From: Paracoccaceae bacterium
GTDB lineage: Bacteria; Pseudomonadota; Alphaproteobacteria; Rhodobacterales; Rhodobacteraceae
Reading direction: 5' to 3'
Length of the DNA: 64,000 nt
Assembly: GCA_022824005.1 (NCBI GenBank)
Contig: JAJEBG010000019.1
Location: 1 to 64,000 of the forward strand
In this document: positions 1 through 64,000 of the stretch, one piece after another
How the letters are laid out: every line of letters begins with the position of its first letter
Position numbering within the stretch: the stretch's first letter is position 1
Made by a program: the position numbers and the translations under genes
Notes under the pieces: model-generated
The model's input: only the letters and a program-made list of their open reading frames with translations
What the model was told of the DNA's origin: nothing
The model's database searches: none

Positions 1-194
1 GACATGGTCACAATTTGCGACGCAAGGTGAAGAGTGTCTTCATCATGAAAAAACGCTCAATCCGAGAAGAGACGGGGTTGATGACAAAGCCACACGTGAT
101 ACCAAACACTGTGTCATGACGACACGAAATCCCCACAATCAAGCGGAAAACCAAGAATCTAATTTCCTATCAGAGGCGCGATGCTATTCAGAGC

Positions 195-3173
195 TCATTC
201 TTTGACCATTTCTGAGACGAGTTGTTCAATGATTCCCGTCAGCGATCCATGGTTCTGCCGCTCAGCTTGGCGCGCCGCACGAATTTCGATATCCGCTTTG
301 GCGGAACCCGTTGGATATTTTGCCGCCAGTTTAACTCGCGCCGCCCGAGCTCCGAGCCTGTCGGTGAGACTCTCACGAAGGAGAGAATCTTCGGCTGTGG
401 TTGACAAAGCCCAGAGTTCAGCGGCACCAAGCGTCAGATAGAGGAGTTGGCGGGCCACACCTTTGGAATGTCGAATCACGGCAAAAAATGGCGCTCCCTC
501 TTCAGTCGGCCCGTTGAGTTGATGACGCAAAACTTTCATTTCAGCGTCACTCAGACCAAATCGTTTGGCAAGGAAAGTCGCGGTGGATTCAGAGGGCGCA
601 TCAAATATCAACATCGTGGAGACCACATCCAAGATTTCTGAACCAAAATCACTCGGCAATTGCGAGGCGAGGGCAATGCGAATATTATTCTTGCGGCCTT
701 CACGGGCATCTTGAAGAATCTGTCGCCGCAGGCCGGCCAATCCACCGGTACGATGAAACTCATCAATGCAAAGCAATTTAGGGATAAATGGATTTGTCTT
801 TGCCGCTTCAAGATGAAAAGCCTGATAAGCGGGCGGGCAGGTGCCATCGGCGAGGGCTTTATTGATTTCGCTGCGACTGACGAGCCAATGGCTCACCATG
901 GATTGTCGGGCTAACATATACATAAGTGCAGCCTGTCGCGTGGCGTTGGCACCCCCTTGAAATCCGCCAGTCACCTCCTCAAGATCAAGGGCCGCGATAC
1001 GCGCCGGGCCGACATCGAATCGTGTGGGGGCCGAAAGAATACAATAGTCACGCATGGCCTCAGCGATAAGACGATGAAAGGCGTTCATAACCGGCTCGTC
1101 ACTCCCCGGCACACGGGCTTGTGAGTAGAGCGAGGCGATGGGGTCGGCATGACTTGCCGTGATCAGGTCAGCGAGAACTGGCACAGCTCTTGTCTGTGCT
1201 TTCTGAGCCGCCCCCTTAAAGCCCATTGAAAACAGAGCATCTGTGGCTTCCCACCATGTGCCTATGTCATTTGATGACAACCCCGCCTTTGCTATGGCCA
1301 AGTCAACTTCTGGTTCATCGCCCTCAATATATGGTTTTGGATTGTTGCTATCGCGGACATCCTCAAACGCTTGGTCCAATGAAGCGGTCGCGACCCCGGT
1401 GATGGGACATCGCGTCGTTTCTGACCCACATAACAGACTCAAAAAGTTGACCATGAACGAGCGACCCTCTGCCAGTGGACGCCGCAGACCGAGGAAGGTG
1501 TCGAAGGGATTGATGGCATGTTCCACTGTCATTGATAATTTGAGGTGAGCCGCCTCGAGGCGGCGGTCGGCTGGCAACGAATCGCGGATGAGATCAATAA
1601 ACCCTTTTGATGATCGCCCAATGTCAAGGATGGCGATTCGCGGCAATTCGGCACGGGACGAGTCAACCGCGTGCGGCGCGAGCAGGCAGCTGCGATTGAT
1701 GGCATGCATTGCCACAGATTTGCCTGAACCCGGCGTACCCGAATAAATTTCAACCCAATTGTTCTGGCGTGATGAGCCGGGCCAATACGGCCAGATTTTA
1801 CCATCTTGTGAACGAAAGATCACCGGCCCCTCTTTCCACGGACTCGCTTGCCTTGCCATCGGCAGCATCGCCAAAGCGTCAGAGAGGGGCGCAGCGACAG
1901 ACGGGGCGGTCGCTTCTGGGCCAAGTCCAGCGGACGTGGCAAGAAGGGCGGCCACTGGATCGGCGGATATGCCATCGGTGGAGAGATTACCCCATTGCTC
2001 GGCGGCGCGCTGCAGAATGGCCCTTTTGCGGCGCAACTCGGCCCCCTCATGAACGCGTGACCATGTGGCAAATGATAGGCGCAGGCGCACCACTGTGTCG
2101 CCCGCCCCGTCGAGTTCTCTCAAAGCCGCGATGGCATCGCGGATGCGTGCGTTACGAAGGGGCGCAGAGAAAGCAAAAAGTCTGGCCAGTTGTTCCTTGA
2201 GGCGCAGGGCTTGCAAACCGCCTGGCTCGATCAAAAAGCGACATCGCCATGACATGGGCATTGGTGATGCCAAGGTTTCGGCCACCAAATCATTAAATGG
2301 TGTGAGAATTTCTGGCGCAACCGTCACATCAAAGGCAGAAAAAATCGTATCGCCCATACGCACCGAGCGGCTATCGAGAACTTGGACATCCTCCGTCGCG
2401 AGTTGTTGATCAAATGACGGTGCGGCGAGATTCGAGAAATCACCGAGCTCCATTTCAACGTCACGGGCCGGCATCATGGCAAGGCGGTTTTTCTTGGCCT
2501 GACGCAGAGAGAGATGAAACGGCAATTTCGGTGTCCATTCCGTTTTCCATGGGGCAGAGAATGGATAGAGCGCGGCGCGGATTTCTTGCAAAGCTTCAAC
2601 CACGTCGAGCTTGCGAGCTTTGCGACCTCGATTGTGGAGATCTCGGCACAGAGCGTCGGTCAAGGTCTGATGACGTGCCACCATATCATTCGTCAAGGAA
2701 GGCGCATTCAGACACCGCTCTTCGGGTGTCGAGGGATACCTCCGATCAGCATGGAATTCATCAAGGGGGCGCGTGTAAACTATGCAAAGGCAGGTTTCGC
2801 CCACGAGAACATTTGACCATCTATCGCCGCCATCCGCTATAATATCCGATAGATCCAATCCCAGGTCATGGGCGCGGCGGTTCTGGCGCGCCACAATTTG
2901 CTCGACATGCCGATAGGCCGCGGCCGGATCTCTGGAAAAGAAGAGTTCAATCGCATGGCCCGGACGGGAGAGAAGAGGCGCGAGGGACACACGAAGACTT
3001 TGTGCGAATTGGGTCAACTCTGAAGGGTCTTCAAGCCGCATCGCCCCATCAATACATAGGACCGACATCAACGAGCCGTCCTTCAACGTTAATGCGTCAC
3101 GGTCATCGGCTGATTCAAGACGGATCCGTTGAGCAAGGCTGGGGCCGAGTCCCAAATCGTCGAAAAAACTCAC
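195..3173 (-). CDS. icmB: IcmB/DotO (TraU)-like type IVB secretion ATPase
   Basis: A 992-residue cytoplasmic ATPase of the VirB4/TraC group, in the IcmB/DotO/TraU branch used by Dot/Icm and IncI-type conjugation systems; it would power assembly of the transfer apparatus at the inner membrane. A Walker A motif GTPGSGKS lies near residue 478, followed by 'RIAILDIGRSSKGF' and 'INPFDTFLG', which resemble the IcmB signature as I recall it; a Walker B-like 'LLCIDEFHR' lies near residue 800. Length is close to the roughly 1000 residues of IcmB. The start overlaps the stop of the upstream 484-residue gene by 4 bases (translational coupling). It is the last recognised gene of a minus-strand operon icmD-icmJ-orf484-icmB; whatever follows is beyond the left edge. 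Family call is firm; plasmid, ICE or secretion role is inference. Confidence 0.88.
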   Translation of the reverse strand: MSFFDDLGLGPSLAQRIRLESADDRDALTLKDGSLMSVLCIDGAMRLEDPSELTQFAQSLRVSLAPLLSRPGHAIELFFSRDPAAAYRHVEQIVARQNRRAHDLGLDLSDIIADGGDRWSNVLVGETCLCIVYTRPLDEFHADRRYPSTPEERCLNAPSLTNDMVARHQTLTDALCRDLHNRGRKARKLDVVEALQEIRAALYPFSAPWKTEWTPKLPFHLSLRQAKKNRLAMMPARDVEMELGDFSNLAAPSFDQQLATEDVQVLDSRSVRMGDTIFSAFDVTVAPEILTPFNDLVAETLASPMPMSWRCRFLIEPGGLQALRLKEQLARLFAFSAPLRNARIRDAIAALRELDGAGDTVVRLRLSFATWSRVHEGAELRRKRAILQRAAEQWGNLSTDGISADPVAALLATSAGLGPEATAPSVAAPLSDALAMLPMARQASPWKEGPVIFRSQDGKIWPYWPGSSRQNNWVEIYSGTPGSGKSVAMHAINRSCLLAPHAVDSSRAELPRIAILDIGRSSKGFIDLIRDSLPADRRLEAAHLKLSMTVEHAINPFDTFLGLRRPLAEGRSFMVNFLSLLCGSETTRCPITGVATASLDQAFEDVRDSNNPKPYIEGDEPEVDLAIAKAGLSSNDIGTWWEATDALFSMGFKGAAQKAQTRAVPVLADLITASHADPIASLYSQARVPGSDEPVMNAFHRLIAEAMRDYCILSAPTRFDVGPARIAALDLEEVTGGFQGGANATRQAALMYMLARQSMVSHWLVSRSEINKALADGTCPPAYQAFHLEAAKTNPFIPKLLCIDEFHRTGGLAGLRRQILQDAREGRKNNIRIALASQLPSDFGSEILDVVSTMLIFDAPSESTATFLAKRFGLSDAEMKVLRHQLNGPTEEGAPFFAVIRHSKGVARQLLYLTLGAAELWALSTTAEDSLLRESLTDRLGARAARVKLAAKYPTGSAKADIEIRAARQAERQNHGSLTGIIEQLVSEMVKE

Positions 3174-4624
3174 GAAGGAAACCGCGCGAGGGCCGCTTCA
3201 AGTTGATCAAGTTTTTTGCCTTGTCGAGATTTGCCATTGCCAGCTATCTCGTCCATTCGCCTCACTAGTCCGCACAGACCAAGTTGCGAGGCGACCGCCA
3301 TCATCGCATCGCCTTCCTGTCCACCAAATTCATTGGATTGAGCTTTGAGATCAATGTCCTGCTTCTTCAAATGGCGGGCCAATCCAACAGGGAGGTGATG
3401 TCCGGTCTGCCACAGAACGCTGACGACACGAGATATCACCTCGCGTTTATTCTCAACTGCAAAAGTGAGCGAGCCGCCTTGTGCAGCCAAGAATTTTGCC
3501 CCCTCTGCTTCGGCTGCCTCAATCGCGTTGACGCTCTCGAGCCGATCGTTAACCGCGATCCAGATCGCCTCCATGGCGGCCAATGGACGAAGCGTTGGGC
3601 GTTGGATGCATAGGGCGCGAAGGTTGTTTTCAATCGCCAATTCGGCCGAAAATGCGCAGCGTGCCGAGCGTTCACTTCCACACGCGGCGATCACACCTTG
3701 TATCAGCTGATTTAAAACTGTGTTCTTATGAGGGCGGACGAAACCCTGACCTGCGTAGATATGCGTGACAAAGAAATGGCCCACTTTGCGCATCAAGGTG
3801 ACCTCTGGCAAAGTGAACCAGTTCCGACCCCAAGTTGGATCTAATCCTTGACACCAACTATGCACCCAAGCGGGTGGCATGAGTTTATGTGATTGAAACG
3901 ATCCCTGCACGATCACGGGCTTTTTCAGTCTGACCAATGTCGCTTCCGTCTCGTCTGATAGGGGCTCACCCTTATGCGGGCATTCAATTTTCTGCCATTC
4001 ACGTCCCGATGGATAATCCTGTTCGGCCAATTGTTGAAGATAACTGAATTTTGGCCGTATCACCTTGACGATCACGCTATCCTCAAAATGTCTGACCCCT
4101 CGGCTTCTGCACCCGTAAAGAAGGAGCGACATGCCATTCTCGGCAAGGCATGAATGTTTGGGCGTGGAAGGCACAAGCAAGGGTCGCCAATAATCGGCCA
4201 AGGCCAGCGCGAGACTGGGTCGACCAAAACTGCGGCGATGATGGAGTTGTTGGCCGCTATGGATCCAATGATCACTCTTGGTCACAGCACAAACTGATAA
4301 CCGAATGATCCGCTCACTCATTGTCGCCAAATGGATCATCTCTGAAACCGACGGGCAAGCGCTTAATCCGCAATCATGAAGAATGTCTCGCCATCTAGCG
4401 CCTAACCAACCATCGGAGTGAATGACGCGATTGATTTTACGCCTGTCGCTGATGGTTTGTGCTTCTTCGTATGAGAGGTCGGTCAACCAAAATCCATTGG
4501 GCAATTGGGCCGCCTGGCTGGTGACAAATTGACCCGACTTAACCACAGAAAGTCGGCTTTGATCAGGCAAAGCCAATGACACACCAGGGCGGGTCGGCAA
4601 ACGTCGTGTCGGACAGAGATTCAC
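3170..4624 (-). CDS. Unknown protein inside icm operon (between icmJ and icmB)
   Basis: A 484-residue soluble-looking protein with no signal peptide and no convincing membrane helix. I do not recognise a family. It is rich in Trp, His and Cys in its first 300 residues (for example 'ECPHKGEP' and 'RPHKNTVLNQL') and ends in a charged, Lys-rich tail. It lies 9 bases after icmJ and overlaps icmB by 4 bases, so it is almost certainly co-transcribed and translated with these conserved components. In the Legionella arrangement icmJ is directly followed by icmB, so this gene is an insertion in a conserved order. It may be a cytoplasmic partner of the IcmB ATPase or a factor special to alphaproteobacterial I-type elements; that is inference from position only. 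Confidence 0.7.
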   Translation of the reverse strand: MNLCPTRRLPTRPGVSLALPDQSRLSVVKSGQFVTSQAAQLPNGFWLTDLSYEEAQTISDRRKINRVIHSDGWLGARWRDILHDCGLSACPSVSEMIHLATMSERIIRLSVCAVTKSDHWIHSGQQLHHRRSFGRPSLALALADYWRPLLVPSTPKHSCLAENGMSLLLYGCRSRGVRHFEDSVIVKVIRPKFSYLQQLAEQDYPSGREWQKIECPHKGEPLSDETEATLVRLKKPVIVQGSFQSHKLMPPAWVHSWCQGLDPTWGRNWFTLPEVTLMRKVGHFFVTHIYAGQGFVRPHKNTVLNQLIQGVIAACGSERSARCAFSAELAIENNLRALCIQRPTLRPLAAMEAIWIAVNDRLESVNAIEAAEAEGAKFLAAQGGSLTFAVENKREVISRVVSVLWQTGHHLPVGLARHLKKQDIDLKAQSNEFGGQEGDAMMAVASQLGLCGLVRRMDEIAGNGKSRQGKKLDQLEAALARFPS

Positions 4625-4633
4625 GGCTTGGCC

Positions 4634-5365
4634 TCAAATTTTGCGCATTTGATGCTCATGAACGAGACGGCGCAACGCCAATGGTGGTCTCTGATGATCG
4701 GCGAGAAGCTCCGATGGGATGGCGTGGAAATCCCCCTCACGCCAGTGACTCAGATCGGCTGTTCTCGGCAATGATATGTTGAGAACGCGGTCGGTGGCGA
4801 CAGGCCAGAACCGAACATACTGATCCAATCTTTTGACCGTCTTGATATAGGCTTTTTCACCCTTGAGGCGCTTGAGCGAGCGCAAAGCCTCAATGAATCC
4901 AACGGGGTGAGTGCCACCGATGATGTCGGCCAGAATTCGCTCGCGTCGGTGCGTCGCCTTGACCACGCTTTTAGCGGCTTCCGTCAATTCCTCGTCGATC
5001 AATTGTCCCGTGGTCGTGGGAGATGCGAGCAAGACTTGCCAAGCCATGATATTGAGCAAAATTTGTGACGATTTTGGGGCCCAGATGAGACGCAATCGCC
5101 CCCTTTGAGCCGCCCAGACTAGGTGTCGAAGTTGGTGACAAAATTGACAAATCGTGCGGATTTCATCAACACCACAGGGCTGGTGACCGGCGAGATGGTC
5201 GACTTCCATGAAATGCCGCAAGCGAATGCCACATATATGGCATGTCCAGTCATCGCGTTCACAGCAAGCATCAACGGCATCGGCCATTTGTGCCGCCAAG
5301 ACAGCATGACGACGGGCACCCATCAGCAACCTGTCCCACTTCGTGTTGAAAAGCGATTGCAACAC
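4634..5365 (-). CDS. icmJ: IcmJ/DotN-like zinc-binding HNH-fold protein
   Basis: Resembles IcmJ/DotN (TraT of IncI plasmids), a small zinc protein with an HNH-nuclease-like fold that belongs to the coupling complex of type IVB systems. The diagnostic part is a pair of CxxC knuckles around a Asp-His pair: 'WTCHICG', then 'EVDHLAGH', then 'TICQFCHQ'. The ORF track opens at 5482, but that would overlap icmD by over 100 bases. A GTG at 5365, just after the icmD stop, leaves about 40 residues before the first zinc knuckle, as in the Legionella protein; ATGs at 5404 and 5323 are alternatives. The C-terminal 150 residues are longer than in IcmJ and not recognised. It sits in the order icmD-icmJ-X-icmB. 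Confidence 0.75.
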   Translation of the reverse strand: MLQSLFNTKWDRLLMGARRHAVLAAQMADAVDACCERDDWTCHICGIRLRHFMEVDHLAGHQPCGVDEIRTICQFCHQLRHLVWAAQRGRLRLIWAPKSSQILLNIMAWQVLLASPTTTGQLIDEELTEAAKSVVKATHRRERILADIIGGTHPVGFIEALRSLKRLKGEKAYIKTVKRLDQYVRFWPVATDRVLNISLPRTADLSHWREGDFHAIPSELLADHQRPPLALRRLVHEHQMRKI

Positions 5366-5366
5366 G

Positions 5367-5726
5367 TCAATTGATATTGCGAAGCGAGCCGTCGACCGAC
5401 ACATTCGTCGCACCGGTTCCAAAGAGCGAGCCAATTCCGACGCCAAGAGTCGTGGGAACGGCCACAAGGGCCGCGCCGACAAAAACCAAGGTAAAGGCTG
5501 TCGAGAGTCGCGCCGAAGGATCGTTTGGGTTTTGCGAATGTTGCCGAAATTTCAGCAGGCCTATCATCGCGATGCATATGCCGAGCAAGAACGCCGCGGC
5601 ACCAATCAGATCGGCAATGTCCCCCGCTTGCGACTGCAATCCAGACGCCATGTCACCAATATCTACGACTTGCGTCCAACCCAGAGTGGGTATTAGGCAA
5701 ATCAAACCGACAATTATCCATTTCAT
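5367..5726 (-). CDS. icmD: IcmD/DotP or IcmC/DotE-like small inner-membrane protein
   Basis: A 119-residue protein with a cleavable signal peptide ('MKWIIVGLICLIPTLGWTQ') and two hydrophobic segments flanking a basic, Asn/Pro-rich loop 'LLKFRQHSQNPND'. This layout, with 'FKFKQHKDNP'-like loop and 'LLFVGAAL'-like second helix, is typical of the paralogous IcmC/DotE and IcmD/DotP proteins (TraQ/TraR in IncI plasmids). Its position directly before icmJ matches icmD in Legionella. It is the first gene of the minus-strand operon visible here. The 265 bases upstream separate it from the divergent DNA-binding protein gene. Sure of the family pair, less sure which of the two paralogues. Confidence 0.75.
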   Translation of the reverse strand: MKWIIVGLICLIPTLGWTQVVDIGDMASGLQSQAGDIADLIGAAAFLLGICIAMIGLLKFRQHSQNPNDPSARLSTAFTLVFVGAALVAVPTTLGVGIGSLFGTGATNVSVDGSLRNIN

Positions 5727-5991
5727 CAGACGTGTTCCTCATTTGAGCATAGCGAGACAAGCTCACTCGATACCGCTTTCATGAACGCACTCCATGAGAT
5801 TTCCTTGATGCTAAAGAGGCACGTCTCCCTCAATTGCGTGGAAAAGTCTCATTGAGCGGCCAACCTGACAGTCAATGACTCCCACACTCTGGCCATTTAA
5901 AGGCCAAGCAAAAAGCCGATCTGACGACATATTGTGTTGGCCTATTTTGGGTTTAACTCTTTCACCAACCTATAACGAAAGAGATCAAACT

Positions 5992-6369
5992 ATGAATGAA
6001 GTTGAGTGTCCTGCTGATCAGTCTCAAACCTTAACCAAGCGTCATTTGAAGGGACTAGAATGGTCCGACCATGAAGTTGAGACTTTAATCGCCGCATGGA
6101 AATCCCGAATTTCCTTTAAAAAAATTGCCCGTAAGATTGGACGCAGCCGGAAATCTGTCGTCATCAAAGCCTGTCGATTGGGTCTGACCGCGCGGCCCTA
6201 CTGGAATGACCAATATGTCGAGAACGCCCGCCGCAACGGACGCTCTCGACGCTGCTTAAACTGCCGCAATATTTTCTTTTCAGAAAACTCTGGAAATCGC
6301 ATTTGTTTGCAATGCAAAGACCGTCAAGCTTGGCAAGCCGGCAATGACCTCGCCGGACCGAGCGGCTGA
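5992..6369 (+). CDS. Myb/GcrA-like helix-turn-helix plus zinc-ribbon protein
   Basis: A 125-residue basic protein. Residues about 22-70 ('WSDHEVETLIAAWKSRISFKKIARKIGRSRKSVVIKA') look like a SANT/Myb or GcrA-type DNA-binding helix bundle; residues about 90-115 hold two CxxC pairs ('CLNCRNIF', 'CLQCKDR') forming a zinc ribbon. The ORF opens at 5875, but the ATG at 5992 follows 'AAAGAGATC' and starts the protein just before the conserved part. It is followed 11 bases later by the primase gene and lies divergently to icmD, so it is a plausible regulator or initiation-accessory factor of the mobile element. No named family assigned; DNA binding is inferred from the fold pattern. Confidence 0.7.
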   Translation: MNEVECPADQSQTLTKRHLKGLEWSDHEVETLIAAWKSRISFKKIARKIGRSRKSVVIKACRLGLTARPYWNDQYVENARRNGRSRRCLNCRNIFFSENSGNRICLQCKDRQAWQAGNDLAGPSG

Positions 6370-6380
6370 GGATTGAACCC

Positions 6381-7577
6381 ATGAAAGGGCGACCGCGCGG
6401 CCCTATTCCGCCGACATGGATTAGCGAAGTTAAAGCGGCTCTGCCCTTGCGGGAGACGATTGAACGATTGGCAAAGGTCAAATTTGATCGCGCCGATGGG
6501 CACCAAGCCAAAGCCTGCTGTCCCTTTCATCAAGAGCGAACCCCCTCCTTCTTCGTTAACGAAAGAACCGGGCGCTACCGCTGTTATGGCGCCAGTTGTG
6601 GTAAGCATGGCGATGTCATTCAATTCATCGCCGATTGGCATTCTTTGACGTTCAGGGAGGCCATCCTTCAGGCTCGAGAACTCGCGGGACTGCCGACTGA
6701 GTGGGATGGCAGGGCAGCACGAAAGCCAACCTTTGTTGATTCCAACCGCGCCATGTGGCGACAAACCATCCCCCCACCACCGCTGCGATCGGTGGCCCTC
6801 AAGGCGATTCCCGACTCTGTCGATTTGCCACGTCTTGGTGAGTGGGTCACCATCGAGGATGAACAGAGAAGCCGGCCCATCCGAATAAAGCCAACGCATG
6901 TCCACGTCTACAGAAACGAGCAGAACTATCCCCTCTGTCTGGTGTTGCGCTCACCGACACAAAAAGGTGGAAAATTCTTTGTGCAGACTGGCTGGCAAGC
7001 GGGCAGATGGAAACTCATTCGTTTTCCTGGCCTTCGCCCCATCTATGGTCTCGAGGACATGCCAGAATGGTGCCAAAACCGTGGCGAGAAGATTTTAATC
7101 GTCGAGGGCGAAACAACGCGGGAGGCCGCCGCCAAACTTCTGCCCTTGGCATCGACAGGCTATTTGTCATTAACAACGATGGGTGGCGGCAACGCGATCA
7201 ATCGCGCCGATTGGCAACCGTTGGTGAAAAGACTCGCCGAGGATCAAGAGGTGACACGGCGTTCAATTGCCATCACCGTTTGGCCCGATGCTGATTTATC
7301 ATACGAAGATCAAAAGGGGCATCATATTGACCCACAATTCGCCTATTTCAATCGCGTTAAAGCCTCCCTAATGACCTTTGTCGACCGTTACCCAAGCCTC
7401 GCCAACTCTCTCACCTTTTCGCGAGTCAAACCCCCAAAGGCGGTACCGAAAGGATGGGATATCGCTGATGCCATGAAGGAGTGTTGGTCAGGCCAAAAAC
7501 TGTTGTCGTGGATCTCCCAATCAACGGTGACAAGAAATGATCCAGAATATCCATCCCATAGTGATCTCACCATTTGA
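6381..7577 (+). CDS. DnaG-type primase with CHC2 zinc finger and Toprim core (mobile element)
   Basis: A 398-residue plasmid-style primase. The N-terminus has a CHC2 zinc finger ('CCPFHQERTPSFFV' then 'YRCYGASCGKHGDVIQF'), spaced like DnaG but with extra residues between the last two cysteines. From about residue 235 a Toprim domain starts ('KILIVEGETTREAA', catalytic Glu), with the acidic DxD as 'WPDADLS' near residue 300. There is no helicase domain and the protein is shorter than chromosomal DnaG (about 600 residues), as is common for conjugative element or plasmid primases that prime the transferred strand. It directly follows the zinc-ribbon protein gene and converges on oppF, which marks the right border of the conjugation-related block. 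Confidence 0.82.
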   Translation: MKGRPRGPIPPTWISEVKAALPLRETIERLAKVKFDRADGHQAKACCPFHQERTPSFFVNERTGRYRCYGASCGKHGDVIQFIADWHSLTFREAILQARELAGLPTEWDGRAARKPTFVDSNRAMWRQTIPPPPLRSVALKAIPDSVDLPRLGEWVTIEDEQRSRPIRIKPTHVHVYRNEQNYPLCLVLRSPTQKGGKFFVQTGWQAGRWKLIRFPGLRPIYGLEDMPEWCQNRGEKILIVEGETTREAAAKLLPLASTGYLSLTTMGGGNAINRADWQPLVKRLAEDQEVTRRSIAITVWPDADLSYEDQKGHHIDPQFAYFNRVKASLMTFVDRYPSLANSLTFSRVKPPKAVPKGWDIADAMKECWSGQKLLSWISQSTVTRNDPEYPSHSDLTI

Positions 7578-7620
7578 AATCTCTCGAAACATTATGGCTG
7601 GGTATGACGTCTCACCGACC

Positions 7621-8613
7621 TCAAAGGGCGTCTTCAACACTGTATGGGCAGGCGACACGGCGCTGATCAGAGATTGGAGTCATGGGAGGCATCTCGTGAG
7701 CGCAGGCCTGCCGCGCGATAATGCAGCGGGTACGGAAAACGCAACCCGAGGGGGGATTCAATGGGGATGGGATCTCCCCCCGCAATAACTTTTGCCGGCG
7801 CGGCCCACCCGCGGATGGGTCGGGAGATGGGATACTTTCAATCAGGGCTTGTGTGTATGGATGGCGGGGCTCTTGCACCACTTCACGGCTCGGTCCCTCT
7901 TCAATCAAATGACCAAGATACATGACTGCAATTCGGTCAGAAACATGTTGGACGACGGAAAGGTCATGGGCGATAAAAATCATTGACAGACCCAACTCCC
8001 GTTGCAGGCTTGTCAGAAGATTGATGATTTGCGCCCGCACCGAGACATCCAAAGCTGACACGGCCTCGTCACAGATCAGCAATTTGGGTTTGAGCACGAG
8101 CGCCCTTGCGATGGCGGCTCGTTGACATTGTCCGCCGGAGAATTCGTGGGGATAACGGTTGATATGGGAGGCATGAAGGCCCACTCTCTCGAGCATCTCT
8201 AGGATGTGCTCCTGCCGCTCATTGCGCTTCATGCGGGGACAATGGGTTCGTAATGGCTCCTCAATGATGTCACCGATTGTCATGCGCGGATTGAGCGCGG
8301 CGAGAGGATCTTGGAACACCATTTGCACATCTTTGGCAGAGGCGCGCCGTTCATGGGCCGACATTTGCGAAAGATTTTGGCCTCGCCACACGATAGCTCC
8401 CGTTGATGTCCTCACGATACCGACAATGGCTTTGGCCAAGGTCGATTTTCCTGATCCACTCTCGCCAACAATACCGAGCGTCTCACCTTCAAGCAGCGAA
8501 ACGCTGATATTGGATACGGCGCACAAGAGAGATGGAGGTCGCCAAGGCCAAGCATGGCGACGCCGTACCCGGAAAATCACCGAGATATTCTCAATTTGAA
8601 GCCCCGCTGTCAT
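7621..8613 (-). CDS. oppF: Oligopeptide ABC transporter ATPase OppF
   Basis: Cytoplasmic ATPase of a dipeptide/oligopeptide importer. Walker A 'GESGSGKST', signature 'FSGGQCQRAAIARAL' and Walker B 'LLICDEAVSALD' are all intact, and the C-terminal peptide-transporter extension has the Cys-rich 'CVFRTRCIIARQAC' region seen in the Opp/Dpp ATPases. The ORF track begins at 8649, but an ATG at 8613 overlaps the oppD stop as ATGA, the likelier coupled start (330 residues). It is the last gene of the operon oppA-B-C-D-F and pairs with OppD. The gene converges on the primase gene with only 43 bases between stops; no clear terminator was seen there. Confidence 0.92.
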   Translation of the reverse strand: MTAGLQIENISVIFRVRRRHAWPWRPPSLLCAVSNISVSLLEGETLGIVGESGSGKSTLAKAIVGIVRTSTGAIVWRGQNLSQMSAHERRASAKDVQMVFQDPLAALNPRMTIGDIIEEPLRTHCPRMKRNERQEHILEMLERVGLHASHINRYPHEFSGGQCQRAAIARALVLKPKLLICDEAVSALDVSVRAQIINLLTSLQRELGLSMIFIAHDLSVVQHVSDRIAVMYLGHLIEEGPSREVVQEPRHPYTQALIESIPSPDPSAGGPRRQKLLRGEIPSPLNPPSGCVFRTRCIIARQACAHEMPPMTPISDQRRVACPYSVEDAL

Positions 8614-9581
8614 GGAGGATTTCTGGGTTGGGCTAGTGGGCGATGACACGCATAACGGCGTCTTTCAATGGATTCCATTTTCGGTAACGTGGTCCGGCAA
8701 ATTGATTGAACAGAGTCACATCTGTCGTGAAAGGGACAGCCGAGGGGTAATTCTGTCATCAGAGGCGGCTCTCCGCCAATCGTCGGGAGGTCTTGGTGAC
8801 ACGCATCAAGGCTTAGGATCGCGGAAAGAAGACCTGACGTGTAAGGGTGTAGCGGGGACTTGAACAGCGTCTCGGTTCCTCCCGCCTCCATCATTCGTCC
8901 GCCGTACATGACGAGGGTGCTTTCACAAAATTCGGCGACAATGCCCATATCATGGGTGATCAGAATCACGGCCATGCCAAACTCGTCTCGGAGCGAGGCT
9001 AGCAAATCAAGGATTTGACGTTGAACGGTCATATCCAGCGCCGTCGTAGGTTCATCGGCGATAAGGATTTCAGGGCGGCAAAGGAGAGCCATCGCGATCA
9101 TCACTCGTTGGCGCATGCCGCCCGAGAATTGATGGGGATAATTGTTGATGCGGCTCACTGCATCGGGAATTTGCACCGCATCCAGCATACGAAGTGACTC
9201 CGACAACGCGTCTTGGCGTGACATGGATTGATGATATTGAAGCACTTCGGTCATTTGATCAGCGATTCGCATGTACGGATTCAATGAGGTCATCGGGTCC
9301 TGAAAAACCATCGCAAGTTGACGCGCCCGAACTCGGTTGAGCTCGCCCGCCGGCCGGTTGAGAATCTCTTTCCCCTTGAAACGGACAGAGCCAGAAGCAT
9401 ATCCGTTGCGGGCAAGAAGTCCGAGAATGGCAAACGCGGTTTGTGATTTTCCGGAACCACTTTCGCCCACTATGGCAAGGGTTTCATGGGCATCCAATGA
9501 AAAGGATAACCCATTCACGGCATTCACCTGACCATCACCTGTTTTGAACCAGACTTTGAGATTGTGGACATCCAGTAGCAT
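8610..9581 (-). CDS. oppD: Oligopeptide ABC transporter ATPase OppD
   Basis: A 323-residue ABC ATPase with Walker A 'GESGSGKS', signature '[16 protein letters not shown]' and Walker B '[12 protein letters not shown]', plus the C-terminal oligopeptide-transporter extension ('[17 protein letters not shown]'). It heterodimerises with OppF to energise peptide uptake through OppB/OppC. It lies 112 bases after oppC and overlaps oppF by 4 bases. Signature and extension separate it from sugar or amino-acid ABC ATPases; the Opp versus Dpp distinction (substrate length) rests mainly on the OppA-like binding protein in the same operon. Confidence 0.92.
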
Positions 9582-9693
9582 GTCAATTCTCTATCCCGAT
9601 CAATGGCACCAATACAGAAGATTAATTTGATCCCTCACTGAATTAACGTCTCGTGGCCAGCAAATGTTTGTCTTTGAGGATGAACCATCCAAA

Positions 9694-10620
9694 TCATCGA
9701 TCTTTTGGGTCAAGGGCATCACGCAAACCATCGCCAATAAATACGAAGGAGAAAATGGTCACGACAAAAAAGAAGAGAGGGAAGAGCAATTGCCAGAGCG
9801 TGCCATACGACATCTGACTCGCGCCATCATTGATCAATACGCCCCATGAGGTCGCCGGCTCTTGAACGCCGAGACCAAGAAAGGAAATGAACGACTCGTA
9901 AATGATCATGGAGGGCACCAGTAGTGTCGCGTAGACGATCACAACGCCCATGAGGTTAGGAAAAATATGGCGCAAAATGATGATGATCGGCTTCACCCCC
10001 ATCGCAGCGGCGGCTTCAACAAATTCTTTTTTCTTGATCGACAACGTTTGCCCTCTAGCGATGCGTGAGATGTCCAACCAAGAAATCAGACCAATACCTA
10101 TGAACAAGACGAGCATCGAGCGGCCAAACATGACCAAGAGTAAGATCAAGACAAACATGTATGGAATGGACATAAGTATATCGACCAACCGCATCATCAA
10201 TCCATCAACTCGACCGCCCACATAGCCCGCGCAGGCGCCATAGAATGTACCGACAACAACGGCGATGAAGGCACCGACAATTCCCACCATCAATGAAATT
10301 CGGGTGCCTTGCGCGGTGCGGGCGAACAAGTCTCGTCCCAACTCATCGACACCAAAATAATGCCCATTCTGCCAACTCGGTGCGCCCTGTTCACGCACAT
10401 TGCCCAACAAGTTCCAATCAATATCTTCGTGATTCCATGCCGCAATATGGGGTCCGAAAAGAGCAAATAACACGACTAAGAACAAGGCCACGAGTCCGCC
10501 GGTGGCGGCACTGTTCTGAAAGAACCTGTCCCTCGCGTTCCGCCATAGGGAGCGGTTCGGAATTGATACGAATGTCAAAAACTTTTCGCTGCGAAGAAAG
10601 AGATTGGCCCCCTTGAACAT
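9694..10620 (-). CDS. oppC: Oligopeptide ABC transporter permease OppC
   Basis: A 308-residue inner-membrane permease with an N-terminal helix around residue 45 and five further helices. The cytoplasmic coupling loop reads 'EAAAAMGVKPIIIILRHIFPN', the EAA motif of BPD permeases. Length and the 'FGVDELGRDLFAR' periplasmic segment are typical of OppC/DppC. It follows oppB by 3 bases and precedes oppD by 112 bases. With OppB it forms the channel for peptides delivered by OppA. Confidence 0.92.
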   Translation of the reverse strand: MFKGANLFLRSEKFLTFVSIPNRSLWRNARDRFFQNSAATGGLVALFLVVLFALFGPHIAAWNHEDIDWNLLGNVREQGAPSWQNGHYFGVDELGRDLFARTAQGTRISLMVGIVGAFIAVVVGTFYGACAGYVGGRVDGLMMRLVDILMSIPYMFVLILLLVMFGRSMLVLFIGIGLISWLDISRIARGQTLSIKKKEFVEAAAAMGVKPIIIILRHIFPNLMGVVIVYATLLVPSMIIYESFISFLGLGVQEPATSWGVLINDGASQMSYGTLWQLLFPLFFFVVTIFSFVFIGDGLRDALDPKDR

Positions 10621-10623
10621 AGG

Positions 10624-11547
10624 TCAATATCTTATGCGGGGATCGATCCAAGCGTAAAGAATATCTACCACCGTCGTAAACAGAATGGTCAGCGTGCCCA
10701 CCAAGATGGTGACTCCCATCATCACTCCATAATCCCGGCTCAGGGCCGCGTTGGTGAAGAATTGACCAATACCGCCGGTGCCAAAATAATAATCGATGAT
10801 CATCGATCCGGTAATCATCGCCACAAAGACCGGCCCAAGAAAAGAAATGACCGGAAGCATGGCCGGTTTGAGCGCATGCCGCCATATTACGCTCGTCCCA
10901 TTCAATCCTTTGGCTCGCGCCGTACGGATAAAGTTGGAGTGAAGAATCTCCAGCATCGACGAGCGCGTCATACGCGCCACAGAGGCCATGAAACTTGTCG
11001 AGAGGGCGATAACCGGCATAATGACATACTCAATTTGCCCCCCCTGCCAACCTCCTCCGGGAAGCCAACCGAGCCACAGCGTAAAAATCAACACCAAAAT
11101 GGGGGCCATGACAAAATTGGGGAGAACTTGCGCTCCGATTGAAACGCCCACCGCGAGATAATCCAACCAACTGTTTTGGTGCACGGCGGCCGCCACACCG
11201 AGGGGAATACCGACGGAAATGGCCACAATGAAGGCCCAAAATCCATAGGTTAAGGTCACTGGAAAGCCCTGCAAAATGATGTCCCTGACACTCAAATCCT
11301 TGAAGACGAACGAGGGCCCAAAATCGAAATCTGTCACAAGATCAAAAAGATAGGTGCCGAACTGCCGCGCCAACGGTTCATCCAGACCATATTTGGCCTC
11401 AAGATTAGCCATCACTTCATCCGGCAATGGCTTCTCGGTCGTGAACGGGCCGCCCGGCGCGAGATGCATCAGAAGGAATGTGGCGGCGATCAGAATAAAT
11501 AATGTGGGGAGCGCAATCAGCAATCGTCGTAAAATGAATTGAAACAT
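10624..11547 (-). CDS. oppB: Oligopeptide ABC transporter permease OppB
   Basis: A 307-residue permease starting with the classical 'MFQFILRRLLIALPTLFILIAATF' first helix and containing the EAA loop 'RTARAKGLNGTSVIWRHALKP'. Six membrane spans can be picked out, and the large periplasmic loop after helix 1 ('GGPFTTEKPLP') is the OppB/DppB hallmark. It lies 50 bases downstream of oppA and 3 bases before oppC, so the five genes form one transcription unit in the standard order A-B-C-D-F. Confidence 0.92.
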   Translation of the reverse strand: MFQFILRRLLIALPTLFILIAATFLLMHLAPGGPFTTEKPLPDEVMANLEAKYGLDEPLARQFGTYLFDLVTDFDFGPSFVFKDLSVRDIILQGFPVTLTYGFWAFIVAISVGIPLGVAAAVHQNSWLDYLAVGVSIGAQVLPNFVMAPILVLIFTLWLGWLPGGGWQGGQIEYVIMPVIALSTSFMASVARMTRSSMLEILHSNFIRTARAKGLNGTSVIWRHALKPAMLPVISFLGPVFVAMITGSMIIDYYFGTGGIGQFFTNAALSRDYGVMMGVTILVGTLTILFTTVVDILYAWIDPRIRY

Positions 11548-11597
11548 GACTATCTCAGACCATTGGCGAGCCAGCTCAACACCTCAATGCGGAGATG

Positions 11598-13211
11598 TCA
11601 TGGGGCCGCCATATAGAGATTCTTCGAATACCAGTTGTTTTCAACATTGTTGAGCGGCCAGCCTTTCAGCGCAGGCACCTTCATAAATACCTGGCTGTAA
11701 TGGTAGATGGGTATGAGTCCCATCTCATCGGCGAGTATTTGCTCCACCTCCGAATAGGCTTTTTGCGGGTCAATTTCAGACGTGGCCGATTTTGCCATCA
11801 GTTCATCAATGCGAGCATTGGTGAATTTTCCATCGTTGAAATCATTGTCACTGGTGACGAGTTGGAGAAAGGTAGATGCTTCGTTGTAATCACCACACCA
11901 ACCCGACCGGGCGATATCAAAATCTTGGTTTGAGGCCTTGTCTAGAAAAGTTTTCCATTCGAAATTCTCGAGTGTCACACGGACCGCGAGTTTTTCTTTC
12001 CACATCTGGCTAATGACATTGGCAATCGCCTTGTGACTCTCGGATGTGTTGTAAATCAGTCGCAACTCAAGGGCGTCACCGTTAGAACCAAATCCGGCCT
12101 CGACGATCAACTCTTTGGCTTTGGCATCGCGTTCAGCTTGGCTTAAGGTGGCATAACCAATATCGGGCATATCGAAGCCAGATGTAGCCCAATGGGTAAA
12201 ACTGTAGGCGCCTCTCTGTCCCCCCTTTAGCACCTGATTAACAATCACATCTCGGTCAATGGCATACGAGAGGGCCTGACGGACGCGCACGTCGTCAAGC
12301 GCCGGATTGCCCGATTCGCTCTGATTGATAACATAATAGTAGGTGCACAAGAGCGGCATTGAAAACGTTTGGTCTGGATATTTGTCTTTGAGATTGGGAT
12401 ATTGACCCGCTGGCAAGCCATCAAGATGGTCAAACTCACCCGCAAGATAACGGGTTAAGGCCGTATTGTCATCGTTGACAATGATACCGGTCACCTTCTC
12501 AATGATGACATTGTCGGCATCCCAATAGAGGGGATTCTTGATACGACTGTGATATTCGGCCAGCACCAAATCTTGCAAAACATAGGCACCGTTCGAGACC
12601 ATATGGCTTGGCCGCGTCCATTCATCACCAAGTCTCTCAATGGTGGCTTGGTGAACAGGCATCAGGGTCGCATACGTCGTCATGCTTGGGAAAAATGGCA
12701 CAGGGGCAGACAGTTGCACCTGCAAACGATAATCGTCAAGGGCCGAGACTCCGAGTTGGTCTGGTGGCATGTCTCCAGCAATAATTTCACCGGCATTTTT
12801 GATTTGACCCACCTCCAGATACCACGAATAAGACGACGCGGTTTCAGGGTCGACGGCGCGCCGCCAAGCATAAACAAAATCATGCGCCGTCACAGAGTCT
12901 CCATTCGACCATTTTGCATCTTTGCGAAGATTGAATATCCAAGTTCGGTTTCCATCTACCGATGACCAATCGGTGGCCACACCCGGGGTCAAATCACCAT
13001 TCTCGTCCTGCGTGGTGAGACCTTCGAACAAATCACGAATGACGCTGAATCCCGCCGAATCTTCGTTCAATTGTGGATCAAGCGATGGAAACTGGTCAAG
13101 CAATCGGTAGGTGAATTCCTGATTCTCATCGAGGTGGTCGGCCGCCATACTGCCACAACCGAGGACCGCCGTGGCGGCTATGACCAAACCGAAATAACGT
13201 AATTTTGGCAT
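11598..13211 (-). CDS. oppA: Oligopeptide-binding protein OppA (possible lipoprotein)
   Basis: Periplasmic solute-binding protein of the SBP_bac_5 family (537 residues from the chosen start). The ORF track opens at 13232, but the ATG at 13211 is preceded by an AAGAGAG ribosome site and gives a proper signal peptide ('MPKLRYFGLVIAATAVLGCGS'); 'VLGC' could serve as a lipobox. Family landmarks include 'LDPQLNEDSAGFSVIRDLFEGL', 'NGDSVTAHDFVYAWRRAVDP' and 'DDVRVRQALSYAIDRD', which are those of OppA/MppA rather than DppA. First gene of the opp operon; the region upstream up to the IS remnant should hold its promoter. Confidence 0.92.
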   Translation of the reverse strand: MPKLRYFGLVIAATAVLGCGSMAADHLDENQEFTYRLLDQFPSLDPQLNEDSAGFSVIRDLFEGLTTQDENGDLTPGVATDWSSVDGNRTWIFNLRKDAKWSNGDSVTAHDFVYAWRRAVDPETASSYSWYLEVGQIKNAGEIIAGDMPPDQLGVSALDDYRLQVQLSAPVPFFPSMTTYATLMPVHQATIERLGDEWTRPSHMVSNGAYVLQDLVLAEYHSRIKNPLYWDADNVIIEKVTGIIVNDDNTALTRYLAGEFDHLDGLPAGQYPNLKDKYPDQTFSMPLLCTYYYVINQSESGNPALDDVRVRQALSYAIDRDVIVNQVLKGGQRGAYSFTHWATSGFDMPDIGYATLSQAERDAKAKELIVEAGFGSNGDALELRLIYNTSESHKAIANVISQMWKEKLAVRVTLENFEWKTFLDKASNQDFDIARSGWCGDYNEASTFLQLVTSDNDFNDGKFTNARIDELMAKSATSEIDPQKAYSEVEQILADEMGLIPIYHYSQVFMKVPALKGWPLNNVENNWYSKNLYMAAP

Positions 13212-13518
13212 TGTCACTCTCTTGCCTGTCAATTTTTTGGCTCAACCCAGATATGGTGTGAGAACTTTACATTCGGAGGAGTAGACATTCAATTGTCTTA
13301 GCTTCAACACCCATTATGGAACCTTTTCGGTGTGCGTATCAGACCATGGTGTCATTTCCGCTTGGAGAGGACATAACAGAGAATTTTCACCCCGACCTCT
13401 CTCAGTGATGATCCTTTTGCTCATTCCAAGGCAAAAAGCGATACACCTTCATGATCAAAATTGATTTTGTCCATCTTTTTTCAGTCCAAATAAAATTTTT
13501 AGCCAGCATGATTCTTTA
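13212..13518. other. Intergenic region upstream of oppA
   Basis: About 300 bases between oppA and the left border of the IS-bounded insert. I see no credible gene, tRNA or hairpin here. It is AT-rich near its right end and presumably contains the opp promoter; I could not pick a convincing -35/-10 pair. Before the insertion it would have joined directly to the phosphopantetheinyl transferase gene now at 17065. Confidence 0.5.
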
Positions 13519-13732
13519 GAGCCTGACCAAAAAGTTTTACGTTTCGTGGCAATGTCGTGCTAATCTGTGCGTTACGAGGCGGATACTGGCAACGAGTGCC
13601 CAGACCGCTGAGCCTTCTACGGTACGTTCCCAGTCTTTGGCTAACCTCCGACACCACCCGAGCTAGGCAAAAGTGCGCTCAACAACCCATCGCCGGGGCA
13701 GTAGCACAAAGCCCTTGGCGGTGTCTGACCGC
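13519..13732 (-). mobile_element. Truncated IS5-family copy (transposase 3' end and terminal repeat)
   Basis: A 214-base fragment that matches, base for base apart from 15 differences by my count, the terminal part of the complete IS at 16134-16347. It keeps one terminal repeat (GAGCCTGACCAAAAAG) and the codons for the transposase C-terminus, read on the minus strand, including the same in-frame TAG after 'RTFA'. Unlike the right copy it retains Trp rather than a stop at the second position. Similarity stops abruptly at 13732, showing deletion of the rest of the element. Confidence 0.8.
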
Positions 13733-13808
13733 CAGCTTCCGATGATCTGGCAGACGGTAGGAATAGGAATTGAAAACAGGGTAGGAGGATAAAGCCCACC
13801 CCTAACGG

Positions 13809-14312
13809 CTATGCCCCGAGACCACGCAGCCGCTTGTCGATCTCGGCGGGAGGCAGGAAGACCGCCTCATCCGCCCGCCAGATTTGCAGGGCGGAGACAA
13901 GAAGCTCGACCTCGCAGACATCGGCGGCGTGCAGCTCGTCGATGATCCACAGGACGCCATGTACGCGCACCGTGCGGGCTGTGGCGACTTTGCGCAGCAG
14001 GTTGTCGCCGGTCAGGAGGATGCCATTCTCCTGGCAGATCGTCGTGACAAGAATGATGCAATCATTGGCCGACAGGCGGCTGTGTTCCCGCTTCAGCGTG
14101 AAGACCCGCTCGACCTCTTCTCCCGGCAGATCATAGGTGGTGAGGCCGCCATCTTCGAGCATCTGCCACTCCTCCGCTGTGAAGTCGAGGAGTTCCTCCT
14201 CTCGGATCGGCAGGGGCACGATGAACCGATAGGGCAGCCGCAACAGGACGTGCAGCAACTCCCCCTTCTTCAAGTCGGTCAGGCATTGACTACGATACAG
14301 GTCACTGGTCAC
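13809..14312 (-). CDS. PIN-like domain protein, putative toxin/nuclease
   Basis: About 167 residues from a GTG at 14312, which follows AGGGGG at good spacing and overlaps the upstream gene's stop; the ORF-track start at 14339 is a TTG without such a site. The protein has a PIN-like layout: an N-terminal 'TSDLYRSQCLTDL' strand-helix, a central 'SANDCIILVTT' and a late 'LLTGDNLLRKVA', each contributing an acidic residue, then 'VHGVLWIIDEL' as in DUF3368-type PIN proteins. PIN proteins are usually magnesium-dependent RNases acting as toxins. Its translational coupling to an Xre-ImmA/IrrE gene suggests a two-gene toxin-antitoxin-like or stress module. Clearly more GC-rich than the flanking chromosome, hence foreign. 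RNase activity is inference. Confidence 0.7.
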   Translation of the reverse strand: MTSDLYRSQCLTDLKKGELLHVLLRLPYRFIVPLPIREEELLDFTAEEWQMLEDGGLTTYDLPGEEVERVFTLKREHSRLSANDCIILVTTICQENGILLTGDNLLRKVATARTVRVHGVLWIIDELHAADVCEVELLVSALQIWRADEAVFLPPAEIDKRLRGLGA

Positions 14313-15381
14313 GCGGCCCCCTGATATCGCGCTCGACAACGCTCAAGGGAAGCCCAAGCATCTGCGCCGCCCGTACGGGTGAAATCATCTCCTCGCCGAG
14401 CGCGCGCCAGACGAGGCGCTCGAAGCGCTGTGGCTTCTCGAAGGCCGCAAAGCCCTCGCCGGGACCGATAGGCTCCGGCTCTTCGCGCCGCCAGCTTCGC
14501 GCATAGGTCTTGAACGCATATTCCACAGCACTCTTCGACAGGATGCCCACCTGGCCGAGCCGCACGAGCATCGCAGCGGCGGAGACGCCGTAGGTGCGCT
14601 TGAGCCGCATGATCTCTATCCAGGTCATGCCGTGACGGTTTCGGCCAGCTTCCTCTTCCAGATGCTCACGCGGAATGAGGAACGCGCCCGCGAAGCGGTG
14701 CATCAAGGGTTCCTTCTTAAGCGCGGCATTGCCGGTTTTGATGATGATCCGGTGCGCGAGTTCGTGGGCGAGGTTGAAGCGCTTGCGCTCGACATTGGTA
14801 CGCCGCGAGACGACGATCACTTCAGTCGGTGCGCCTTCCGCCCGTTCGACATGACATGCCAGCCCGTTGATGCGCTCAGGAAGATCGGCCTCGATGACCT
14901 TGAGCCCCTTGTCTTCGAGCAGGGTGGTCATAATCGGGATGGGGTTGATGCCGAGTTTCCACGCGCGCCGCACTTCCCGCGCCTTGGCGTCGATGGCCTC
15001 TTCATCGGCCACCTTGTCCACGCGCAACGTTGCGAAGGGGTCTTCGGCAGGGTGCATATCGAGGATGTCCTCGATGGCGAGATAGTCTTCGAGCTTCTCG
15101 ATCACGATGGATTCCGCCATCGCGCGATCCTGCGCTGAGGCGGTCGCGTTCTTCCGCCACTCGACGCTTTCCAAGGCTTCGACCTGATCGCCGAGCAGGA
15201 AATCCAGCGACACGCCGAGTGCCTTACCGAGGCCGACCAGCACCGACGAGGACGGCATCATCTTGTCCGCTTCGTATTTGCTGATAGCCTGCGCCGACAC
15301 GCTTGGGGTTGCGCGCTCCGCGAGCGCTTGCATGGATAGACCCGCCCGCTTGCGGGCAAGCCTGAGTCTTTGTCCGAACAT
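14302..15381 (-). CDS. Xre-family regulator fused to ImmA/IrrE metallopeptidase (COG2856 type)
   Basis: A 359-residue fusion. Residues about 1-65 are an Xre/HTH_3 DNA-binding domain ('MFGQRLRLARKRAGLSMQALA'); the middle holds an ImmA/IrrE zinc protease with the HExxH motif in 'FNLAHELAHRIII', followed by 'HRFAGAFLIPREHLEEE'. The ORF opens at 15480 but the ATG at 15381 is preceded by GGGAGAGG and begins exactly at the HTH domain. Such proteins bind their own promoter and cleave a partner or themselves under stress. Here the partner is the downstream PIN-like gene, overlapping by 11 bases. A divergent promoter region of about 110 bases, AT-rich unlike the genes, separates it from the DUF2188 gene. 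Confidence 0.85.
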   Translation of the reverse strand: MFGQRLRLARKRAGLSMQALAERATPSVSAQAISKYEADKMMPSSSVLVGLGKALGVSLDFLLGDQVEALESVEWRKNATASAQDRAMAESIVIEKLEDYLAIEDILDMHPAEDPFATLRVDKVADEEAIDAKAREVRRAWKLGINPIPIMTTLLEDKGLKVIEADLPERINGLACHVERAEGAPTEVIVVSRRTNVERKRFNLAHELAHRIIIKTGNAALKKEPLMHRFAGAFLIPREHLEEEAGRNRHGMTWIEIMRLKRTYGVSAAAMLVRLGQVGILSKSAVEYAFKTYARSWRREEPEPIGPGEGFAAFEKPQRFERLVWRALGEEMISPVRAAQMLGLPLSVVERDIRGPRDQ

Positions 15382-15490
15382 GGTCCTCTCCCAACGGTTA
15401 TTGTTGTGGTTGATAAACACCATTTTTTGATATATATTTAAACACAAGGTTGGCAGAATCGTCAACCAAAATCGACACATGAGGTTTAAA

Positions 15491-15715
15491 ATGTCTAAGA
15501 AAAACTGGCATGTTGTGCCCCGTCAGAGCGGTTGGGCAGTGAAGGGGACGGGCAACTCCCGCGCGTCTTCCGTCCACGGCACGCAGCGCGAGGCTATCGC
15601 GGCCGCGCGTAAATCCGCCATTCGTCAGGGCAGCGAGGTGCTGATCCACGGCAAGAGCGGTCGCATCCGCGAGCGCAACACCTACGGCGGCGATCCCTTC
15701 CCTCCGAAGGGCTGA
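15491..15715 (+). CDS. DUF2188 small basic protein
   Basis: A 74-residue protein 'MSKKNWHVVPRQSGWAVKGTGN...' with the DUF2188 pattern: 'HVVP..GWAVK', an 'REAIAAARKSA' helix, and an 'LIHGKSGRIRERNTYG' end. The start at 15491 is favoured because the ATGAGG at 15479 supplies a ribosome site six bases upstream. It reads away from the Xre-ImmA/IrrE gene and shares its short promoter region. The family has no established function; it is often found in accessory DNA. GC-rich like the rest of the insert. Confidence 0.8.
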   Translation: MSKKNWHVVPRQSGWAVKGTGNSRASSVHGTQREAIAAARKSAIRQGSEVLIHGKSGRIRERNTYGGDPFPPKG

Positions 15716-15733
15716 CACGAAAGGAAAAAGCCA

Positions 15734-15943
15734 ATGTATGGCATCGAAATGCGCTTCAATGGCCGCAAATTCACGTCCGCTTCGCAGCTTCAGCGTGAGC
15801 TGACGCGCAGCATAGAAAAGCAGGTCAAAGACAACCTGAAGAAGGCTGCTGGTCCCGGCGTGCGGATGAAAAAGACCCGCGACGGCTACACCTTCGAGGG
15901 CTCGCCCGAGCAGATCAAGCGCATGAAGAGACGGCTGCGCTGA
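15734..15943 (+). CDS. Small basic protein of unknown function
   Basis: A 69-residue, strongly basic protein ('MYGIEMRFNGRKFTSASQLQRELTRSIEKQVK...') with an amphipathic helix in the middle and a basic C-terminus 'QIKRMKRRLR'. The ATG follows AGGA at about eight bases, 18 bases after the DUF2188 stop, so the two form an operon. I do not recognise a family. The composition would suit nucleic-acid binding, but this is only a guess from charge. Confidence 0.65.
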   Translation: MYGIEMRFNGRKFTSASQLQRELTRSIEKQVKDNLKKAAGPGVRMKKTRDGYTFEGSPEQIKRMKRRLR

Positions 15944-16133
15944 CGTGGCCGTTGAAGCCGCCCATAGCGTCTTCGCCTCCCCAACTGGATTGCCCTTTCA
16001 GGTGGCGATCATAAACTCCGGTCGCTGAACCGCCGCTTGTCGCGGGAGACGGGAGTTCTTCTTTCGGTCAGGGCCCCGACCCGCCACGGCTGCCGTTCTT
16101 ACCGCTAGCCGAAACGACGTCCCCGATATCTCA

Positions 16134-17064
16134 GAGCCTGACCAAAAAGTTTTACGTTTCATGGCAATGTTGTGCTAATCTGCGCGTTGCGAGGCGGATA
16201 CTAGCAACGAGCGCCTAGGCCGCTGAGCTTTCCACGGTACGTTCCCAGTCTTTGGCTAACTTCCGACACCGCTCGAGCTAGGCAAAAGTACGCTCAACAA
16301 CCCATCGCCGGGGCAGTAGCACAAAGCCCTTGGCGGCGTCTGACCGCTTGATTATTTCCAGGGTCCACTCGTCTCCCATAGCTTGTCGAAGCTTATCGCC
16401 CGCATACCCGCCATCGGCAAAAATATGGCGCAACCAAGGGAATCTCTTGCCGATCGCCTTGAGCAGATCGGGAGCGCCGTCCCGGTCCTGGATGTGGGCG
16501 GCATGGACGACGATCAGCAGCAGAAACCCGGTGGTGTCCGTGACGATATGGCACTTGTGCCCATTAATCTTTTTACCGGCGTCATACCCCCGAATGCCTC
16601 CACTTTCAGTCGTTTTGACGCTTCGGCTATCAACCACCCCAGCTGTTGGCTCCGCCGCCCGCCCCTCCAATTCGCGCGCAGACATGACCAGCAGATCATT
16701 CATTGCATCCAGTACGCCCGCGTTCTGCCAGTCGTAAAAATACCCCCTGCACAGTCGTCATAGGCGGAAAATCACTTGGCAAGGCGCGCCATTGGCAACC
16801 TGTCGATCCAACGTAGAAAATCGCATTAACCACTTCGCGTATGTCTACGGCTCGAGGTCGTCCCCCAGATCGGGCTGGCGGCACCATCGGCTGAATGATC
16901 GCCCACTCTTCGTCCGTGAGATCACTTGGATAACGATCTGTTTTGCGTTTATACGTTTTGCGGGCGGTATCAGTCCAAGGCACAGTCGATCCTCCGTTCT
17001 GTGTTTTCATGAAACAGAGAATCACAACTTGCTGGTATCGCTCAACAACTTTTCGGTCAGGCTC
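16134..17064 (-). mobile_element. IS5-family (IS427-like) insertion sequence, degenerate
   Basis: A 931-base element with terminal inverted repeats: GAGCCTGACCAAAAAGTT at 16134 and the complement of GAGCCTGACCGAAAAGTT ending at 17064 (one mismatch). It encodes a two-frame DDE transposase on the minus strand. Size, split frame and end sequences fit the IS427 group of the IS5 family. Its left flank (TCTCA) differs from its right flank (TTAGAG), so it has no target duplication of its own, while the right flank matches that of the truncated copy at 13519; this supports movement as the outer end of a larger unit. Confidence 0.85.
16152..16983 (-). pseudogene. IS427-like transposase, frameshifted with two in-frame amber stops
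   Basis: OrfA starts best at a GTG (16983) preceded by GGAGG and reads 'YPSDLTDEEWAIIQPMVPP...', the usual N-terminal domain. At a run of five Gs (complement of 16743-16747) the frame must change by one base to enter OrfB; the family sequence 'TTVQGYFYDWQNAG' needs four Gs, so this is probably a single-base insertion. OrfB keeps the DDE residues ('VVDSRSVKT', 'FADGGYAGD', 'RRWVVERTF'), but TAG then replaces the family's Trp right after 'ERTFA', and again in the tail 'ESSAA*A'. Without the stops the frame continues to a TAA at 16152. Most likely inactive, unless both frameshift and amber codons are recoded. Confidence 0.75.
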
Positions 17065-17790
17065 TTAGAGACAGACGTTTTCAACCACCCCTTTATCCTC
17101 AACGGCCACAGACGCGGCAAAATTTGGTTGACTTAAATCGGCCATTCGCCACGATGAGATATTTCCATTTTGATCAGCCGTCTGCCAAAGGCCCGATTTG
17201 GCCCCCTTGAGCATCGTCTCAGGGATTTCGATTGTGTGTGGGTTGATTGAAAATCCCTTTCCTATCCCTTTTATCAAAGCCTCTTTGATGCACCACATCC
17301 GATAGAATTGGCAACGTTTTTGTTTATCTGACAGACCCACCAGACAACGGCGCTCTGGAGTTGTGAAGACAACTCGCGCCATCGCATCAAAGTCGTCTCG
17401 GGGCTTTCTGACCTCAATATCGACACCGACTTTCAATCCATTCACCAACGCGAGCAAGCCATACGGCTGACTGTGGCTCATGTTAAATTGCCATGAGACC
17501 CTTCGCTTATTCACTCTTATTCTGGGCTTTCCATGTTCGTTATGTAAGAAAGTCAACTGATCATTTCGAACCTTCAGGCGCTTACAAATGATCTGGCGAA
17601 CGGCGGCACGGCCCAGTACGAATTCTCGTCGTCGGCTTGGCGAGCTCTGGGTTTTCCAACGTTCTTGCTCATCCTCGTCAAGCCACATAATGGCTTCGCT
17701 TTCACAAGACTCATTCGGTGATAGATCAATACAGAACAACTCAGCGGCGATTGATGTTCGCCAAGTTGTCCACCAAGATTGACTTGTCAT
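17065..17790 (-). CDS. 4'-phosphopantetheinyl transferase, Sfp type
   Basis: Transfers the phosphopantetheine arm from CoA to carrier proteins. The two family motifs are clear: 'GVDIEVRKP' near residue 122 (magnesium-binding Asp/Glu) and 'WCIKEALIKGIGKGF' near residue 163. At 241 residues it has the size of Sfp/EntD-type enzymes rather than AcpS. No polyketide or peptide synthetase gene lies nearby, so it could serve fatty-acid ACP or a distant pathway. Its TAA stop coincides with the border of the IS-bounded insert; joining the two flanks of the insert restores the same stop, so the protein is not truncated. Before the insertion it lay just upstream of oppA on the same strand. Confidence 0.88.
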   Translation of the reverse strand: MTSQSWWTTWRTSIAAELFCIDLSPNESCESEAIMWLDEDEQERWKTQSSPSRRREFVLGRAAVRQIICKRLKVRNDQLTFLHNEHGKPRIRVNKRRVSWQFNMSHSQPYGLLALVNGLKVGVDIEVRKPRDDFDAMARVVFTTPERRCLVGLSDKQKRCQFYRMWCIKEALIKGIGKGFSINPHTIEIPETMLKGAKSGLWQTADQNGNISSWRMADLSQPNFAASVAVEDKGVVENVCL

Positions 17791-17940
17791 CTCCGCCGGC
17801 GAGTTTGGCTTGTGAGTTGCGAGATTTGCCGCCGGCTCATTCGCAAGTCCTGTTTCCCATTAGTGCCCTTTTAGACTAAATGTTGTTGCCACGGTTCTCA
17901 AGGCCGGTTCAACTGTACGCAAATTTCAATGAGGCCCTCT

Positions 17941-18696
17941 ATGAATGTCTTGGCTGGTGATCATTGGAAGGCCGAAAACTATGCCAAACACGCCCATTTC
18001 GTCGCCAAATTGACAAGTGAAGTGTTGCAAGATCTCAAACCCGAGATGGGTGAGCACATCCTTGATTTGGGGTGCGGCGATGGGGCACTGGCAAAAGACC
18101 TTCAGTTACGGGGTTGTCGCGTTGTGGGTCTTGATAACAGTCGTGAACTTCTCAGCATAGCGCAACGGAAGGGTATCAAGACCATTCTTGGCGATGCTCA
18201 AAAGATGGCGTTCAACGATGAATTTGATGCCGTCTTTTCTAACGCGGCCATGCATTGGATGCCGCTTCAGTCAGAACTAGCATCGCGAGTATATCGTTCC
18301 TTAAAACAGGGGGGACGCTTTGTCGGCGAAATGGGTGGCGCAGGCAATATCCAGACTCTGATACAGGCGTTGAAGGAAGTGCTGCCTCGATTTGGTCTAG
18401 ACTTTGCATCACGTAATCCTTGGACATTTCCAACCGTTCAGCAACAGCGAGACACGCTTGAAAAGGCTGGGTTTCAGGTCAAGAAATGCACTCTGCGCCA
18501 ACGTCCCACCAAACTGCCCACTGATATTCGTGGATGGTTTCTTACCTTCGGTCAAACATGGCTGTCCGATCTTGATCCCGAAACATGTGAGAAATTCTTT
18601 GATGAATTGGTTGAAATCTGCCATCCGTTACTCTGCAATTCGGCTGGCGAGTGGATGGTTGATTATGTTCGGCTCAACTTTGTCGCGCTCAAATGA
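17941..18696 (+). CDS. Class I SAM-dependent methyltransferase (Tam-like)
   Basis: About 251 residues. Motif I 'ILDLGCGDGALAKDL', the acidic end of strand 2 'VVGLDNS', and 'GDAQKMAFNDEFDAVFSNAAMHWM' mark a small-molecule methyltransferase of the trans-aconitate methyltransferase/UbiE-like group. The ORF track starts at 17929, but the ATG at 17941 is preceded by GAGG at six bases (within the upstream ATG itself), so I prefer it. Diverges from the phosphopantetheinyl transferase gene across 150 bases. Substrate not identifiable from the sequence. Confidence 0.85.
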   Translation: MNVLAGDHWKAENYAKHAHFVAKLTSEVLQDLKPEMGEHILDLGCGDGALAKDLQLRGCRVVGLDNSRELLSIAQRKGIKTILGDAQKMAFNDEFDAVFSNAAMHWMPLQSELASRVYRSLKQGGRFVGEMGGAGNIQTLIQALKEVLPRFGLDFASRNPWTFPTVQQQRDTLEKAGFQVKKCTLRQRPTKLPTDIRGWFLTFGQTWLSDLDPETCEKFFDELVEICHPLLCNSAGEWMVDYVRLNFVALK

Positions 18697-18975
18697 ATGC
18701 CATTGTCGATTTTGCCTTGACCAAATTTTGATGGCGTGACGAACATCGTTCAACTTAAGGACGACAATCAGCGAAGAAACAGGATAGGACACACCGGTCT
18801 CTGTTTTCTATCCGCCCTTTGGGTATGATCTTCTGCCATTCTCGTAACCGAGATCAGCAGTGAGGATTCATCTCCCTCGTTTAAGCGCAAGTGATCAACC
18901 AATCAATGGCGTCACGGTTTAAGAGTCAGTGGAGAAGCCGCTTAATTTCCATTTTCCTCTGGCGTCCGAGATCGC

Positions 18976-21306
18976 TTATGACGACTTTCCTGTGATATGT
19001 TTATGGCCCCTATCCAAGGCGATGAGCAATGGGGGAAGACAAAGGAAATCGGTAAGAAAGGCAAAACTGATCGTGAGGGCCAAGAGGAAGCCGAGTGTCC
19101 AAGACAACTGAAAGCCAGACGTGGCAAAAACAAGGAAACCACAGGTAAGCACCACAGTGGTTGTCCACAGCGCGTATCCGGTAGCATTGAATGAAAAGCG
19201 GACCGCTTCTTCGGCCGTTGATCCACGACGCCGCGCCTTGAGATAGCGGGTCAGAAAATGGATAGTGTCATCAACAATGATACCGAAGGCAAAGGCTGTC
19301 ATCACCGAGCCGGCGAGGCCCACCCGTCCCAAAAGATATCCCCAGAGTCCCAAACTGAGCGCTGCCGGTAGGAAGTTAGGGATGAGACTGATAAAGCCAA
19401 TCCTAAAATTCTTGAAGACGGCCATCAGTATCAGGGAGATCAATCCCATAGCGGCAATTGTGCCTGACAACATACTGTAGATGTTGCGCTGAGATAAATG
19501 GGCAAAGGCGACATTCAATCCTGTCGCTTCGGTGGCAAGACCCGGGGCATTTTCAGTGATCCAAGCCTGGGCCCGTTCATCAAGCTGACGTTGACGCTCT
19601 GATGTAAGATTTTGAAGCGTGACGGTCATGCGGGTTGAAGATTTACCAACATCAATTTGATTATTCAGATCTTGCCCCTGTGGAAGTGAAAATTCATAAA
19701 GAAGCAAATATTGCGCCGCTAGGTCAGGTTGGTCTGGCAAACGCTTGAATGCAGGATCATCGCCGTGCATGTTCATGTTTAAGCGCTTCATGATATCTGA
19801 AAAAGCTTGGACATGCAGAACTTCAGGTTGCTCACGAAACCAATTGGCAAACTTCTCGACTTGATAAAGATATTCAGGATTGGTGATGCCATTACTGCGA
19901 CCCGACTCGAGCGAATATTCTAGTAAGGGAATGCCCGTCAGATTTTCACTGACAAAATCTGTGTCTTGACGAAAGGGGTAACGCTCATCAAAAAATGTCC
20001 ACCAATCGTCGGTCAATTCAAGCCGGAAAATTCCAACAGTCAAGATGACGGCCACCGATATCGACAAAACAAGCAAGATTTGTCGTTTGATAATCACAAA
20101 GGTGGCGAAGCGATCAAAGAAAGGTCGTGTTTTCTTCTTTGCCTTTTTCTTTGCCCGGATGGGAAGTACGGCAAGCAAGGCGGGCAGGAGGACAATTGAG
20201 TAGAGAAATGTACAAAAAACTCCCAATGCGACGAGATTGCCCATCACGCGGAAGGGCGGAGATTCCGAGAAGTTAAGACTGAGAAAGCCGATGATTGTTG
20301 TCACCGATGTGAGGAAAACCGGCCAGAGATTGGAATCGAGGGAATCGATGATGGCTGCAACACGAGTCTTGCCTCTCTCGCTCATTGCGGCCAAAAATGA
20401 ATCGACAATATGGATCGAGTTGGCCACCGCAACCGTTAACACAATAACCGGCACACCCGCGTTCGCGGGACTGAAGATGACACCGAACCAACCGGCAAAA
20501 CCAATGACGGTATTGGCCGAAAACATGACCATGAGGACGAGAGCCGCCGTGGCCAAGAGAGATCGCAACAAGATGAAGGCAACGACAGTGATAACGAGCA
20601 ATACTGAGGGACCTAGTGTGAGCAAGTCATCTTGCGTGGCATCGTAAAAGGTTCGATTGAGTGGCACATTGCCCGTGACATAATACTTGATATCAGGATT
20701 TTGGCGGCGCGCTTCATCAAGCATGTCGTTGATAAATTCGGTAATCTTAATGACCGCTGCATCCGGATCATCGGGGAGGGCAAAATTAACCACTAAACCC
20801 CCGACTTTTCCGTCTCTCGATACCAGACGACCCGCAACTTCGCTCTCGTTTAGGGCAATGTCTTGAATGCGACGGATATCTGGCGGCTCCAACAGAGCCG
20901 CATCAGAGACCAGCGATTCGACGATCAATTCGTCTTCATCGGCTGAACTATGGGCAAAATTGGTCAGTGATTCAACACGGATGGAATAGGGGATCGTCCA
21001 AGAGGCATCGGTGATTTCCTCCATCGCGGTCAACGCTTCACGGCTGAACATGGTACCTGCATCAGGTGCCACCGCGATCAAGGCATTGTCAGAACTGCCG
21101 TAGATATTCTCGAACGCATCCAACAAAGCGAGTTGCGGATTTTCCTTACCAAACATGCTTCGATAGTCGTTGGTAATGCCGATATTGGGCACACCGGCCG
21201 TCGTAACCAACATAAAAAGAGTCGATAAGATGATCATCCACCAACGAAGGCGGAAACTGTCATCCTGGATTAAGAAACCGGTTATAAAATTTTGCTTATC
21301 CGACAT
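18976..21306 (-). CDS. RND/MMPL-family exporter
   Basis: A 776-residue inner-membrane protein with the two-fold RND layout: helix 1 near residue 25, a periplasmic domain to about residue 220, five helices, then a second helix-domain-helices set. The second half has 'AFAFGIIVDDTIHFLTRYLKARR', the sterol-sensing/MMPL-type motif with intramembrane acidic residues expected for proton coupling. This single-chain size fits MMPL/HpnN-like lipid exporters and not tripartite drug pumps of about 1000 residues. It lies 38 bases after the DUF2236 oxygenase gene in a run that begins with squalene synthase, so the cargo is probably an isoprenoid or its cleavage product; that is inferred from context. Confidence 0.85.
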   Translation of the reverse strand: MSDKQNFITGFLIQDDSFRLRWWMIILSTLFMLVTTAGVPNIGITNDYRSMFGKENPQLALLDAFENIYGSSDNALIAVAPDAGTMFSREALTAMEEITDASWTIPYSIRVESLTNFAHSSADEDELIVESLVSDAALLEPPDIRRIQDIALNESEVAGRLVSRDGKVGGLVVNFALPDDPDAAVIKITEFINDMLDEARRQNPDIKYYVTGNVPLNRTFYDATQDDLLTLGPSVLLVITVVAFILLRSLLATAALVLMVMFSANTVIGFAGWFGVIFSPANAGVPVIVLTVAVANSIHIVDSFLAAMSERGKTRVAAIIDSLDSNLWPVFLTSVTTIIGFLSLNFSESPPFRVMGNLVALGVFCTFLYSIVLLPALLAVLPIRAKKKAKKKTRPFFDRFATFVIIKRQILLVLSISVAVILTVGIFRLELTDDWWTFFDERYPFRQDTDFVSENLTGIPLLEYSLESGRSNGITNPEYLYQVEKFANWFREQPEVLHVQAFSDIMKRLNMNMHGDDPAFKRLPDQPDLAAQYLLLYEFSLPQGQDLNNQIDVGKSSTRMTVTLQNLTSERQRQLDERAQAWITENAPGLATEATGLNVAFAHLSQRNIYSMLSGTIAAMGLISLILMAVFKNFRIGFISLIPNFLPAALSLGLWGYLLGRVGLAGSVMTAFAFGIIVDDTIHFLTRYLKARRRGSTAEEAVRFSFNATGYALWTTTVVLTCGFLVFATSGFQLSWTLGFLLALTISFAFLTDFLCLPPLLIALDRGHKHITGKSS

Positions 21307-21344
21307 ATTTGCAACTTACTCGATTGAGAATGCAGACACATCAT

Positions 21345-22514
21345 TTACCAACTTGATGATTGTTCGGCATAGACATGGTCGGGTAGCTCCAGACTCACGC
21401 CCTTAGAATCATAGGCAGAAATATCAAGAATGGTCAGCATATTATTGTTCTGCGACGCCCGGGATGGCTTCACCTTGGTGATGAGATTCTCAAGCCGGTA
21501 CAACCACTTAAATTTCCACAACAACGCGAATTGTGATTCGCTGTCAAACATCAAATCATCGGCGAGTTGGTCACCAATAAGGGCGCGCGAGACCATGGAA
21601 ATATAATTGGCCAAGTTTTGGCGCTCCTCTGGTTGCGTCATACCAACGAATAATGGGGCCGAATTGATCAGCGAGGACGCCAGAACAATCGACTCAATCG
21701 AAGGAGACGGCTCGCAGATATGTCCCACTCGAAACATTGCGTTGGCTTCGTCTTCGGTGGTAAACAAGATGGTCTCGGGAATACCCATCAAGTGACCTGA
21801 ATAGCGCCATATTTGCATGAACGCTTCTCTTTCTTCAGGATTGAAAGAGGCCCCTAGTCTTTGAATGTGATAAATCAGTCGGGCGGAGAACGAAGCAATG
21901 GCTAGGCCCAAATTGGCCGAACTAATGGGAATACCCAACGCCTCATTGTCCCATTCTGACGATCGGCTAATCAATCGGCGAACCTTAGCATGCACGAGGC
22001 GGACTCGGATTGAAAAAGCCCATCCATCGTTAAAACGTTTCATACCGTCGGGCATGAATATCTCGACCATATGTCGATTATTTTGCTGCAGGCGGCGAAC
22101 GCCTTGGTCTCTTAACCGCCCAGTTAGAAAAAATGACTTAGCGATATTGGTAGCAAACCCCTCAATCAATACCCCACCTACCATGCCGGCGAGGACCAAT
22201 CTTGTATTGCGATGAAACATTCGGCAACCATACTGAAATGAGTCAAAGTCAACCCAGTCCGGCACATCGTAGCAAAATTCAAAAAATTCTCGTATCGCGG
22301 TTGGTGCTTGACGAATTTCAGAAGCGGTATCTTCTTGCATACCGAGACTAATATAGCGTTCGACTTCTTTGCTGCCGGTCTTGCCAGTCTCAGCAATCAG
22401 ACGGTCTGCAAGGGGGTCCCCGATAACAGTATGGTCAAGATAGCGCTTGGCCAATTCCGGATCGGATTGTTGGGCCGTTTCATAACCCTCATTATAGGAT
22501 GATGGAATATTCAC
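21345..22514 (-). CDS. DUF2236 oxygenase, MpaB / latex-clearing-protein family
   Basis: A 389-residue protein of the family (DUF2236) that holds the fungal mycophenolate chain-cleaving oxygenase MpaB and the rubber oxygenase Lcp, both haem-dependent and both acting on isoprenoid chains. The conserved 'FSIRVRLVHAKVRRLI' block carries the His that ligates haem in Lcp, with the flanking Arg residues in place. There is no signal peptide; a hydrophobic stretch 'NTRLVLAGMVGGVLIEGFA' lies near residue 110. Upstream is squalene synthase (91 bases) and downstream the RND exporter (38 bases), so a squalene- or farnesyl-derived substrate is an attractive but unproven guess. Confidence 0.75.
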   Translation of the reverse strand: MNIPSSYNEGYETAQQSDPELAKRYLDHTVIGDPLADRLIAETGKTGSKEVERYISLGMQEDTASEIRQAPTAIREFFEFCYDVPDWVDFDSFQYGCRMFHRNTRLVLAGMVGGVLIEGFATNIAKSFFLTGRLRDQGVRRLQQNNRHMVEIFMPDGMKRFNDGWAFSIRVRLVHAKVRRLISRSSEWDNEALGIPISSANLGLAIASFSARLIYHIQRLGASFNPEEREAFMQIWRYSGHLMGIPETILFTTEDEANAMFRVGHICEPSPSIESIVLASSLINSAPLFVGMTQPEERQNLANYISMVSRALIGDQLADDLMFDSESQFALLWKFKWLYRLENLITKVKPSRASQNNNMLTILDISAYDSKGVSLELPDHVYAEQSSSW

Positions 22515-22605
22515 GGTCTCACCGTCACCAATCCCATAAAATTACCTATCCTTGTCGAACTTCGATATAATAGTCGGCTGATTGCCCTCATTGACGTCAT
22601 CCAAC

Positions 22606-23670
22606 TTATCCTTGAAGTCCCATTTGCTCCTCTGGACATCGAGGCAACCTGCGCGTCAAGATAGCAAAAAACTGCCTCAACACCAAATTTGAACGTGCCA
22701 TATAGCTTGTCGAGACCATAATGGCTCTCACACTACGGCGCGAAATCTTGACATTCTCCCCTTTGGTGAATGTCGGCGTCGCATGAATTCGGCGCAGTGT
22801 CAGGACAGCCATACCCAAAGCCCAAAGACAATGTTGTCGGATTCCTATCTCGCGTGTGGGAATCAATAAGACATATTTTAAGGCTTGATCAAGATGAAAA
22901 CGGGCAATGCCCAAAAGCTCAGTAATGGCATCTTCAAAGCGCGGGTCATCACGGTACGTGGTGACAGAATCAAGTTCTAAACCGAGTTTTTCAAACACAT
23001 CCCTTGGCAACCAGCAACTTCCTCGCTGCCGATCCTCCCACATATCTTTCAAAATATTCGTCATTTGCAAGCCTTGACCAAAAGAAACCGACAGTTGAAA
23101 CAAGCGTTGCCGCTCCTCATTGATCTCTGATGAATAATCACAGAATAATTCGGTGAGCATTTCACCCACCACGCCAGCGACAAAATAACAGTATCGATTG
23201 AGTTCTGACAAGTCTTGTAATCCCTGATTGTCGTTCTCAACCTGGAATTCCATCATGCCCGACGACATGATCTTCACACATTTTTCAATCGCCTCCCGTT
23301 GCGGCTCGGATAGTCCGTGCAAAATCCCAATGACTCTTGGGAATTCAGCGATCAGTTCCTTTTCTCCCATGCTAGTCGTGTTGGAAAGATGTTTTGTTAG
23401 ATTTTGGGCGAACAGTTTGGCTTCGTTGTGATCATTGATCGCGGACATCAATTGATCGGAGAATTCCTTTTTCTGCTCGAGGGTGAGGGCCGTCTCATCC
23501 TCAATGATATCGGCGATACGACAGAGCAAATAGGCGTTCCCCACAGCGTCGCGTAAGGGGGGTGGCAATACGGGTATTGTCAACGCGAAAGTACGAGACA
23601 CATCATCAAGCATTCTCGCCTGAAAATGGTGATCGTCCTCTTGACCAAGTTGATTCGTTGCAATGACCAT
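22606..23670 (-). CDS. Squalene synthase (farnesyl-diphosphate farnesyltransferase family)
   Basis: A 354-residue head-to-head prenyl synthase that couples two farnesyl diphosphates, normally via presqualene diphosphate to squalene. The first Asp-rich region is 'LLCRIADIIEDE', preceded by 'DVSRTFALTIPVLPPPLRDAVGNAYLL'; the second is 'MTNILKDMWEDRQRGSCWLP'. This resembles the eukaryote-like single-enzyme squalene synthase and not the shorter HpnC/HpnD pair. The usual C-terminal membrane anchor is weak or absent. First gene of a minus-strand set with the DUF2236 oxygenase and an RND exporter; no squalene cyclase is nearby. Its leader contains a perfect tandem 20-base repeat. Confidence 0.85.
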   Translation of the reverse strand: MVIATNQLGQEDDHHFQARMLDDVSRTFALTIPVLPPPLRDAVGNAYLLCRIADIIEDETALTLEQKKEFSDQLMSAINDHNEAKLFAQNLTKHLSNTTSMGEKELIAEFPRVIGILHGLSEPQREAIEKCVKIMSSGMMEFQVENDNQGLQDLSELNRYCYFVAGVVGEMLTELFCDYSSEINEERQRLFQLSVSFGQGLQMTNILKDMWEDRQRGSCWLPRDVFEKLGLELDSVTTYRDDPRFEDAITELLGIARFHLDQALKYVLLIPTREIGIRQHCLWALGMAVLTLRRIHATPTFTKGENVKISRRSVRAIMVSTSYMARSNLVLRQFFAILTRRLPRCPEEQMGLQG

Positions 23671-23986
23671 GTCTTAATTTCCTAGACCACTAGAAAATTT
23701 CCTAGACCACTAGAATCCATCCATTACAATACACTGATTCAGAAAACAAGCGAAACTATGTGAAATCAATTCGATACCAACATTTTCGTGCATATTCAAA
23801 TCACTGGCCTCACTTTACCACTCAATTTTGCTGGGGTGGGCATTGGCAGACGGAGGTCTATGGCTTTTCACGTCCACCGCCACGGGAGTCAACCCGTCCC
23901 TGACAAACCCTGTCATGATCAATTGGATTGAATGACCGGCCATGTTCTGTGATAAATGAGGGAGCCACTTTAATGCGAGGCAGAAC
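23671..23986. promoter_or_regulatory. Divergent region between squalene synthase and enoyl-CoA hydratase-like genes
   Basis: A 316-base gap that serves two divergent genes. On the squalene synthase side lie the tandem repeats described separately, and beyond them (minus strand) a weak -35/-10-like pair, TTGTTT and TAATGG with a 17-base spacer. The right half is richer in GC and has no recognisable motif. No gene or tRNA seen. Confidence 0.5.
23676..23715 (-). repeat. Perfect tandem 20-base repeat in squalene synthase leader
   Basis: Two immediate copies of AATTTCCTAGACCACTAGAA end about six bases before the squalene synthase ATG. Each copy is an imperfect inverted repeat (TTCCTAG/CTAGAA), as expected of a dimeric regulator's half-sites. 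Read on the coding strand each copy ends in TAGGAAATT, so the proximal copy also provides the likely ribosome site. It could be a double operator overlapping the translation start, or a recent slip duplication. Confidence 0.75.
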
Positions 23987-24781
23987 ATGAAAGCGCGACC
24001 CCATGATCAGGAATTGACCCTTTGTTCTTGTGAAAACGGCATCGCCTTTGTCACGATGAACCGCCCGAACAGCTATAACGCACTTTCGTCTGAATTGATG
24101 ACATCACTACAACAGGTCTTTGATGACATCGCCCAAGATCGTACCACCAAGGTTGTGGTTCTTTCAGGAAAAGGCAAGGGTTTTTGTGCCGGGCACGATC
24201 TCAAAGAACTCAAGAGTCGCAACGACCCTGAGTTTCACATGCAATTATTTTCCCAATGTTCTAAACTCATGATGTCAATTGTTCATCTACCGCAACCCGT
24301 TATAGCCTGCGTCCATGGAATTGCCACCGCGGCCGGGTGCCAACTTGTTGCCTCATGCGATCTTGCCATCGCAAGTAAATCCGCCTCATTTGCCACGCCG
24401 GGCGTGAATATCGGTCTTTTCTGCTCGACGCCGATGGTCGCGGTATCGCGAAAAATGCCTCGCAAGCAGGTCATGGCGATGCTGCTGACTGGAGAGAAAA
24501 TAACGGCGCCAAAAGCGTTGGAATTTGGCCTGATTAATGCCATCGCCGATGAAGAAAATCTGCATCAGAAATCGAGAGATCTCGCCGCTAAAATCGCTGA
24601 CAAATCACCTTCGGTCTTGACCATCGGCAAAGAAGCCTTTTATCGCCAAGCTGAAATGGGATTGGAAGACGCTTATGCCTACACATCTCAAGTGATGGTA
24701 GAGAATATGCAACTCTCTGACGCCTCGGAGGGCATCGCCGCCTTCATTGACAAACGCCCACCCAATTGGACCTCCTCTTGA
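23987..24781 (+). CDS. Enoyl-CoA hydratase/isomerase family protein (ECHDC3-like)
   Basis: A 264-residue crotonase-fold protein. The oxyanion-hole segments are 'GKGFCAGHDLKEL' and 'ACVHGIATAAGCQLVASCDLAIAS'; 'FATPGVNIGLFCSTP' is characteristic of the ECHDC3-like subgroup. The two catalytic glutamates of classical enoyl-CoA hydratase are not at their usual places, so it may have another CoA-ester activity. It overlaps the CoA-binding protein gene by about 16 bases, which suggests a two-gene operon working on acyl-CoA. Confidence 0.85.
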   Translation: MKARPHDQELTLCSCENGIAFVTMNRPNSYNALSSELMTSLQQVFDDIAQDRTTKVVVLSGKGKGFCAGHDLKELKSRNDPEFHMQLFSQCSKLMMSIVHLPQPVIACVHGIATAAGCQLVASCDLAIASKSASFATPGVNIGLFCSTPMVAVSRKMPRKQVMAMLLTGEKITAPKALEFGLINAIADEENLHQKSRDLAAKIADKSPSVLTIGKEAFYRQAEMGLEDAYAYTSQVMVENMQLSDASEGIAAFIDKRPPNWTSS

Positions 24782-25302
24782 CGAGAGTGTCCTCGCAAAT
24801 TCCACGCTGTGAGAGCCACGAGCACTACCCAGACTCGTATTTGCGTGCCATCCTAAACTCCATCAAATCCATTGCCATGATCGGCGTCAGTGCCGATGCG
24901 ACACGTCCCTCTCACTTCGCGATGAAATATCTTCAAGCCAGAGGGTATCAGATTTACCCTATCAACCCGGTGACCCCAGCAAGAGAAATCCTTGGCAGGA
25001 CCGTCTATCCCAACCTAGAAGAGTTGCCCTGCCAAGTTGATATGGTCGATATTTTCCGCAATTCCAAAGCCGCCGGTCCATTGACCAATGAGGCCATTGA
25101 ACATCGGGCGCGAGTCGTGTGGATGCAACTCGGTGTTATCAATTTTGAGGCGGCTCAACGAGCCGAAAGACGCGGTTTGCACGTGGTCATGAATCGCTGC
25201 CCAAAAATCGAATACGCGCGTCTTCGGGGAGAACTTTCTTGGTTTGGGATCAACTCACGAACCCTTTCATCTCAATGGCAACCAATCAAGAGCCTGAATT
25301 GA
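24766..25302 (+). CDS. CoA-binding protein, YccU family
   Basis: A Rossmann-fold CoA_binding_2 protein ('SIAMIGVSADATRPSHFAMKYLQARGYQIYPINP', 'VDMVDIFRNSKAAGPLTNEAI', 'GLHVVMNRCPKIEYARL'). The track starts at a TTG (24766) inside the upstream gene; later TTG or GTG codons at 24778 and 24787 are equally possible since the conserved part begins only around residue 35. Members bind CoA but no reaction is established. Translationally linked to the ECHDC3-like gene. It converges on the aminotransferase gene with 16 bases between stops. Confidence 0.82.
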   Translation: MDLLLTRVSSQIPRCESHEHYPDSYLRAILNSIKSIAMIGVSADATRPSHFAMKYLQARGYQIYPINPVTPAREILGRTVYPNLEELPCQVDMVDIFRNSKAAGPLTNEAIEHRARVVWMQLGVINFEAAQRAERRGLHVVMNRCPKIEYARLRGELSWFGINSRTLSSQWQPIKSLN

Positions 25303-25318
25303 CGCCTGCCCAATCTCA

Positions 25319-26491
25319 TCAATCAAGAAGAGATGAGATGCGCTGCAACGCTTTTTCGATATTGTCCGCTGAATTGGCATAGGAAAAGCGAACAAAGCCC
25401 TCTCCCCAAGCCCCGAAAGATGTGCCGGCGACTGTCGCCACGCCCATCTCTTCTAGCAGACGATTTTGAAATTGGCGCGATGTCATTCCCGTCCCTTCAA
25501 TATTGGGGAAAACATAGAAGGCCCCGGCGGCATCAGCGCAGTAAATACCTTTGATGCGGTTCAAACCATCGACAATGATCCGCCGACGGGCATCGAATTG
25601 ACTCACCATTCTTTGCACATCGTCCTGCGAATGTTCGAGAGCCGCGATGGCCGCGTATTGGGCCGCAGCATTGACGCAAGAATGATCGTTGATACAAAGC
25701 CGCGTGACAAAATCAATACACGATGTCGGCCACACTGCGTAGCCGATGCGCCAGCCGGTCATAGCATACGTTTTTGACCAGCCATCGAGCACAATCACTC
25801 GGTCTCGCAGTTGGGGATAATGCAGGAAGGAGACATGCTCCCGTCCCTCATAGAGCATGCAAGAGTAAATCTCGTCCGATAACACCGTGACATGCGGATA
25901 CGCCATCAACCCTTCAGCTAATTTATCCAGTTCCTGCCGTGGCGTCACACCCCCTGTTGGATTAGCCGGTGAATTGACGATGATGAGACTGGTGTCCTCT
26001 GAAATTTGCTCTAGCACCGACTCGGCGGAAAAGGCAAAGCCATTCTCCTCTTGCAACGCGATCGGCACGGGTTTGGCACGGGAAAAATTGATCATGCTCT
26101 CGTAAATCGGAAAGCCAGGATTGGGATACATAATTTCTGAACCCTTCTGGCCGAACATCAGCATGGCAAAAAACAAGGTTGGTTTTCCCCCGGGAACAAC
26201 AACAATTTGCTCCGTATTGACCTCAACATTGTGACGCCGATTGAGATCACGACCAATCGCCGCGCGCAATTCAGGAATGCCCGTCGCCGGTGTGTATCCG
26301 TGATGGCCATCACGAAGGGCCTTGATAGCCGCCTCAACAATATGCGGCGGTGTTGAGAAATCCGGCTGCCCGATACCTAGATTGATAATATCGCGCCCGC
26401 TCAAGGCCAGTTGGTTGGCTCGAGCCAAAACCTCAAACGCCGACTCTGTTCCCAGATATGAAAGATTTTCAGCAAATTTCAATTTTGTCAC
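25319..26491 (-). CDS. PLP-dependent aminotransferase class I/II
   Basis: A fold-type I aminotransferase of about 390 residues. The PLP lysine is in 'LDGWSKTYAMTGWRIGYAV', with 'NSPANPTGG' and 'SDEIYSCMLYEG' in the expected order and the C-terminal Arg in 'GFVRFSYANS'. The ORF opens at 26548, but a GTG at 26491 preceded by GGGGAGAG at five bases begins the protein at 'KLKFAENLSYLGTESAFEVL', where relatives begin. Aspartate- or alanine-type substrates are likely. A single gene, convergent to the CoA-binding protein and divergent from map. Confidence 0.88.
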   Translation of the reverse strand: MTKLKFAENLSYLGTESAFEVLARANQLALSGRDIINLGIGQPDFSTPPHIVEAAIKALRDGHHGYTPATGIPELRAAIGRDLNRRHNVEVNTEQIVVVPGGKPTLFFAMLMFGQKGSEIMYPNPGFPIYESMINFSRAKPVPIALQEENGFAFSAESVLEQISEDTSLIIVNSPANPTGGVTPRQELDKLAEGLMAYPHVTVLSDEIYSCMLYEGREHVSFLHYPQLRDRVIVLDGWSKTYAMTGWRIGYAVWPTSCIDFVTRLCINDHSCVNAAAQYAAIAALEHSQDDVQRMVSQFDARRRIIVDGLNRIKGIYCADAAGAFYVFPNIEGTGMTSRQFQNRLLEEMGVATVAGTSFGAWGEGFVRFSYANSADNIEKALQRISSLLD

Positions 26492-26662
26492 GATCTCTCC
26501 CCTTAAAGAGTTTGGCGTCAAAAAGCCTCTTTGAGTATCCGATGTCAATATTCGGCAAGAACGAAATGACCTCCATTTCGACGTCCGCCAAGGTCTGTCT
26601 TCTGGTTTTTGGACGCGGTCTTCGGTACATTATGACAGGCATAGAGAAAACGGGGTGACAAA

Positions 26663-27466
26663 TTGTACCGCCAAACCAAAGACCATATCCGCCTTTACAA
26701 GAAGGAAGATTTTGCCGGGATGCGGAAAGCTGGAAAGATGGTGGCCACCATCCTCGATGAGTTGGCTGACACTGTGGCGCCCGGCGTCACCACCGCCGAT
26801 ATTGATGCGCACAATATGGAGCTGCTCAAAAAGTATGGAGTTCGCTCGGCGACCATTGGATATCGCGGTTATAAACATTCAAGTTGCATTTCGGTCAACC
26901 ATGTCGTCTGCCACGGTATTCCTGGACGCAAACGGCTTCAGAAAGGCGATATCGTCAACATTGATGTCACAGTGATTGTTGACGGCTGGTTTGGTGATTC
27001 ATCGCGGATGTTTGTCGCCGGTCAGCCATCAAGACGCGCTGAGCGGTTGATTCAAGTGACCCACGATTGCCTGATGCTGGCGATAGACGAGGTTCGCCCC
27101 GGTGCCACTTTTGGCGATATTGGGGCCGCCATTCAAAAACATGCCGCCTTGCACCGCATGTCGGTGGTTCGTGAATTCTGTGGCCATGGAATTGGTCGGG
27201 AATTCCATTTGCCGCCCAATGTCGTTCATGTCGGTCAACGTGGCCAAGGCGCGGTGATTCAAGAAGGGATGATCTTCACCATTGAACCGATGATCAACTT
27301 GGGAGCCGCTGAAACCAAAATTTTGGCTGATAGCTGGACCGCGGTCACTCGCGATAAATCTCTATCGGCACAGTTTGAACATTCCATCGGGGTGACCAAA
27401 GACGGGGCAGAAATCTTCACTCTGTCACCTAAAGGGCGTTTTTTTCCTACATATGTCTCGCTCTGA
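26663..27466 (+). CDS. map: Methionine aminopeptidase, type I
   Basis: Removes N-terminal methionine from new proteins. The five metal ligands are visible in 'NIDVTVIVDGWFGDSSRMF' (two Asp), 'FCGHGIGREFH' (His), 'FTIEPMI' (Glu) and 'QFEHSIGVT' (Glu). 267 residues, normal for type I. The start is a TTG at 26663 after GGGGTGA; no better start exists near. Its substrate-pocket 'NHVVCHGIP' is intact. Stands alone, divergent from the aminotransferase gene. Confidence 0.95.
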   Translation: MYRQTKDHIRLYKKEDFAGMRKAGKMVATILDELADTVAPGVTTADIDAHNMELLKKYGVRSATIGYRGYKHSSCISVNHVVCHGIPGRKRLQKGDIVNIDVTVIVDGWFGDSSRMFVAGQPSRRAERLIQVTHDCLMLAIDEVRPGATFGDIGAAIQKHAALHRMSVVREFCGHGIGREFHLPPNVVHVGQRGQGAVIQEGMIFTIEPMINLGAAETKILADSWTAVTRDKSLSAQFEHSIGVTKDGAEIFTLSPKGRFFPTYVSL

Positions 27467-27661
27467 TCCCGTTTTGGAGATCGCCCGTGTCATTGATTCA
27501 CTTGAAAAATCGGTCTCCTGTCCGCCTGTTGAGAAAAAAATAGGAAATTCACCCATTTTAATGATATAAAAGGAGTTTTATTTTCTTTTTTATTTTATGC
27601 ATTTCATTTTTTAGAATTATTTCCTATCCTTACAATGAACCTTTTTTGAAAACTGGCTCTG

Positions 27662-28723
27662 ATGCGACATTTTCCGCTTTTTCTTAACGTCAACCATCAA
27701 ACCGTTATTGTCTCCGGTAGCGGCGAGGCGGCGGCGGCTAAATTGCGCCTCCTCTTGAAAACACGGGCCAAGATTCGTGTTTTCGGAACTGAGACTCACT
27801 CAGCCGTTCGAGATTGGGCTGATCAAGGGCAGCTTGAATGGATTGAGAGGCGCATTCAGTCTGGTGATGTGAGAGGGGCAAGGCTTCTTTATTGCGCCAA
27901 TGACGAAGAGGTAGAAGACCAACGGTCGGCGAGAATTGGGCGTGCCGACGGCGCTCTTGTCTGCATTGTCGATAATCTCAAAGACAGCGACTTCATTACT
28001 CCCGCCATTGTTGACAGAGATCCGGTGACGGTGGCTATTGGAACCGAAGGGACAGCACCTGTACTGGCACGAAAAATCAAAGCCGACCTTGAGACGCGAC
28101 TGCCCACCGAGCTCGGCACGTTAGCCATCGAGGCACGTGAATTTCGCCATCGTGCGGCCCAATTGCCGGAAGGGCGAGTACGTCGTAATTTCTGGGCACG
28201 ATTTTTTTCCCATGAAGGCATGCGTGCCTTCACTCTAGGTGGAAGGCCTGCTGTTCAAGAACGACTCCAATCCCTATTTGATGACATCAAACAAGAGCGA
28301 CCGGAGGGCGGCAAAATTGTCTTCGCCGGCTCTGGCGATGGGGACCCTGGCAATCTCACTCTCAATGTTCGACAGGCTGTTGACCAGGCCGATGTCATTT
28401 TCCACGACGATGACATGTCACCAAGAATTCTGGAGTTGGCGCGTCGCGAGGCAGAATACATCTCCCGTCCTCTCTCGCTCAAACAGGCTATCGACATCCT
28501 TTTGCAACGGGTGGAAAACAGACAATTTATCTGTGTACTCCTCCGTGACACCTCGCCGCGAGCGCTCTTCATGCGTCAGATTCTTCCTCAGCTCGAGCGC
28601 CACAATATTGACTGGCACATCCACCCGGGAATCGTGCCTGAACTTTCGATGCCACGGTCGAGCCAAAAGGTCATAACCTCGCGCCAAACGGACACAAACT
28701 CGCCGCGTCTGAAAGTTGGATAA
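27662..28723 (+). CDS. cysG: Siroheme synthase: intact dehydrogenase/ferrochelatase half, truncated degenerate methyltransferase half
   Basis: Residues 1-150 are the CysG N-terminal Rossmann domain ('QTVIVSGSGEAAAAKLRLLL', 'RLLYCANDEE', 'DSDFITPAIVDRDPVTVAIGTEG'), then the dimerisation segment 'FFSHEGMRAFTLGGRPAVQERL'. From residue 217 a uroporphyrinogen-III methyltransferase domain begins recognisably ('GKIVFAGSGDGDPGNLTLNVRQAVDQADVIF') but only about 135 residues remain of the usual 240-250, and the SAM-binding 'GGDPFVFGRG' segment is replaced by 'LRDTSPRALFM'. So it should still oxidise precorrin-2 and insert iron, while methylation must come from another gene. First gene of the sulfite reduction operon. 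The 195 bases upstream are very AT-rich. Confidence 0.85.
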   Translation: MRHFPLFLNVNHQTVIVSGSGEAAAAKLRLLLKTRAKIRVFGTETHSAVRDWADQGQLEWIERRIQSGDVRGARLLYCANDEEVEDQRSARIGRADGALVCIVDNLKDSDFITPAIVDRDPVTVAIGTEGTAPVLARKIKADLETRLPTELGTLAIEAREFRHRAAQLPEGRVRRNFWARFFSHEGMRAFTLGGRPAVQERLQSLFDDIKQERPEGGKIVFAGSGDGDPGNLTLNVRQAVDQADVIFHDDDMSPRILELARREAEYISRPLSLKQAIDILLQRVENRQFICVLLRDTSPRALFMRQILPQLERHNIDWHIHPGIVPELSMPRSSQKVITSRQTDTNSPRLKVG

Positions 28724-28728
28724 GAGAC

Positions 28729-29046
28729 ATGTCTCGGCGGGAGCAATTTTGGGTGATCACCAGCAATCATTTGATTGAAGGGGATGCCATCTGGCTCAAC
28801 AATAGCGGGGATTGGACACGAAAACTTGGCGAAGCCAAACTGTTTGATGATAGAGATTCAGCCGAGACAGCACTGATGACCGCCGACAAAGAGCGACATA
28901 TTCATGTCGGTGCTTATCTCGCCGCCGCGAGGCCGGGCCGTGACCAGAAGCCCGAACCTCAGCATGTGCGTGAACAGATTCGTACTACAGGCCCTTCAAA
29001 TTACTTCCACGGCAAACAGGCGACCGCTTCCGATGTATCAGTATAA
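28729..29046 (+). CDS. DUF2849 protein of sulfite reductase operon
   Basis: A 105-residue protein that matches the DUF2849 family found between cysG and the sulfite reductase gene in alphaproteobacteria ('FWVITSNHLIEGDAIWLNNSGDWT', then an 'HIHVGAYLAAA' core and 'PQHVREQIRTTGPSNYF' tail). It starts six bases after cysG and overlaps the reductase gene by 14 bases. Molecular role unknown; position suggests support of siroheme loading or electron delivery. Confidence 0.85.
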   Translation: MSRREQFWVITSNHLIEGDAIWLNNSGDWTRKLGEAKLFDDRDSAETALMTADKERHIHVGAYLAAARPGRDQKPEPQHVREQIRTTGPSNYFHGKQATASDVSV

Positions 29047-30700
29047 TGACTTTGATCAGGCCTTCGTTAGAGGAAGAGTCAAAGAATTTCGAGGGCAGGT
29101 TGAACGCCGACTCTCCGGCGCGCTGACCGAGGAGGAATTCAAACCACTCAGGCTCAAGAACGGACTTTATCTCCAGTTGCATGCTTATATGTTACGGGTG
29201 GCCATCCCCTACGGCACGTTAGATAGCCGCCAAATGCGTCGCCTCGCCGACATCGCAGAGCGTTGGGATAAGGGATACGGGCATTTTACAACGCGCCAGA
29301 ATGTTCAATTCAACTGGCCCCGTCTCGCTGATGTTCCCGATATATTGGATGCGCTGGCTGATGTCTCTATGCATGCCATTCAAACATCGGGAAATTGCAT
29401 CCGTAATGTCACCGCTGATCATTTCGCGGCCGCCGCTGATGACGAAATCGAAGACCCTCGCCAAACCGCCGAACTGCTTCGCCAATGGTCAACCGATCAC
29501 CCCGAATTTCAGTATCTTCCGCGGAAGTTTAAGATTGCCGTCACCGGCTCACAGAATGATCGCGCCGTCACTCGCGCCCACGACATCGGAATCCGTGCCC
29601 TGCAAGATTCGGATGGTCGTCATGGCTATGAAATTCTGATTGGTGGAGGATTGGGCCGCACACCGATGCTGGGCCAAGTTGTCCGCAGCTTTTTGCCAAA
29701 AGAGCATCTTCTACCCTATATTGAAGCCATCCTGCGCGTCTATAATTTGTACGGACGGCGTGACAACAAATATAAAGCACGAATCAAGATTCTTCTCCAC
29801 GAGACGGGTCTTACCCTCCTGCAAAATCAAATTGAAACTGAGTTTCAGGCTTGCCAATCTCGCTTTTCTGGAATCGACTCTGAATTGAGACAACATATTG
29901 AGCAGGCTTTTGCACCGCCATCATTTGTCGCTGTGCCGCATGACCAATTTGACATCCGCATGACGGGGGATTCGGCCTTTAGCGAGTGGTTCAAGACCAA
30001 CACCGCAAAGCACCGTGACAACCATCATGCGATTTTGACGATTTCCTTAAAACCAGTAGGGGGCACACCGGGCGATGCCACGTCTTCACAGATGCGCGTC
30101 ATCGCTGATCTTGCGGAGCAATTTGGTTATAACGAAATTCGTATCAGCCATGAGCAAAATATCATCCTCCCTCACCTCCCACTCGGCCACCTTCCTCAGG
30201 TCTACGATCGTTTAAGGGACGCCCAACTTGAAACTGCCAATGTGGGACTCCTCTCCGACATAATTGCCTGTCCAGGGATGGATTATTGTGCCCTTGCAAC
30301 GGCGAGGTCTATTCCCGTCGCCCAGGAAATTTCTCAACGTTTCGATACGCTGCGGCTTGAGCGCAAAATCGGCCCCATAAAGATTAAAATATCAGGATGC
30401 ATAAACGCCTGCGGTCACCACCATGTGGGCGATATCGGTATCCTCGGGCTTGATCGAGCGGGAGTCGAAAACTATCAAATTACGCTGGGCGGGGATGCTT
30501 CAGAAAAAGCGCGTATCGGCAAAAGAGCCGGACCTGGCTTTTCATTCGATGATCTCATTCCGGCTCTTGAGCGCCTTTTGGAAGCCTATTTGGAGTTGCG
30601 CTTGATGCCAGAAGAAACCTTTGGAGACTGTCATCGAAGACTGGGATCAGAACCATTCCAGCGGGCTCTTTATCCTGCTGATGTCCAACAAGCGGCTTGA
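29033..30700 (+). CDS. cysI: Sulfite/nitrite reductase haemoprotein (siroheme, 4Fe-4S)
   Basis: A 555-residue reductase with the duplicated ferredoxin-like/siroheme-binding plan. Siroheme/cluster ligands are in 'IIACPGMDYCALATARS' (Cys-x5-Cys) and 'ISGCINACGHHHVGDIG' (Cys-x3-Cys); the first half has 'HFTTRQNVQFNWPRL' and 'QTSGNCIRNVTADHFA'. The ORF track starts at 28904 in another gene's frame; the ATG at 29033 gives 'MYQYNDFDQAFVRGRVKEF', the family start. Together with cysG and the DUF934 gene it points to assimilatory sulfite reduction; ferredoxin- rather than NADPH-dependent is likely, since no flavoprotein subunit is present. Confidence 0.9.
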   Translation: MYQYNDFDQAFVRGRVKEFRGQVERRLSGALTEEEFKPLRLKNGLYLQLHAYMLRVAIPYGTLDSRQMRRLADIAERWDKGYGHFTTRQNVQFNWPRLADVPDILDALADVSMHAIQTSGNCIRNVTADHFAAAADDEIEDPRQTAELLRQWSTDHPEFQYLPRKFKIAVTGSQNDRAVTRAHDIGIRALQDSDGRHGYEILIGGGLGRTPMLGQVVRSFLPKEHLLPYIEAILRVYNLYGRRDNKYKARIKILLHETGLTLLQNQIETEFQACQSRFSGIDSELRQHIEQAFAPPSFVAVPHDQFDIRMTGDSAFSEWFKTNTAKHRDNHHAILTISLKPVGGTPGDATSSQMRVIADLAEQFGYNEIRISHEQNIILPHLPLGHLPQVYDRLRDAQLETANVGLLSDIIACPGMDYCALATARSIPVAQEISQRFDTLRLERKIGPIKIKISGCINACGHHHVGDIGILGLDRAGVENYQITLGGDASEKARIGKRAGPGFSFDDLIPALERLLEAYLELRLMPEETFGDCHRRLGSEPFQRALYPADVQQAA

Positions 30701-30717
30701 TCCGAAACGCTGCGCTC

Positions 30718-31161
30718 ATGGTTAAGTTGGTAATCGTTCGGGACGATGGTTTCCATAACGATGATCTTGATGGGGCGAAATTTGTCTCGAGTTCAGAGGT
30801 GGCGGTCTCGATTGGTGAACCCATCCATCTTAATCTCCAAGCCGATGATGAAATTGACAAGCTGCAGCCGCACTTCCCCCATATCAGAGTGATTCGTATT
30901 CAGTTTTCATCATTTGAGAATGGCACAGGTTTCAGCTTGGCTTTTCGCTTACGTCAACTCGGGTATCGCGGTCGCCTCCGCGCCGAGGGTCATCTGATTG
31001 CCGACCAATATCCCCTCGCTCGACGCAGTGGGTTTGATGAAGTGGCGATTTTTTCCGACATCGCGGAACGCCAACCGGCCGAGCAATGGCCCATCGACAG
31101 TGCTCAAAAAGGGCTCAGTTATCAATCCCGTTTGCAAAAAGCCGAAGATCAACTCAACTGA
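30718..31161 (+). CDS. DUF934 protein of sulfite reductase operon
   Basis: About 147 residues with the DUF934 hallmark 'GTGFSLAFRLRQLGYRGRLRAEGHLIADQYPLARRSGFDEV'. This family sits next to sulfite reductase (and usually cysH) in alphaproteobacteria. The ORF track starts with a TTG at 30697 overlapping the reductase stop; the ATG at 30718 is used here. cysH, the usual next gene, is missing: the stop overlaps that of convergent parB by eight bases. Confidence 0.85.
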   Translation: MVKLVIVRDDGFHNDDLDGAKFVSSSEVAVSIGEPIHLNLQADDEIDKLQPHFPHIRVIRIQFSSFENGTGFSLAFRLRQLGYRGRLRAEGHLIADQYPLARRSGFDEVAIFSDIAERQPAEQWPIDSAQKGLSYQSRLQKAEDQLN

Positions 31162-32077
31162 GCTGGCCTCGATGGGTTCCGGCCCGCCGCATGAGATCGT
31201 TAATCTCTTGAAGCTGTTCAAGATCCTTGAAGTCAACAATGAGACGGCCGGCCGAAGAGAACTCCCCGCCTTTTCGTGATAGATTGATGGTCACTCTCGT
31301 CGCTAAAGCGGCCGACAGAGAGGCCTCCATTTGTCGGGTGTGAATATCTTTTCTGTGCCCTTGCGGTTGGCTATTCTCAGTGGTGGATTTGTCGTGCGAT
31401 TTTCGCGTCAGCAATTCCGTTTGACGGACCGATAGGTCAAGATTGACCACCTTAGCGGCCAAAGTGCTAGGGTCAGCGGCCGCCGCAAGCGTTCTGGCAT
31501 GAGCCGCTGATAATTGTCCCGAACGAACATAATCTTTAACATCATCAGGAAGATTCAACAGTCGTAAGCGATTGGCAATAAAACTTCTCGATTTGCCCAT
31601 CACAGAGGAGAGTTTCTCTTGGGTATAATCAAATTTCTCCATTAATTGCCGGTAAGCTTGAGCCTCTTCAAGGGGATTTAAATCGCTTCGCTGGATATTC
31701 TCAATCACGCCAATCTCTAAACATTCACGATCTGATAGATCTCTAATGATGGCGGGAACTTCATGCAGTTGGACTTGTTGCGCCGCCCTCCACCTCCTTT
31801 CACCGGCGACAATCATATAACCTTTCGAATTCTTGGGATCAGGTCGCAATATCAAAGGCTGAATAATTCCCTTCTCTCGAACGGAAACAGCCAATTCTTT
31901 CAACTCATCCTCGTCAAATTTGGCCCGAGGCTGTGAGGGATTGGGCCGAATCAATTCGATAGGCACGGCCTGCTCTGATCTCGGTTGAGAGGGGTCAAGA
32001 TTCCCCGTGCCGAAATCGCCTAGTAAGGTCGATAACCCTCTGCCAAGGTTTAACTTTGGTTTCTTGTCTGCGCTCAT
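31154..32077 (-). CDS. parB: Chromosome partitioning protein ParB
   Basis: A 307-residue ParB/Spo0J CTPase clamp. The CTP-binding motif 'VAGERRWRAAQ' and the preceding 'PIELIRPNPSQPRAKFDEDELKELAVSVREKG' are present, followed by the HTH 'LSSVMGKSRSFIANRLRLLNLP' and a C-terminal dimer domain ending 'GGEFSSAGRLIVDFKDLEQL'. Lies five bases after parA. Two perfect parS sites, its binding targets, are at 35.5 and 35.7 kb. A chromosomal type ParB, from its place next to rsmG and mnmG. Confidence 0.95.
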   Translation of the reverse strand: MSADKKPKLNLGRGLSTLLGDFGTGNLDPSQPRSEQAVPIELIRPNPSQPRAKFDEDELKELAVSVREKGIIQPLILRPDPKNSKGYMIVAGERRWRAAQQVQLHEVPAIIRDLSDRECLEIGVIENIQRSDLNPLEEAQAYRQLMEKFDYTQEKLSSVMGKSRSFIANRLRLLNLPDDVKDYVRSGQLSAAHARTLAAAADPSTLAAKVVNLDLSVRQTELLTRKSHDKSTTENSQPQGHRKDIHTRQMEASLSAALATRVTINLSRKGGEFSSAGRLIVDFKDLEQLQEINDLMRRAGTHRGQLS

Positions 32078-32082
32078 ATCCG

Positions 32083-32892
32083 TTACCTTCCACCATTTTG
32101 CGTGTTTCTGCCGAGCATTTCCTCAGCCAAATTTTTATAGGCCACACTGCCCTTTGAATTCTGCGCATAAAGAAGCGCCGGAAGTCCGTGCGATGGCGCT
32201 TCACTCAGTTTGACGGTGCGGGGAATGACTGTATCGAAGACAAGCTGCTGCAGATTCTGTCTTGCATCCCGTTCCACTTGACGGCTTAGATTGTTGCGCC
32301 GATCAATCATTGTCAGGAGCACCCCCTCCAAATGTAATAATGGATTGGCCACGCTTCTGACCTGTCGCATGGAGCCGATCAGTTGAGCCAACCCTTCAAG
32401 CGCGAAGAACTCGGCCTGTAACGGTGCGAGTATGGAACTCGAGGCGACCATCGCGTTTAACGTCAAAATGTTGAGAGACGGCGGGCAATCAATCAAGATA
32501 TATGAGACATTTATTCTGTTAACTTCTGTATCCGATAATGCATCTGCCAGAAAAAAGAGACGTCTTTCTTCATTGACGAGCGCAATGTCGGCCGAGCTGA
32601 GTTGCTCGGACGATGGCAAAAGATACAAATTGTCCAAAGGTGACTTCTGGATAGCCTCCTGAAGGTTTGTCTTCTTTGACATGACTTCGTGGACAGACAA
32701 AGCGCGGTCTTTGGGCGTAAAGCCGAGACCGGTAGACGCATTGCCTTGTGGGTCAAGATCAATAAGCAATGTATGCGCACCGGCTTTGGCCAGCGAGGCC
32801 CCGAGATTGATGGCGGTGGTGGTCTTACCCACCCCACCCTTTTGGTTGGCGACCGCGATAATGCGCGGTGCTTTATGTCGCCGTTTTGGCAC
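32083..32892 (-). CDS. parA: Chromosome partitioning ATPase ParA
   Basis: A deviant Walker A ATPase ('ANQKGGVGKTTTAINLGASLAKAG') of about 269 residues; 'LLIDLDPQGNASTGLGF' and 'YILIDCPPSLNILTLNA' complete the site. The ORF opens at 32931 but this would overlap rsmG by 58 bases; the GTG at 32892 ('PKRRHKAPRIIAVANQ') is more plausible with a 20-base overlap. Works with ParB on the origin region. Core gene in the standard order mnmG-rsmG-parA-parB. Confidence 0.95.
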   Translation of the reverse strand: MPKRRHKAPRIIAVANQKGGVGKTTTAINLGASLAKAGAHTLLIDLDPQGNASTGLGFTPKDRALSVHEVMSKKTNLQEAIQKSPLDNLYLLPSSEQLSSADIALVNEERRLFFLADALSDTEVNRINVSYILIDCPPSLNILTLNAMVASSSILAPLQAEFFALEGLAQLIGSMRQVRSVANPLLHLEGVLLTMIDRRNNLSRQVERDARQNLQQLVFDTVIPRTVKLSEAPSHGLPALLYAQNSKGSVAYKNLAEEMLGRNTQNGGR

Positions 32893-33541
32893 TCTCGGCT
32901 CCCTTAATGAGAAGAATGGCGGAATCGGCATCGGTCCGACTCATTTTTTCCTGTAAATCAAATGTCCACATCTGGCGGGCCTTCACGACCTCCTGCTGGC
33001 GTTTTCTCCCTTTAGGAAAGATGAGAACACCGTGCGGCGATACGTGGGGCGTGGTCATCGCCAACAGTTTTGGCAAAGGGGCCAAGGCCCGGGCTGTCAC
33101 AGCGTCAGCGTTTTGGGGCTCTGCATTCTCGCATCTGGTCTCCAACACATCGGCGGACAGTCCAATCTCGAAAAGGACACAACGAAGAAAACTACATTTT
33201 TTTGCTGAAGATTCAATCAGCGTAAACTCTGCTTCCCATCCACGTTCCGCGGCCATAATCACCAGCACCAATCCGGGAAATCCTCCGCCTGAACCCACGT
33301 CAAGCCATCTCTTTGCCTCGGGCGCACAATCCAACAATTGCGCCGAATCTTCAAAATGTCGCTCCCACAGGTGGTTCAATGTGCCTTTTGAAATCAAATT
33401 CACTGATCGATTCCACTTCTTCAGCATTGACTCAAACATGCGCAGACGCTCTCTCGTCTCGGTGGACACATGGTCCACAAAACGGGGATGGAGCGCGCGA
33501 GGAGAGAGATTATTTAGAGGCAATTTTTCCTCGCTACCCAT
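32873..33541 (-). CDS. rsmG: 16S rRNA (guanine527-N7)-methyltransferase RsmG
   Basis: A 222-residue SAM methyltransferase. The family pattern 'LWERHFEDSAQLL' plus 'RWLDVGSGGGFPGLVLVIMA' and 'ESSAKKCSFLRCV' is intact, and 'TARALAPLPKLLAM' fits the RsmG C-terminal half. Modifies G527 in 16S rRNA. Lies 59 bases after mnmG and overlaps parA, the usual arrangement. Confidence 0.95.
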   Translation of the reverse strand: MGSEEKLPLNNLSPRALHPRFVDHVSTETRERLRMFESMLKKWNRSVNLISKGTLNHLWERHFEDSAQLLDCAPEAKRWLDVGSGGGFPGLVLVIMAAERGWEAEFTLIESSAKKCSFLRCVLFEIGLSADVLETRCENAEPQNADAVTARALAPLPKLLAMTTPHVSPHGVLIFPKGRKRQQEVVKARQMWTFDLQEKMSRTDADSAILLIKGAESAKTAT

Positions 33542-33600
33542 CTATTTGGCACGATACATTCTATCTGATTCTTCATTGTGATTTCAGAAAACGATGACTT

Positions 33601-35481
33601 TCACCGATTTGACTGGCTTTCGGCGCGTCTTGATGCGGCTAGAATCAATGCCAGTGCCGCGGGCGTCATTCCTTCAATGCGTCGGGCTTGCCCGAGGGTG
33701 CGGGGACGAATTTGGCAAAGTTTCTCTTGGATTTCATTGGACAGACCATTGATGTCACGGAAATCGATACGGTTGGGAATGTGACGTCTTTCTTCCTTGT
33801 CCAACAATTCTGCGTCGCGTCTTTGTCTATCGAGATAATGCGCATACATCGCATCTCGTTCAATTTGGGAGGCCGTTTCTTGCTTGATTTGTGCCAAGTC
33901 GGGCCATATTTGGCAAAGACGTGACAAATTCACGCCTTCCATCTCAAGCAATTTCATACCTGATCGCCGCCCTCCACTTTTCCCGATCGTGATTCCGTGG
34001 TGTTGCGCCTCCATCGGCGCAAGAGAGACTGTCTGCAGGAGTTTTCGAGTCTTCTGAATGTCGGAAAGCTTGTCATCGAAAAGTTTCATCCGTCGATCGC
34101 TGACCAATCCCCACTTTTTGCCAAGTGGAGTTAGACGTTGATCCGCGTTGTCGGCGCGCAACGAGAGTCGAAATTCAGCCCTTGAGGTTAACATACGATA
34201 GGGTTCACTCACACCCTTGGTGACCAAATCGTCGATCATGACTCCGATATAGGATTGGGAACGCGACAAAACCACAGATTCTTGCTCTTTGGCCCGCCTT
34301 GCCCCGTTCAATCCCGCCACAAGCCCTTGCCCGGCCGCCTCCTCATACCCTGTTGTTCCATTGATTTGTCCCGCCAAGAAGAGATTGGGGGCCGCTTTCA
34401 TCTCGAGCGAAGAATTCAATGAGCGGGGATCGACATAATCATATTCAATGGCATATCCCGGTTGTAGCATCACCGTCTGCTCCAAACCCGGAATTGTTTG
34501 CAAGAACTCTTCTTGAGTCGTCGCCGGAAGGGACGTCGATATGCCATTGGGATAGACGATGTGATCGTCCAATCCCTCCGGTTCTAGGAACACTTGGTGC
34601 GAGTCCTTTTCGGCGAAACGAACGACTTTATCTTCGACGGAGGGGCAGTAACGGGGTCCGGTGCTCTCAAAATAGCCGCCATAGATGGCCGACAATTTAA
34701 GATCCCGTCGGATAATTTCGTGTGTCCTTTGGCTCGTGTGGGTGATGGCACAGGCAATTTGGCGGTTCACGGGCCGCTTTTTGGACAAAAACGAGAGCAT
34801 GATCGGATCTTCATCACCCGGTTGCGGCTCCAATCTCTCCCAGTCGATGGTTCGGCCATCAAGTCGGGGCGGCGTCCCCGTTTTGAGCCGCCCGAGAGAT
34901 ACCCCCATTGCGGCCAAGCGTTCAGCGAGTCTGACGCTGGCTTTGTCCCCGACACGACCCGCTTCCCGTGCCTCACTGCCGATGCGGATAATGCCTCGAA
35001 GAAAGGTTCCTGTCGTCAAGACAACGGCAGAACAGCTGATTTCACAACCATCGGCCAAAACAATTCCGCCCACCTTGTCGCCCTGCATCACAAAATCGAC
35101 GACTTCACCCTCAACACGATCAATCAAGGTTTGAGTTCCAATCAACCGCTGAACGGCTTGACGGTATAATTTACGGTCCATCTGCGCTCTCGGCCCCTGC
35201 ACCGCCGGTCCTTTGCTTCGATTGAGCAATCGATACTGAATGCCCGCCAGATCACCCGCACACGCCATCATCCCGTCAAGAGCGTCAATTTCCCTGACAA
35301 GATGGCCTTTACCGACACCGCCAATAGCTGGGTTACACGACATGACACCCATTTGAGAGAGACGCAGGGTCACTAGTGCGCAACGAGCCCCCACTCTCGC
35401 CGCCGCCGATGCGGCCTCAACGCCGGCGTGACCGCCACCAATCACAATGACATCAAAATGTTTCACGTGAAACAATCCCAC
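33601..35481 (-). CDS. mnmG: tRNA uridine-5-carboxymethylaminomethyl modification enzyme MnmG (GidA)
   Basis: A 626-residue FAD enzyme that works with MnmE on the tRNA wobble uridine. The FAD motif '[23 protein letters not shown]' is followed by '[24 protein letters not shown]' and '[13 protein letters not shown]', all MnmG signatures. A GTG at 35481, a TTG at 35475 or the GTG inside the parS site (35466) could start it; the palindrome itself encodes 'FHVKH'. Its partner gene mnmE, normally next door, is 17.6 kb away at 53 kb. Confidence 0.95.
35459..35474. promoter_or_regulatory. parS site 1 (ParB-binding), inside the mnmG start
   Basis: Perfect 16-base palindrome TGTTTCACGTGAAACA, identical to the bacterial parS consensus. 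It overlaps the first codons of mnmG, so ParB loading could also affect mnmG expression. Confidence 0.95.
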
Positions 35482-35913
35482 TTGCCCAAATTGAGCCCAT
35501 TAAGTTGATGATGGGTTCAATGTCCCTATCCATCGCTATCAGTAAAAATTCAAGTCATAATTTATGGATCGATCAACGGATGATCGAGTTTTTATGTGTG
35601 TTGACGCTCATCCGTCGACGATCCTCATTTAATGAATACTACTTCTCATTTGGCAGACTCTCGTCAACAAAATTCAATGATTGGTGCCATTGTTTCACGT
35701 GAAACAATGGCACCCGTCCGAAAATTTCAACACAATTTCTCGGTGTCCCAACTTTGAGCAAACGAAATTTCAGGAATCCATCTTGGCCATAACATCTGAC
35801 TGTTTATAGCATTTGTTTTGGTGATAACCTCACAGCTCTCCCTACTCATCGACTGGTTAACACCTGATCCGAAAGAGATGGAAGTGGCGATGAATAAGCG
35901 TCATATTCTCTAT
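35482..35913. other. Intergenic region between polyol transporter ATPase and mnmG
   Basis: 432 bases that hold the mnmG promoter region (not resolved), parS site 2 and an AT-rich remainder. Both flanking genes run leftward. The 80-residue plus-strand ORF at 35818 runs into the antisense of the ATPase gene and I do not consider it real. Confidence 0.6.
35691..35706. promoter_or_regulatory. parS site 2 (ParB-binding), in a 30-base palindrome
   Basis: A second perfect TGTTTCACGTGAAACA, about 230 bases from the first, in the non-coding gap between mnmG and the polyol transporter. The dyad extends seven bases further on each side (35684-35713), giving a 30-base perfect palindrome; flanks GTGCCAT and ATGGCAC. 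Confidence 0.95.
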
Positions 35914-36957
35914 CTAGGGTCCGGGGATTCTTTTTCCGCTCTCCTTATCGAAAAGATGGATGTGCTCAACCTTTGCTTGAAAGTGAAGCACCGTGCCTTT
36001 CGGCTCTTTCGGTATATCGTCCATCTTCACATTAAATTCGCCCCCATCTTCCGTCAATAAATGCACTAGAGCATACTCGCCTAATTGTTCGACCCGTTCG
36101 AGGACAGCAGAGACCAGATTTGATTCCCCGTCACAGATGCGCAAATGTTCGGGTCTGATACCCACCACTCGGCCTTCAGGATTAAAATCCTTGAATTTAG
36201 AAGGCGCATTCTTGGCCAAGACCGTTGGCAAGAAAAAGTTCATCTTTGGACTTCCAATAAATTGCGCCACAAAGCTGTTATCTGGCCGTTCGTAAAGGTC
36301 CATCGGCGATCCCTGTTGCTCGATTTTACCATCCCGAAGAACGACGATTCGGTCAGCTAAAGTCATCGCCTCAACCTGATCATGGGTGACATAGACCATT
36401 GTCGTGGCAAGTCTCTCATGCAAGCGAGCGATTTCAAGCCGTGTTTGAACACGCAACGCGGCATCAAGATTCGATAGTGGTTCATCAAACAAAAAAACCT
36501 CTGGCTCACGGACAATGGCCCGGCCAATCGCCACACGCTGCCGCTGGCCGCCGGAGAGAGCCCGTGGCGATCGCTGAAGAAAATCAGTGAGATGGAGAAC
36601 ATCGGCGGCGGCACGCACCCGCTGGTCAATCTCTTTGGCTGGAGTCTTGGCCTGTTTGAGCCCAAAGGCCATATTTCGATACACAGACATATGTGGATAC
36701 AGAGCATAGGTCTGAAAGACCATCGCGACGCCCCGTTTAGACGGGGCGACCTCATTGACCACGCGCCCATCAATCCAAATCTTGCCCTTCGTGATGTCTT
36801 CAAGACCGGCAATCATCCGTAGAAGTGTTGACTTTCCGCAACCAGATGGCCCCACAAAAACCACGAGCTCTCCATCAGCAATATCAAGAGTCACATCATG
36901 AATGACTTCAATATCGGCATAGGATTTAAAGATATTTTCAAGAGTCAAATTGGCCAT
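35914..36957 (-). CDS. Polyol/sugar ABC transporter ATPase (SmoK/UgpC/MalK type)
   Basis: A 347-residue CUT1-family ATPase with Walker A 'GPSGCGKSTLLRMIAGL', signature 'LSGGQRQRVAIGRAIV', Walker B 'VFLFDEPLSNLD' and a C-terminal TOBE/OB domain ('PEGRVVGIRPEHLRI'). Last gene of a minus-strand operon with binding protein, two permeases, SDR, AraC regulator and a mannitol-dehydrogenase-family enzyme; it overlaps the latter by 13 bases. The enzyme set argues for a polyol substrate (mannitol, sorbitol or arabinitol). Confidence 0.9.
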   Translation of the reverse strand: MANLTLENIFKSYADIEVIHDVTLDIADGELVVFVGPSGCGKSTLLRMIAGLEDITKGKIWIDGRVVNEVAPSKRGVAMVFQTYALYPHMSVYRNMAFGLKQAKTPAKEIDQRVRAAADVLHLTDFLQRSPRALSGGQRQRVAIGRAIVREPEVFLFDEPLSNLDAALRVQTRLEIARLHERLATTMVYVTHDQVEAMTLADRIVVLRDGKIEQQGSPMDLYERPDNSFVAQFIGSPKMNFFLPTVLAKNAPSKFKDFNPEGRVVGIRPEHLRICDGESNLVSAVLERVEQLGEYALVHLLTEDGGEFNVKMDDIPKEPKGTVLHFQAKVEHIHLFDKESGKRIPGP

Positions 36958-38375
36958 TCGTCTTCCACTTCTTTGATAGCCGCCACCAATCCAGACACAA
37001 AGTCAGGAAATGTCTGCGGAAGATGTCCCCAAAGTTTTTTTGTCTTGGCAAACTCTGTCTCACACTCCGCTGCCAAAAAAGGTTTCAAAAGGTTCCAGTT
37101 GGGGTCGTGGTATTCAACACGCATCATCCCATCGGCGTAGCGACGGGCAAACACATACCAACTCGCCACAGATTTCAGTCCATGTCGAGGCACTCGACCA
37201 TTCTGGAAACAAGCCACCAGAGTGGGCAAAATATAGAGACGCATTTTGGACCATCCATCCATGTAGATACGCTCCAATTTATCGGCGATGGAAACGTTGC
37301 TGAACCTATTGATGATGTCCTCAAGATAGTGCGTTTTTGAGAATGGGACTTTATCCAAATTTGGCAACACATCCTCGCGCTCCCAAGCTTCAAAATGAGA
37401 ACGTAGCCGTGCGTCTAACATGACTTGATCAAATGTCTTATGGCCAGCGAGGGCACCGAGATAAGCCAATCCCAAATGTCCACCGTTCAGGATACGAATT
37501 TTTGCATCTTCATAAGGGGTCACATCCTTAACGATGTCCACACCTGCCAGCGTGAGATCGGGCATTGGGCCCGCGAACTGATCTTCAAGCACCCACTGAA
37601 TAAACGATTCCGATCTTACAGGTAGCGCGGTAAACTCTGGAAACAATGAATAGATTTCATGAACGAAGGCGTCTGACACTTTGGGGGTGATTCGGTCAAC
37701 CATAGAGCAGGGAAAGGAAACTTTTTCGCCAACCCAATCGGCGACGTCGCGGAGTTCAGCCGCTTCAAGATAGTTCAAGAGACTCGCCTTCAGCATCTGG
37801 CCATTGGAAAGGATGTTGTCGCAACACATGATGGAAAGCGGGGCATCGAGCAAGGCTGCCCGTCCCTTCAAAGCCCGCGCCAAATAGGCAAACACTGTGC
37901 GGGGTTTGCCGCCATTGAGTTCGGCCTGAACGGCGTCGCTCGTGACGTCCAATAGACCATTCTCGCCGAGATTGTATCCACTTTCCGTCACGGTAATTGT
38001 GACACCGGACACGCCTTTTCTTGACAACAGGGCTTCCGTTTCAGCCCGATGTCGAATCCAATCTGAAAATTCTACATGCGAACGCACCAGACGATGACTG
38101 TGCTGACCGGATGGGTTGATTGTTTTCAGCACATAGCCATGATGAGACTGTTGAGCCGCCGCCAAGAGGGCGGAGTCGCGTTCCATCAAATTCACTGCCG
38201 CGATACCCCATTTAAGGTCGCCCGTCGCCTCCATGTAATCATCAAAATACACCGCTTGATGGGCGCGGTGAAACATGCCAAAACCCAAGTGAACAATGCC
38301 AACCGACATGTCCGAACGATCGTAACTTGTTCGCTTGAGCGTCTCTCCTTTCTTCCTGTCCATCAGATTAACCAT
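36945..38375 (-). CDS. Mannitol/arabinitol 2-dehydrogenase family oxidoreductase
   Basis: A 476-residue polyol-specific long-chain dehydrogenase, NAD-dependent and metal-free. The N-terminal 'GIVHLGFGMFHRAHQAVYFDDYM' and the catalytic 'KIRILNGGHLGLAYLGALAG' (Lys-x4-Asn-x2-His) are diagnostic. Members oxidise D-mannitol, D-arabinitol or similar polyols to 2-ketoses, or reduce fructuronate. With an SDR and a polyol ABC importer in the same operon, mannitol or arabinitol is likely. The ATG follows an AGGAGAG site and overlaps the AraC gene's stop by eight bases. Confidence 0.88.
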   Translation of the reverse strand: MVNLMDRKKGETLKRTSYDRSDMSVGIVHLGFGMFHRAHQAVYFDDYMEATGDLKWGIAAVNLMERDSALLAAAQQSHHGYVLKTINPSGQHSHRLVRSHVEFSDWIRHRAETEALLSRKGVSGVTITVTESGYNLGENGLLDVTSDAVQAELNGGKPRTVFAYLARALKGRAALLDAPLSIMCCDNILSNGQMLKASLLNYLEAAELRDVADWVGEKVSFPCSMVDRITPKVSDAFVHEIYSLFPEFTALPVRSESFIQWVLEDQFAGPMPDLTLAGVDIVKDVTPYEDAKIRILNGGHLGLAYLGALAGHKTFDQVMLDARLRSHFEAWEREDVLPNLDKVPFSKTHYLEDIINRFSNVSIADKLERIYMDGWSKMRLYILPTLVACFQNGRVPRHGLKSVASWYVFARRYADGMMRVEYHDPNWNLLKPFLAAECETEFAKTKKLWGHLPQTFPDFVSGLVAAIKEVEDEWPI

Positions 38376-39255
38376 TCTCTCCTAACAATTCGCAACGGGC
38401 GATGGTTCGGTAGGCGGACGGCGTCACCTTTTTCATTTTCAGAAAGTGACGGTTGAAATTGGCCAGATTTTGAAATCCGACTTCAAAGCAAATTTCTGAA
38501 ATCGACTTGTCAGTGGCGTATAACATTGAACAGGCTTGGCCTATGCGCACACGATTGACAAATTCAACAAACCGGTTGCCTGTCATCTTATGAAAATTCC
38601 GTGAAAATGACGTCGGACTCATGGCCGCCATTTCAGCGGCCTCGGAGAGCGAAGTGTCAGCAGAGAAATTTTTGGTAATGTGATCAACGACGAGTGTAAT
38701 CCTCGTATGTTTGCTGTTGCCTTCAGAATGAGAAAGTTTGACAACTGAGAGGGCACGTTTTTCGGCATGCTCATTGATGCGCAGGAGAAATTTAAGGAAG
38801 GCAACTATGCGTTCGGCCCCCTTGCAGTCTCGGATCGACTCAAAGTGACCCCGGGCAAAGGTCGAATTGAAGCCCAAAAATTCAATACCAGAAGTCGCCA
38901 ATTCAAACATTTCCGACATTTCATTGAACTCGGGAAAAGCATCAGAGAGTCGGTCGATGCTCTCTTTGCTGAACTGGACCAACATATCTCTGATCTTGAC
39001 AGGTGCCGGATGTGTCACCTCATCAGTCACCCAGTTATGAGGAAGATAGGGACCTGTGAGAAACAACCCGCCAGGCCGAAATTCACCGATATAGTCGCCT
39101 ACAAAAGCCTTCCCTCGTGTGGTCACAACCAGATGCAGCTCATATTCGGGGTGACTATGCCATCTGCAGAGCGGGGTCGGCCAGCCGTGTTCAAGGTAGC
39201 GAATAGTCTCGGTGGCACGGTCGACATATTCAAATTCAGGCAAGATCAGAGACAT
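38368..39255 (-). CDS. AraC-family transcriptional regulator of the polyol operon
   Basis: A 295-residue regulator: an N-terminal cupin-like sensor ('CRWHSHPEYELHLVVTTRGKAFVGDYIGEF') and a C-terminal double helix-turn-helix ('LSEAAEMAAMSPTSFSRNFHKMTG', 'ISEICFEVGFQNLANFNRHFLKMKKVTPSAYR'). It is encoded inside the operon between the SDR and the mannitol-type dehydrogenase, so it would control its own transcript, with the sensor binding the imported polyol. A candidate inverted repeat lies upstream of the first gene of the operon. Confidence 0.9.
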   Translation of the reverse strand: MSLILPEFEYVDRATETIRYLEHGWPTPLCRWHSHPEYELHLVVTTRGKAFVGDYIGEFRPGGLFLTGPYLPHNWVTDEVTHPAPVKIRDMLVQFSKESIDRLSDAFPEFNEMSEMFELATSGIEFLGFNSTFARGHFESIRDCKGAERIVAFLKFLLRINEHAEKRALSVVKLSHSEGNSKHTRITLVVDHITKNFSADTSLSEAAEMAAMSPTSFSRNFHKMTGNRFVEFVNRVRIGQACSMLYATDKSISEICFEVGFQNLANFNRHFLKMKKVTPSAYRTIARCELLGENG

Positions 39256-39263
39256 GTTAACAC

Positions 39264-40031
39264 CTAGCGCAGAACATTTCCGCCATCGACACTCAACGTC
39301 TGGGCGGTGATATATTGCGATTGATCCGAAGCAAGAAAGATGGCCACCCGCGCCACTTCAAAGGGGCGGCCCATATACCCCAGAGGCACCGCTTCGCCGA
39401 CTTCCTTTTTCTTTTGTCCGATCGATTTGTTTTCGAATTTTGCAAATAATTGGTCGACCCGTTCCCACATCGGCGTATCAATGACTCCCGGCGATATCGC
39501 GTTGACTCGGATTCCATATGGTGCCAGTGCCAGTGCGGCCGACTGGGTATAACTGATTACGGCGGCTTTGGTAGCGCAGTAATGAGCCACTAGGGCTTCC
39601 CCACGATGCCCGGCTTGGCTGGCTAAATTGATAATCGACCCTCGGCGTTTGGCTTGCACCAGTGCCTTCGCCGACGCCTGCATCACTCCATACATGGCTC
39701 GGACATTGAGAGAATAGAGCCGATCGAATTGATGCAAGTCCGCATCCAAGACTGATCCCATGTCAAAAGCTGCCGCGTTGTTGACAGTGACATCGGGCGT
39801 CTCAGCGGTGATCCAGTCTCGACAATTGTTCAACCCCGATGGTGAAGCCAAGTCGAAGGCTTGATGCAAACTGTCACAATCGCCCTTAAATTCCGACTCA
39901 ACATCTGTTGTCATAACTCTCGCATCAAGTGCGGCAAAATGCTCTGCAATAGCGCGACCAATACCTCCGTTGGCACCTGTGATCAGGCAGGTCTTGCCGA
40001 CAAGGTTGATGGCCACAGGATCGAAATTCAT
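39264..40031 (-). CDS. Short-chain dehydrogenase (sorbitol/arabinitol dehydrogenase-like)
   Basis: A 255-residue classical SDR: 'CLITGANGGIGRAIAEHFAALDARVMTTDV' for the cofactor, catalytic Ser in 'IINLASQAGHRG' and 'YCATK' active-site Tyr/Lys, with 'NAISPGVIDTPMW' after it. The ORF opens at 40082, but the ATG at 40031 overlaps the permease stop as ATGA. The Asp ending strand 2 ('TTDVES') favours NAD. Position is that of SmoS, the sorbitol dehydrogenase of Rhodobacter-type operons; substrate remains inferred. Confidence 0.88.
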   Translation of the reverse strand: MNFDPVAINLVGKTCLITGANGGIGRAIAEHFAALDARVMTTDVESEFKGDCDSLHQAFDLASPSGLNNCRDWITAETPDVTVNNAAAFDMGSVLDADLHQFDRLYSLNVRAMYGVMQASAKALVQAKRRGSIINLASQAGHRGEALVAHYCATKAAVISYTQSAALALAPYGIRVNAISPGVIDTPMWERVDQLFAKFENKSIGQKKKEVGEAVPLGYMGRPFEVARVAIFLASDQSQYITAQTLSVDGGNVLR

Positions 40032-40864
40032 TTGACGGCTCCGAACGTCAGACCTTGCACAAGTTGCTTCTGCGTCACCCATCCGAACACAATGATGGGC
40101 GCACAGGCCAAGGTCGAAACCGCCGACAGTTTAGCCCAGAAAAGCCCTTCTGGACTTGAAAAGGACGCCACGAGGGCCACGAGCGTGCCCGCGTCTGCTG
40201 AAGTCAGAACGATAGACCAAAAAGCTTCATTCCATAACAGGACGATTGACAAGAGTGCTGTTGACGCAATTCCACCCCAAGCCAGTGGCAACACAATCTG
40301 AACAATTTCGTTGAAGGTTGATGTGCCGTCTATTTGACTGGCTTCCAATATTTCTTTGGGGATGTCTCGGAAATAATTGAACAGGATCAACATAATGACT
40401 GGGAGATTGATCAGGGCATAAATGACGATCAACGCGACTCGTGTGTCCAAAAGGCCAAGTTTTTGACAGATGAGATAAATCGGCATCATCACGCCAACAG
40501 CGGGAAGCATTTTGGTGGAGAGCATCCATAGAAGGATGTCCTTGGTTCGGCGACTAGGATTGAAAGCCATCGCATATGCAGATGGAATGGCAATCAACAT
40601 ACCGAGCAGGGTTCCACCAAAACTGGTGACCACTGAATTCCATGCATATCGGAGATAATCGGTGCGCTCCTCAATCAGCACGTAATTCTCTATCGTCGGC
40701 TCAAAAAAGAACAGCGGTGGCACAGCGATCGCCTGCAACTCGGTCTTGAAACTGGTGAGAATCATCCACAGGATTGGAAAGAACATCAAGCAAGCGATGA
40801 CCCAAGCCAGAGCAGCTCTAATTCTGTGTTTCAGCAGTTCCCGTTGGCGATCAGTCATCATCAT
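40028..40864 (-). CDS. Polyol ABC transporter permease (SmoG/MtlG type)
   Basis: A 278-residue MalG-type permease with six helices and the EAA loop 'EASQIDGTSTFNEIVQIVLPL'. The family start 'ALAWVIACLMFFPILWMILTSFKTE' is clear. It overlaps both neighbours by four bases (permease 1 upstream, SDR downstream). CUT1 family. Confidence 0.9.
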   Translation of the reverse strand: MMMTDRQRELLKHRIRAALAWVIACLMFFPILWMILTSFKTELQAIAVPPLFFFEPTIENYVLIEERTDYLRYAWNSVVTSFGGTLLGMLIAIPSAYAMAFNPSRRTKDILLWMLSTKMLPAVGVMMPIYLICQKLGLLDTRVALIVIYALINLPVIMLILFNYFRDIPKEILEASQIDGTSTFNEIVQIVLPLAWGGIASTALLSIVLLWNEAFWSIVLTSADAGTLVALVASFSSPEGLFWAKLSAVSTLACAPIIVFGWVTQKQLVQGLTFGAVK

Positions 40865-41733
40865 GCGACCGTCAGGGTCTTTCCGATGAAACGGACAAGT
40901 AAGATGGCGACAATATTGGCCAAGATGATCGCAAAAACACCGCCCGCAGAGGCCACGCCGACGTCAAACCCCAACAACGCCTGCGAATAGATCAAATAAG
41001 TGAGATTGGTAGACTGATATCCCGGACCACCCCCCGTTGTCACAAGAATTTCAGCGAAAATCACCAAGTGAAAAATCAGTTGAATGAGGATCACAATCGC
41101 GATCGGTCGAGCCAAATGTGGAAGTGTGAGGTTGAACAATTGTGAGAAAAACCCTGCCCCGTCAAGCAAGGCCGCCTCCTTCTGCTCCTGATCTTGGCTT
41201 TGAAGTGATGTGATAAAGATCAAGACTGCAAAGGGCGTCCATTGCCAGCTGATCATCATGACAATGGATAGCAAAGGCCAATCAGACAGCCAATTGATGG
41301 GCTCAAAACCCAACCCTGCGGATATCGAAGCAAAAAGACCATAAATAGGATTCATAAACATGTTCTTCCAAACCAAGGCATTGACGGTTGGCATAATGAA
41401 AAATGGCGAGATCAGCATCACTCTAACGATACCCCGTCCCACAAACGGCTGGTCAATTAAAATAGCAATCGCAAGCCCAAGGACAACTGTCAGGGTCAAG
41501 ATGCCGCTTACCATAAGAAGGGTGTTGACAACTGCCGGCCAGAATGCTGGATCGGTATAGAAGAACTCATAATTTGACCACCCAATGAAACCCGTTCGAT
41601 CGGGATACAGCAAATTGTAGCGGATGGTTGAAAAGTAGAGGGTCAAACCCAAAGGAATCACCATCCACATGAGCAATAGAGTCACGCTGGGTGCCTGCAG
41701 TAATCTTGACTGCACACGGTTCATTTCAACCAC
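40861..41733 (-). CDS. Polyol ABC transporter permease (SmoF/MtlF type)
   Basis: A 290-residue MalF-type permease of the CUT1 family; EAA loop 'EAALLDGAGFFSQLFNLTLPHL', first helix 'APSVTLLLMWMVIPLGLTLYFS'. Lies 69 bases downstream of the binding-protein gene, separated by a strong hairpin, and overlaps the second permease gene by four bases. It and the second permease form the channel. Confidence 0.9.
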   Translation of the reverse strand: MVEMNRVQSRLLQAPSVTLLLMWMVIPLGLTLYFSTIRYNLLYPDRTGFIGWSNYEFFYTDPAFWPAVVNTLLMVSGILTLTVVLGLAIAILIDQPFVGRGIVRVMLISPFFIMPTVNALVWKNMFMNPIYGLFASISAGLGFEPINWLSDWPLLSIVMMISWQWTPFAVLIFITSLQSQDQEQKEAALLDGAGFFSQLFNLTLPHLARPIAIVILIQLIFHLVIFAEILVTTGGGPGYQSTNLTYLIYSQALLGFDVGVASAGGVFAIILANIVAILLVRFIGKTLTVA

Positions 41734-41746
41734 TCCGGCTCTAAAG

Positions 41747-41775
41747 AGGCTTCGGCGGCTTAGCCGCCGAAGCCT
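41747..41775 (-). terminator. 13-bp perfect hairpin between binding protein and permease genes
   Basis: AGGCTTCGGCGGC and its exact complement flank a three-base loop, right after the binding-protein gene on the minus strand. There is only a weak T stretch after it on that strand, so partial termination or 3' protection of the upstream mRNA is more likely than a full stop. This would give more binding protein than permease. Confidence 0.75.
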
Positions 41776-41802
41776 TTCTTGTTTCTACATGATCAGTTCA
41801 GA

Positions 41803-43110
41803 TCAATAATAACCCGCTTTGCGCATTTCTCTATCGGCTGCATCTTGGGCGTTTTTCAACGCGTCTTCGACTGTGATGTCACCAGCCAATGCCGCGGTCA
41901 TTTGTTGCCCGACAGCGATACCGATCGCCTGAAACTCAGGAATCGCAGCGAATTGAACCCCAACATAGGGCGATGGGTTGAGGGTTGAATCATTTGGATT
42001 GGCAGACAAGATCGCTTTCAATTCCGCCTCATCAAATGTCGCCGCTTCTTGGAACATCGGGTTGTCGTATGTCGACTGGCGTGTGCCTGTCGGGACGTTG
42101 CCCCAACCGTTCACAGAAGCCACCAATTCGATGTAGGATTTGGATGTCGCCCATTCAATAAAACTCTTGGCATCTTCGGCCTGTTTGGTTCCCGCGGGCA
42201 CGGCTAGTGCCCAAGCCCAAGGCCAGTTGGCACCTTTTTTGGTCACCGCATAGGGTGCTTGGGCAAAAGCCATCTTGTCCGCGACCATGGACTGGCCCGG
42301 ATCGGTAACAAAAGAGGCGGCAATCGTCGCATCAATCCACATACCACATTTGCCGGCATTGATCAGTGCTAGAATTTCGTTGAACGAATTGCCCTCTGAA
42401 CCTGGGGGCCCGTATGTGGTCAACAGATCCACATAGAAGTTGACGGCCTTATTCCAAGCTTCACTGTCTAGCGCCGGTGTCCAATCTTCATTGAACCATT
42501 GCGCGCCAAAACTGTTGGCCATGGTGGTGATAAAGGCTATATTGTCGCCCCATCCTGGCTTACCCCGGAGACAGATACCGTAGACTTCGTTGCCGGGATC
42601 GTGGAGAGAAGCGGCAACGTCACGAATATGATCCCATGTGGGATTGTCATCAATCGACATCCCGGCGGCATCAACAAGGTCTTTCCGATACATGATCATT
42701 GAGCTCTCACCGTAAAACGGAGCCGCATAGAGCGTGCCATCATGGCTCAAACCTCCGCGCATCGCTGGCAACACGTCATTCACATCGTAATCGGCACCGA
42801 AGTCCAACGGCTCCAGCCAACCACGTGCCCCCCAGATCGGGGCTTCATACATCCCAATCGTCATGACGTCGAATTGGCCGCCTTTGGTTGTGATGTCGGT
42901 CGTCACGCGGCTGCGTAACACGCCTTCTTCCAAAATCACCCAGTTCAGTGAAATGTCTGGATTGGCCGCCTCAAATTTCGTCGACAACTTCTGCATTTCG
43001 ACCATATGACCGTTATTCACCGTCGCAATGGTCAATTCGCCTGCAAGAGCAGATCCTGCCCCTGCTGCACACAGAGCAACGCCTAACGTGGCCCGATAAA
43101 GTCTATTCAT
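41803..43110 (-). CDS. Polyol ABC transporter substrate-binding protein (SmoE/MtlE type)
   Basis: A periplasmic SBP_bac_1 family binding protein of about 435 residues. The true start is the ATG at 43110 after GGAGGT; the ORF track begins 22 codons early. Signal peptide 'MNRLYRATLGVALCAAGAGSALA' precedes 'ELTIATVNNGHMVEMQKLSTKFEAANPDI'. The protein has 'WTPALDSEAWNKAVNFYVDLL' and 'SKSYIELVASVNGWGNVPTGTR', seen in polyol-binding relatives. First gene of the operon E-F-G-SDR-AraC-MDH-K. Confidence 0.9.
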   Translation of the reverse strand: MNRLYRATLGVALCAAGAGSALAGELTIATVNNGHMVEMQKLSTKFEAANPDISLNWVILEEGVLRSRVTTDITTKGGQFDVMTIGMYEAPIWGARGWLEPLDFGADYDVNDVLPAMRGGLSHDGTLYAAPFYGESSMIMYRKDLVDAAGMSIDDNPTWDHIRDVAASLHDPGNEVYGICLRGKPGWGDNIAFITTMANSFGAQWFNEDWTPALDSEAWNKAVNFYVDLLTTYGPPGSEGNSFNEILALINAGKCGMWIDATIAASFVTDPGQSMVADKMAFAQAPYAVTKKGANWPWAWALAVPAGTKQAEDAKSFIEWATSKSYIELVASVNGWGNVPTGTRQSTYDNPMFQEAATFDEAELKAILSANPNDSTLNPSPYVGVQFAAIPEFQAIGIAVGQQMTAALAGDITVEDALKNAQDAADREMRKAGYY

Positions 43111-43699
43111 GAGATTTACCTCCTTAAAATCAGCGCGCATCTCGCGCCATCTAATCATTGAATTAAGCTCATACATTACTCGGTGCCAATACTTTTACAC
43201 ACAATGAATATACTTTTATATCCGTTTTTCGTATAAAACCATAATTTTTTGTTATTTTTATACCATTTTGGTCTGTTCCATTCAGATCATACCGTTCTTC
43301 TCTATCGTCAATACAAAAAAGAATAAGAATAAAGCTTTGCTCAATCTCGACGCATGCGATTCAGACGTTAAGAAAGCCCCCAATCAATGAGGCCGTGCAT
43401 TATCGCAGCTGACCATTGAATGGGTTCCCTGTCGCAAAATCAAATCATCAATGGACTTTATGAAGCGCCACTTCCGCAGTGAAGTGGGGTAACAATCATC
43501 GTCAAAAGAATTAAAAGATAAATTGCATCCAAATAGCGCAATTCGAGGAAGCCTTACCCAAATGGTCGAGTTAATTTATAGTGGATATCAAGGAGAAGAC
43601 ATGTATAGTCCCAAAATCCAATCATAGCCAGAGCATTGTTAGAAGATATCGGTGGAACACTCATTCACTGGCGTTTTCCTCAACGGAGGAGTCAGACCA
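43111..43699. promoter_or_regulatory. Divergent regulatory region, polyol operon and DUF4325 gene
   Basis: About 590 bases without a credible gene. The part next to the polyol operon is very AT-rich and has an inverted repeat TTTTATA/TATAAAA with an 11-base spacer (43214-43238), a possible AraC-family operator or part of the promoter. A purine-rich GGAGGA just before 43700 is the ribosome site of the rightward DUF4325 gene. No tRNA or terminator recognised. Confidence 0.5.
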
Positions 43700-44044
43700 A
43701 TGAGTGAAATCAATATCGCTCGTGATTTTTCACGCACACCCATGGGCCGGACAATCAAAAACCATGGCCAAAATAGCGGTGAGGCTTTGCGAACTGATTA
43801 CCTTGCGCCAAAACTTCAACAAGCTATTGATAATGATGACACGCTGACTGTCGTTCTGGACGGTGTTGCTGGATACGCCGCGTCATTTCTTGATGAAGCC
43901 TTTGGAGGATTAATCAGCATAGACTCCTTCAGCCCAGACGATATTTCTCAGCATCTCAAGATTGTGGCAGAGAGCTTAAATTACGAAGTCTATAAGTCTT
44001 TGAGTCAAGACTATATTGATGAAGCCCAGCTCAAAAATTCGTAA
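43700..44044 (+). CDS. STAS-like DUF4325 protein
   Basis: A 114-residue protein with the DUF4325 pattern: 'EINIARDFSRTPMGRTIKNHGQNSGEALRTDYLAPKLQQAI', a 'TVVLDGVAGYAASFLDEAFGGLI' strand-helix with the Ser position that STAS-type switch proteins use, and a short tail. The ORF begins at 43652; the ATG at 43700 has a GGAGGA site nine bases upstream. Such domains often partner with an ATPase-kinase or occur in defence and signalling loci; none is adjacent. It is followed by a small membrane protein gene and a possibly frameshifted gene, an arrangement I do not recognise. Confidence 0.78.
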   Translation: MSEINIARDFSRTPMGRTIKNHGQNSGEALRTDYLAPKLQQAIDNDDTLTVVLDGVAGYAASFLDEAFGGLISIDSFSPDDISQHLKIVAESLNYEVYKSLSQDYIDEAQLKNS

Positions 44045-44076
44045 TCATACTTTTTGGATTTAGTTTTCTGAATGGC

Positions 44077-44253
44077 ATGATTATCCTTGCTTCTATCCTT
44101 ACCTTTATTGGTGGTTTGTTCACCGCCAGTCGGGTTTTAGTTGTCACAAATAAAGGCCATTATTTATCCCATGAATTTGACCGTCTTTGTAACGACATTC
44201 GAAAGAGGGCCGACTTAGGTGTCGATGATTGGCCTTCAGACGAACAAAATTGA
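44077..44253 (+). CDS. Small single-span membrane protein of unknown function
   Basis: A 58-residue ORF too short for the track: N-terminal membrane helix 'MIILASILTFIGGLFTASRVLVV', then a charged tail 'HEFDRLCNDIRKRADLG'. It lies 32 bases after the DUF4325 stop. The helix-plus-acidic/basic tail looks like a real protein, but start and function are uncertain. Confidence 0.45.
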   Translation: MIILASILTFIGGLFTASRVLVVTNKGHYLSHEFDRLCNDIRKRADLGVDDWPSDEQN

Positions 44254-44263
44254 GAGCGTAAAA

Positions 44264-44439
44264 GTGGCAGAACGCATTGTTGGGTATCAAACTCCAATAA
44301 TCTATCTTTCAGATTTAGAAAAGGATCCGTGGCCAAACTCGGATTCACCGAGGACGGCCGCTATTGTCAGGAGTGGGCTTTTAATCTCAGTCAAGTTTCA
44401 ATATCAAAATTGAAGATTCGTATTCTCGACGAGTGTTGA
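44264..44439 (+). pseudogene. Possible frameshifted small gene
   Basis: Two frames each carry half of a protein-like sequence: frame 2 from a GTG at 44264 ('AERIVGYQTPIIYLSDLEKDPW') and, after about 44330, frame 1 ('AKLGFTEDGRYCQEWAFNLSQVSISKLKIRILDEC') to the TGA at 44437. A one-base shift near GATCCGTGG would join them into one protein of about 58 residues. It follows the small membrane protein with 10 bases between. Could be a true frameshift, a sequencing error or chance. Confidence 0.3.
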
Positions 44440-44462
44440 CCATAAACTGAGAGCAGACATTC

Positions 44463-45230
44463 ATGATCCCAACATTCGTATTGTCTCTGAGAGACAATAC
44501 CACACGCAGGAAATCAATCTCAGAAAAACTTGAGAAACTTGATATTCCCTTTGAATTTATAGACGCTGTTGATGGTCGAGATGGGCTTGCAGAGGAAGAT
44601 GCCGCTCTCATTGACAGAGACTCCTCGATCCGGCATGGGCGCATTTTATCAGATCCCGAATATGCCTGCGCCTTGTCACATATCAACGCTTACCGCCGCA
44701 TCGTTAAAGAAGACATTGCCTATGCCCTGATTTTCGAGGATGATGCGATTCCATCACGTGACCTGGTCAGGTTCCTAAAAGAAGAACACTATCGAATGGC
44801 AGACTTGACACAATTATTCGGATTTAGACAATATGTTCGTCGAGACGGAGCGATACCTATATTCAAGAATTTTAGACTCTATCTGCCAATGCCATGGCTC
44901 AGACTCCCGGGGGCCGCGGCTTACATCATCTCCTATGCCGGTGCCAAACATTTTATGGACCACGCGTTGCCAATTACCGCCGAGGCGGACTGGCCGCATT
45001 GCATAGGAGCACTTGTGCGGAAGAAAGCAGTTCGGGTAGTCTATCCAAGGTTGGCGGGCCACGGAATCTTTGAAGAGGGCGCGACAGCTTGGAGCAGTAC
45101 ACTCTCTCAGAGTCGAGTTCGGGCTCGAGACCCCTGGCGGATTCTTGGTGTTTTTATTCCTCCTTGGCGGTCTGTCTTATTCTCCATTCTGCGTGGGCCC
45201 TTGAAATGGGTGGGGAAAAGAATTGGCTAG
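44463..45230 (+). CDS. Glycosyltransferase family 25 (LPS/glycan type)
   Basis: A 255-residue GT25 enzyme as used in lipooligosaccharide galactosylation. Motifs: N-terminal 'FVLSLRDNTTRRKSISEKLEKLDIPFEFIDAVDG', 'ACALSHINAYRRI', the DxD-like 'LIFEDDAIPS', and 'LPGAAAYIISYAGAKHFMDHA'. Cytoplasmic with a hydrophobic C-terminal patch. Overlaps the downstream isomerase-like gene by eight bases if that gene starts at its TTG. No other LPS gene is nearby. Confidence 0.85.
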   Translation: MIPTFVLSLRDNTTRRKSISEKLEKLDIPFEFIDAVDGRDGLAEEDAALIDRDSSIRHGRILSDPEYACALSHINAYRRIVKEDIAYALIFEDDAIPSRDLVRFLKEEHYRMADLTQLFGFRQYVRRDGAIPIFKNFRLYLPMPWLRLPGAAAYIISYAGAKHFMDHALPITAEADWPHCIGALVRKKAVRVVYPRLAGHGIFEEGATAWSSTLSQSRVRARDPWRILGVFIPPWRSVLFSILRGPLKWVGKRIG

Positions 45231-46629
45231 AGCGATGAATGACGGGAAATCAGTTTCCGACATGGCAAAACCGATGCGATTGGCCGTTCTTCCTTTGGGT
45301 CGTCCAACATTTGATGTCGAATTCGCACGATCAAAACTTCGTGACATGCTGAATGTATTGGAAAGGGGTGGATTTGAAATCTGCGGCTCTCGTGAACTGT
45401 TGCTCACCGATGATGACATCTCGCGAGCGGTGGAGGACTTTCTTGCTCAATCGCCGCAAGCGGTGGTGATTTTACAGACGACATTCACGGATGCCTCGGC
45501 GATCGGCACCATTGCTGAACGAACGGACGTGCCCATTTTGATTTGGGCCGCGCAGGAGGCGCGAAGCGGGGGGCGTTTACGACTGAACGCGTTCTGTGGG
45601 CTCAATCTTGCCGCCCACGCGCTTGGCTTGCGTCAACGACAATTCAAATGGATCTACGCCGACCCTGAAAATGTCACACCTCAGGACATCGAAGCCTGTC
45701 TAACGGCCACCGGCGATCCTGAGGAGTGGCCCTGCACAGAGACGCAAGCGACCGAGGACGGACACCGCATCGCCAACTCTCTCCGCGGTTCTGTCATTGG
45801 AAAGATTGGTGAGCCTCCTCACGGGTTCGACACGTGCCATTACGATCAACACCAATTGCGTCAGATGTTTGAGATTGATGTCGAATCCATCTCCCTTGAT
45901 GAACTTTTTGCCACCGCCCATAAAGTAGGACAGGTTGAACGGCCAAAATTAACGGGCTTGGACAACCTAAACGAGGATAGCCTTGATCGGTCATGCCGTC
46001 TCACCCCCGCATTGAAGACTCAGGCTGAACAAAGAGGTTGGAGCGCGATTTCAATCCGTTGCTGGCCAGAATGCTTTACCGAATACGGCGGCGCTGTTTG
46101 CGCGCCTGTCTCGATGTTGGCCGATGAAATGTTGCCTTGTGCGTGTGAATCGGATGTTCTTGGCGCGCTATCGCAGCTTTTTGTTCAGCGAACGGCACAA
46201 GCGCCTGTGTTTCTGGCCGACTTGGTCGACATCGATATCACTGATGATACCGCTGTCGTTTGGCATTGTGGACAAGCCCCCTTATCGATGTGCGATTCTG
46301 ACTTCACCGCAAAGGGCACGCTTCACTCCAACCGCCAGCTCCCCTTGTTATGCGAGTTTCCACTGAAACCTGGAGCCGTCACCCTGGCGCGAATATCCAA
46401 GGCGTGGGGTCATTACAAACTGGTGTTGTCGTCAGGACAGATGCTGCGCCGCCCCCTCGCCTTCTCTGGCACCGCTGGCGTGATAAAACTCAATCGCCCG
46501 GCGGCGGATTTGCTTTCCGCCGTCCTTGATGGCGGGCTTGAACATCATTTTGTGGTCGCGTTCGACGATATCCGACCACAGCTGAAAGCCGTCGCCGCTT
46601 CGTTTTCTCTACCGGTCATGGAGATCTAA
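45223..46629 (+). CDS. L-fucose/L-arabinose isomerase-like protein
   Basis: A 468-residue protein whose layout matches the FucI/AraI-like superfamily: an N-terminal Rossmann-like region ('AVVILQTTFTDASAIGTIAERTDVPILIWAAQEARSGGRLRLNAFCGLNLAAHAL') and a C-terminal part with 'IRCWPECFTEYGGAVCAPVSMLADEMLPCACESDVLGAL', where Glu and Asp residues normally bind the metal. A TTG at 45223 opens it; ATGs at 45235 or 45262 are alternatives. Next to a Gfo/Idh/MocA oxidoreductase three bases downstream, it may isomerise a sugar or sugar derivative. Substrate unknown. Confidence 0.75.
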   Translation: MARAMNDGKSVSDMAKPMRLAVLPLGRPTFDVEFARSKLRDMLNVLERGGFEICGSRELLLTDDDISRAVEDFLAQSPQAVVILQTTFTDASAIGTIAERTDVPILIWAAQEARSGGRLRLNAFCGLNLAAHALGLRQRQFKWIYADPENVTPQDIEACLTATGDPEEWPCTETQATEDGHRIANSLRGSVIGKIGEPPHGFDTCHYDQHQLRQMFEIDVESISLDELFATAHKVGQVERPKLTGLDNLNEDSLDRSCRLTPALKTQAEQRGWSAISIRCWPECFTEYGGAVCAPVSMLADEMLPCACESDVLGALSQLFVQRTAQAPVFLADLVDIDITDDTAVVWHCGQAPLSMCDSDFTAKGTLHSNRQLPLLCEFPLKPGAVTLARISKAWGHYKLVLSSGQMLRRPLAFSGTAGVIKLNRPAADLLSAVLDGGLEHHFVVAFDDIRPQLKAVAASFSLPVMEI

Positions 46630-46631
46630 CA

Positions 46632-47726
46632 ATGACTTTGCGTTATGGACTTATCGGATGCGGCATGATGGGGCAGGAGCATATCCAAAACGTCGCCCTC
46701 TTGGAGGGCGTCGAGGTCACGGCTCTCGCTGACCCGAACGATGAGATGCGCCAAGCGGCGCAGACTTTGGTGGGGTCTGATGTCGGCACCTATCGTGATT
46801 TCAATGACATGATCGAACAAGAATCGTGTGATGCCTACATCATTGCCACACCCAACGACATGCATCTTGAGCCATTGCTGCGCCTTTTGAAGTATGGCAA
46901 ACCTATCCTCGTGGAAAAGCCTCTATGCACCACGCTCAACGATTGCCGACAGGCCTTGAAAGCGGCCGAAGAGAGCGGCGTTCCGGTTTGGGTGGCGATG
47001 GAATATCGTTTCATGCCGCCACTGGCGGAATTGATCCGTTGTGTGACCAATGGTGACGTGGGGCAGCCGATCATGATGTCGTTCCGCGAGCACCGTTTTC
47101 CCTTTCTCAACAAAGTGAAAAACTGGAACCGTTTCAGCCAGCGCACCGGTGGCACGCTGGTCGAGAAATGCTGCCATTTCTGGGATTTGATGCGACTTGT
47201 GCTCAACAGCAATCCGCTACGGGTCTTTGCCTCCGGGTCAATTGACGTTAACCACCTCTCTGAACAATACGATGGACAAATGCCGGACATTCTCGATAAT
47301 GCCTATGTCATTGTCGATTTTGAGAATGGGGCGCGCGGTCTTGTCGATCTTTGTATGTTCGCAGAAGGCTCATACTGGCAAGAAACCGCCTCAGTCACCG
47401 GCGCATCAGCACGGGTTGATGCCATGATCCCTCCGCCTGAAAGTTTCCTGCCCGATGGAGAAAAACGAGTACCATTGGTTGAAATCAGCCACCGCGAAGA
47501 CCGCGAGATATTTCGTTATGAGACGCCCGTTGATCCCGAGATTCTTCATGCCGGGGATCATTGCGGATCCACCTTTTATCAGCACGTGAACTTTCTTGAC
47601 CTCGTCAAGGGAGACTTGGCCAAACCTCTGGTCAGTTTAAGCGATGGCAGCTGGGCGGTCGCCATCGGGGAGGCGGCAGAAACTTCTGTCAAAACAGGAC
47701 AATCGGTGGCGATTGTTCCGCCGTGA
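46632..47726 (+). CDS. Gfo/Idh/MocA family oxidoreductase
   Basis: A 364-residue NAD(P)-dependent sugar or inositol dehydrogenase type enzyme. The nucleotide motif 'YGLIGCGMMGQEHIQNVALLEG' and 'YIIATPNDMHLEPLLRLLKYGKPILVEKPLCTTLND' with the catalytic 'EKP' Lys are clear; 'GTLVEKCCHFWDLMRLVL' carries the second active-site His. Directly follows the isomerase-like gene, so both probably belong to one catabolic route. It converges on the peroxidase gene, with stops one base apart. Confidence 0.88.
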   Translation: MTLRYGLIGCGMMGQEHIQNVALLEGVEVTALADPNDEMRQAAQTLVGSDVGTYRDFNDMIEQESCDAYIIATPNDMHLEPLLRLLKYGKPILVEKPLCTTLNDCRQALKAAEESGVPVWVAMEYRFMPPLAELIRCVTNGDVGQPIMMSFREHRFPFLNKVKNWNRFSQRTGGTLVEKCCHFWDLMRLVLNSNPLRVFASGSIDVNHLSEQYDGQMPDILDNAYVIVDFENGARGLVDLCMFAEGSYWQETASVTGASARVDAMIPPPESFLPDGEKRVPLVEISHREDREIFRYETPVDPEILHAGDHCGSTFYQHVNFLDLVKGDLAKPLVSLSDGSWAVAIGEAAETSVKTGQSVAIVPP

Positions 47727-47727
47727 G

Positions 47728-49041
47728 TTAATCGACCGGCAATCCACTAGGCACCGCATCAGGCCTTCCCAAACGTCCTTCCACACTTTTATTGCCCGTC
47801 AGCGCTGTTAAGAAGGCAATGAGATCAGAAATTTCTTCTTCTGATAGAGTGGTCTTTTGGATATCGACCGCGGCGCGGAATCGATCCATCTCAAGCCGAT
47901 CGTCCCAAACACGAAAATCCATGTGATTGATCCACGACACATCGGCAAGTTCAACTTGATTGCGATCCCAAGATGACAGCTCGGCCAATGGATCAAGATG
48001 ATGTTTAATGATGCCTCGAAGATCGGCATAGGCACCATTATGCCCATATGGAGCGGTCAATTCCACATTGCGCAAAGACGGTGTGCGGAAGCGATAAGCA
48101 TCGGCCAAATCATCCGATTCTCCCATTCGCCCCACATCACGGTTTTGTAAATCAAATCGGCGGATTCGACCCGGCCCAAACGGTGGGACCGCCAGCGCAT
48201 GAAATTGATGATCGGTAAACAAAGGACCGCTATGGCAACTGGCACAGCCACCTTTTCCAATAAATAAATCCATGCCCGCCAATTGTCTCGCTGACAAAGC
48301 CGTTCTCTCCCCTGAAACATAACGATCAAAGGGACTGTCGAAAGAGCGCCACTCCGCAGAAACAAAGTCTCCAAGGGCATTGGCGATATGGGTGATGGTG
48401 ATATCCTGTATCGTGTTCACATCATCATAGGCAGCCACGAACAGAGGCTCGTAGCCGGCGACTGATCGCACGCGCGCGACCAACAACGGCCAGCCATAAT
48501 CGAGGCGCTCATTGATCGCGACAGCGACTTCATTCTGCTCGGGTGATCCCCCCATTTCCACTTCACCAATTAAAGGAAACAGACTCTGCGCCGCGAGGAG
48601 GGAGTCGATTCCTAGTGGAAGGAATTCCTCGGCTGGCGTATTGAATCTATTGCCAAAAATCGGATCCTCACTGATACGTCCGTCCGCCATCAAACGTTTG
48701 ATCTCATGAGCGCCAAGATTGAAAAGGGCCGGCGTGTTTCTGGGCATACGTTTTTTGATGCGTTGTACGCCATCAAGAGCCACACGCTCCGTCCCTATCC
48801 CTTCTCCGCCCTGGCCGATGCCAAGCGAAACCGCGTCGGCCCCGGCCATGTCATGGTGATGGCAGGTGCCACAAGAAATGTTTTGATTGCCGGAAAGAAT
48901 CGGATCATAAAACAGAAGACGCCCGAGCCGGGCGGTATTTTCATTTATCGCAGGAAAATCTTTGGCAGTGAGTTTGAACGGGGTTAAATTCTCATTGGCG
49001 GCGGCGGGCAAAGCCATGATTGCAATTCCAAGCGCAATCAG
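47728..49041 (-). CDS. Di-haem cytochrome c peroxidase / MauG-like protein
   Basis: A periplasmic c-type protein with two haem sites, 'ISCGTCHHHDMAG' and 'GGCASCHSGPLF', and the family blocks 'RLGRLLFYDPILSG', 'RNTPALFNLGAH' and 'RTPSLRNVELTAPYGHNGAYADL'. The ORF track's 643 residues include about 200 N-terminal residues that are antisense to the Sel1 gene and not real. The signal-like 'LSWLIALGIAIMALPAAANEN' begins where no ATG, GTG or TTG is in frame; CTG at 49041 is a guess and ATG at 49017 would halve the signal. Either a non-standard start or a frameshift. Reduces peroxide or oxidises a partner protein. Confidence 0.8.
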   Translation of the reverse strand: MIALGIAIMALPAAANENLTPFKLTAKDFPAINENTARLGRLLFYDPILSGNQNISCGTCHHHDMAGADAVSLGIGQGGEGIGTERVALDGVQRIKKRMPRNTPALFNLGAHEIKRLMADGRISEDPIFGNRFNTPAEEFLPLGIDSLLAAQSLFPLIGEVEMGGSPEQNEVAVAINERLDYGWPLLVARVRSVAGYEPLFVAAYDDVNTIQDITITHIANALGDFVSAEWRSFDSPFDRYVSGERTALSARQLAGMDLFIGKGGCASCHSGPLFTDHQFHALAVPPFGPGRIRRFDLQNRDVGRMGESDDLADAYRFRTPSLRNVELTAPYGHNGAYADLRGIIKHHLDPLAELSSWDRNQVELADVSWINHMDFRVWDDRLEMDRFRAAVDIQKTTLSEEEISDLIAFLTALTGNKSVEGRLGRPDAVPSGLPVD

Positions 49042-49053
49042 CCAAGAAAGATT

Positions 49054-49563
49054 ATGGACTTTATGATTTTCAGAACCATGAGATTTGTGCTGTTCGGCAT
49101 GACCATTTCCTTGACCCTTGGGTGGGGATGTCCTGGCACAGCGGAAATTGAAAAGGCCCGCCAACTGATGGAAAACAGCCAGTTTGAGGAAGCCTTTGCG
49201 GCTCTTGAGCCCGCCGCCCGCTCTGGCAACGCCGATGCCGAAGAATTGATTGGCGTCATGTATGCCATGGGTCTCGGTGTCGAAAAGAACGATGTCCGAG
49301 CCTTTGAATGGTATCTCCGCTCGGCGATGAAGGGCCATCCGGGAGCTCAATCGGGTATTGGATGGTATTTTGAAACTGGCCGTGGCCTCGCCGCGCCGGA
49401 TTTGGTGCGGGCTTATCTCTGGTACACGCTGTCGGCTATCGGCGGTGATCCTGATGCAAAGTTGACCCTTGAGGACTTGGTACCACGCATGACAGCTGAA
49501 CAAATTGACGAGGGCCGAAAATTGGTGTTGGACTATGTCCCTTGGATGTATCCTTTGCGCTGA
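49054..49563 (+). CDS. Sel1-repeat periplasmic protein
   Basis: A 169-residue protein with a signal peptide ('MRFVLFGMTISLTLGWGCPGTAE' from an inner ATG) and three Sel1-like alpha/alpha repeats ('ADAEELIGVMYAMGLGVEKNDVRAFEWYLRSA', 'PGAQSGIGWYFETGRGLAAPDLVRAYLWYTLSA'). The ATGs at 49054, 49063 and 49078 are all possible; the last gives the most normal signal. 'GWGC' might be a lipobox. Divergent from the peroxidase gene with almost no spacer. Sel1 proteins usually scaffold other proteins; target unknown. Confidence 0.82.
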   Translation: MDFMIFRTMRFVLFGMTISLTLGWGCPGTAEIEKARQLMENSQFEEAFAALEPAARSGNADAEELIGVMYAMGLGVEKNDVRAFEWYLRSAMKGHPGAQSGIGWYFETGRGLAAPDLVRAYLWYTLSAIGGDPDAKLTLEDLVPRMTAEQIDEGRKLVLDYVPWMYPLR

Positions 49564-49595
49564 TGGATTAAGGTTGATGTGTGGAAAGTCCGTCA

Positions 49596-49619
49596 TGACG
49601 GGTTGAGCCTCACCCGTCA
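49596..49619. terminator. Hairpin after Sel1 gene
   Basis: TGACGGGT and ACCCGTCA form a perfect 8-bp stem with an 8-base loop, 32 bases after the Sel1 stop, between convergent genes. No U-run follows in either direction, so it would at best be a weak or Rho-aided terminator. Confidence 0.4.
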
Positions 49620-49791
49620 CGCAAAACCTTATGCCCAGAGACCTCACCATCAAAGCCAAGTTGAATCCAAACGGGTGTCAAAGTCTTGGAACACCCCGAA
49701 CCCACCATATCCAATCCAAGTTAGAACATCAGAGGGCTGCGGGCCGCATCATTGATCGACGCGGCCCGAACCAATATTGAGAGTCACTCGC

Positions 49792-50871
49792 TTATTGCGT
49801 GGCCGCCATGTTGGATTCGGAAATTTCCATTTCCGCTGCTGCCGCCGCTTCCACAAGCGCATCAAAAACTTCTTGTCCGCCTTTCACATTATCCTTGAAC
49901 CAGACATAAACTGGTGACGCGGCGTCCCTAAACATTTCCTTCTCTTCTGGTGTGGGTACGTAAAGCGTGCCCCCAGCTTCCATAAAATCCTCATAGGCTT
50001 GAATGGATTTGCGTTTCGGTGAAGCAAATGTCGCTTGCTGCAATGCCGAAAATCCGTCGGCCACAACAACCCGTAAACCTTCGGGCATTGCCATCAACTT
50101 TTCATTGTTCATCCACCATAGAGCGCCCATATAGGCGTGACCATCAAGCGTCACATATTTGAGACCCGCATCAGGGAATTTCATTCCCATTATGTCAGTG
50201 ATGCCGTTCTTGGATCCCTCAACAACGTTTGTTTGTAATGATGTGAAAAGTTCCGGCCACGGAATGGGCGTCGGGTTGGCACCCAAGGCTCGAACCAGCT
50301 CCTGCGGCAAATCAGCGACAACTGTTCGGATTTTCATCCCCTCGAGGTCACTGGGCACTCGGACTGTTTTCACGGTGTTGGCGAAATTTCTCCAACCGCC
50401 GGTGTTTCCAATGGTCATCAAGCGAATAGTTCCGCCGGAGTCTTCAAGTGCCTTATCCCGAAGCAAATCGACAAAATCTCCACGCAAAACTGTTTCTGCC
50501 ACTCGGTCGTCTCGAAGCAGGTAGGGGAGATCAAAAATCTGCACATAAGGAAATATACCCGCCGCGCCACCGGATGTAGAAATGTACACATCAATGGTGC
50601 CATCGGAAATTCCCTGTAGGCATTCAGCACCGTTGGCGCAGAGCTGCGTACCCTGGAATATCTCGACGGTTACCGCGCCGTTGGAGCGGGACTCGACATA
50701 GTCTTTGAAGACAACAATACCATCATAATCTTCATCATTAATGTCGCCCCCGACAACCGCTCGCAGGTTGTAATCCGCGGCTAAAGCCGCAGAAGTGGCG
50801 ATGGAGATCGCGGCGACAACTCCTAGCAGGGATGTCAACAAGTTTAAGAATAATTTCGTCATCGGTTTCAT
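49792..50871 (-). CDS. dctP: TRAP transporter substrate-binding protein DctP family
   Basis: A periplasmic binding protein of about 359 residues with signal peptide 'MKPMTKLFLNLLTSLLGVVAAISIATSAALA'. The ATG at 50871 is preceded by GGAGGAAA; the track start is 15 codons early. 'EGMKIRTVVADLPQELVRALGANPTPIPWPELFTSLQTNVVEG' contains the Arg and Asn/Pro positions that bind carboxylate ligands in DctP proteins. Last gene of Q-M-P; 132 bases separate it from dctM and hold an inverted repeat. Substrate: a carboxylate, not further defined. Confidence 0.9.
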   Translation of the reverse strand: MKPMTKLFLNLLTSLLGVVAAISIATSAALAADYNLRAVVGGDINDEDYDGIVVFKDYVESRSNGAVTVEIFQGTQLCANGAECLQGISDGTIDVYISTSGGAAGIFPYVQIFDLPYLLRDDRVAETVLRGDFVDLLRDKALEDSGGTIRLMTIGNTGGWRNFANTVKTVRVPSDLEGMKIRTVVADLPQELVRALGANPTPIPWPELFTSLQTNVVEGSKNGITDIMGMKFPDAGLKYVTLDGHAYMGALWWMNNEKLMAMPEGLRVVVADGFSALQQATFASPKRKSIQAYEDFMEAGGTLYVPTPEEKEMFRDAASPVYVWFKDNVKGGQEVFDALVEAAAAAEMEISESNMAATQ

Positions 50872-50891
50872 CTTTCCTCCGTATGAAATTG

Positions 50892-50936
50892 TTTGACACA
50901 GACTCGGTAGTACCAATAATCCTCGTCTGTGTCAAA
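50892..50936. promoter_or_regulatory. 12-bp inverted repeat upstream of dctP, possible operator/promoter
   Basis: TTTGACACAGAC and its exact complement, 21 bases apart, between dctM and dctP. On the minus strand the distal arm contains TTGACA, followed after about 17 bases by a weak TACTAC; this could be a separate dctP promoter with the repeat as operator, or an mRNA hairpin. Confidence 0.55.
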
Positions 50937-51003
50937 ATAATTCTCTAGTCATAACGTTCGGTCATGCACGGCCCAGCCCAAGAGAGAGAAGACAAGAGGA
51001 GCC

Positions 51004-52296
51004 CTATTGCACGAAGCCAAAGAATCTCGGCATGAACATCGAAATTGACGGAATGTAAGTGATCAAAAAGATCACGATGATTTCCACCGCGAGGAAAGGA
51101 AGAATGGTCTTCGCTAGTGCTTCGACACGCTCCCCAGAAATAGCTGAGGCTACAAACAACACCAAACCCATCGGTGGTGTCACCAATCCAACGGTTAGAT
51201 TGACCGACATAATGATAGCGAAGTGAACGGGATGTACGCCAAGATCGACAAAAATCGGTCCCAGAATCGGTCCCAAAATTATGATGGCCGGGCCCGCGTC
51301 TAAGAACATGCCAACGATAAACAACAGCACATTGATAAGAAAAAGCAAAATCAGCGGGTCAGACGATAAGCTCAAGACCCAACCAGCGAGAATTTCCGGT
51401 AGATGGCTGAGACCGACAATGGATTTGAAGGCAATGGCCGCTCCGACAAGCAAAAGGACAACAGTCGAGGTTAAGCAGGCACGGGTCAAAACCGTCGGCA
51501 GATCACGCCATGACATCGTCTTGAGTACAAAAATACTGATGAGCAGTGCGTAACCCACGGCCACTGCTGAAGCTTCTGTCGGTGTAAACACGCCTCCTAG
51601 TATTCCACCCAGAATGATGAGGGGTGTCAATAAAGGAAAAAAGGCCCGCCCGGCCGTGACGCCTCTCTGCTTCCACGACGCCCGTTCTGACGCCACCGGA
51701 AAACCATACCGTCGCGCCAGAACTCCAGTCATCATCATCAGCCCCAAGCCCATCAAAATTCCCGGAATCATCCCGCCAAGAAACAACGCCGCCACCGACT
51801 CGCCCATGACATAGGCATAGATAATCATAATCCCCGAGGGTGGAATGATCGGGCCGATGACCGATGAGGCGGCGGTGATCGCGGCCGCAAAACGGCGCGA
51901 ATACCCATTTTTCTCCATCGCCGGTATCAGCATTGAACCCAAGGCCGAGGTATCCGCAACCGCTGAACCAGACAAGCCGGCAAAGAGCATAGACGAGAGG
52001 ATGTTCACATGCGCCAGACCGCCCCTAAAATGACCCATCATCACTTGCGCGAAATTGACCAATCTTAGTGTGATCCCCCCACGGTTCATCAATTCTCCGG
52101 CCAGCATAAAGAATGGAATAGCCATGAGAGGAAATGAATCGATACCGTTGTAGATATTGCGGTAAAGAAACGCGATGTCACGCTCTTGACCATTCAACCA
52201 GAGGATGATGCCCGGTGCCGCCAACATGGCGAAAAACACCGGCACTCCAAAGCACAAAAACAGCAGAAACAATGGAAGAAAGGTAACCAGCATCAC
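51004..52296 (-). CDS. dctM: TRAP transporter large permease DctM
   Basis: A 430-residue membrane protein with about twelve helices and the DctM hallmarks 'AMLAAPGIILWLNGQE', 'PLMAIPFFMLAGELMNRGGIT', 'SGSAVADTSALGSMLIPAMEKNGYSRRFAAAITAASSVIGPIIPPSG' and 'VGLVTPPMGLVLFVAS'. It is the sodium-coupled transport subunit. One base separates it from dctQ. Confidence 0.92.
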   Translation of the reverse strand: MMLVTFLPLFLLFLCFGVPVFFAMLAAPGIILWLNGQERDIAFLYRNIYNGIDSFPLMAIPFFMLAGELMNRGGITLRLVNFAQVMMGHFRGGLAHVNILSSMLFAGLSGSAVADTSALGSMLIPAMEKNGYSRRFAAAITAASSVIGPIIPPSGIMIIYAYVMGESVAALFLGGMIPGILMGLGLMMMTGVLARRYGFPVASERASWKQRGVTAGRAFFPLLTPLIILGGILGGVFTPTEASAVAVGYALLISIFVLKTMSWRDLPTVLTRACLTSTVVLLLVGAAIAFKSIVGLSHLPEILAGWVLSLSSDPLILLFLINVLLFIVGMFLDAGPAIIILGPILGPIFVDLGVHPVHFAIIMSVNLTVGLVTPPMGLVLFVASAISGERVEALAKTILPFLAVEIIVIFLITYIPSISMFMPRFFGFVQ

Positions 52297-52297
52297 A

Positions 52298-52969
52298 TTA
52301 TTCCGCTATTGCCGAAATCCGGTCCGCTGGGGGCGCGTAATGGATTGAAGAATCAAAAACCTCATGAGTCTTTTTCAATATCAACTCAATGCTGACAAGA
52401 ATCATCAGGACAAAGCCTAGCGGCAACGACATGTACATCCACGCCAGTTTGATACGAATCGATTCTTGCCCGATCAGCTGCAAAGGAATTTTGAGTGAAC
52501 TTGAGTTGAAGAGCCAGCCACTGTTGATATGCTTTTCGGCATGCTGAAGCACGATAACCAAGACAACGGCACCAAGAAGAAGAATCAAGAGAGACAGGAT
52601 CCCTCCCCAACGCTGACCGAGGAAATCCCTTATGAGGTCAATCGCGACAAAGTTTCCCCATCGATAGGCTGATGGAGCCATCAGACCCGTCATCCACAAC
52701 ATGCAGAAGCGGGCCGCTTCGTCTGGCCATGCAAGCGAATTATTCAAGACATAACGGAAGAATACCTGCAGCAACATGATGATCACCATCAGGCCCAGAC
52801 CCACAATGGCAATCCGTCGGCAGACGAGGAGGAGTGTTGAATTGACTTTTTCCAATGCGGAAACGACTCGACGGAATGGCGATGTCCCTCCTAGGGTTTC
52901 TCTTCCCTTAGTCACCAGATCGTCCTTTTGTGACCTCTCTTGAAGAGGGCGATCTCTTTGCATTCCCAA
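52298..52969 (-). CDS. dctQ: TRAP transporter small permease DctQ
   Basis: A 223-residue four-helix protein: 'IAIVGLGLMVIIMLLQVFFRYVLNNSLAWPDEAARFCMLWMTGL' is the DctQ signature. An N-terminal soluble stretch of some 50 residues precedes helix 1, longer than usual, so a later start is possible. First gene of the TRAP operon, 107 bases downstream of mnmE on the same strand. Confidence 0.88.
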   Translation of the reverse strand: MGMQRDRPLQERSQKDDLVTKGRETLGGTSPFRRVVSALEKVNSTLLLVCRRIAIVGLGLMVIIMLLQVFFRYVLNNSLAWPDEAARFCMLWMTGLMAPSAYRWGNFVAIDLIRDFLGQRWGGILSLLILLLGAVVLVIVLQHAEKHINSGWLFNSSSLKIPLQLIGQESIRIKLAWMYMSLPLGFVLMILVSIELILKKTHEVFDSSIHYAPPADRISAIAE

Positions 52970-53075
52970 TACGGCTTGTTGTCGTCAACGCCAAAATTCC
53001 CCCCATTCCTAGTTCACGTCTCGGTTACCCCACAAAGCCCTATTATCAGATTTTCTGTTTCACCTGACCGGACCC

Positions 53076-54368
53076 TTATTTACCGATACAAAAACCGGCA
53101 AAAACTTCATCAAGTACATGTTCAATATCTACGTTTCCAATCAGAGTTTCAAGTTGATTTATCGAAAGCCAAATTTCTTCAGCCGCCAATTCGATCCGAT
53201 TCACTTTCATCATTGAGTCTCTCGCTATCTTCAAATGCCCGATACCGCCCTCTATGGCGGCTCGATGTCGAGCATGCGCAGCGGTCATCGCTATTCCTGA
53301 ACGCTTTTCCAATTCATCGGCGAGGGATTGCGTCAAATGATCCACGCCGAATCCCGTCAGGCCAGAAATCCCGTTTGGTGGTGGAGGACGATAGAGATCG
53401 GCCTTGCATTTTAAAATCAAATCACCGGTCAAAAATTCGGGACTATTGTCTGGAACCCCATCACCCTCGACAAGAAAGACCCGCAGATCAGCTTCCTTAG
53501 CCCTTTGACGGGCTTTGTTCACTCCCATTTTCTCAATCGGATCGATGGCATCTCGTATGCCGGCTAAATCAAGCAAAGTTACGGCCAATCCGGCGATTTC
53601 CATTCGCACTTCAATGACATCACGCGTCGTGCCAGAGCGTTCAGACGTAAGGGCGGCTTCGCGGCCAGCAAGACAGTTCAACAAGGTTGATTTTCCTGTA
53701 TTTGGAGCCCCAACGATGGCCACTTCAAAACCATCACGGATACGCTCCGCGGCTTGGACGCCTTGAATCTCCTTTTCTAAAGACTGGATCAGATCTTCTA
53801 TCCTATCATGCGTTGAAGACATCAGATCATGGGGCAAATCTTCATCAGAGAAATCAAGTGATGCCTCTAAAATTGCCGCACATTGGGTTAGACTCTGTCG
53901 CCACTCTTCAACCCTTTGTCCAAGTTCACCGCGAAAAAGTCGCAAGGCTTGTCGCCGCTGCGCATCTGTTTCGGCATCAATAAGATCTCCGAGCCCCTCA
54001 ATCTCTGAAAGATTCAGGCGACCATTCATCAGCGCTTGCAGGGTAAATTCCCCTGCTTCAGCCATACGCAATCCCTCTAGTGAACCTAAGGCCGCGAGAA
54101 CCGATTTGACCGTCGCCACGCCCCCATGAACATGAAATTCAACACTATCCTCACCCGTATAGCTGGCGCCTTTCGGGAAATAGAGTATGAGCGATGTATC
54201 AAGATGGCCCCATTCAGGCGAGTGCAATCGCCGCAGCGTCGATTGTCGAGGCGGCGGGAGAACACCAGCCAATTCGATGGCCGCGGTCGGGGATTTCGGT
54301 CCTGAAATGCGTATCACGGCTACGCCCGCTTTGCCGCGAGCAGAGGACAAGGCAAAAATGGTGTCCAT
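53076..54368 (-). CDS. mnmE: tRNA modification GTPase MnmE
   Basis: A 430-residue three-domain GTPase. N-terminal folate-binding part 'TIFALSSARGKAGVAVIRISGP', G domain with P-loop 'GAPNTGKSTLLNCLAG' and 'LLDLAGIRD', and the C-terminal 'FCIGK' Cys motif needed for the wobble-uridine modification with MnmG. Lies 22 bases after rho. The usual next gene, mnmG, has been displaced. Confidence 0.95.
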   Translation of the reverse strand: MDTIFALSSARGKAGVAVIRISGPKSPTAAIELAGVLPPPRQSTLRRLHSPEWGHLDTSLILYFPKGASYTGEDSVEFHVHGGVATVKSVLAALGSLEGLRMAEAGEFTLQALMNGRLNLSEIEGLGDLIDAETDAQRRQALRLFRGELGQRVEEWRQSLTQCAAILEASLDFSDEDLPHDLMSSTHDRIEDLIQSLEKEIQGVQAAERIRDGFEVAIVGAPNTGKSTLLNCLAGREAALTSERSGTTRDVIEVRMEIAGLAVTLLDLAGIRDAIDPIEKMGVNKARQRAKEADLRVFLVEGDGVPDNSPEFLTGDLILKCKADLYRPPPPNGISGLTGFGVDHLTQSLADELEKRSGIAMTAAHARHRAAIEGGIGHLKIARDSMMKVNRIELAAEEIWLSINQLETLIGNVDIEHVLDEVFAGFCIGK

Positions 54369-54390
54369 TCCTTCAATCCATGAAGAAATA

Positions 54391-55680
54391 TCAGTTCTTC
54401 ATAGAATTGAAAAAGTCAGCATTTGTTTTTGTGGCTTTAATTCGAGGCAACAGAAATTCAATCGCTTCTGTTGTCCCCATCGGATTGAGTATACGACGAA
54501 GAATATACATTTTGTGAAGTTCTTGCTGCTCCACCAGCAAGTCTTCCTTGCGGGTACCAGATTTCAGAATGTCTATGGCCGGGAACATTCGCTTGTCAGC
54601 AATTTTCCGATCAAGCACGATCTCTGAATTTCCTGTGCCCTTGAATTCCTCGAAAATCACCTCATCCATACGGCTGCCTGTATCAATCAGAGCGGTCGCG
54701 ATAATGGTCAATGAACCTCCCTCTTCGATATTACGCGCCGCGCCAAAAAAACGTTTTGGCCTTTGCAAGGCGTTGGCATCTACACCGCCACTCAAGACTT
54801 TCCCAGACGATGGCACCACCGCATTGAACGCCCGTCCTAGTCGGGTAATGGAATCAAGCAAGATCACCACGTCACGTTTGTTTTCGACCAGCCGTTTCGC
54901 CTTTTCAATCACCATTTCAGACACTTCAACATGGCGTTCGGCTCTTTCGTCAAAGGTTGAAGCAATAACCTCACCATCAACGCTTCGCTGCATATCGGTG
55001 ACTTCTTCGGGTCGCTCGTCAATGAGGAGAACAATCAAAAAACACTCAGGATGATTTTCTGAAATCGAGTGGGCGATATTCTGTAATAAGACCGTCTTGC
55101 CGGTTCGAGGCGGGGCCACGATCAAGGCCCTTTGTCCTTTGCCAAGCGGGGCCACCAAATCAATGACGCGAGCCGACCAGTCCTGAACATCCGGTTTATT
55201 GACCTCCATCATCAATCGTTCATCGGGATAAAGCGGCGTTAGATTGTCAAAGGCAACAAGATGCCGAGACGCTTCTGGTGCATGAAAGTTGATGGTCGAG
55301 ACGCCATCAAGACTAAAATATCGCTCCTCTTTGACCGTGGTATCGCCGCGATTGGGCGCGATAATACCGCCCCCAACCGTCGCCCCTGTTCGTAGCCCGT
55401 ATTTGCGAATAATTTTTGGGTGAACATAAATGTCATCAGGTCCGGGAAGATAATTTGACTCGGGTGAACGCAGCATTGCAAATCCATCCGAGAGAATTTT
55501 TGCAACCCCATCTCCGTAGGTCTCCCAACCATCTTGGGCACGGGCGCGCATGATCTCATACATCATGGTTCCCTTATCCATTGAGGAGGCCCCCTCTATC
55601 TCTAACTCCTCTGCCATGGTTACCAATCGCTTCGGTGTCATGGTCTTCAACTCAGAAAGTGAAATCCTTTCTTCAGGCAT
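54391..55680 (-). CDS. rho: Transcription termination factor Rho
   Basis: A 429-residue hexameric RNA helicase. Rho N-domain '[25 protein letters not shown]', RNA-binding cold-shock part '[33 protein letters not shown]', Walker A '[15 protein letters not shown]' and '[16 protein letters not shown]'. Length is standard. Transcribed from a good promoter (55762-55791) with a leader of about 75 bases, in which autoregulation by termination is common for rho. Confidence 0.96.
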
Positions 55681-55761
55681 TTAAATATCCTTTGATTATC
55701 GCAAGCCTTGCGGCCTCTCTGTCATGTCGGGGAATTATCGGGCTGGCGCGCCCATCATTTG

Positions 55762-55791
55762 ATTGTACACGCACCTGATCAGACCTGTCAA
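55762..55791 (-). promoter_or_regulatory. Sigma70-type promoter of rho
   Basis: On the minus strand a perfect TTGACA (55786-55791), an 18-base spacer and TACAAT (55762-55767). Start of transcription is expected near 55755, about 75 bases before the rho ATG. Confidence 0.7.
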
Positions 55792-55853
55792 GCGCCGAGA
55801 AAGGTATTTTGACCAACAACGGGAGTCTCCATCCATGACCGAATAACGCTTTC

Positions 55854-56297
55854 TCAAAATGGACGAACAATCACCATGATCACAATGACAATCAATAGCA
55901 CCGTTGGCACCTCATTCATCCTTCGGAACATTTTGGCACTGAGGCGACAGTCTCCATTGAGCAAATCTCGCCTTCGTGCCGCTAACCAAAATTGAAACCA
56001 AGTCATTGCCAAGATGGCGGCAAGTTTGAGCCAGGGCCAAAACGCCTGCCAATCTATAATGCCCGGAACCCATAGCAGTAAGAGACCAAAAATCCATGTC
56101 AGTAGCATGGCCGGTGTCGCGATAATTTGAAGCAAACGCCTTTCCATCACCGAAAAAATGTCGTGCGAATTTGACTCTCGTCCACCGCTGCTAACATGAT
56201 AAGAATAAAGTCGCGGCAAGTAGAAAAGAGCGGCCATCCAAGCGACCATGGATATGATATGCAAGGCTTTGAGCCAGGGGTATAGAACAATCATCAT
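55854..56297 (-). CDS. hemJ: HemJ, protoporphyrinogen IX oxidase (UPF0093 family)
   Basis: A 147-residue four-helix inner-membrane protein. 'WLKALHIISMVAWMAALFYLPRLYSYH' carries the conserved His residues that bind haem, and 'RMNEVPTVLLIVIVIMVIVRPF' closes it as in other HemJ proteins. It catalyses the oxidation step before haem synthesis. Located at the origin edge next to rho; hemE and hemH, which precede it in many alphaproteobacteria, are absent here. Confidence 0.93.
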   Translation of the reverse strand: MMIVLYPWLKALHIISMVAWMAALFYLPRLYSYHVSSGGRESNSHDIFSVMERRLLQIIATPAMLLTWIFGLLLLWVPGIIDWQAFWPWLKLAAILAMTWFQFWLAARRRDLLNGDCRLSAKMFRRMNEVPTVLLIVIVIMVIVRPF

Positions 56298-56379
56298 GAC
56301 GATTTCGTTTCAATAACCTACAGACCTTATAATATAAATAAATAAATAAATAGTAATATATTTTGTTGATGTTGGAGGC

Positions 56380-56397
56380 TGTGGAAATTGTGAATAA
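56380..56397 (-). promoter_or_regulatory. Tandem DnaA boxes
   Basis: TGTGGAAAT directly followed by TGTGAATAA. The second is the exact complement of TTATTCACA and matches TTATNCACA; the first differs at two positions. Both face the AT-rich stretch 20 bases to the left. Confidence 0.7.
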
Positions 56398-56622
56398 GTA
56401 AAAATTTTTGAGAGATTTCGATTTTTTTGAAGCCTGATAGCAACTGTTAACAGATTGTTTTGACACCAAAAAGAGATGACAATTCTGGCAACAGATACGA
56501 GAGGGTTGGATCGTTATGAATATTGGATATGATGGTAATTCTTGAGTATAAAGCCATGAGAGATTCTGGAAAACGCGCGTATCATTGAATTTTCATCACT
56601 CATCAACCTCACCATTCATGGC

Positions 56623-56631
56623 TTATCAACA
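56623..56631 (+). promoter_or_regulatory. DnaA-box-like site near maf
   Basis: TTATCAACA, one mismatch from TTATCCACA, 15 bases before the maf start; could be a weak DnaA site of the origin and also affect maf transcription. Confidence 0.45.
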
Positions 56632-56645
56632 GGTTTATTGAAGAG

Positions 56646-57245
56646 ATGACAGTTGGTATTGTGCTCGCTTCTGGCTCAAAAACCCGCAGGAAGATATTGG
56701 AGAACGCGGGGATTTCTCTCGTTGTTGAACCGGCTAGAGTTGATGAACAATCGTATCGACAATCACTTGAGGCGGAAGGCGCGAATCCGCTATCAATGGC
56801 CACCGCGTTGGCTGAAATAAAGTCGCGACGCGTATCTCACCGACACCCGCAAAACCTCACCATCGGGTGCGATCAAATTCTGGAATTCGAGGGCAAAAGC
56901 CGTGGCAAGGCGGCGGATATGTCAGTGGCGAGGGAATTCTTGCGGGAATTGCGGGGTCACACACATCAACTTCATTCGGCGGCGGTGATTTGCCAAGATT
57001 CACAACCTGTTTGGCGAGATGTCTCAACGGCTCATGTTACCTTCAGACACTTCTCTGATACCTTTCTGGAAAATTACCTCCAAAACGTCGGTCCAGAAAT
57101 CCTTGATAGTGTGGGCGGCTATCAGATTGAAGGTCAGGGAATTCGATTGATTGCTAACCTTCGAGGCGATATCTATGCCGTATTGGGCTTGCCAATGATC
57201 CAACTTCTTGGCTATTTAGTGAGAAGGGGGGCGATTGACGGCTAA
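56646..57245 (+). CDS. maf: Maf-family nucleotide pyrophosphatase
   Basis: A 199-residue house-cleaning enzyme hydrolysing non-canonical or modified nucleoside triphosphates. 'VLASGSKTRRKILENAGI' is the Maf N-terminus, 'KSRRVSHRHPQNLTIGCDQILEFEGK' carries the catalytic Asp, and 'VGGYQIEGQGIRLI' the C-terminal motif. First gene right of the origin; its stop overlaps the aroE start by one base. Confidence 0.93.
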   Translation: MTVGIVLASGSKTRRKILENAGISLVVEPARVDEQSYRQSLEAEGANPLSMATALAEIKSRRVSHRHPQNLTIGCDQILEFEGKSRGKAADMSVAREFLRELRGHTHQLHSAAVICQDSQPVWRDVSTAHVTFRHFSDTFLENYLQNVGPEILDSVGGYQIEGQGIRLIANLRGDIYAVLGLPMIQLLGYLVRRGAIDG

Positions 57246-58096
57246 TGGATTCACAACCTAGAAGGCCATTCCTGACGGGCGTGATAGGTGAACCCATTGG
57301 GCATTCCCTATCACCACTTATCCACGCTCACTGGCTTCAGCAGCACCAGATTGTAGGTCATTATGTTCCGCTGGAAGTCACAAGAAGTGATTTGGCCGCC
57401 GTCGTCAATTTGCTGCCGCGAATGGGATTTCGCGGTGTCAATATCACCATACCCCACAAGGAATCGGTTCTCAAAATTTGCGACTCGGTGTCTGACCAAG
57501 CGGCATTAATTGGGGCCGTCAACACTTTGACAATCCTTGATGGAGAGAAAATTCATGGCCATAATACGGATGCCTATGGAATCATTCAAAGTTTGAAAAC
57601 AGAGAGTCAGGTTGAAGGAACTTGGAAAGCCGAAGATGGACCCATTTTGGTGTTGGGAGCTGGTGGGGCGGCTAAAGCGGTCGTCTTTGGGTTGATTTCA
57701 GATGGCGCGAAGGAGATCCATATTGTCAATCGGACGCGAGAGAAGGCAGAATTGATCAAAAAGGAATATGGAACCCGCATTTCTGTCCATAGTCGGCCAG
57801 CTTTGGAACATTTGGTCAGCAAAATGCAAACCATAATCAACACCACGTCGCTTGGAATGGAAGGAAAACAATCGCTGCCCTTTCCCTACGACGAACTGGT
57901 CGCCAAGACGGTTGTGTTAGACCTTGTTTACGCGCCGCTTTGGACTGAGCTTCTTCGCGAGGCGAAAAAGCGGGATTGTACAGTGATCAATGGCTTGGGT
58001 ATGTTGCTTCATCAAGCGGCCCTGTCTTTCAAGCATTGGTTCAATATCCTCCCAACAGTCGATGTCTCTCTCCGTGAAGCGGTTCTGTCCAAATGA
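57245..58096 (+). CDS. aroE: Shikimate dehydrogenase
   Basis: A 283-residue NADPH enzyme of aromatic amino acid synthesis. 'GEPIGHSLSPLIHAHWL' (shikimate binding), 'GVNITIPHKE' with the catalytic Lys, 'AVNTL', the nucleotide loop 'VLGAGGAAKAVVFGL' and 'GLGMLLHQAALSFKHWF' at the end are all standard. Start overlaps maf, stop overlaps coaE by four bases. Confidence 0.95.
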   Translation: MDSQPRRPFLTGVIGEPIGHSLSPLIHAHWLQQHQIVGHYVPLEVTRSDLAAVVNLLPRMGFRGVNITIPHKESVLKICDSVSDQAALIGAVNTLTILDGEKIHGHNTDAYGIIQSLKTESQVEGTWKAEDGPILVLGAGGAAKAVVFGLISDGAKEIHIVNRTREKAELIKKEYGTRISVHSRPALEHLVSKMQTIINTTSLGMEGKQSLPFPYDELVAKTVVLDLVYAPLWTELLREAKKRDCTVINGLGMLLHQAALSFKHWFNILPTVDVSLREAVLSK

Positions 58097-58695
58097 ACAA
58101 TAAACGGTTTTGTCTCGGCCTCACCGGTTCAATTGGAATGGGAAAGACAACGGTCGCGGCGATGTTTGCGGCCCACGACGTATCTATTTGGAATGCCGAT
58201 GACGCGGTCAATAGGATTTATCAGACGGGGGGTGGTGGCAGCCAAGCTTTACGCGATATCGTTCCCAAAAATGTGTGTGAGCCGGGGGATCGGATCAACA
58301 AGAAAAAGCTACGGACGCTCCTTGAGGACGAGCCGAACCTTCTCAACAAGATTGAAAGCGCCATTCATCCCTTGGTCAAACGTGATCGCCAGGACTTCAT
58401 GTCAAGAACAAAAAATGGCATCGTCGTGGCCGAAGTTCCATTGCTCTTTGAGACTCAATCACAGTCAGAATTTGATGCCGTTGCGGTCGTTGTGGCACCG
58501 GCCGAAATTCAGAAAGATCGGGTTATGAAACGAGAGGGGATGACGCGCGAGCGATTTGAATTGTTGAGAGGTCGCCAAATGCCAGATGCCGAAAAACGGC
58601 GGCGCGCCGATTACGTCATCTGTTCTCTGAACAAGGACACCGCCAAAAGGGATGTGATCGCCATTTTATCGCGAATAAGGGGTTCGAAAGAATGA
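58093..58695 (+). CDS. coaE: Dephospho-CoA kinase
   Basis: A 200-residue kinase for the last step of CoA synthesis. P-loop 'GLTGSIGMGKTTVAAMF', 'NADDAVNRIYQTGG', 'IESAIHPLVKRDRQDFM' and 'VAEVPLLFET' fit CoaE. Overlaps aroE and dnaQ by four bases each. Confidence 0.95.
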   Translation: MNNKRFCLGLTGSIGMGKTTVAAMFAAHDVSIWNADDAVNRIYQTGGGGSQALRDIVPKNVCEPGDRINKKKLRTLLEDEPNLLNKIESAIHPLVKRDRQDFMSRTKNGIVVAEVPLLFETQSQSEFDAVAVVVAPAEIQKDRVMKREGMTRERFELLRGRQMPDAEKRRRADYVICSLNKDTAKRDVIAILSRIRGSKE

Positions 58696-59399
58696 CATTG
58701 TTGGCTTTTGATGTCGAAACCACAGGTCTGAAAATTGAAGATGGAGACCGGATCATCGAAATTGGATTGGTGGAACTTGATACCAATCTCATGGAACTGA
58801 CGGGCCGAGAATTTCATCAATACCTCAATCCAGAACGCTGGATCACTGAGGACGCTTTGAGTGTTCATGGACTGGACAATGACTTCTTACAGGACAAACC
58901 AAAATTTAGTGAAATTTCACAGGAATTGCGTGATTTTATTGGCGATTGTCAGCTCATCGCTCACAATGCACAATTTGATCTTGGATTTCTCAACCACGAG
59001 TTCAAACGCGTCAAATCACCAATAATTCCATCGAAGAAGGTGCTCGATTCGTTAGAGATAGCGCGCCGTGAATTGCCGCATCTCAGTCGATTCAGCCTTG
59101 ATGCGCTGTGCCGACATTTTGAACTTGACTTGAGCCGTCGTCAAAAACACGGCGCGCTTGTTGATGCGATGCTGCTCGCGGAGGTTTATTTCCGCTTGCT
59201 TGGGAATGGTCGAGATCTTTTTGAGTCTTCTGAGAGCGAAGACCAAAAAGGAAGATCGAGATTGTTCCACAACGATCAAGCCGTCGCCAAAAAACGTCCC
59301 AGACCCCTCCCTTCTCTTCTCACCGCCGAGGAGAAACAGATGCACCAAGAAAAAATGAAAGAGTTGGGTGAAAAAGTTCTATGGGCTCAATATTTGTAG
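58692..59399 (+). CDS. dnaQ: DNA polymerase III epsilon subunit (3'-5' proofreading exonuclease)
   Basis: A 235-residue DEDDh exonuclease. ExoI 'AFDVETTGLKIEDGDRIIEIGLVEL', ExoII 'LIAHNAQFDLGFLNHE' and ExoIII 'QKHGALVDAMLLAEVYFRL' are intact; the tail of about 60 residues would bind the alpha subunit. Last gene of maf-aroE-coaE-dnaQ; its stop is two bases from that of convergent secB. Confidence 0.94.
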   Translation: MTLLAFDVETTGLKIEDGDRIIEIGLVELDTNLMELTGREFHQYLNPERWITEDALSVHGLDNDFLQDKPKFSEISQELRDFIGDCQLIAHNAQFDLGFLNHEFKRVKSPIIPSKKVLDSLEIARRELPHLSRFSLDALCRHFELDLSRRQKHGALVDAMLLAEVYFRLLGNGRDLFESSESEDQKGRSRLFHNDQAVAKKRPRPLPSLLTAEEKQMHQEKMKELGEKVLWAQYL

Positions 59400-59400
59400 A

Positions 59401-59889
59401 CTAAGCCTTGTCTGAGGTTTTGGGTTTTCGAAGCATCTCATTTTCATAAATGGCCGAAAAATTGATGAGTTCCATATTGTAGGGTGAGAAACCGCCATCG
59501 CGCGTGGTATCGGCCACAATTCGGCGAACGAACGGAAACATCAAGTGCGGGCATTGAATCGCCAGAAAAGGTTGGAGTTGGCTTTTTGGCATTTTGTCGA
59601 CCTGAAACAAGCCACAATAGTCGACTTCCATAATGTAAGCCGTCTGTTTTCCGCTCTTCCCCTCAAGATGGACTTTCATAGACACCAGATACAAGTTGTT
59701 ATCCTGATGGTTGATGTCCAATTGCAACTGGACATCATAATTCAACTTGTCTGTTGTCCAAATTTTGCGCTGGGCGGCAAGATTTTCGAACGACATATCG
59801 CGAATGAACTGTCCCGGCGAAGTGACGGCGATGGTGGAACCTCCGCCATCTTGGACGGCCTGTCCATTGCTCTTTTTTTTGTCAGTCAT
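59401..59889 (-). CDS. secB: Protein-export chaperone SecB
   Basis: A 162-residue tetrameric chaperone that holds preproteins unfolded for SecA. 'GQFIRDMSFENLAAQ', 'VQLQLDINHQDNNLYLVSMKVHLEGK', 'MEVDYCGLFQVDKMP' and 'CPHLMFPFVRRIVADTTRDGGFSPYNMELINF' are typical. An acidic C-terminus seen in some SecB proteins is missing; instead it ends in basic residues. Confidence 0.94.
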   Translation of the reverse strand: MTDKKKSNGQAVQDGGGSTIAVTSPGQFIRDMSFENLAAQRKIWTTDKLNYDVQLQLDINHQDNNLYLVSMKVHLEGKSGKQTAYIMEVDYCGLFQVDKMPKSQLQPFLAIQCPHLMFPFVRRIVADTTRDGGFSPYNMELINFSAIYENEMLRKPKTSDKA

Positions 59890-60110
59890 AATGATGACCC
59901 CCTTTTATGCGTGCCCAATGCCATCAATAAAGACCGCCCATTCTCGATTTGAAACGCAACGAATGTGGCTTGTCAAATCGTTTCAATTCATCAATAACCG
60001 AGAAACTCTACTATGAGAGTCTGTTCAAAGAAACCAGACGTGGGATCGGACTATGGGGTGCAAAATGGGATTTTCATCAGAGACTCTACGTGTGAGCTCA
60101 AGGTCGTGTC

Positions 60111-60821
60111 GTGATTGAAGGCGACACTCTATCGGCGCTTCATGCCGCGACCGCCTCGGTCTTATGCGGTATGGGTCTTGACAATTGCCAAGCGGTAGGG
60201 GCGACGTTGAGCAAAGTCGCCCAAATTATCTTTGCCGATATCATCCTCTCAGGTGACAATGCATTGGTCATCGCCATGGCCGCGGCGGGACTTCCCGCGG
60301 GTCAGCGCCGGATCGCCATCGTTTGTGGCCTTGCCTTGGCAGCCCTTATGCGAATCGTTTTTGCCATTATCGCGTCAATACTGCTCAAGATTCCAGGTAT
60401 CCTACTTCTTGGAGGTCTACTTCTGGCGTGGGTTTGCGTGCGTTTCTATAAAGATTTACGAGAATTTAACCGTCATCAAGATTCCCAATCCGAAAATACA
60501 GTGAAAGCGGAAACGGCCGATGGTGATACCCGTGCGTTGTTGTTTCGTGCTCTCGCGACGATTACGCTGGCCGATGTGTCGATGTCACTCGACAATGTCA
60601 TCGCCGTGGCCGCGATCGCCCGCGAAGATACCGTGATGTTGGTGATGGGCCTCGCTCTGGCCATACTCTTAATGGCGTTCTGCGCCACCATCATCATGAA
60701 AATTCTCACTCGATTTCCATTGCTATCGTGGGCTGGCCTCATCTTTCTTTGCTATTTGACATTGATTTTGCTATTTGATGGAGTCATGGATGTCGCTAGA
60801 CTTATGGGAGTGATGGTCTAA
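60111..60821 (+). CDS. TerC/YjbE-family integral membrane protein
   Basis: A 236-residue protein with seven to eight helices and the two TerC repeats 'IIFADIILSGDNALVIAMAAAGLP' and 'ITLADVSMSLDNVIAVAAIARED', each with the Asp residues thought to bind metal. YjbE-like members export manganese or supply it to secreted enzymes. Start is a GTG at 60111; the first 30 residues look non-conserved, so an inner ATG may be the real start. I saw no yybP-ykoY-type manganese riboswitch upstream. Confidence 0.85.
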   Translation: MIEGDTLSALHAATASVLCGMGLDNCQAVGATLSKVAQIIFADIILSGDNALVIAMAAAGLPAGQRRIAIVCGLALAALMRIVFAIIASILLKIPGILLLGGLLLAWVCVRFYKDLREFNRHQDSQSENTVKAETADGDTRALLFRALATITLADVSMSLDNVIAVAAIAREDTVMLVMGLALAILLMAFCATIIMKILTRFPLLSWAGLIFLCYLTLILLFDGVMDVARLMGVMV

Positions 60822-60964
60822 ACGGCGACATAATGATGGGAGAAATGCATCCGGGAGAGACACTCTCGTTTGTTTGGATCACGCGATGACAGGATTTCTT
60901 TCGCTTTCAACGACGCGTGATGATAAAGACAAGAAAGCGTATAGGATAAATTAGGAGGTAAACC

Positions 60965-62059
60965 ATGTTTAACACATTTAAATTGGCCGCGATCTCAATG
61001 ATGGTGGCGTCGTTTGCTTTTGCCGTCGCACAGGCCGAGACGGTATTAAGGATTCAATCTGCGACACCGGCCACCGCTGACGAACACCTGATGCTTGAAC
61101 AATTTGCCCAAGATGTGGCCGATTTGACCAATGGCGAAGTGCAATTCGAAGTGCTGCCCGCCGGTGCGGTCGTGGGTGTGGGTGATATTATCGACGCCGT
61201 TGATTCAGGTCTCGTTGATGGTGGTTTTGCTTGGACGCATTATTGGTCCGGAAAACATCCAGCCGCTATGCTGTTTGGCTCGCCCGTCGCTGGCGCTGGC
61301 CTCGGAATTGACAATATCGCGTTCCTATCGTGGTTTCTCTATGGTGGCGGAAGCCAACTCTATGACCAGTTATGGGATGAAATGGGTGTCAATGTGAAAG
61401 GCTTTATGCTTCAGCCGGTAGGGCCCGAAGCTCTCGGTTGGTTCAGCGAGCCGATCAACTCAATGGACGATTTCCGCAAATACCGCTTCCGCACACCTCC
61501 AGGTATCCCGGGCCAGACCTATAAGGATATCGGTGTCGCCTCGGTGGCGATGGGCGGCGGTGATATTCTGCCGGCCCTTGAGCAAGGGACGATTGACGCG
61601 GCTGAATGGTGCTGCCCAAAACCAGACAGTATTTTTGGCTTTCAAAAGGTCTTGAAACATTACTATCTGCAAGGACTTCATCAAGTTGTCGTTAATGCTG
61701 ACCTCTACCTTAATGGAGATGTCTACGACAAACTGACAGATCACCAGAAGAAATCCATAGAAGTCGCGGCCAACGCGTCGTTGATTAAGTCCTTGGGTTA
61801 CCGAATCTATGAGAACGGTAAAGCGTTGAAAGACCTGACCGAAAACCATGGAGTTCAGCTTCACGATACGCCAGCAGACTACTTTCCCGCGTACATGAAT
61901 GCGGCCAAGGCGACACTGCAGAAAAACGCTGCCGAAAATGAGTTTTTCTCGAAGGTTTGGAACAGCCAGCGTGAATTTGCAGAGATTGCTGTCCCGTTTT
62001 GGGCAGGTGCACAAACGTCGAATGCGGGTCTCGGTAAAGCATTTGCTGATGCTCAGTAA
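60965..62059 (+). CDS. dctP: TRAP transporter substrate-binding protein, DctP family (second system)
   Basis: A 364-residue periplasmic binding protein with signal peptide 'MFNTFKLAAISMMVASFAFAVAQA' and an unusually strong ribosome site (TAGGAGGTAA). 'DDFRKYRFRTPPGIPGQTYKDIGVASVAMGGGDILPALEQGTIDAAEW' contains the ligand-binding Arg and the family's Glu-Trp. 'CCPKPDSIFGFQKVLKHYY' resembles the TakP/2-oxoacid and mannitol/chloroaromatic subgroup. Followed by a hairpin and the fused DctQM permease. Confidence 0.9.
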   Translation: MFNTFKLAAISMMVASFAFAVAQAETVLRIQSATPATADEHLMLEQFAQDVADLTNGEVQFEVLPAGAVVGVGDIIDAVDSGLVDGGFAWTHYWSGKHPAAMLFGSPVAGAGLGIDNIAFLSWFLYGGGSQLYDQLWDEMGVNVKGFMLQPVGPEALGWFSEPINSMDDFRKYRFRTPPGIPGQTYKDIGVASVAMGGGDILPALEQGTIDAAEWCCPKPDSIFGFQKVLKHYYLQGLHQVVVNADLYLNGDVYDKLTDHQKKSIEVAANASLIKSLGYRIYENGKALKDLTENHGVQLHDTPADYFPAYMNAAKATLQKNAAENEFFSKVWNSQREFAEIAVPFWAGAQTSNAGLGKAFADAQ

Positions 62060-62080
62060 TCAACCTGTATCTGGTTGATT
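62058..62080 (+). terminator. Hairpin between dctP and dctQM
   Basis: AATCAACC, seven-base loop, GGTTGATT: a perfect 8-bp stem starting within the dctP stop codon. A second, GC-rich imperfect hairpin follows at about 62101-62135. No U-run, so likely mRNA protection or partial termination that lowers permease relative to binding protein. Confidence 0.55.
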
Positions 62081-62148
62081 GACTAGCCAAATAACGCAAA
62101 CGCCGCTGGCGGGGTTGACCCTCGCCGGTGGCGGCAAGGTATTTGCGG

Positions 62149-64000
62149 ATGGCAGTACAAGAAATTCCTGACAATTTGGATGTCACTGACGAGCTGATTG
62201 CCGAAAGACGCTCCATGCGTCCTGGTGAAACACCCGAGGACATGGTCCCTTGGCAGCGCACCACCATCAAAATCATTGACAACGTCAATCTTTGGATTGG
62301 CCGCGTCACTTGCTTTCTCCTTTTGCCGGTGATCTTGGCAATGGTGTATGAGGTGGTGGCGCGCAAACTTTTCGTGGCCCCGACTCTTTGGGCCTACGAT
62401 GTCAGCCGAATGTTTGCGGGGGCCTTGTTTATGCTTGGTGCGGGATACGCGCTCATGCAAGGTGTGCACATTCGCGCCGATTTTCTCTATCGAACGTGGA
62501 GTCGAAAGGTACAAGCGACGACCGACAGCTTGCTCTACCTCGCCTTCTATTTCCCCGCGATGCTGTTCTTTTTCTGGATATCCCTAGACTTTACGATCGG
62601 CGCTTGGGTCAATTGGGAGCGCACGATGGACAGCACCATGATGGCCCCCCTCGCGCCGGCCCGCACCGCTATGCCCGCCGGGGCTCTCTTTCTCATTTTA
62701 CAGGGTTTTGCCGAATTGTTGCGAGCCTTCCACGATATGGGGAGTCATCGGGCCAGGATTATGGTTCGCATCCTCCCCGTTTATTTCATTGTGTTGCTAG
62801 GCATTTTTGTCAGTGCGATCTTTCCGGGTCTGCTGCCATTGGGAGATGTGTGGGGACAATTCGTGAGTGTTATCGGTGCCGACAGGGTGCAGCCAGAAGT
62901 CATTGGTATCTTTATGATCGCCGTGATGCTTTTCGCCATCTTTGTTGGATTTCCAATTTCTTTCACCCTCATTTTTCTAGGCTTTGTCTTTGGGGCGTGG
63001 GGATTTGGTGCCAAACTCGTCTTTTATCTACAAACCTTTCAGTTCAACTCGGTCATGCTAGAGCAAACCCTAGCGGCTGTCCCACTCTTCGTCTTCATGG
63101 GGATTCTGATGGAGCAAGCGGGGCTTATGGAACGTCTGTTTCAGTCGGTTCAATTGATGTTGTCGCGAACCCGAGGTGCTCTTTATATGGCGGTGTTGTT
63201 TGTGTCGACCATCTTTGCGGCGGCGACCGGTATTGTCGGGGCGTCGGTGACCATCCTCGGAATCATGGCGTCAAAGACGATGGACCGTGCTGGGTATGAC
63301 ACGCGGCTCGCCGCTGGAACCATCACGGCCGGTGGCACATTGGGGATTCTCATTCCGCCATCAATCATGTTGGTGGTGATGGGACCGGTTTTAGAGGTGC
63401 CGGTGACAGATCTCTTTGCCGCGGCCATTATACCAGGCATCATGCTGGCCGTTATTTATGCCGGATACGCGCTGATCCGATGCCGATTGAATCCGTCGCT
63501 CGGCCCCATCCTACCCATTGAAGAACAGCCGCAAACCTCGCCGTACTACTGGCTTGAATCGATATTGGTGATCGTTTCGCTGATCACGCTTTTTGGCCTT
63601 TTCATTATGGCACTCTCGGGATCATTAAACGGTTTATTTCCACTCTCCTTTGTGATTTTGCCCTTGGGTTGGGCGGCTCTCATGTATGGCGCGGCTCGTT
63701 GGGTCCGGCGGGCGAAGCCGGCTGGATTTTATTTTTCTGATCTGTGGTTGGAATTCTTTATCGGATTGGTGCCACCGGCCGCTTTGGTGGCGTTCGCCTT
63801 GGGCTCGATTTTGTTCGGTTGGGCCACACCTACCGAGGGCGCGGCTTGTGGGGCTTTCGGCGCGGTCTTGCTTTCAATGTTCTACCGACGATTGAACTGG
63901 CAACGATTCTTTGACGCGTTGATCAAAACATTGGAAATCACCGTTCTGATCCTCTTTTTAGTGGCCGCTTCAAACTTCTTTGGTGCCGTGTTCTCAAGGT
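62149..64000 (+). CDS. Fused TRAP transporter permease DctQM, cut by window end
   Basis: An open frame from the ATG at 62149 to the window edge (617 residues, no stop), hence missing from the ORF track. The first 200 residues are DctQ-like ('IDNVNLWIGRVTCFLLLPVILAMVYEVVARKLF', 'LWAYDVSRMFAGALFMLGAGYAL'), and the rest is DctM-like ('PLFVFMGILMEQAGLMERLF', 'ATGIVGASVTILGIMASKTMDRAGYDTRLAAGTITAGGTLGILIPPS', 'FGWATPTEGAACGAFGAV'). Fusions of this kind are well known in the TRAP family. Insert between DctM halves ('RLNPSLGPILPIEEQPQ') is long. Partner of the DctP upstream. Confidence 0.88.
   Translation, partial: MAVQEIPDNLDVTDELIAERRSMRPGETPEDMVPWQRTTIKIIDNVNLWIGRVTCFLLLPVILAMVYEVVARKLFVAPTLWAYDVSRMFAGALFMLGAGYALMQGVHIRADFLYRTWSRKVQATTDSLLYLAFYFPAMLFFFWISLDFTIGAWVNWERTMDSTMMAPLAPARTAMPAGALFLILQGFAELLRAFHDMGSHRARIMVRILPVYFIVLLGIFVSAIFPGLLPLGDVWGQFVSVIGADRVQPEVIGIFMIAVMLFAIFVGFPISFTLIFLGFVFGAWGFGAKLVFYLQTFQFNSVMLEQTLAAVPLFVFMGILMEQAGLMERLFQSVQLMLSRTRGALYMAVLFVSTIFAAATGIVGASVTILGIMASKTMDRAGYDTRLAAGTITAGGTLGILIPPSIMLVVMGPVLEVPVTDLFAAAIIPGIMLAVIYAGYALIRCRLNPSLGPILPIEEQPQTSPYYWLESILVIVSLITLFGLFIMALSGSLNGLFPLSFVILPLGWAALMYGAARWVRRAKPAGFYFSDLWLEFFIGLVPPAALVAFALGSILFGWATPTEGAACGAFGAVLLSMFYRRLNWQRFFDALIKTLEITVLILFLVAASNFFGAVFSR

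Follow-up and report, generated by a model that had tools for sequence, protein, structure and literature searches.

Where does chromosome replication start in this Paracoccaceae bacterium, and how would the DNA be opened there? The question is raised by a short gap between two genes, hemJ and maf, in the window, i.e., the whole stretch of 64,000 nucleotides analysed here, which belongs to contig C40 of the assembly. A sequence-only reading had proposed this gap as a candidate oriC, and the proposal is now backed by a skew minimum, by synteny throughout the family, by an enrichment in DnaA boxes and by an unwinding module that occurs once per genome. Judged from these comparisons, the gap at 56298-56645 is very probably the chromosomal replication origin. 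The outward gene polarity that had been pointed out also holds, with mnmE-rho-hemJ on the minus strand and maf-aroE-coaE-dnaQ on the plus strand, and the gene names were confirmed with NCBIfam:

56298..56645, no strand: predicted oriC region, the hemJ-maf intergenic gap, 348 bases, 67% AT (skew minimum, held-out profile match, synteny across 71 loci)
55854..56297, minus strand: hemJ, left flank (TIGR00701, over the cut-off)
54391..55680, minus strand: rho (TIGR00767)
53076..54368, minus strand: mnmE (NF003661)
56646..57245, plus strand: maf, right flank (TIGR00172, over the cut-off)
57245..59399, plus strand: aroE, coaE and dnaQ (NF001312, TIGR00152, NF004316)

Genes judged by sequence to encode TRAP-type transporters flank the conserved cluster on both sides, at 49792-52969 and 60965-64000 of the window.

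The position of the GC-skew minimum had been named as a check, and a switch of the skew at some other place as the finding that would speak against the candidate. The window was joined with the rest of contig C40, giving a total of 79,551 bases, and on this contig the cumulative GC skew is lowest at 56195 and the keto skew at 56350, and the largest 15-kb skew step falls at 56250; a switch elsewhere on C40 is absent. Gene direction is a partial confounder of the skew, as the gene strand also switches at the gap. A regression of the skew at third codon positions (GC3), with gene strand and arm as predictors, was therefore made, and it gave a strand-corrected arm effect of +0.054 +/- 0.013. Genes on the plus strand have a GC3 skew of -0.117 to the left and +0.033 to the right of the gap, and those on the minus strand -0.007 and +0.065, respectively. 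The assembly consists of 62 contigs, so that the skew of the genome itself covers contigs C40 and C15 only.

The elements of the predicted origin are the following:

56333..56400, plus strand: conserved origin-unwinding module, made of an A-rich run, triplets, a spacer and two boxes (profile R1, E 0.0095)
56327..56352, no strand: AT-only run of 26 nt, the AT-rich part of the predicted unwinding element
56363..56374, plus strand: four tandem triplets, TTG TTG ATG TTG, DnaA-trio-like (register from the 79-sequence profile; class-wide repeats)
56375..56379, plus strand: GAGGC, a GC-rich spacer of five bases that separates the triplets from the box, as read from the sequence
56380..56388, minus strand: proximal, weak predicted DnaA box ATTTCCACA, with two mismatches to TTATCCACA
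56389..56397, minus strand: distal, stronger predicted DnaA box TTATTCACA, aligned with the family-profile box TGTGGATTA
56623..56631, plus strand: maf-proximal predicted DnaA box TTATCAACA, with one mismatch; many relatives have a box similarly spaced from the maf start

The AT-only stretch, already noticed from the letters, is unmatched in length across the 132 kb of the genome's own DNA that was examined, and an A-rich block is conserved across 79 homologous elements. The tandem boxes are present as described, but the statement that one of them is perfect is true only of the relaxed TTATNCACA, as TTATTCACA has one mismatch to TTATCCACA; the third near-match was correctly spotted. The boxes of the window are weak, and no exact TTATCCACA occurs among them. 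Two one-mismatch boxes within 348 bases are found in 7 of 4508 overlapping segments of the genome's own DNA, in two places; the pair in the gap is thus unusual for this DNA, but taken alone it would be modest evidence for oriC. Of the traits sought in an oriC, the gap has a strand-composition switch, a cluster of DnaA boxes (weak in the window, strong in homologous gaps) and an AT-rich unwinding element.

The decisive support for the predicted oriC is comparative, and consists of the enrichment of boxes in homologous gaps and of the match to a profile from which the window had been held out. Twenty-three homologous gaps contain on average 2.3 boxes, compared with 0.086 per 400-bp control segment (the controls were taken from two relatives), i.e., an enrichment of about 27-fold, and at least two boxes are present in 78% of these gaps versus 0.4% of the control segments. 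In many relatives, a DnaA box is found just upstream of the maf start or overlapping it. At four loci (L009, L011, L013 and L026), box and maf start codon overlap (TTNTCCAC/ATG), so that maf expression might also respond to DnaA bound at this site.

HemJ was matched in 50 of the 61 genomes searched, and among the family members with a locus that was read, nearly all retain the order rho-hemJ-gap-maf-aroE. The alignment of the gaps, from which locus L004 of G001 was left out because its gap is largely made of runs of N, revealed that a module close to the start of hemJ is conserved; it is composed of an A-rich run, tandem triplets, a G-rich spacer and TGTGG-type boxes. Profile R1 (77 positions) derives from 21 relatives, with the window excluded, and its best match in the 2.26-Mb genome is C40:56333-56400 on the plus strand (E 0.0095, the second-best being 0.145), with a score of 16.5 bits that is among the lowest in the family. 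R1 matches at E <= 1 occur in 136 of 150 genera of the family. All 71 best-match loci that were checked, drawn mostly from the stronger R1 matches and covering the weaker ones only in part, sit at the rho/hemJ-maf/aroE junction, and 59 of them come from genomes outside the profile; the sole checked locus off the junction is the second-best match in the window's own genome. Outside the family R1 is noisy, as many small genomes give several weak matches, and statements at the level of the class therefore rest on synteny and triplet runs.

Three closed relatives extend the skew analysis to whole chromosomes, and in each the GC skew turns at the junction and reverses about half a chromosome away. 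In G016, the profile matches at 1.1814 Mb, where the sampled skew passes from negative to positive, and the return occurs at 3.26-3.46 Mb, with 3.35 Mb as the half-way point from the origin. The corresponding values for G006 are a match at 3.4775 Mb, an opposite switch at 1.44-1.60 Mb and a half-way point at 1.70 Mb, with a noisy skew immediately to the right of the origin; for G151 they are 2.457 Mb, 0.52-0.75 Mb and 0.71 Mb.

The sequence-only reading had also remarked that hemE, present at the origin of many relatives, is missing here. This is right: the gene sits on contig C24, beside genes that resemble hemC, hemF, recR and dnaX by sequence. The loss is not specific to this species, as most of the family members checked have no hemE at the origin; G007, G020 and G121 retain it. 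In other families, hemE is placed between the gap and hemJ. Genomes of this large family, in which hemE is mostly missing from the origin, can be oriented with the hemJ-maf position as a reliable anchor.

Could the gap simply be a divergent promoter region, its A+T richness and conserved motifs serving the transcription of hemJ and maf? The two genes diverge and need promoters, and four weak sigma-70-like matches were counted in 56200-56750 versus 2.1 expected; however, this is no clear enrichment, whereas the DnaA boxes are enriched many times over in the homologous gaps and the skew switches at the gap. Moreover, loci with hemE in place of hemJ on the left carry the module with triplets and boxes as well, so that it is tied to the junction rather than to the promoter of a single gene. 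A role in transcription only is therefore very improbable. An origin elsewhere, for instance beside dnaA on contig C15, appears more improbable still. On C15 the GC skew does change its sign from negative to positive at about 8 kb, some 3 kb from dnaA, but the genes change strand at the same place, two boxes are never found together within 348 bp of this contig, and the origin profile is unmatched on it. Furthermore, the dnaA genes of the relatives lie off the skew switch (in G016, about 216 kb from the profile match), and dnaA is not conserved near ori in Rhodospirillales (PMC8116508), which may not be the order of the window's family.

With the hemJ-maf gap as the predicted origin, its control can be considered. 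A search for CtrA or GcrA sites had been suggested, and for CtrA it gave a negative answer: TTAA-N7-TTAA is not found in the gap, either exactly or with one mismatch, and no CtrA gene was found with NCBIfam in the 97%-complete assembly. Three Trans_reg_C proteins (contigs C54, C3 and C4) are one PhoB, one OmpR-like and one divergent protein, and they reach 125-126 bits, where the CtrA model is listed, against its cut-off of 350. Because neither sites nor gene were found, a Caulobacter-type CtrA control of this origin is unlikely. Parts of the CtrA circuit are often missing in Rhodospirillales (PMC8116508), an order that may not be that of the window's family. For GcrA, the search turned up the gene at C29:1018-1548 and one GANTC site in the gap, at 56562. 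The window has another, short ORF with a GcrA-like domain at 5875-6369 (PF07750, E 1.5e-7). IHF and G-box consensus sites had no match in the gap, and no Rfam family was found over 55700-57300.

The part of the module that deserves most attention is the run of triplets. When the 79 aligned sequences are read 3'-to-5' with the spacer as starting point, 62 have GAT as their first triplet; the later triplets are mainly GTT/GTA, GTA/TTA, GTA, GTA and then GGA/GAA. The leading G occurs at 91, 96, 54, 99, 92 and 80% across the six positions, and most family members have ATG rather than TTG triplets. Four or more WWG triplets in a row are present in 34% of the family elements and in 0.9% of shuffled sequences. 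Other families commonly have three to six in a row at their hemE-maf junction, with counts of TTG 50, TAG 27, ATG 10 and AAG 5, which are approximate as a few loci represent one genome fetched twice. Perfect TTGTTGTTGTTGTTG runs were seen at the predicted origin of L088, L096, L182 and L200, which are hemE-maf junctions of other families.

The spacing is that of a DnaA-trio system: a DnaA box is expected within 16 bp of the trios (PMC8287927), and here the proximal box is 5 bp and the better box 14 bp from the triplets. B. subtilis has a GC-rich 5-mer at the position equivalent to the spacer (PMC10316083). The window triplets, read from the box, are 3'-GTT GTA GTT GTT-5', and a set of at least three in-register triplets with a central adenine (3'-NAN-5') is not found among them. 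We infer that DnaA-ATP would bind the tandem boxes at 56380-56397, aided by the maf-proximal box at 56623, and that the oligomer would extend leftwards over GAGGC onto the plus-strand triplets TTG-TTG-ATG-TTG. The adjacent AT-only run would then open, the helicase would be loaded there, and forks would depart both ways.

In B. subtilis, the central adenine of the trio is contacted by residue Asn187 of DnaA, and opening is slower when thymine takes the place of this adenine (PMC10721633). Compared with the B. subtilis structure 8btg, the DnaA of the window's genome keeps Glu228 and has Tyr at Asn187, Val at Ile190, Leu at Ile193 and Lys at Arg202. The residue equivalent to 187 is Asn in T. maritima, and aromatic (Y, F or W) in each of the 60 alphaproteobacterial DnaAs compared. 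In a survey of the basal unwinding system (BUS), no trios were found in 15% of the genomes, and its authors suspected deviant motifs that lack the central adenine (PMC8287927). Tentatively, alphaproteobacterial origins may carry such a deviant DnaA-trio, 5'-[A/T][A/T]G-3', mostly with a central T, that is read by a DnaA with an aromatic residue at 187; we infer the link between the change in the triplet and that in the residue. If so, base capture would rest on the conserved G and on Tyr stacking instead of the adenine amine. A strict co-evolution of central T and Tyr187 is weakened by G052, where TAG triplets occur together with Tyr (5'-TAG-3' element in L106, Tyr-type DnaA in L215). The aligned module, from about 80 genera, and the swapped residue together provide a concrete candidate that makes the question of deviant trios testable.

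Opening could instead follow the E. coli route, in which box-bound DnaA recruits single-stranded TTGT/TTATT, the E. coli motifs (PMC10316083), after bending, and the triplets are not read in register. A TTGT is present on the same strand at 56363-56366, and several other families carry TTGTTGTTGTTG at the equivalent site. The three-base rhythm of G by the spacer (80-99% at five of the six triplet positions, 54% at the sixth) speaks against it, as do the prevalence of ATG over TTG in the family and the unmatched IHF consensus, and this route is rather unlikely, less so than the two alternatives to the origin itself.

The predicted origin, with its candidate deviant trio, can be set beside three known systems. 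It resembles the Bacillus subtilis BUS in its tandem boxes, of which the better one is distal, and in the five-base GC-rich spacer, the triplets and the AT-rich DNA (PMC8287927, PMC10316083); in contrast, its triplets are 5'-TTG/ATG-3' and not 5'-TAG-3', and the genome's DnaA has Tyr for the adenine-contacting Asn187. The likeness to the DUE of E. coli oriC, with its TTGT/TTATT motifs, consists of T-rich triplets with TTGT beside the DnaA boxes; the gap differs in having tandem triplets, not 13-mers, and no IHF consensus was found in it. The published origins of Caulobacter and Rickettsia are bounded by hemE (PMC1914354). Compared with their hemE-COG1806 junction, hemE has left the junction here, no CtrA or IHF consensus site was found in the gap and no CtrA gene in the genome; the conserved gene neighbourhood, the DnaA boxes and the AT-rich stretch are shared (PMC1914354). 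Alphaproteobacterial origins have been published near hemE with a layout that matches that of the predicted origin (PMC1914354, PMC4741004). The position and make-up of the predicted oriC are ordinary for its class, and the altered trio is the interesting part.
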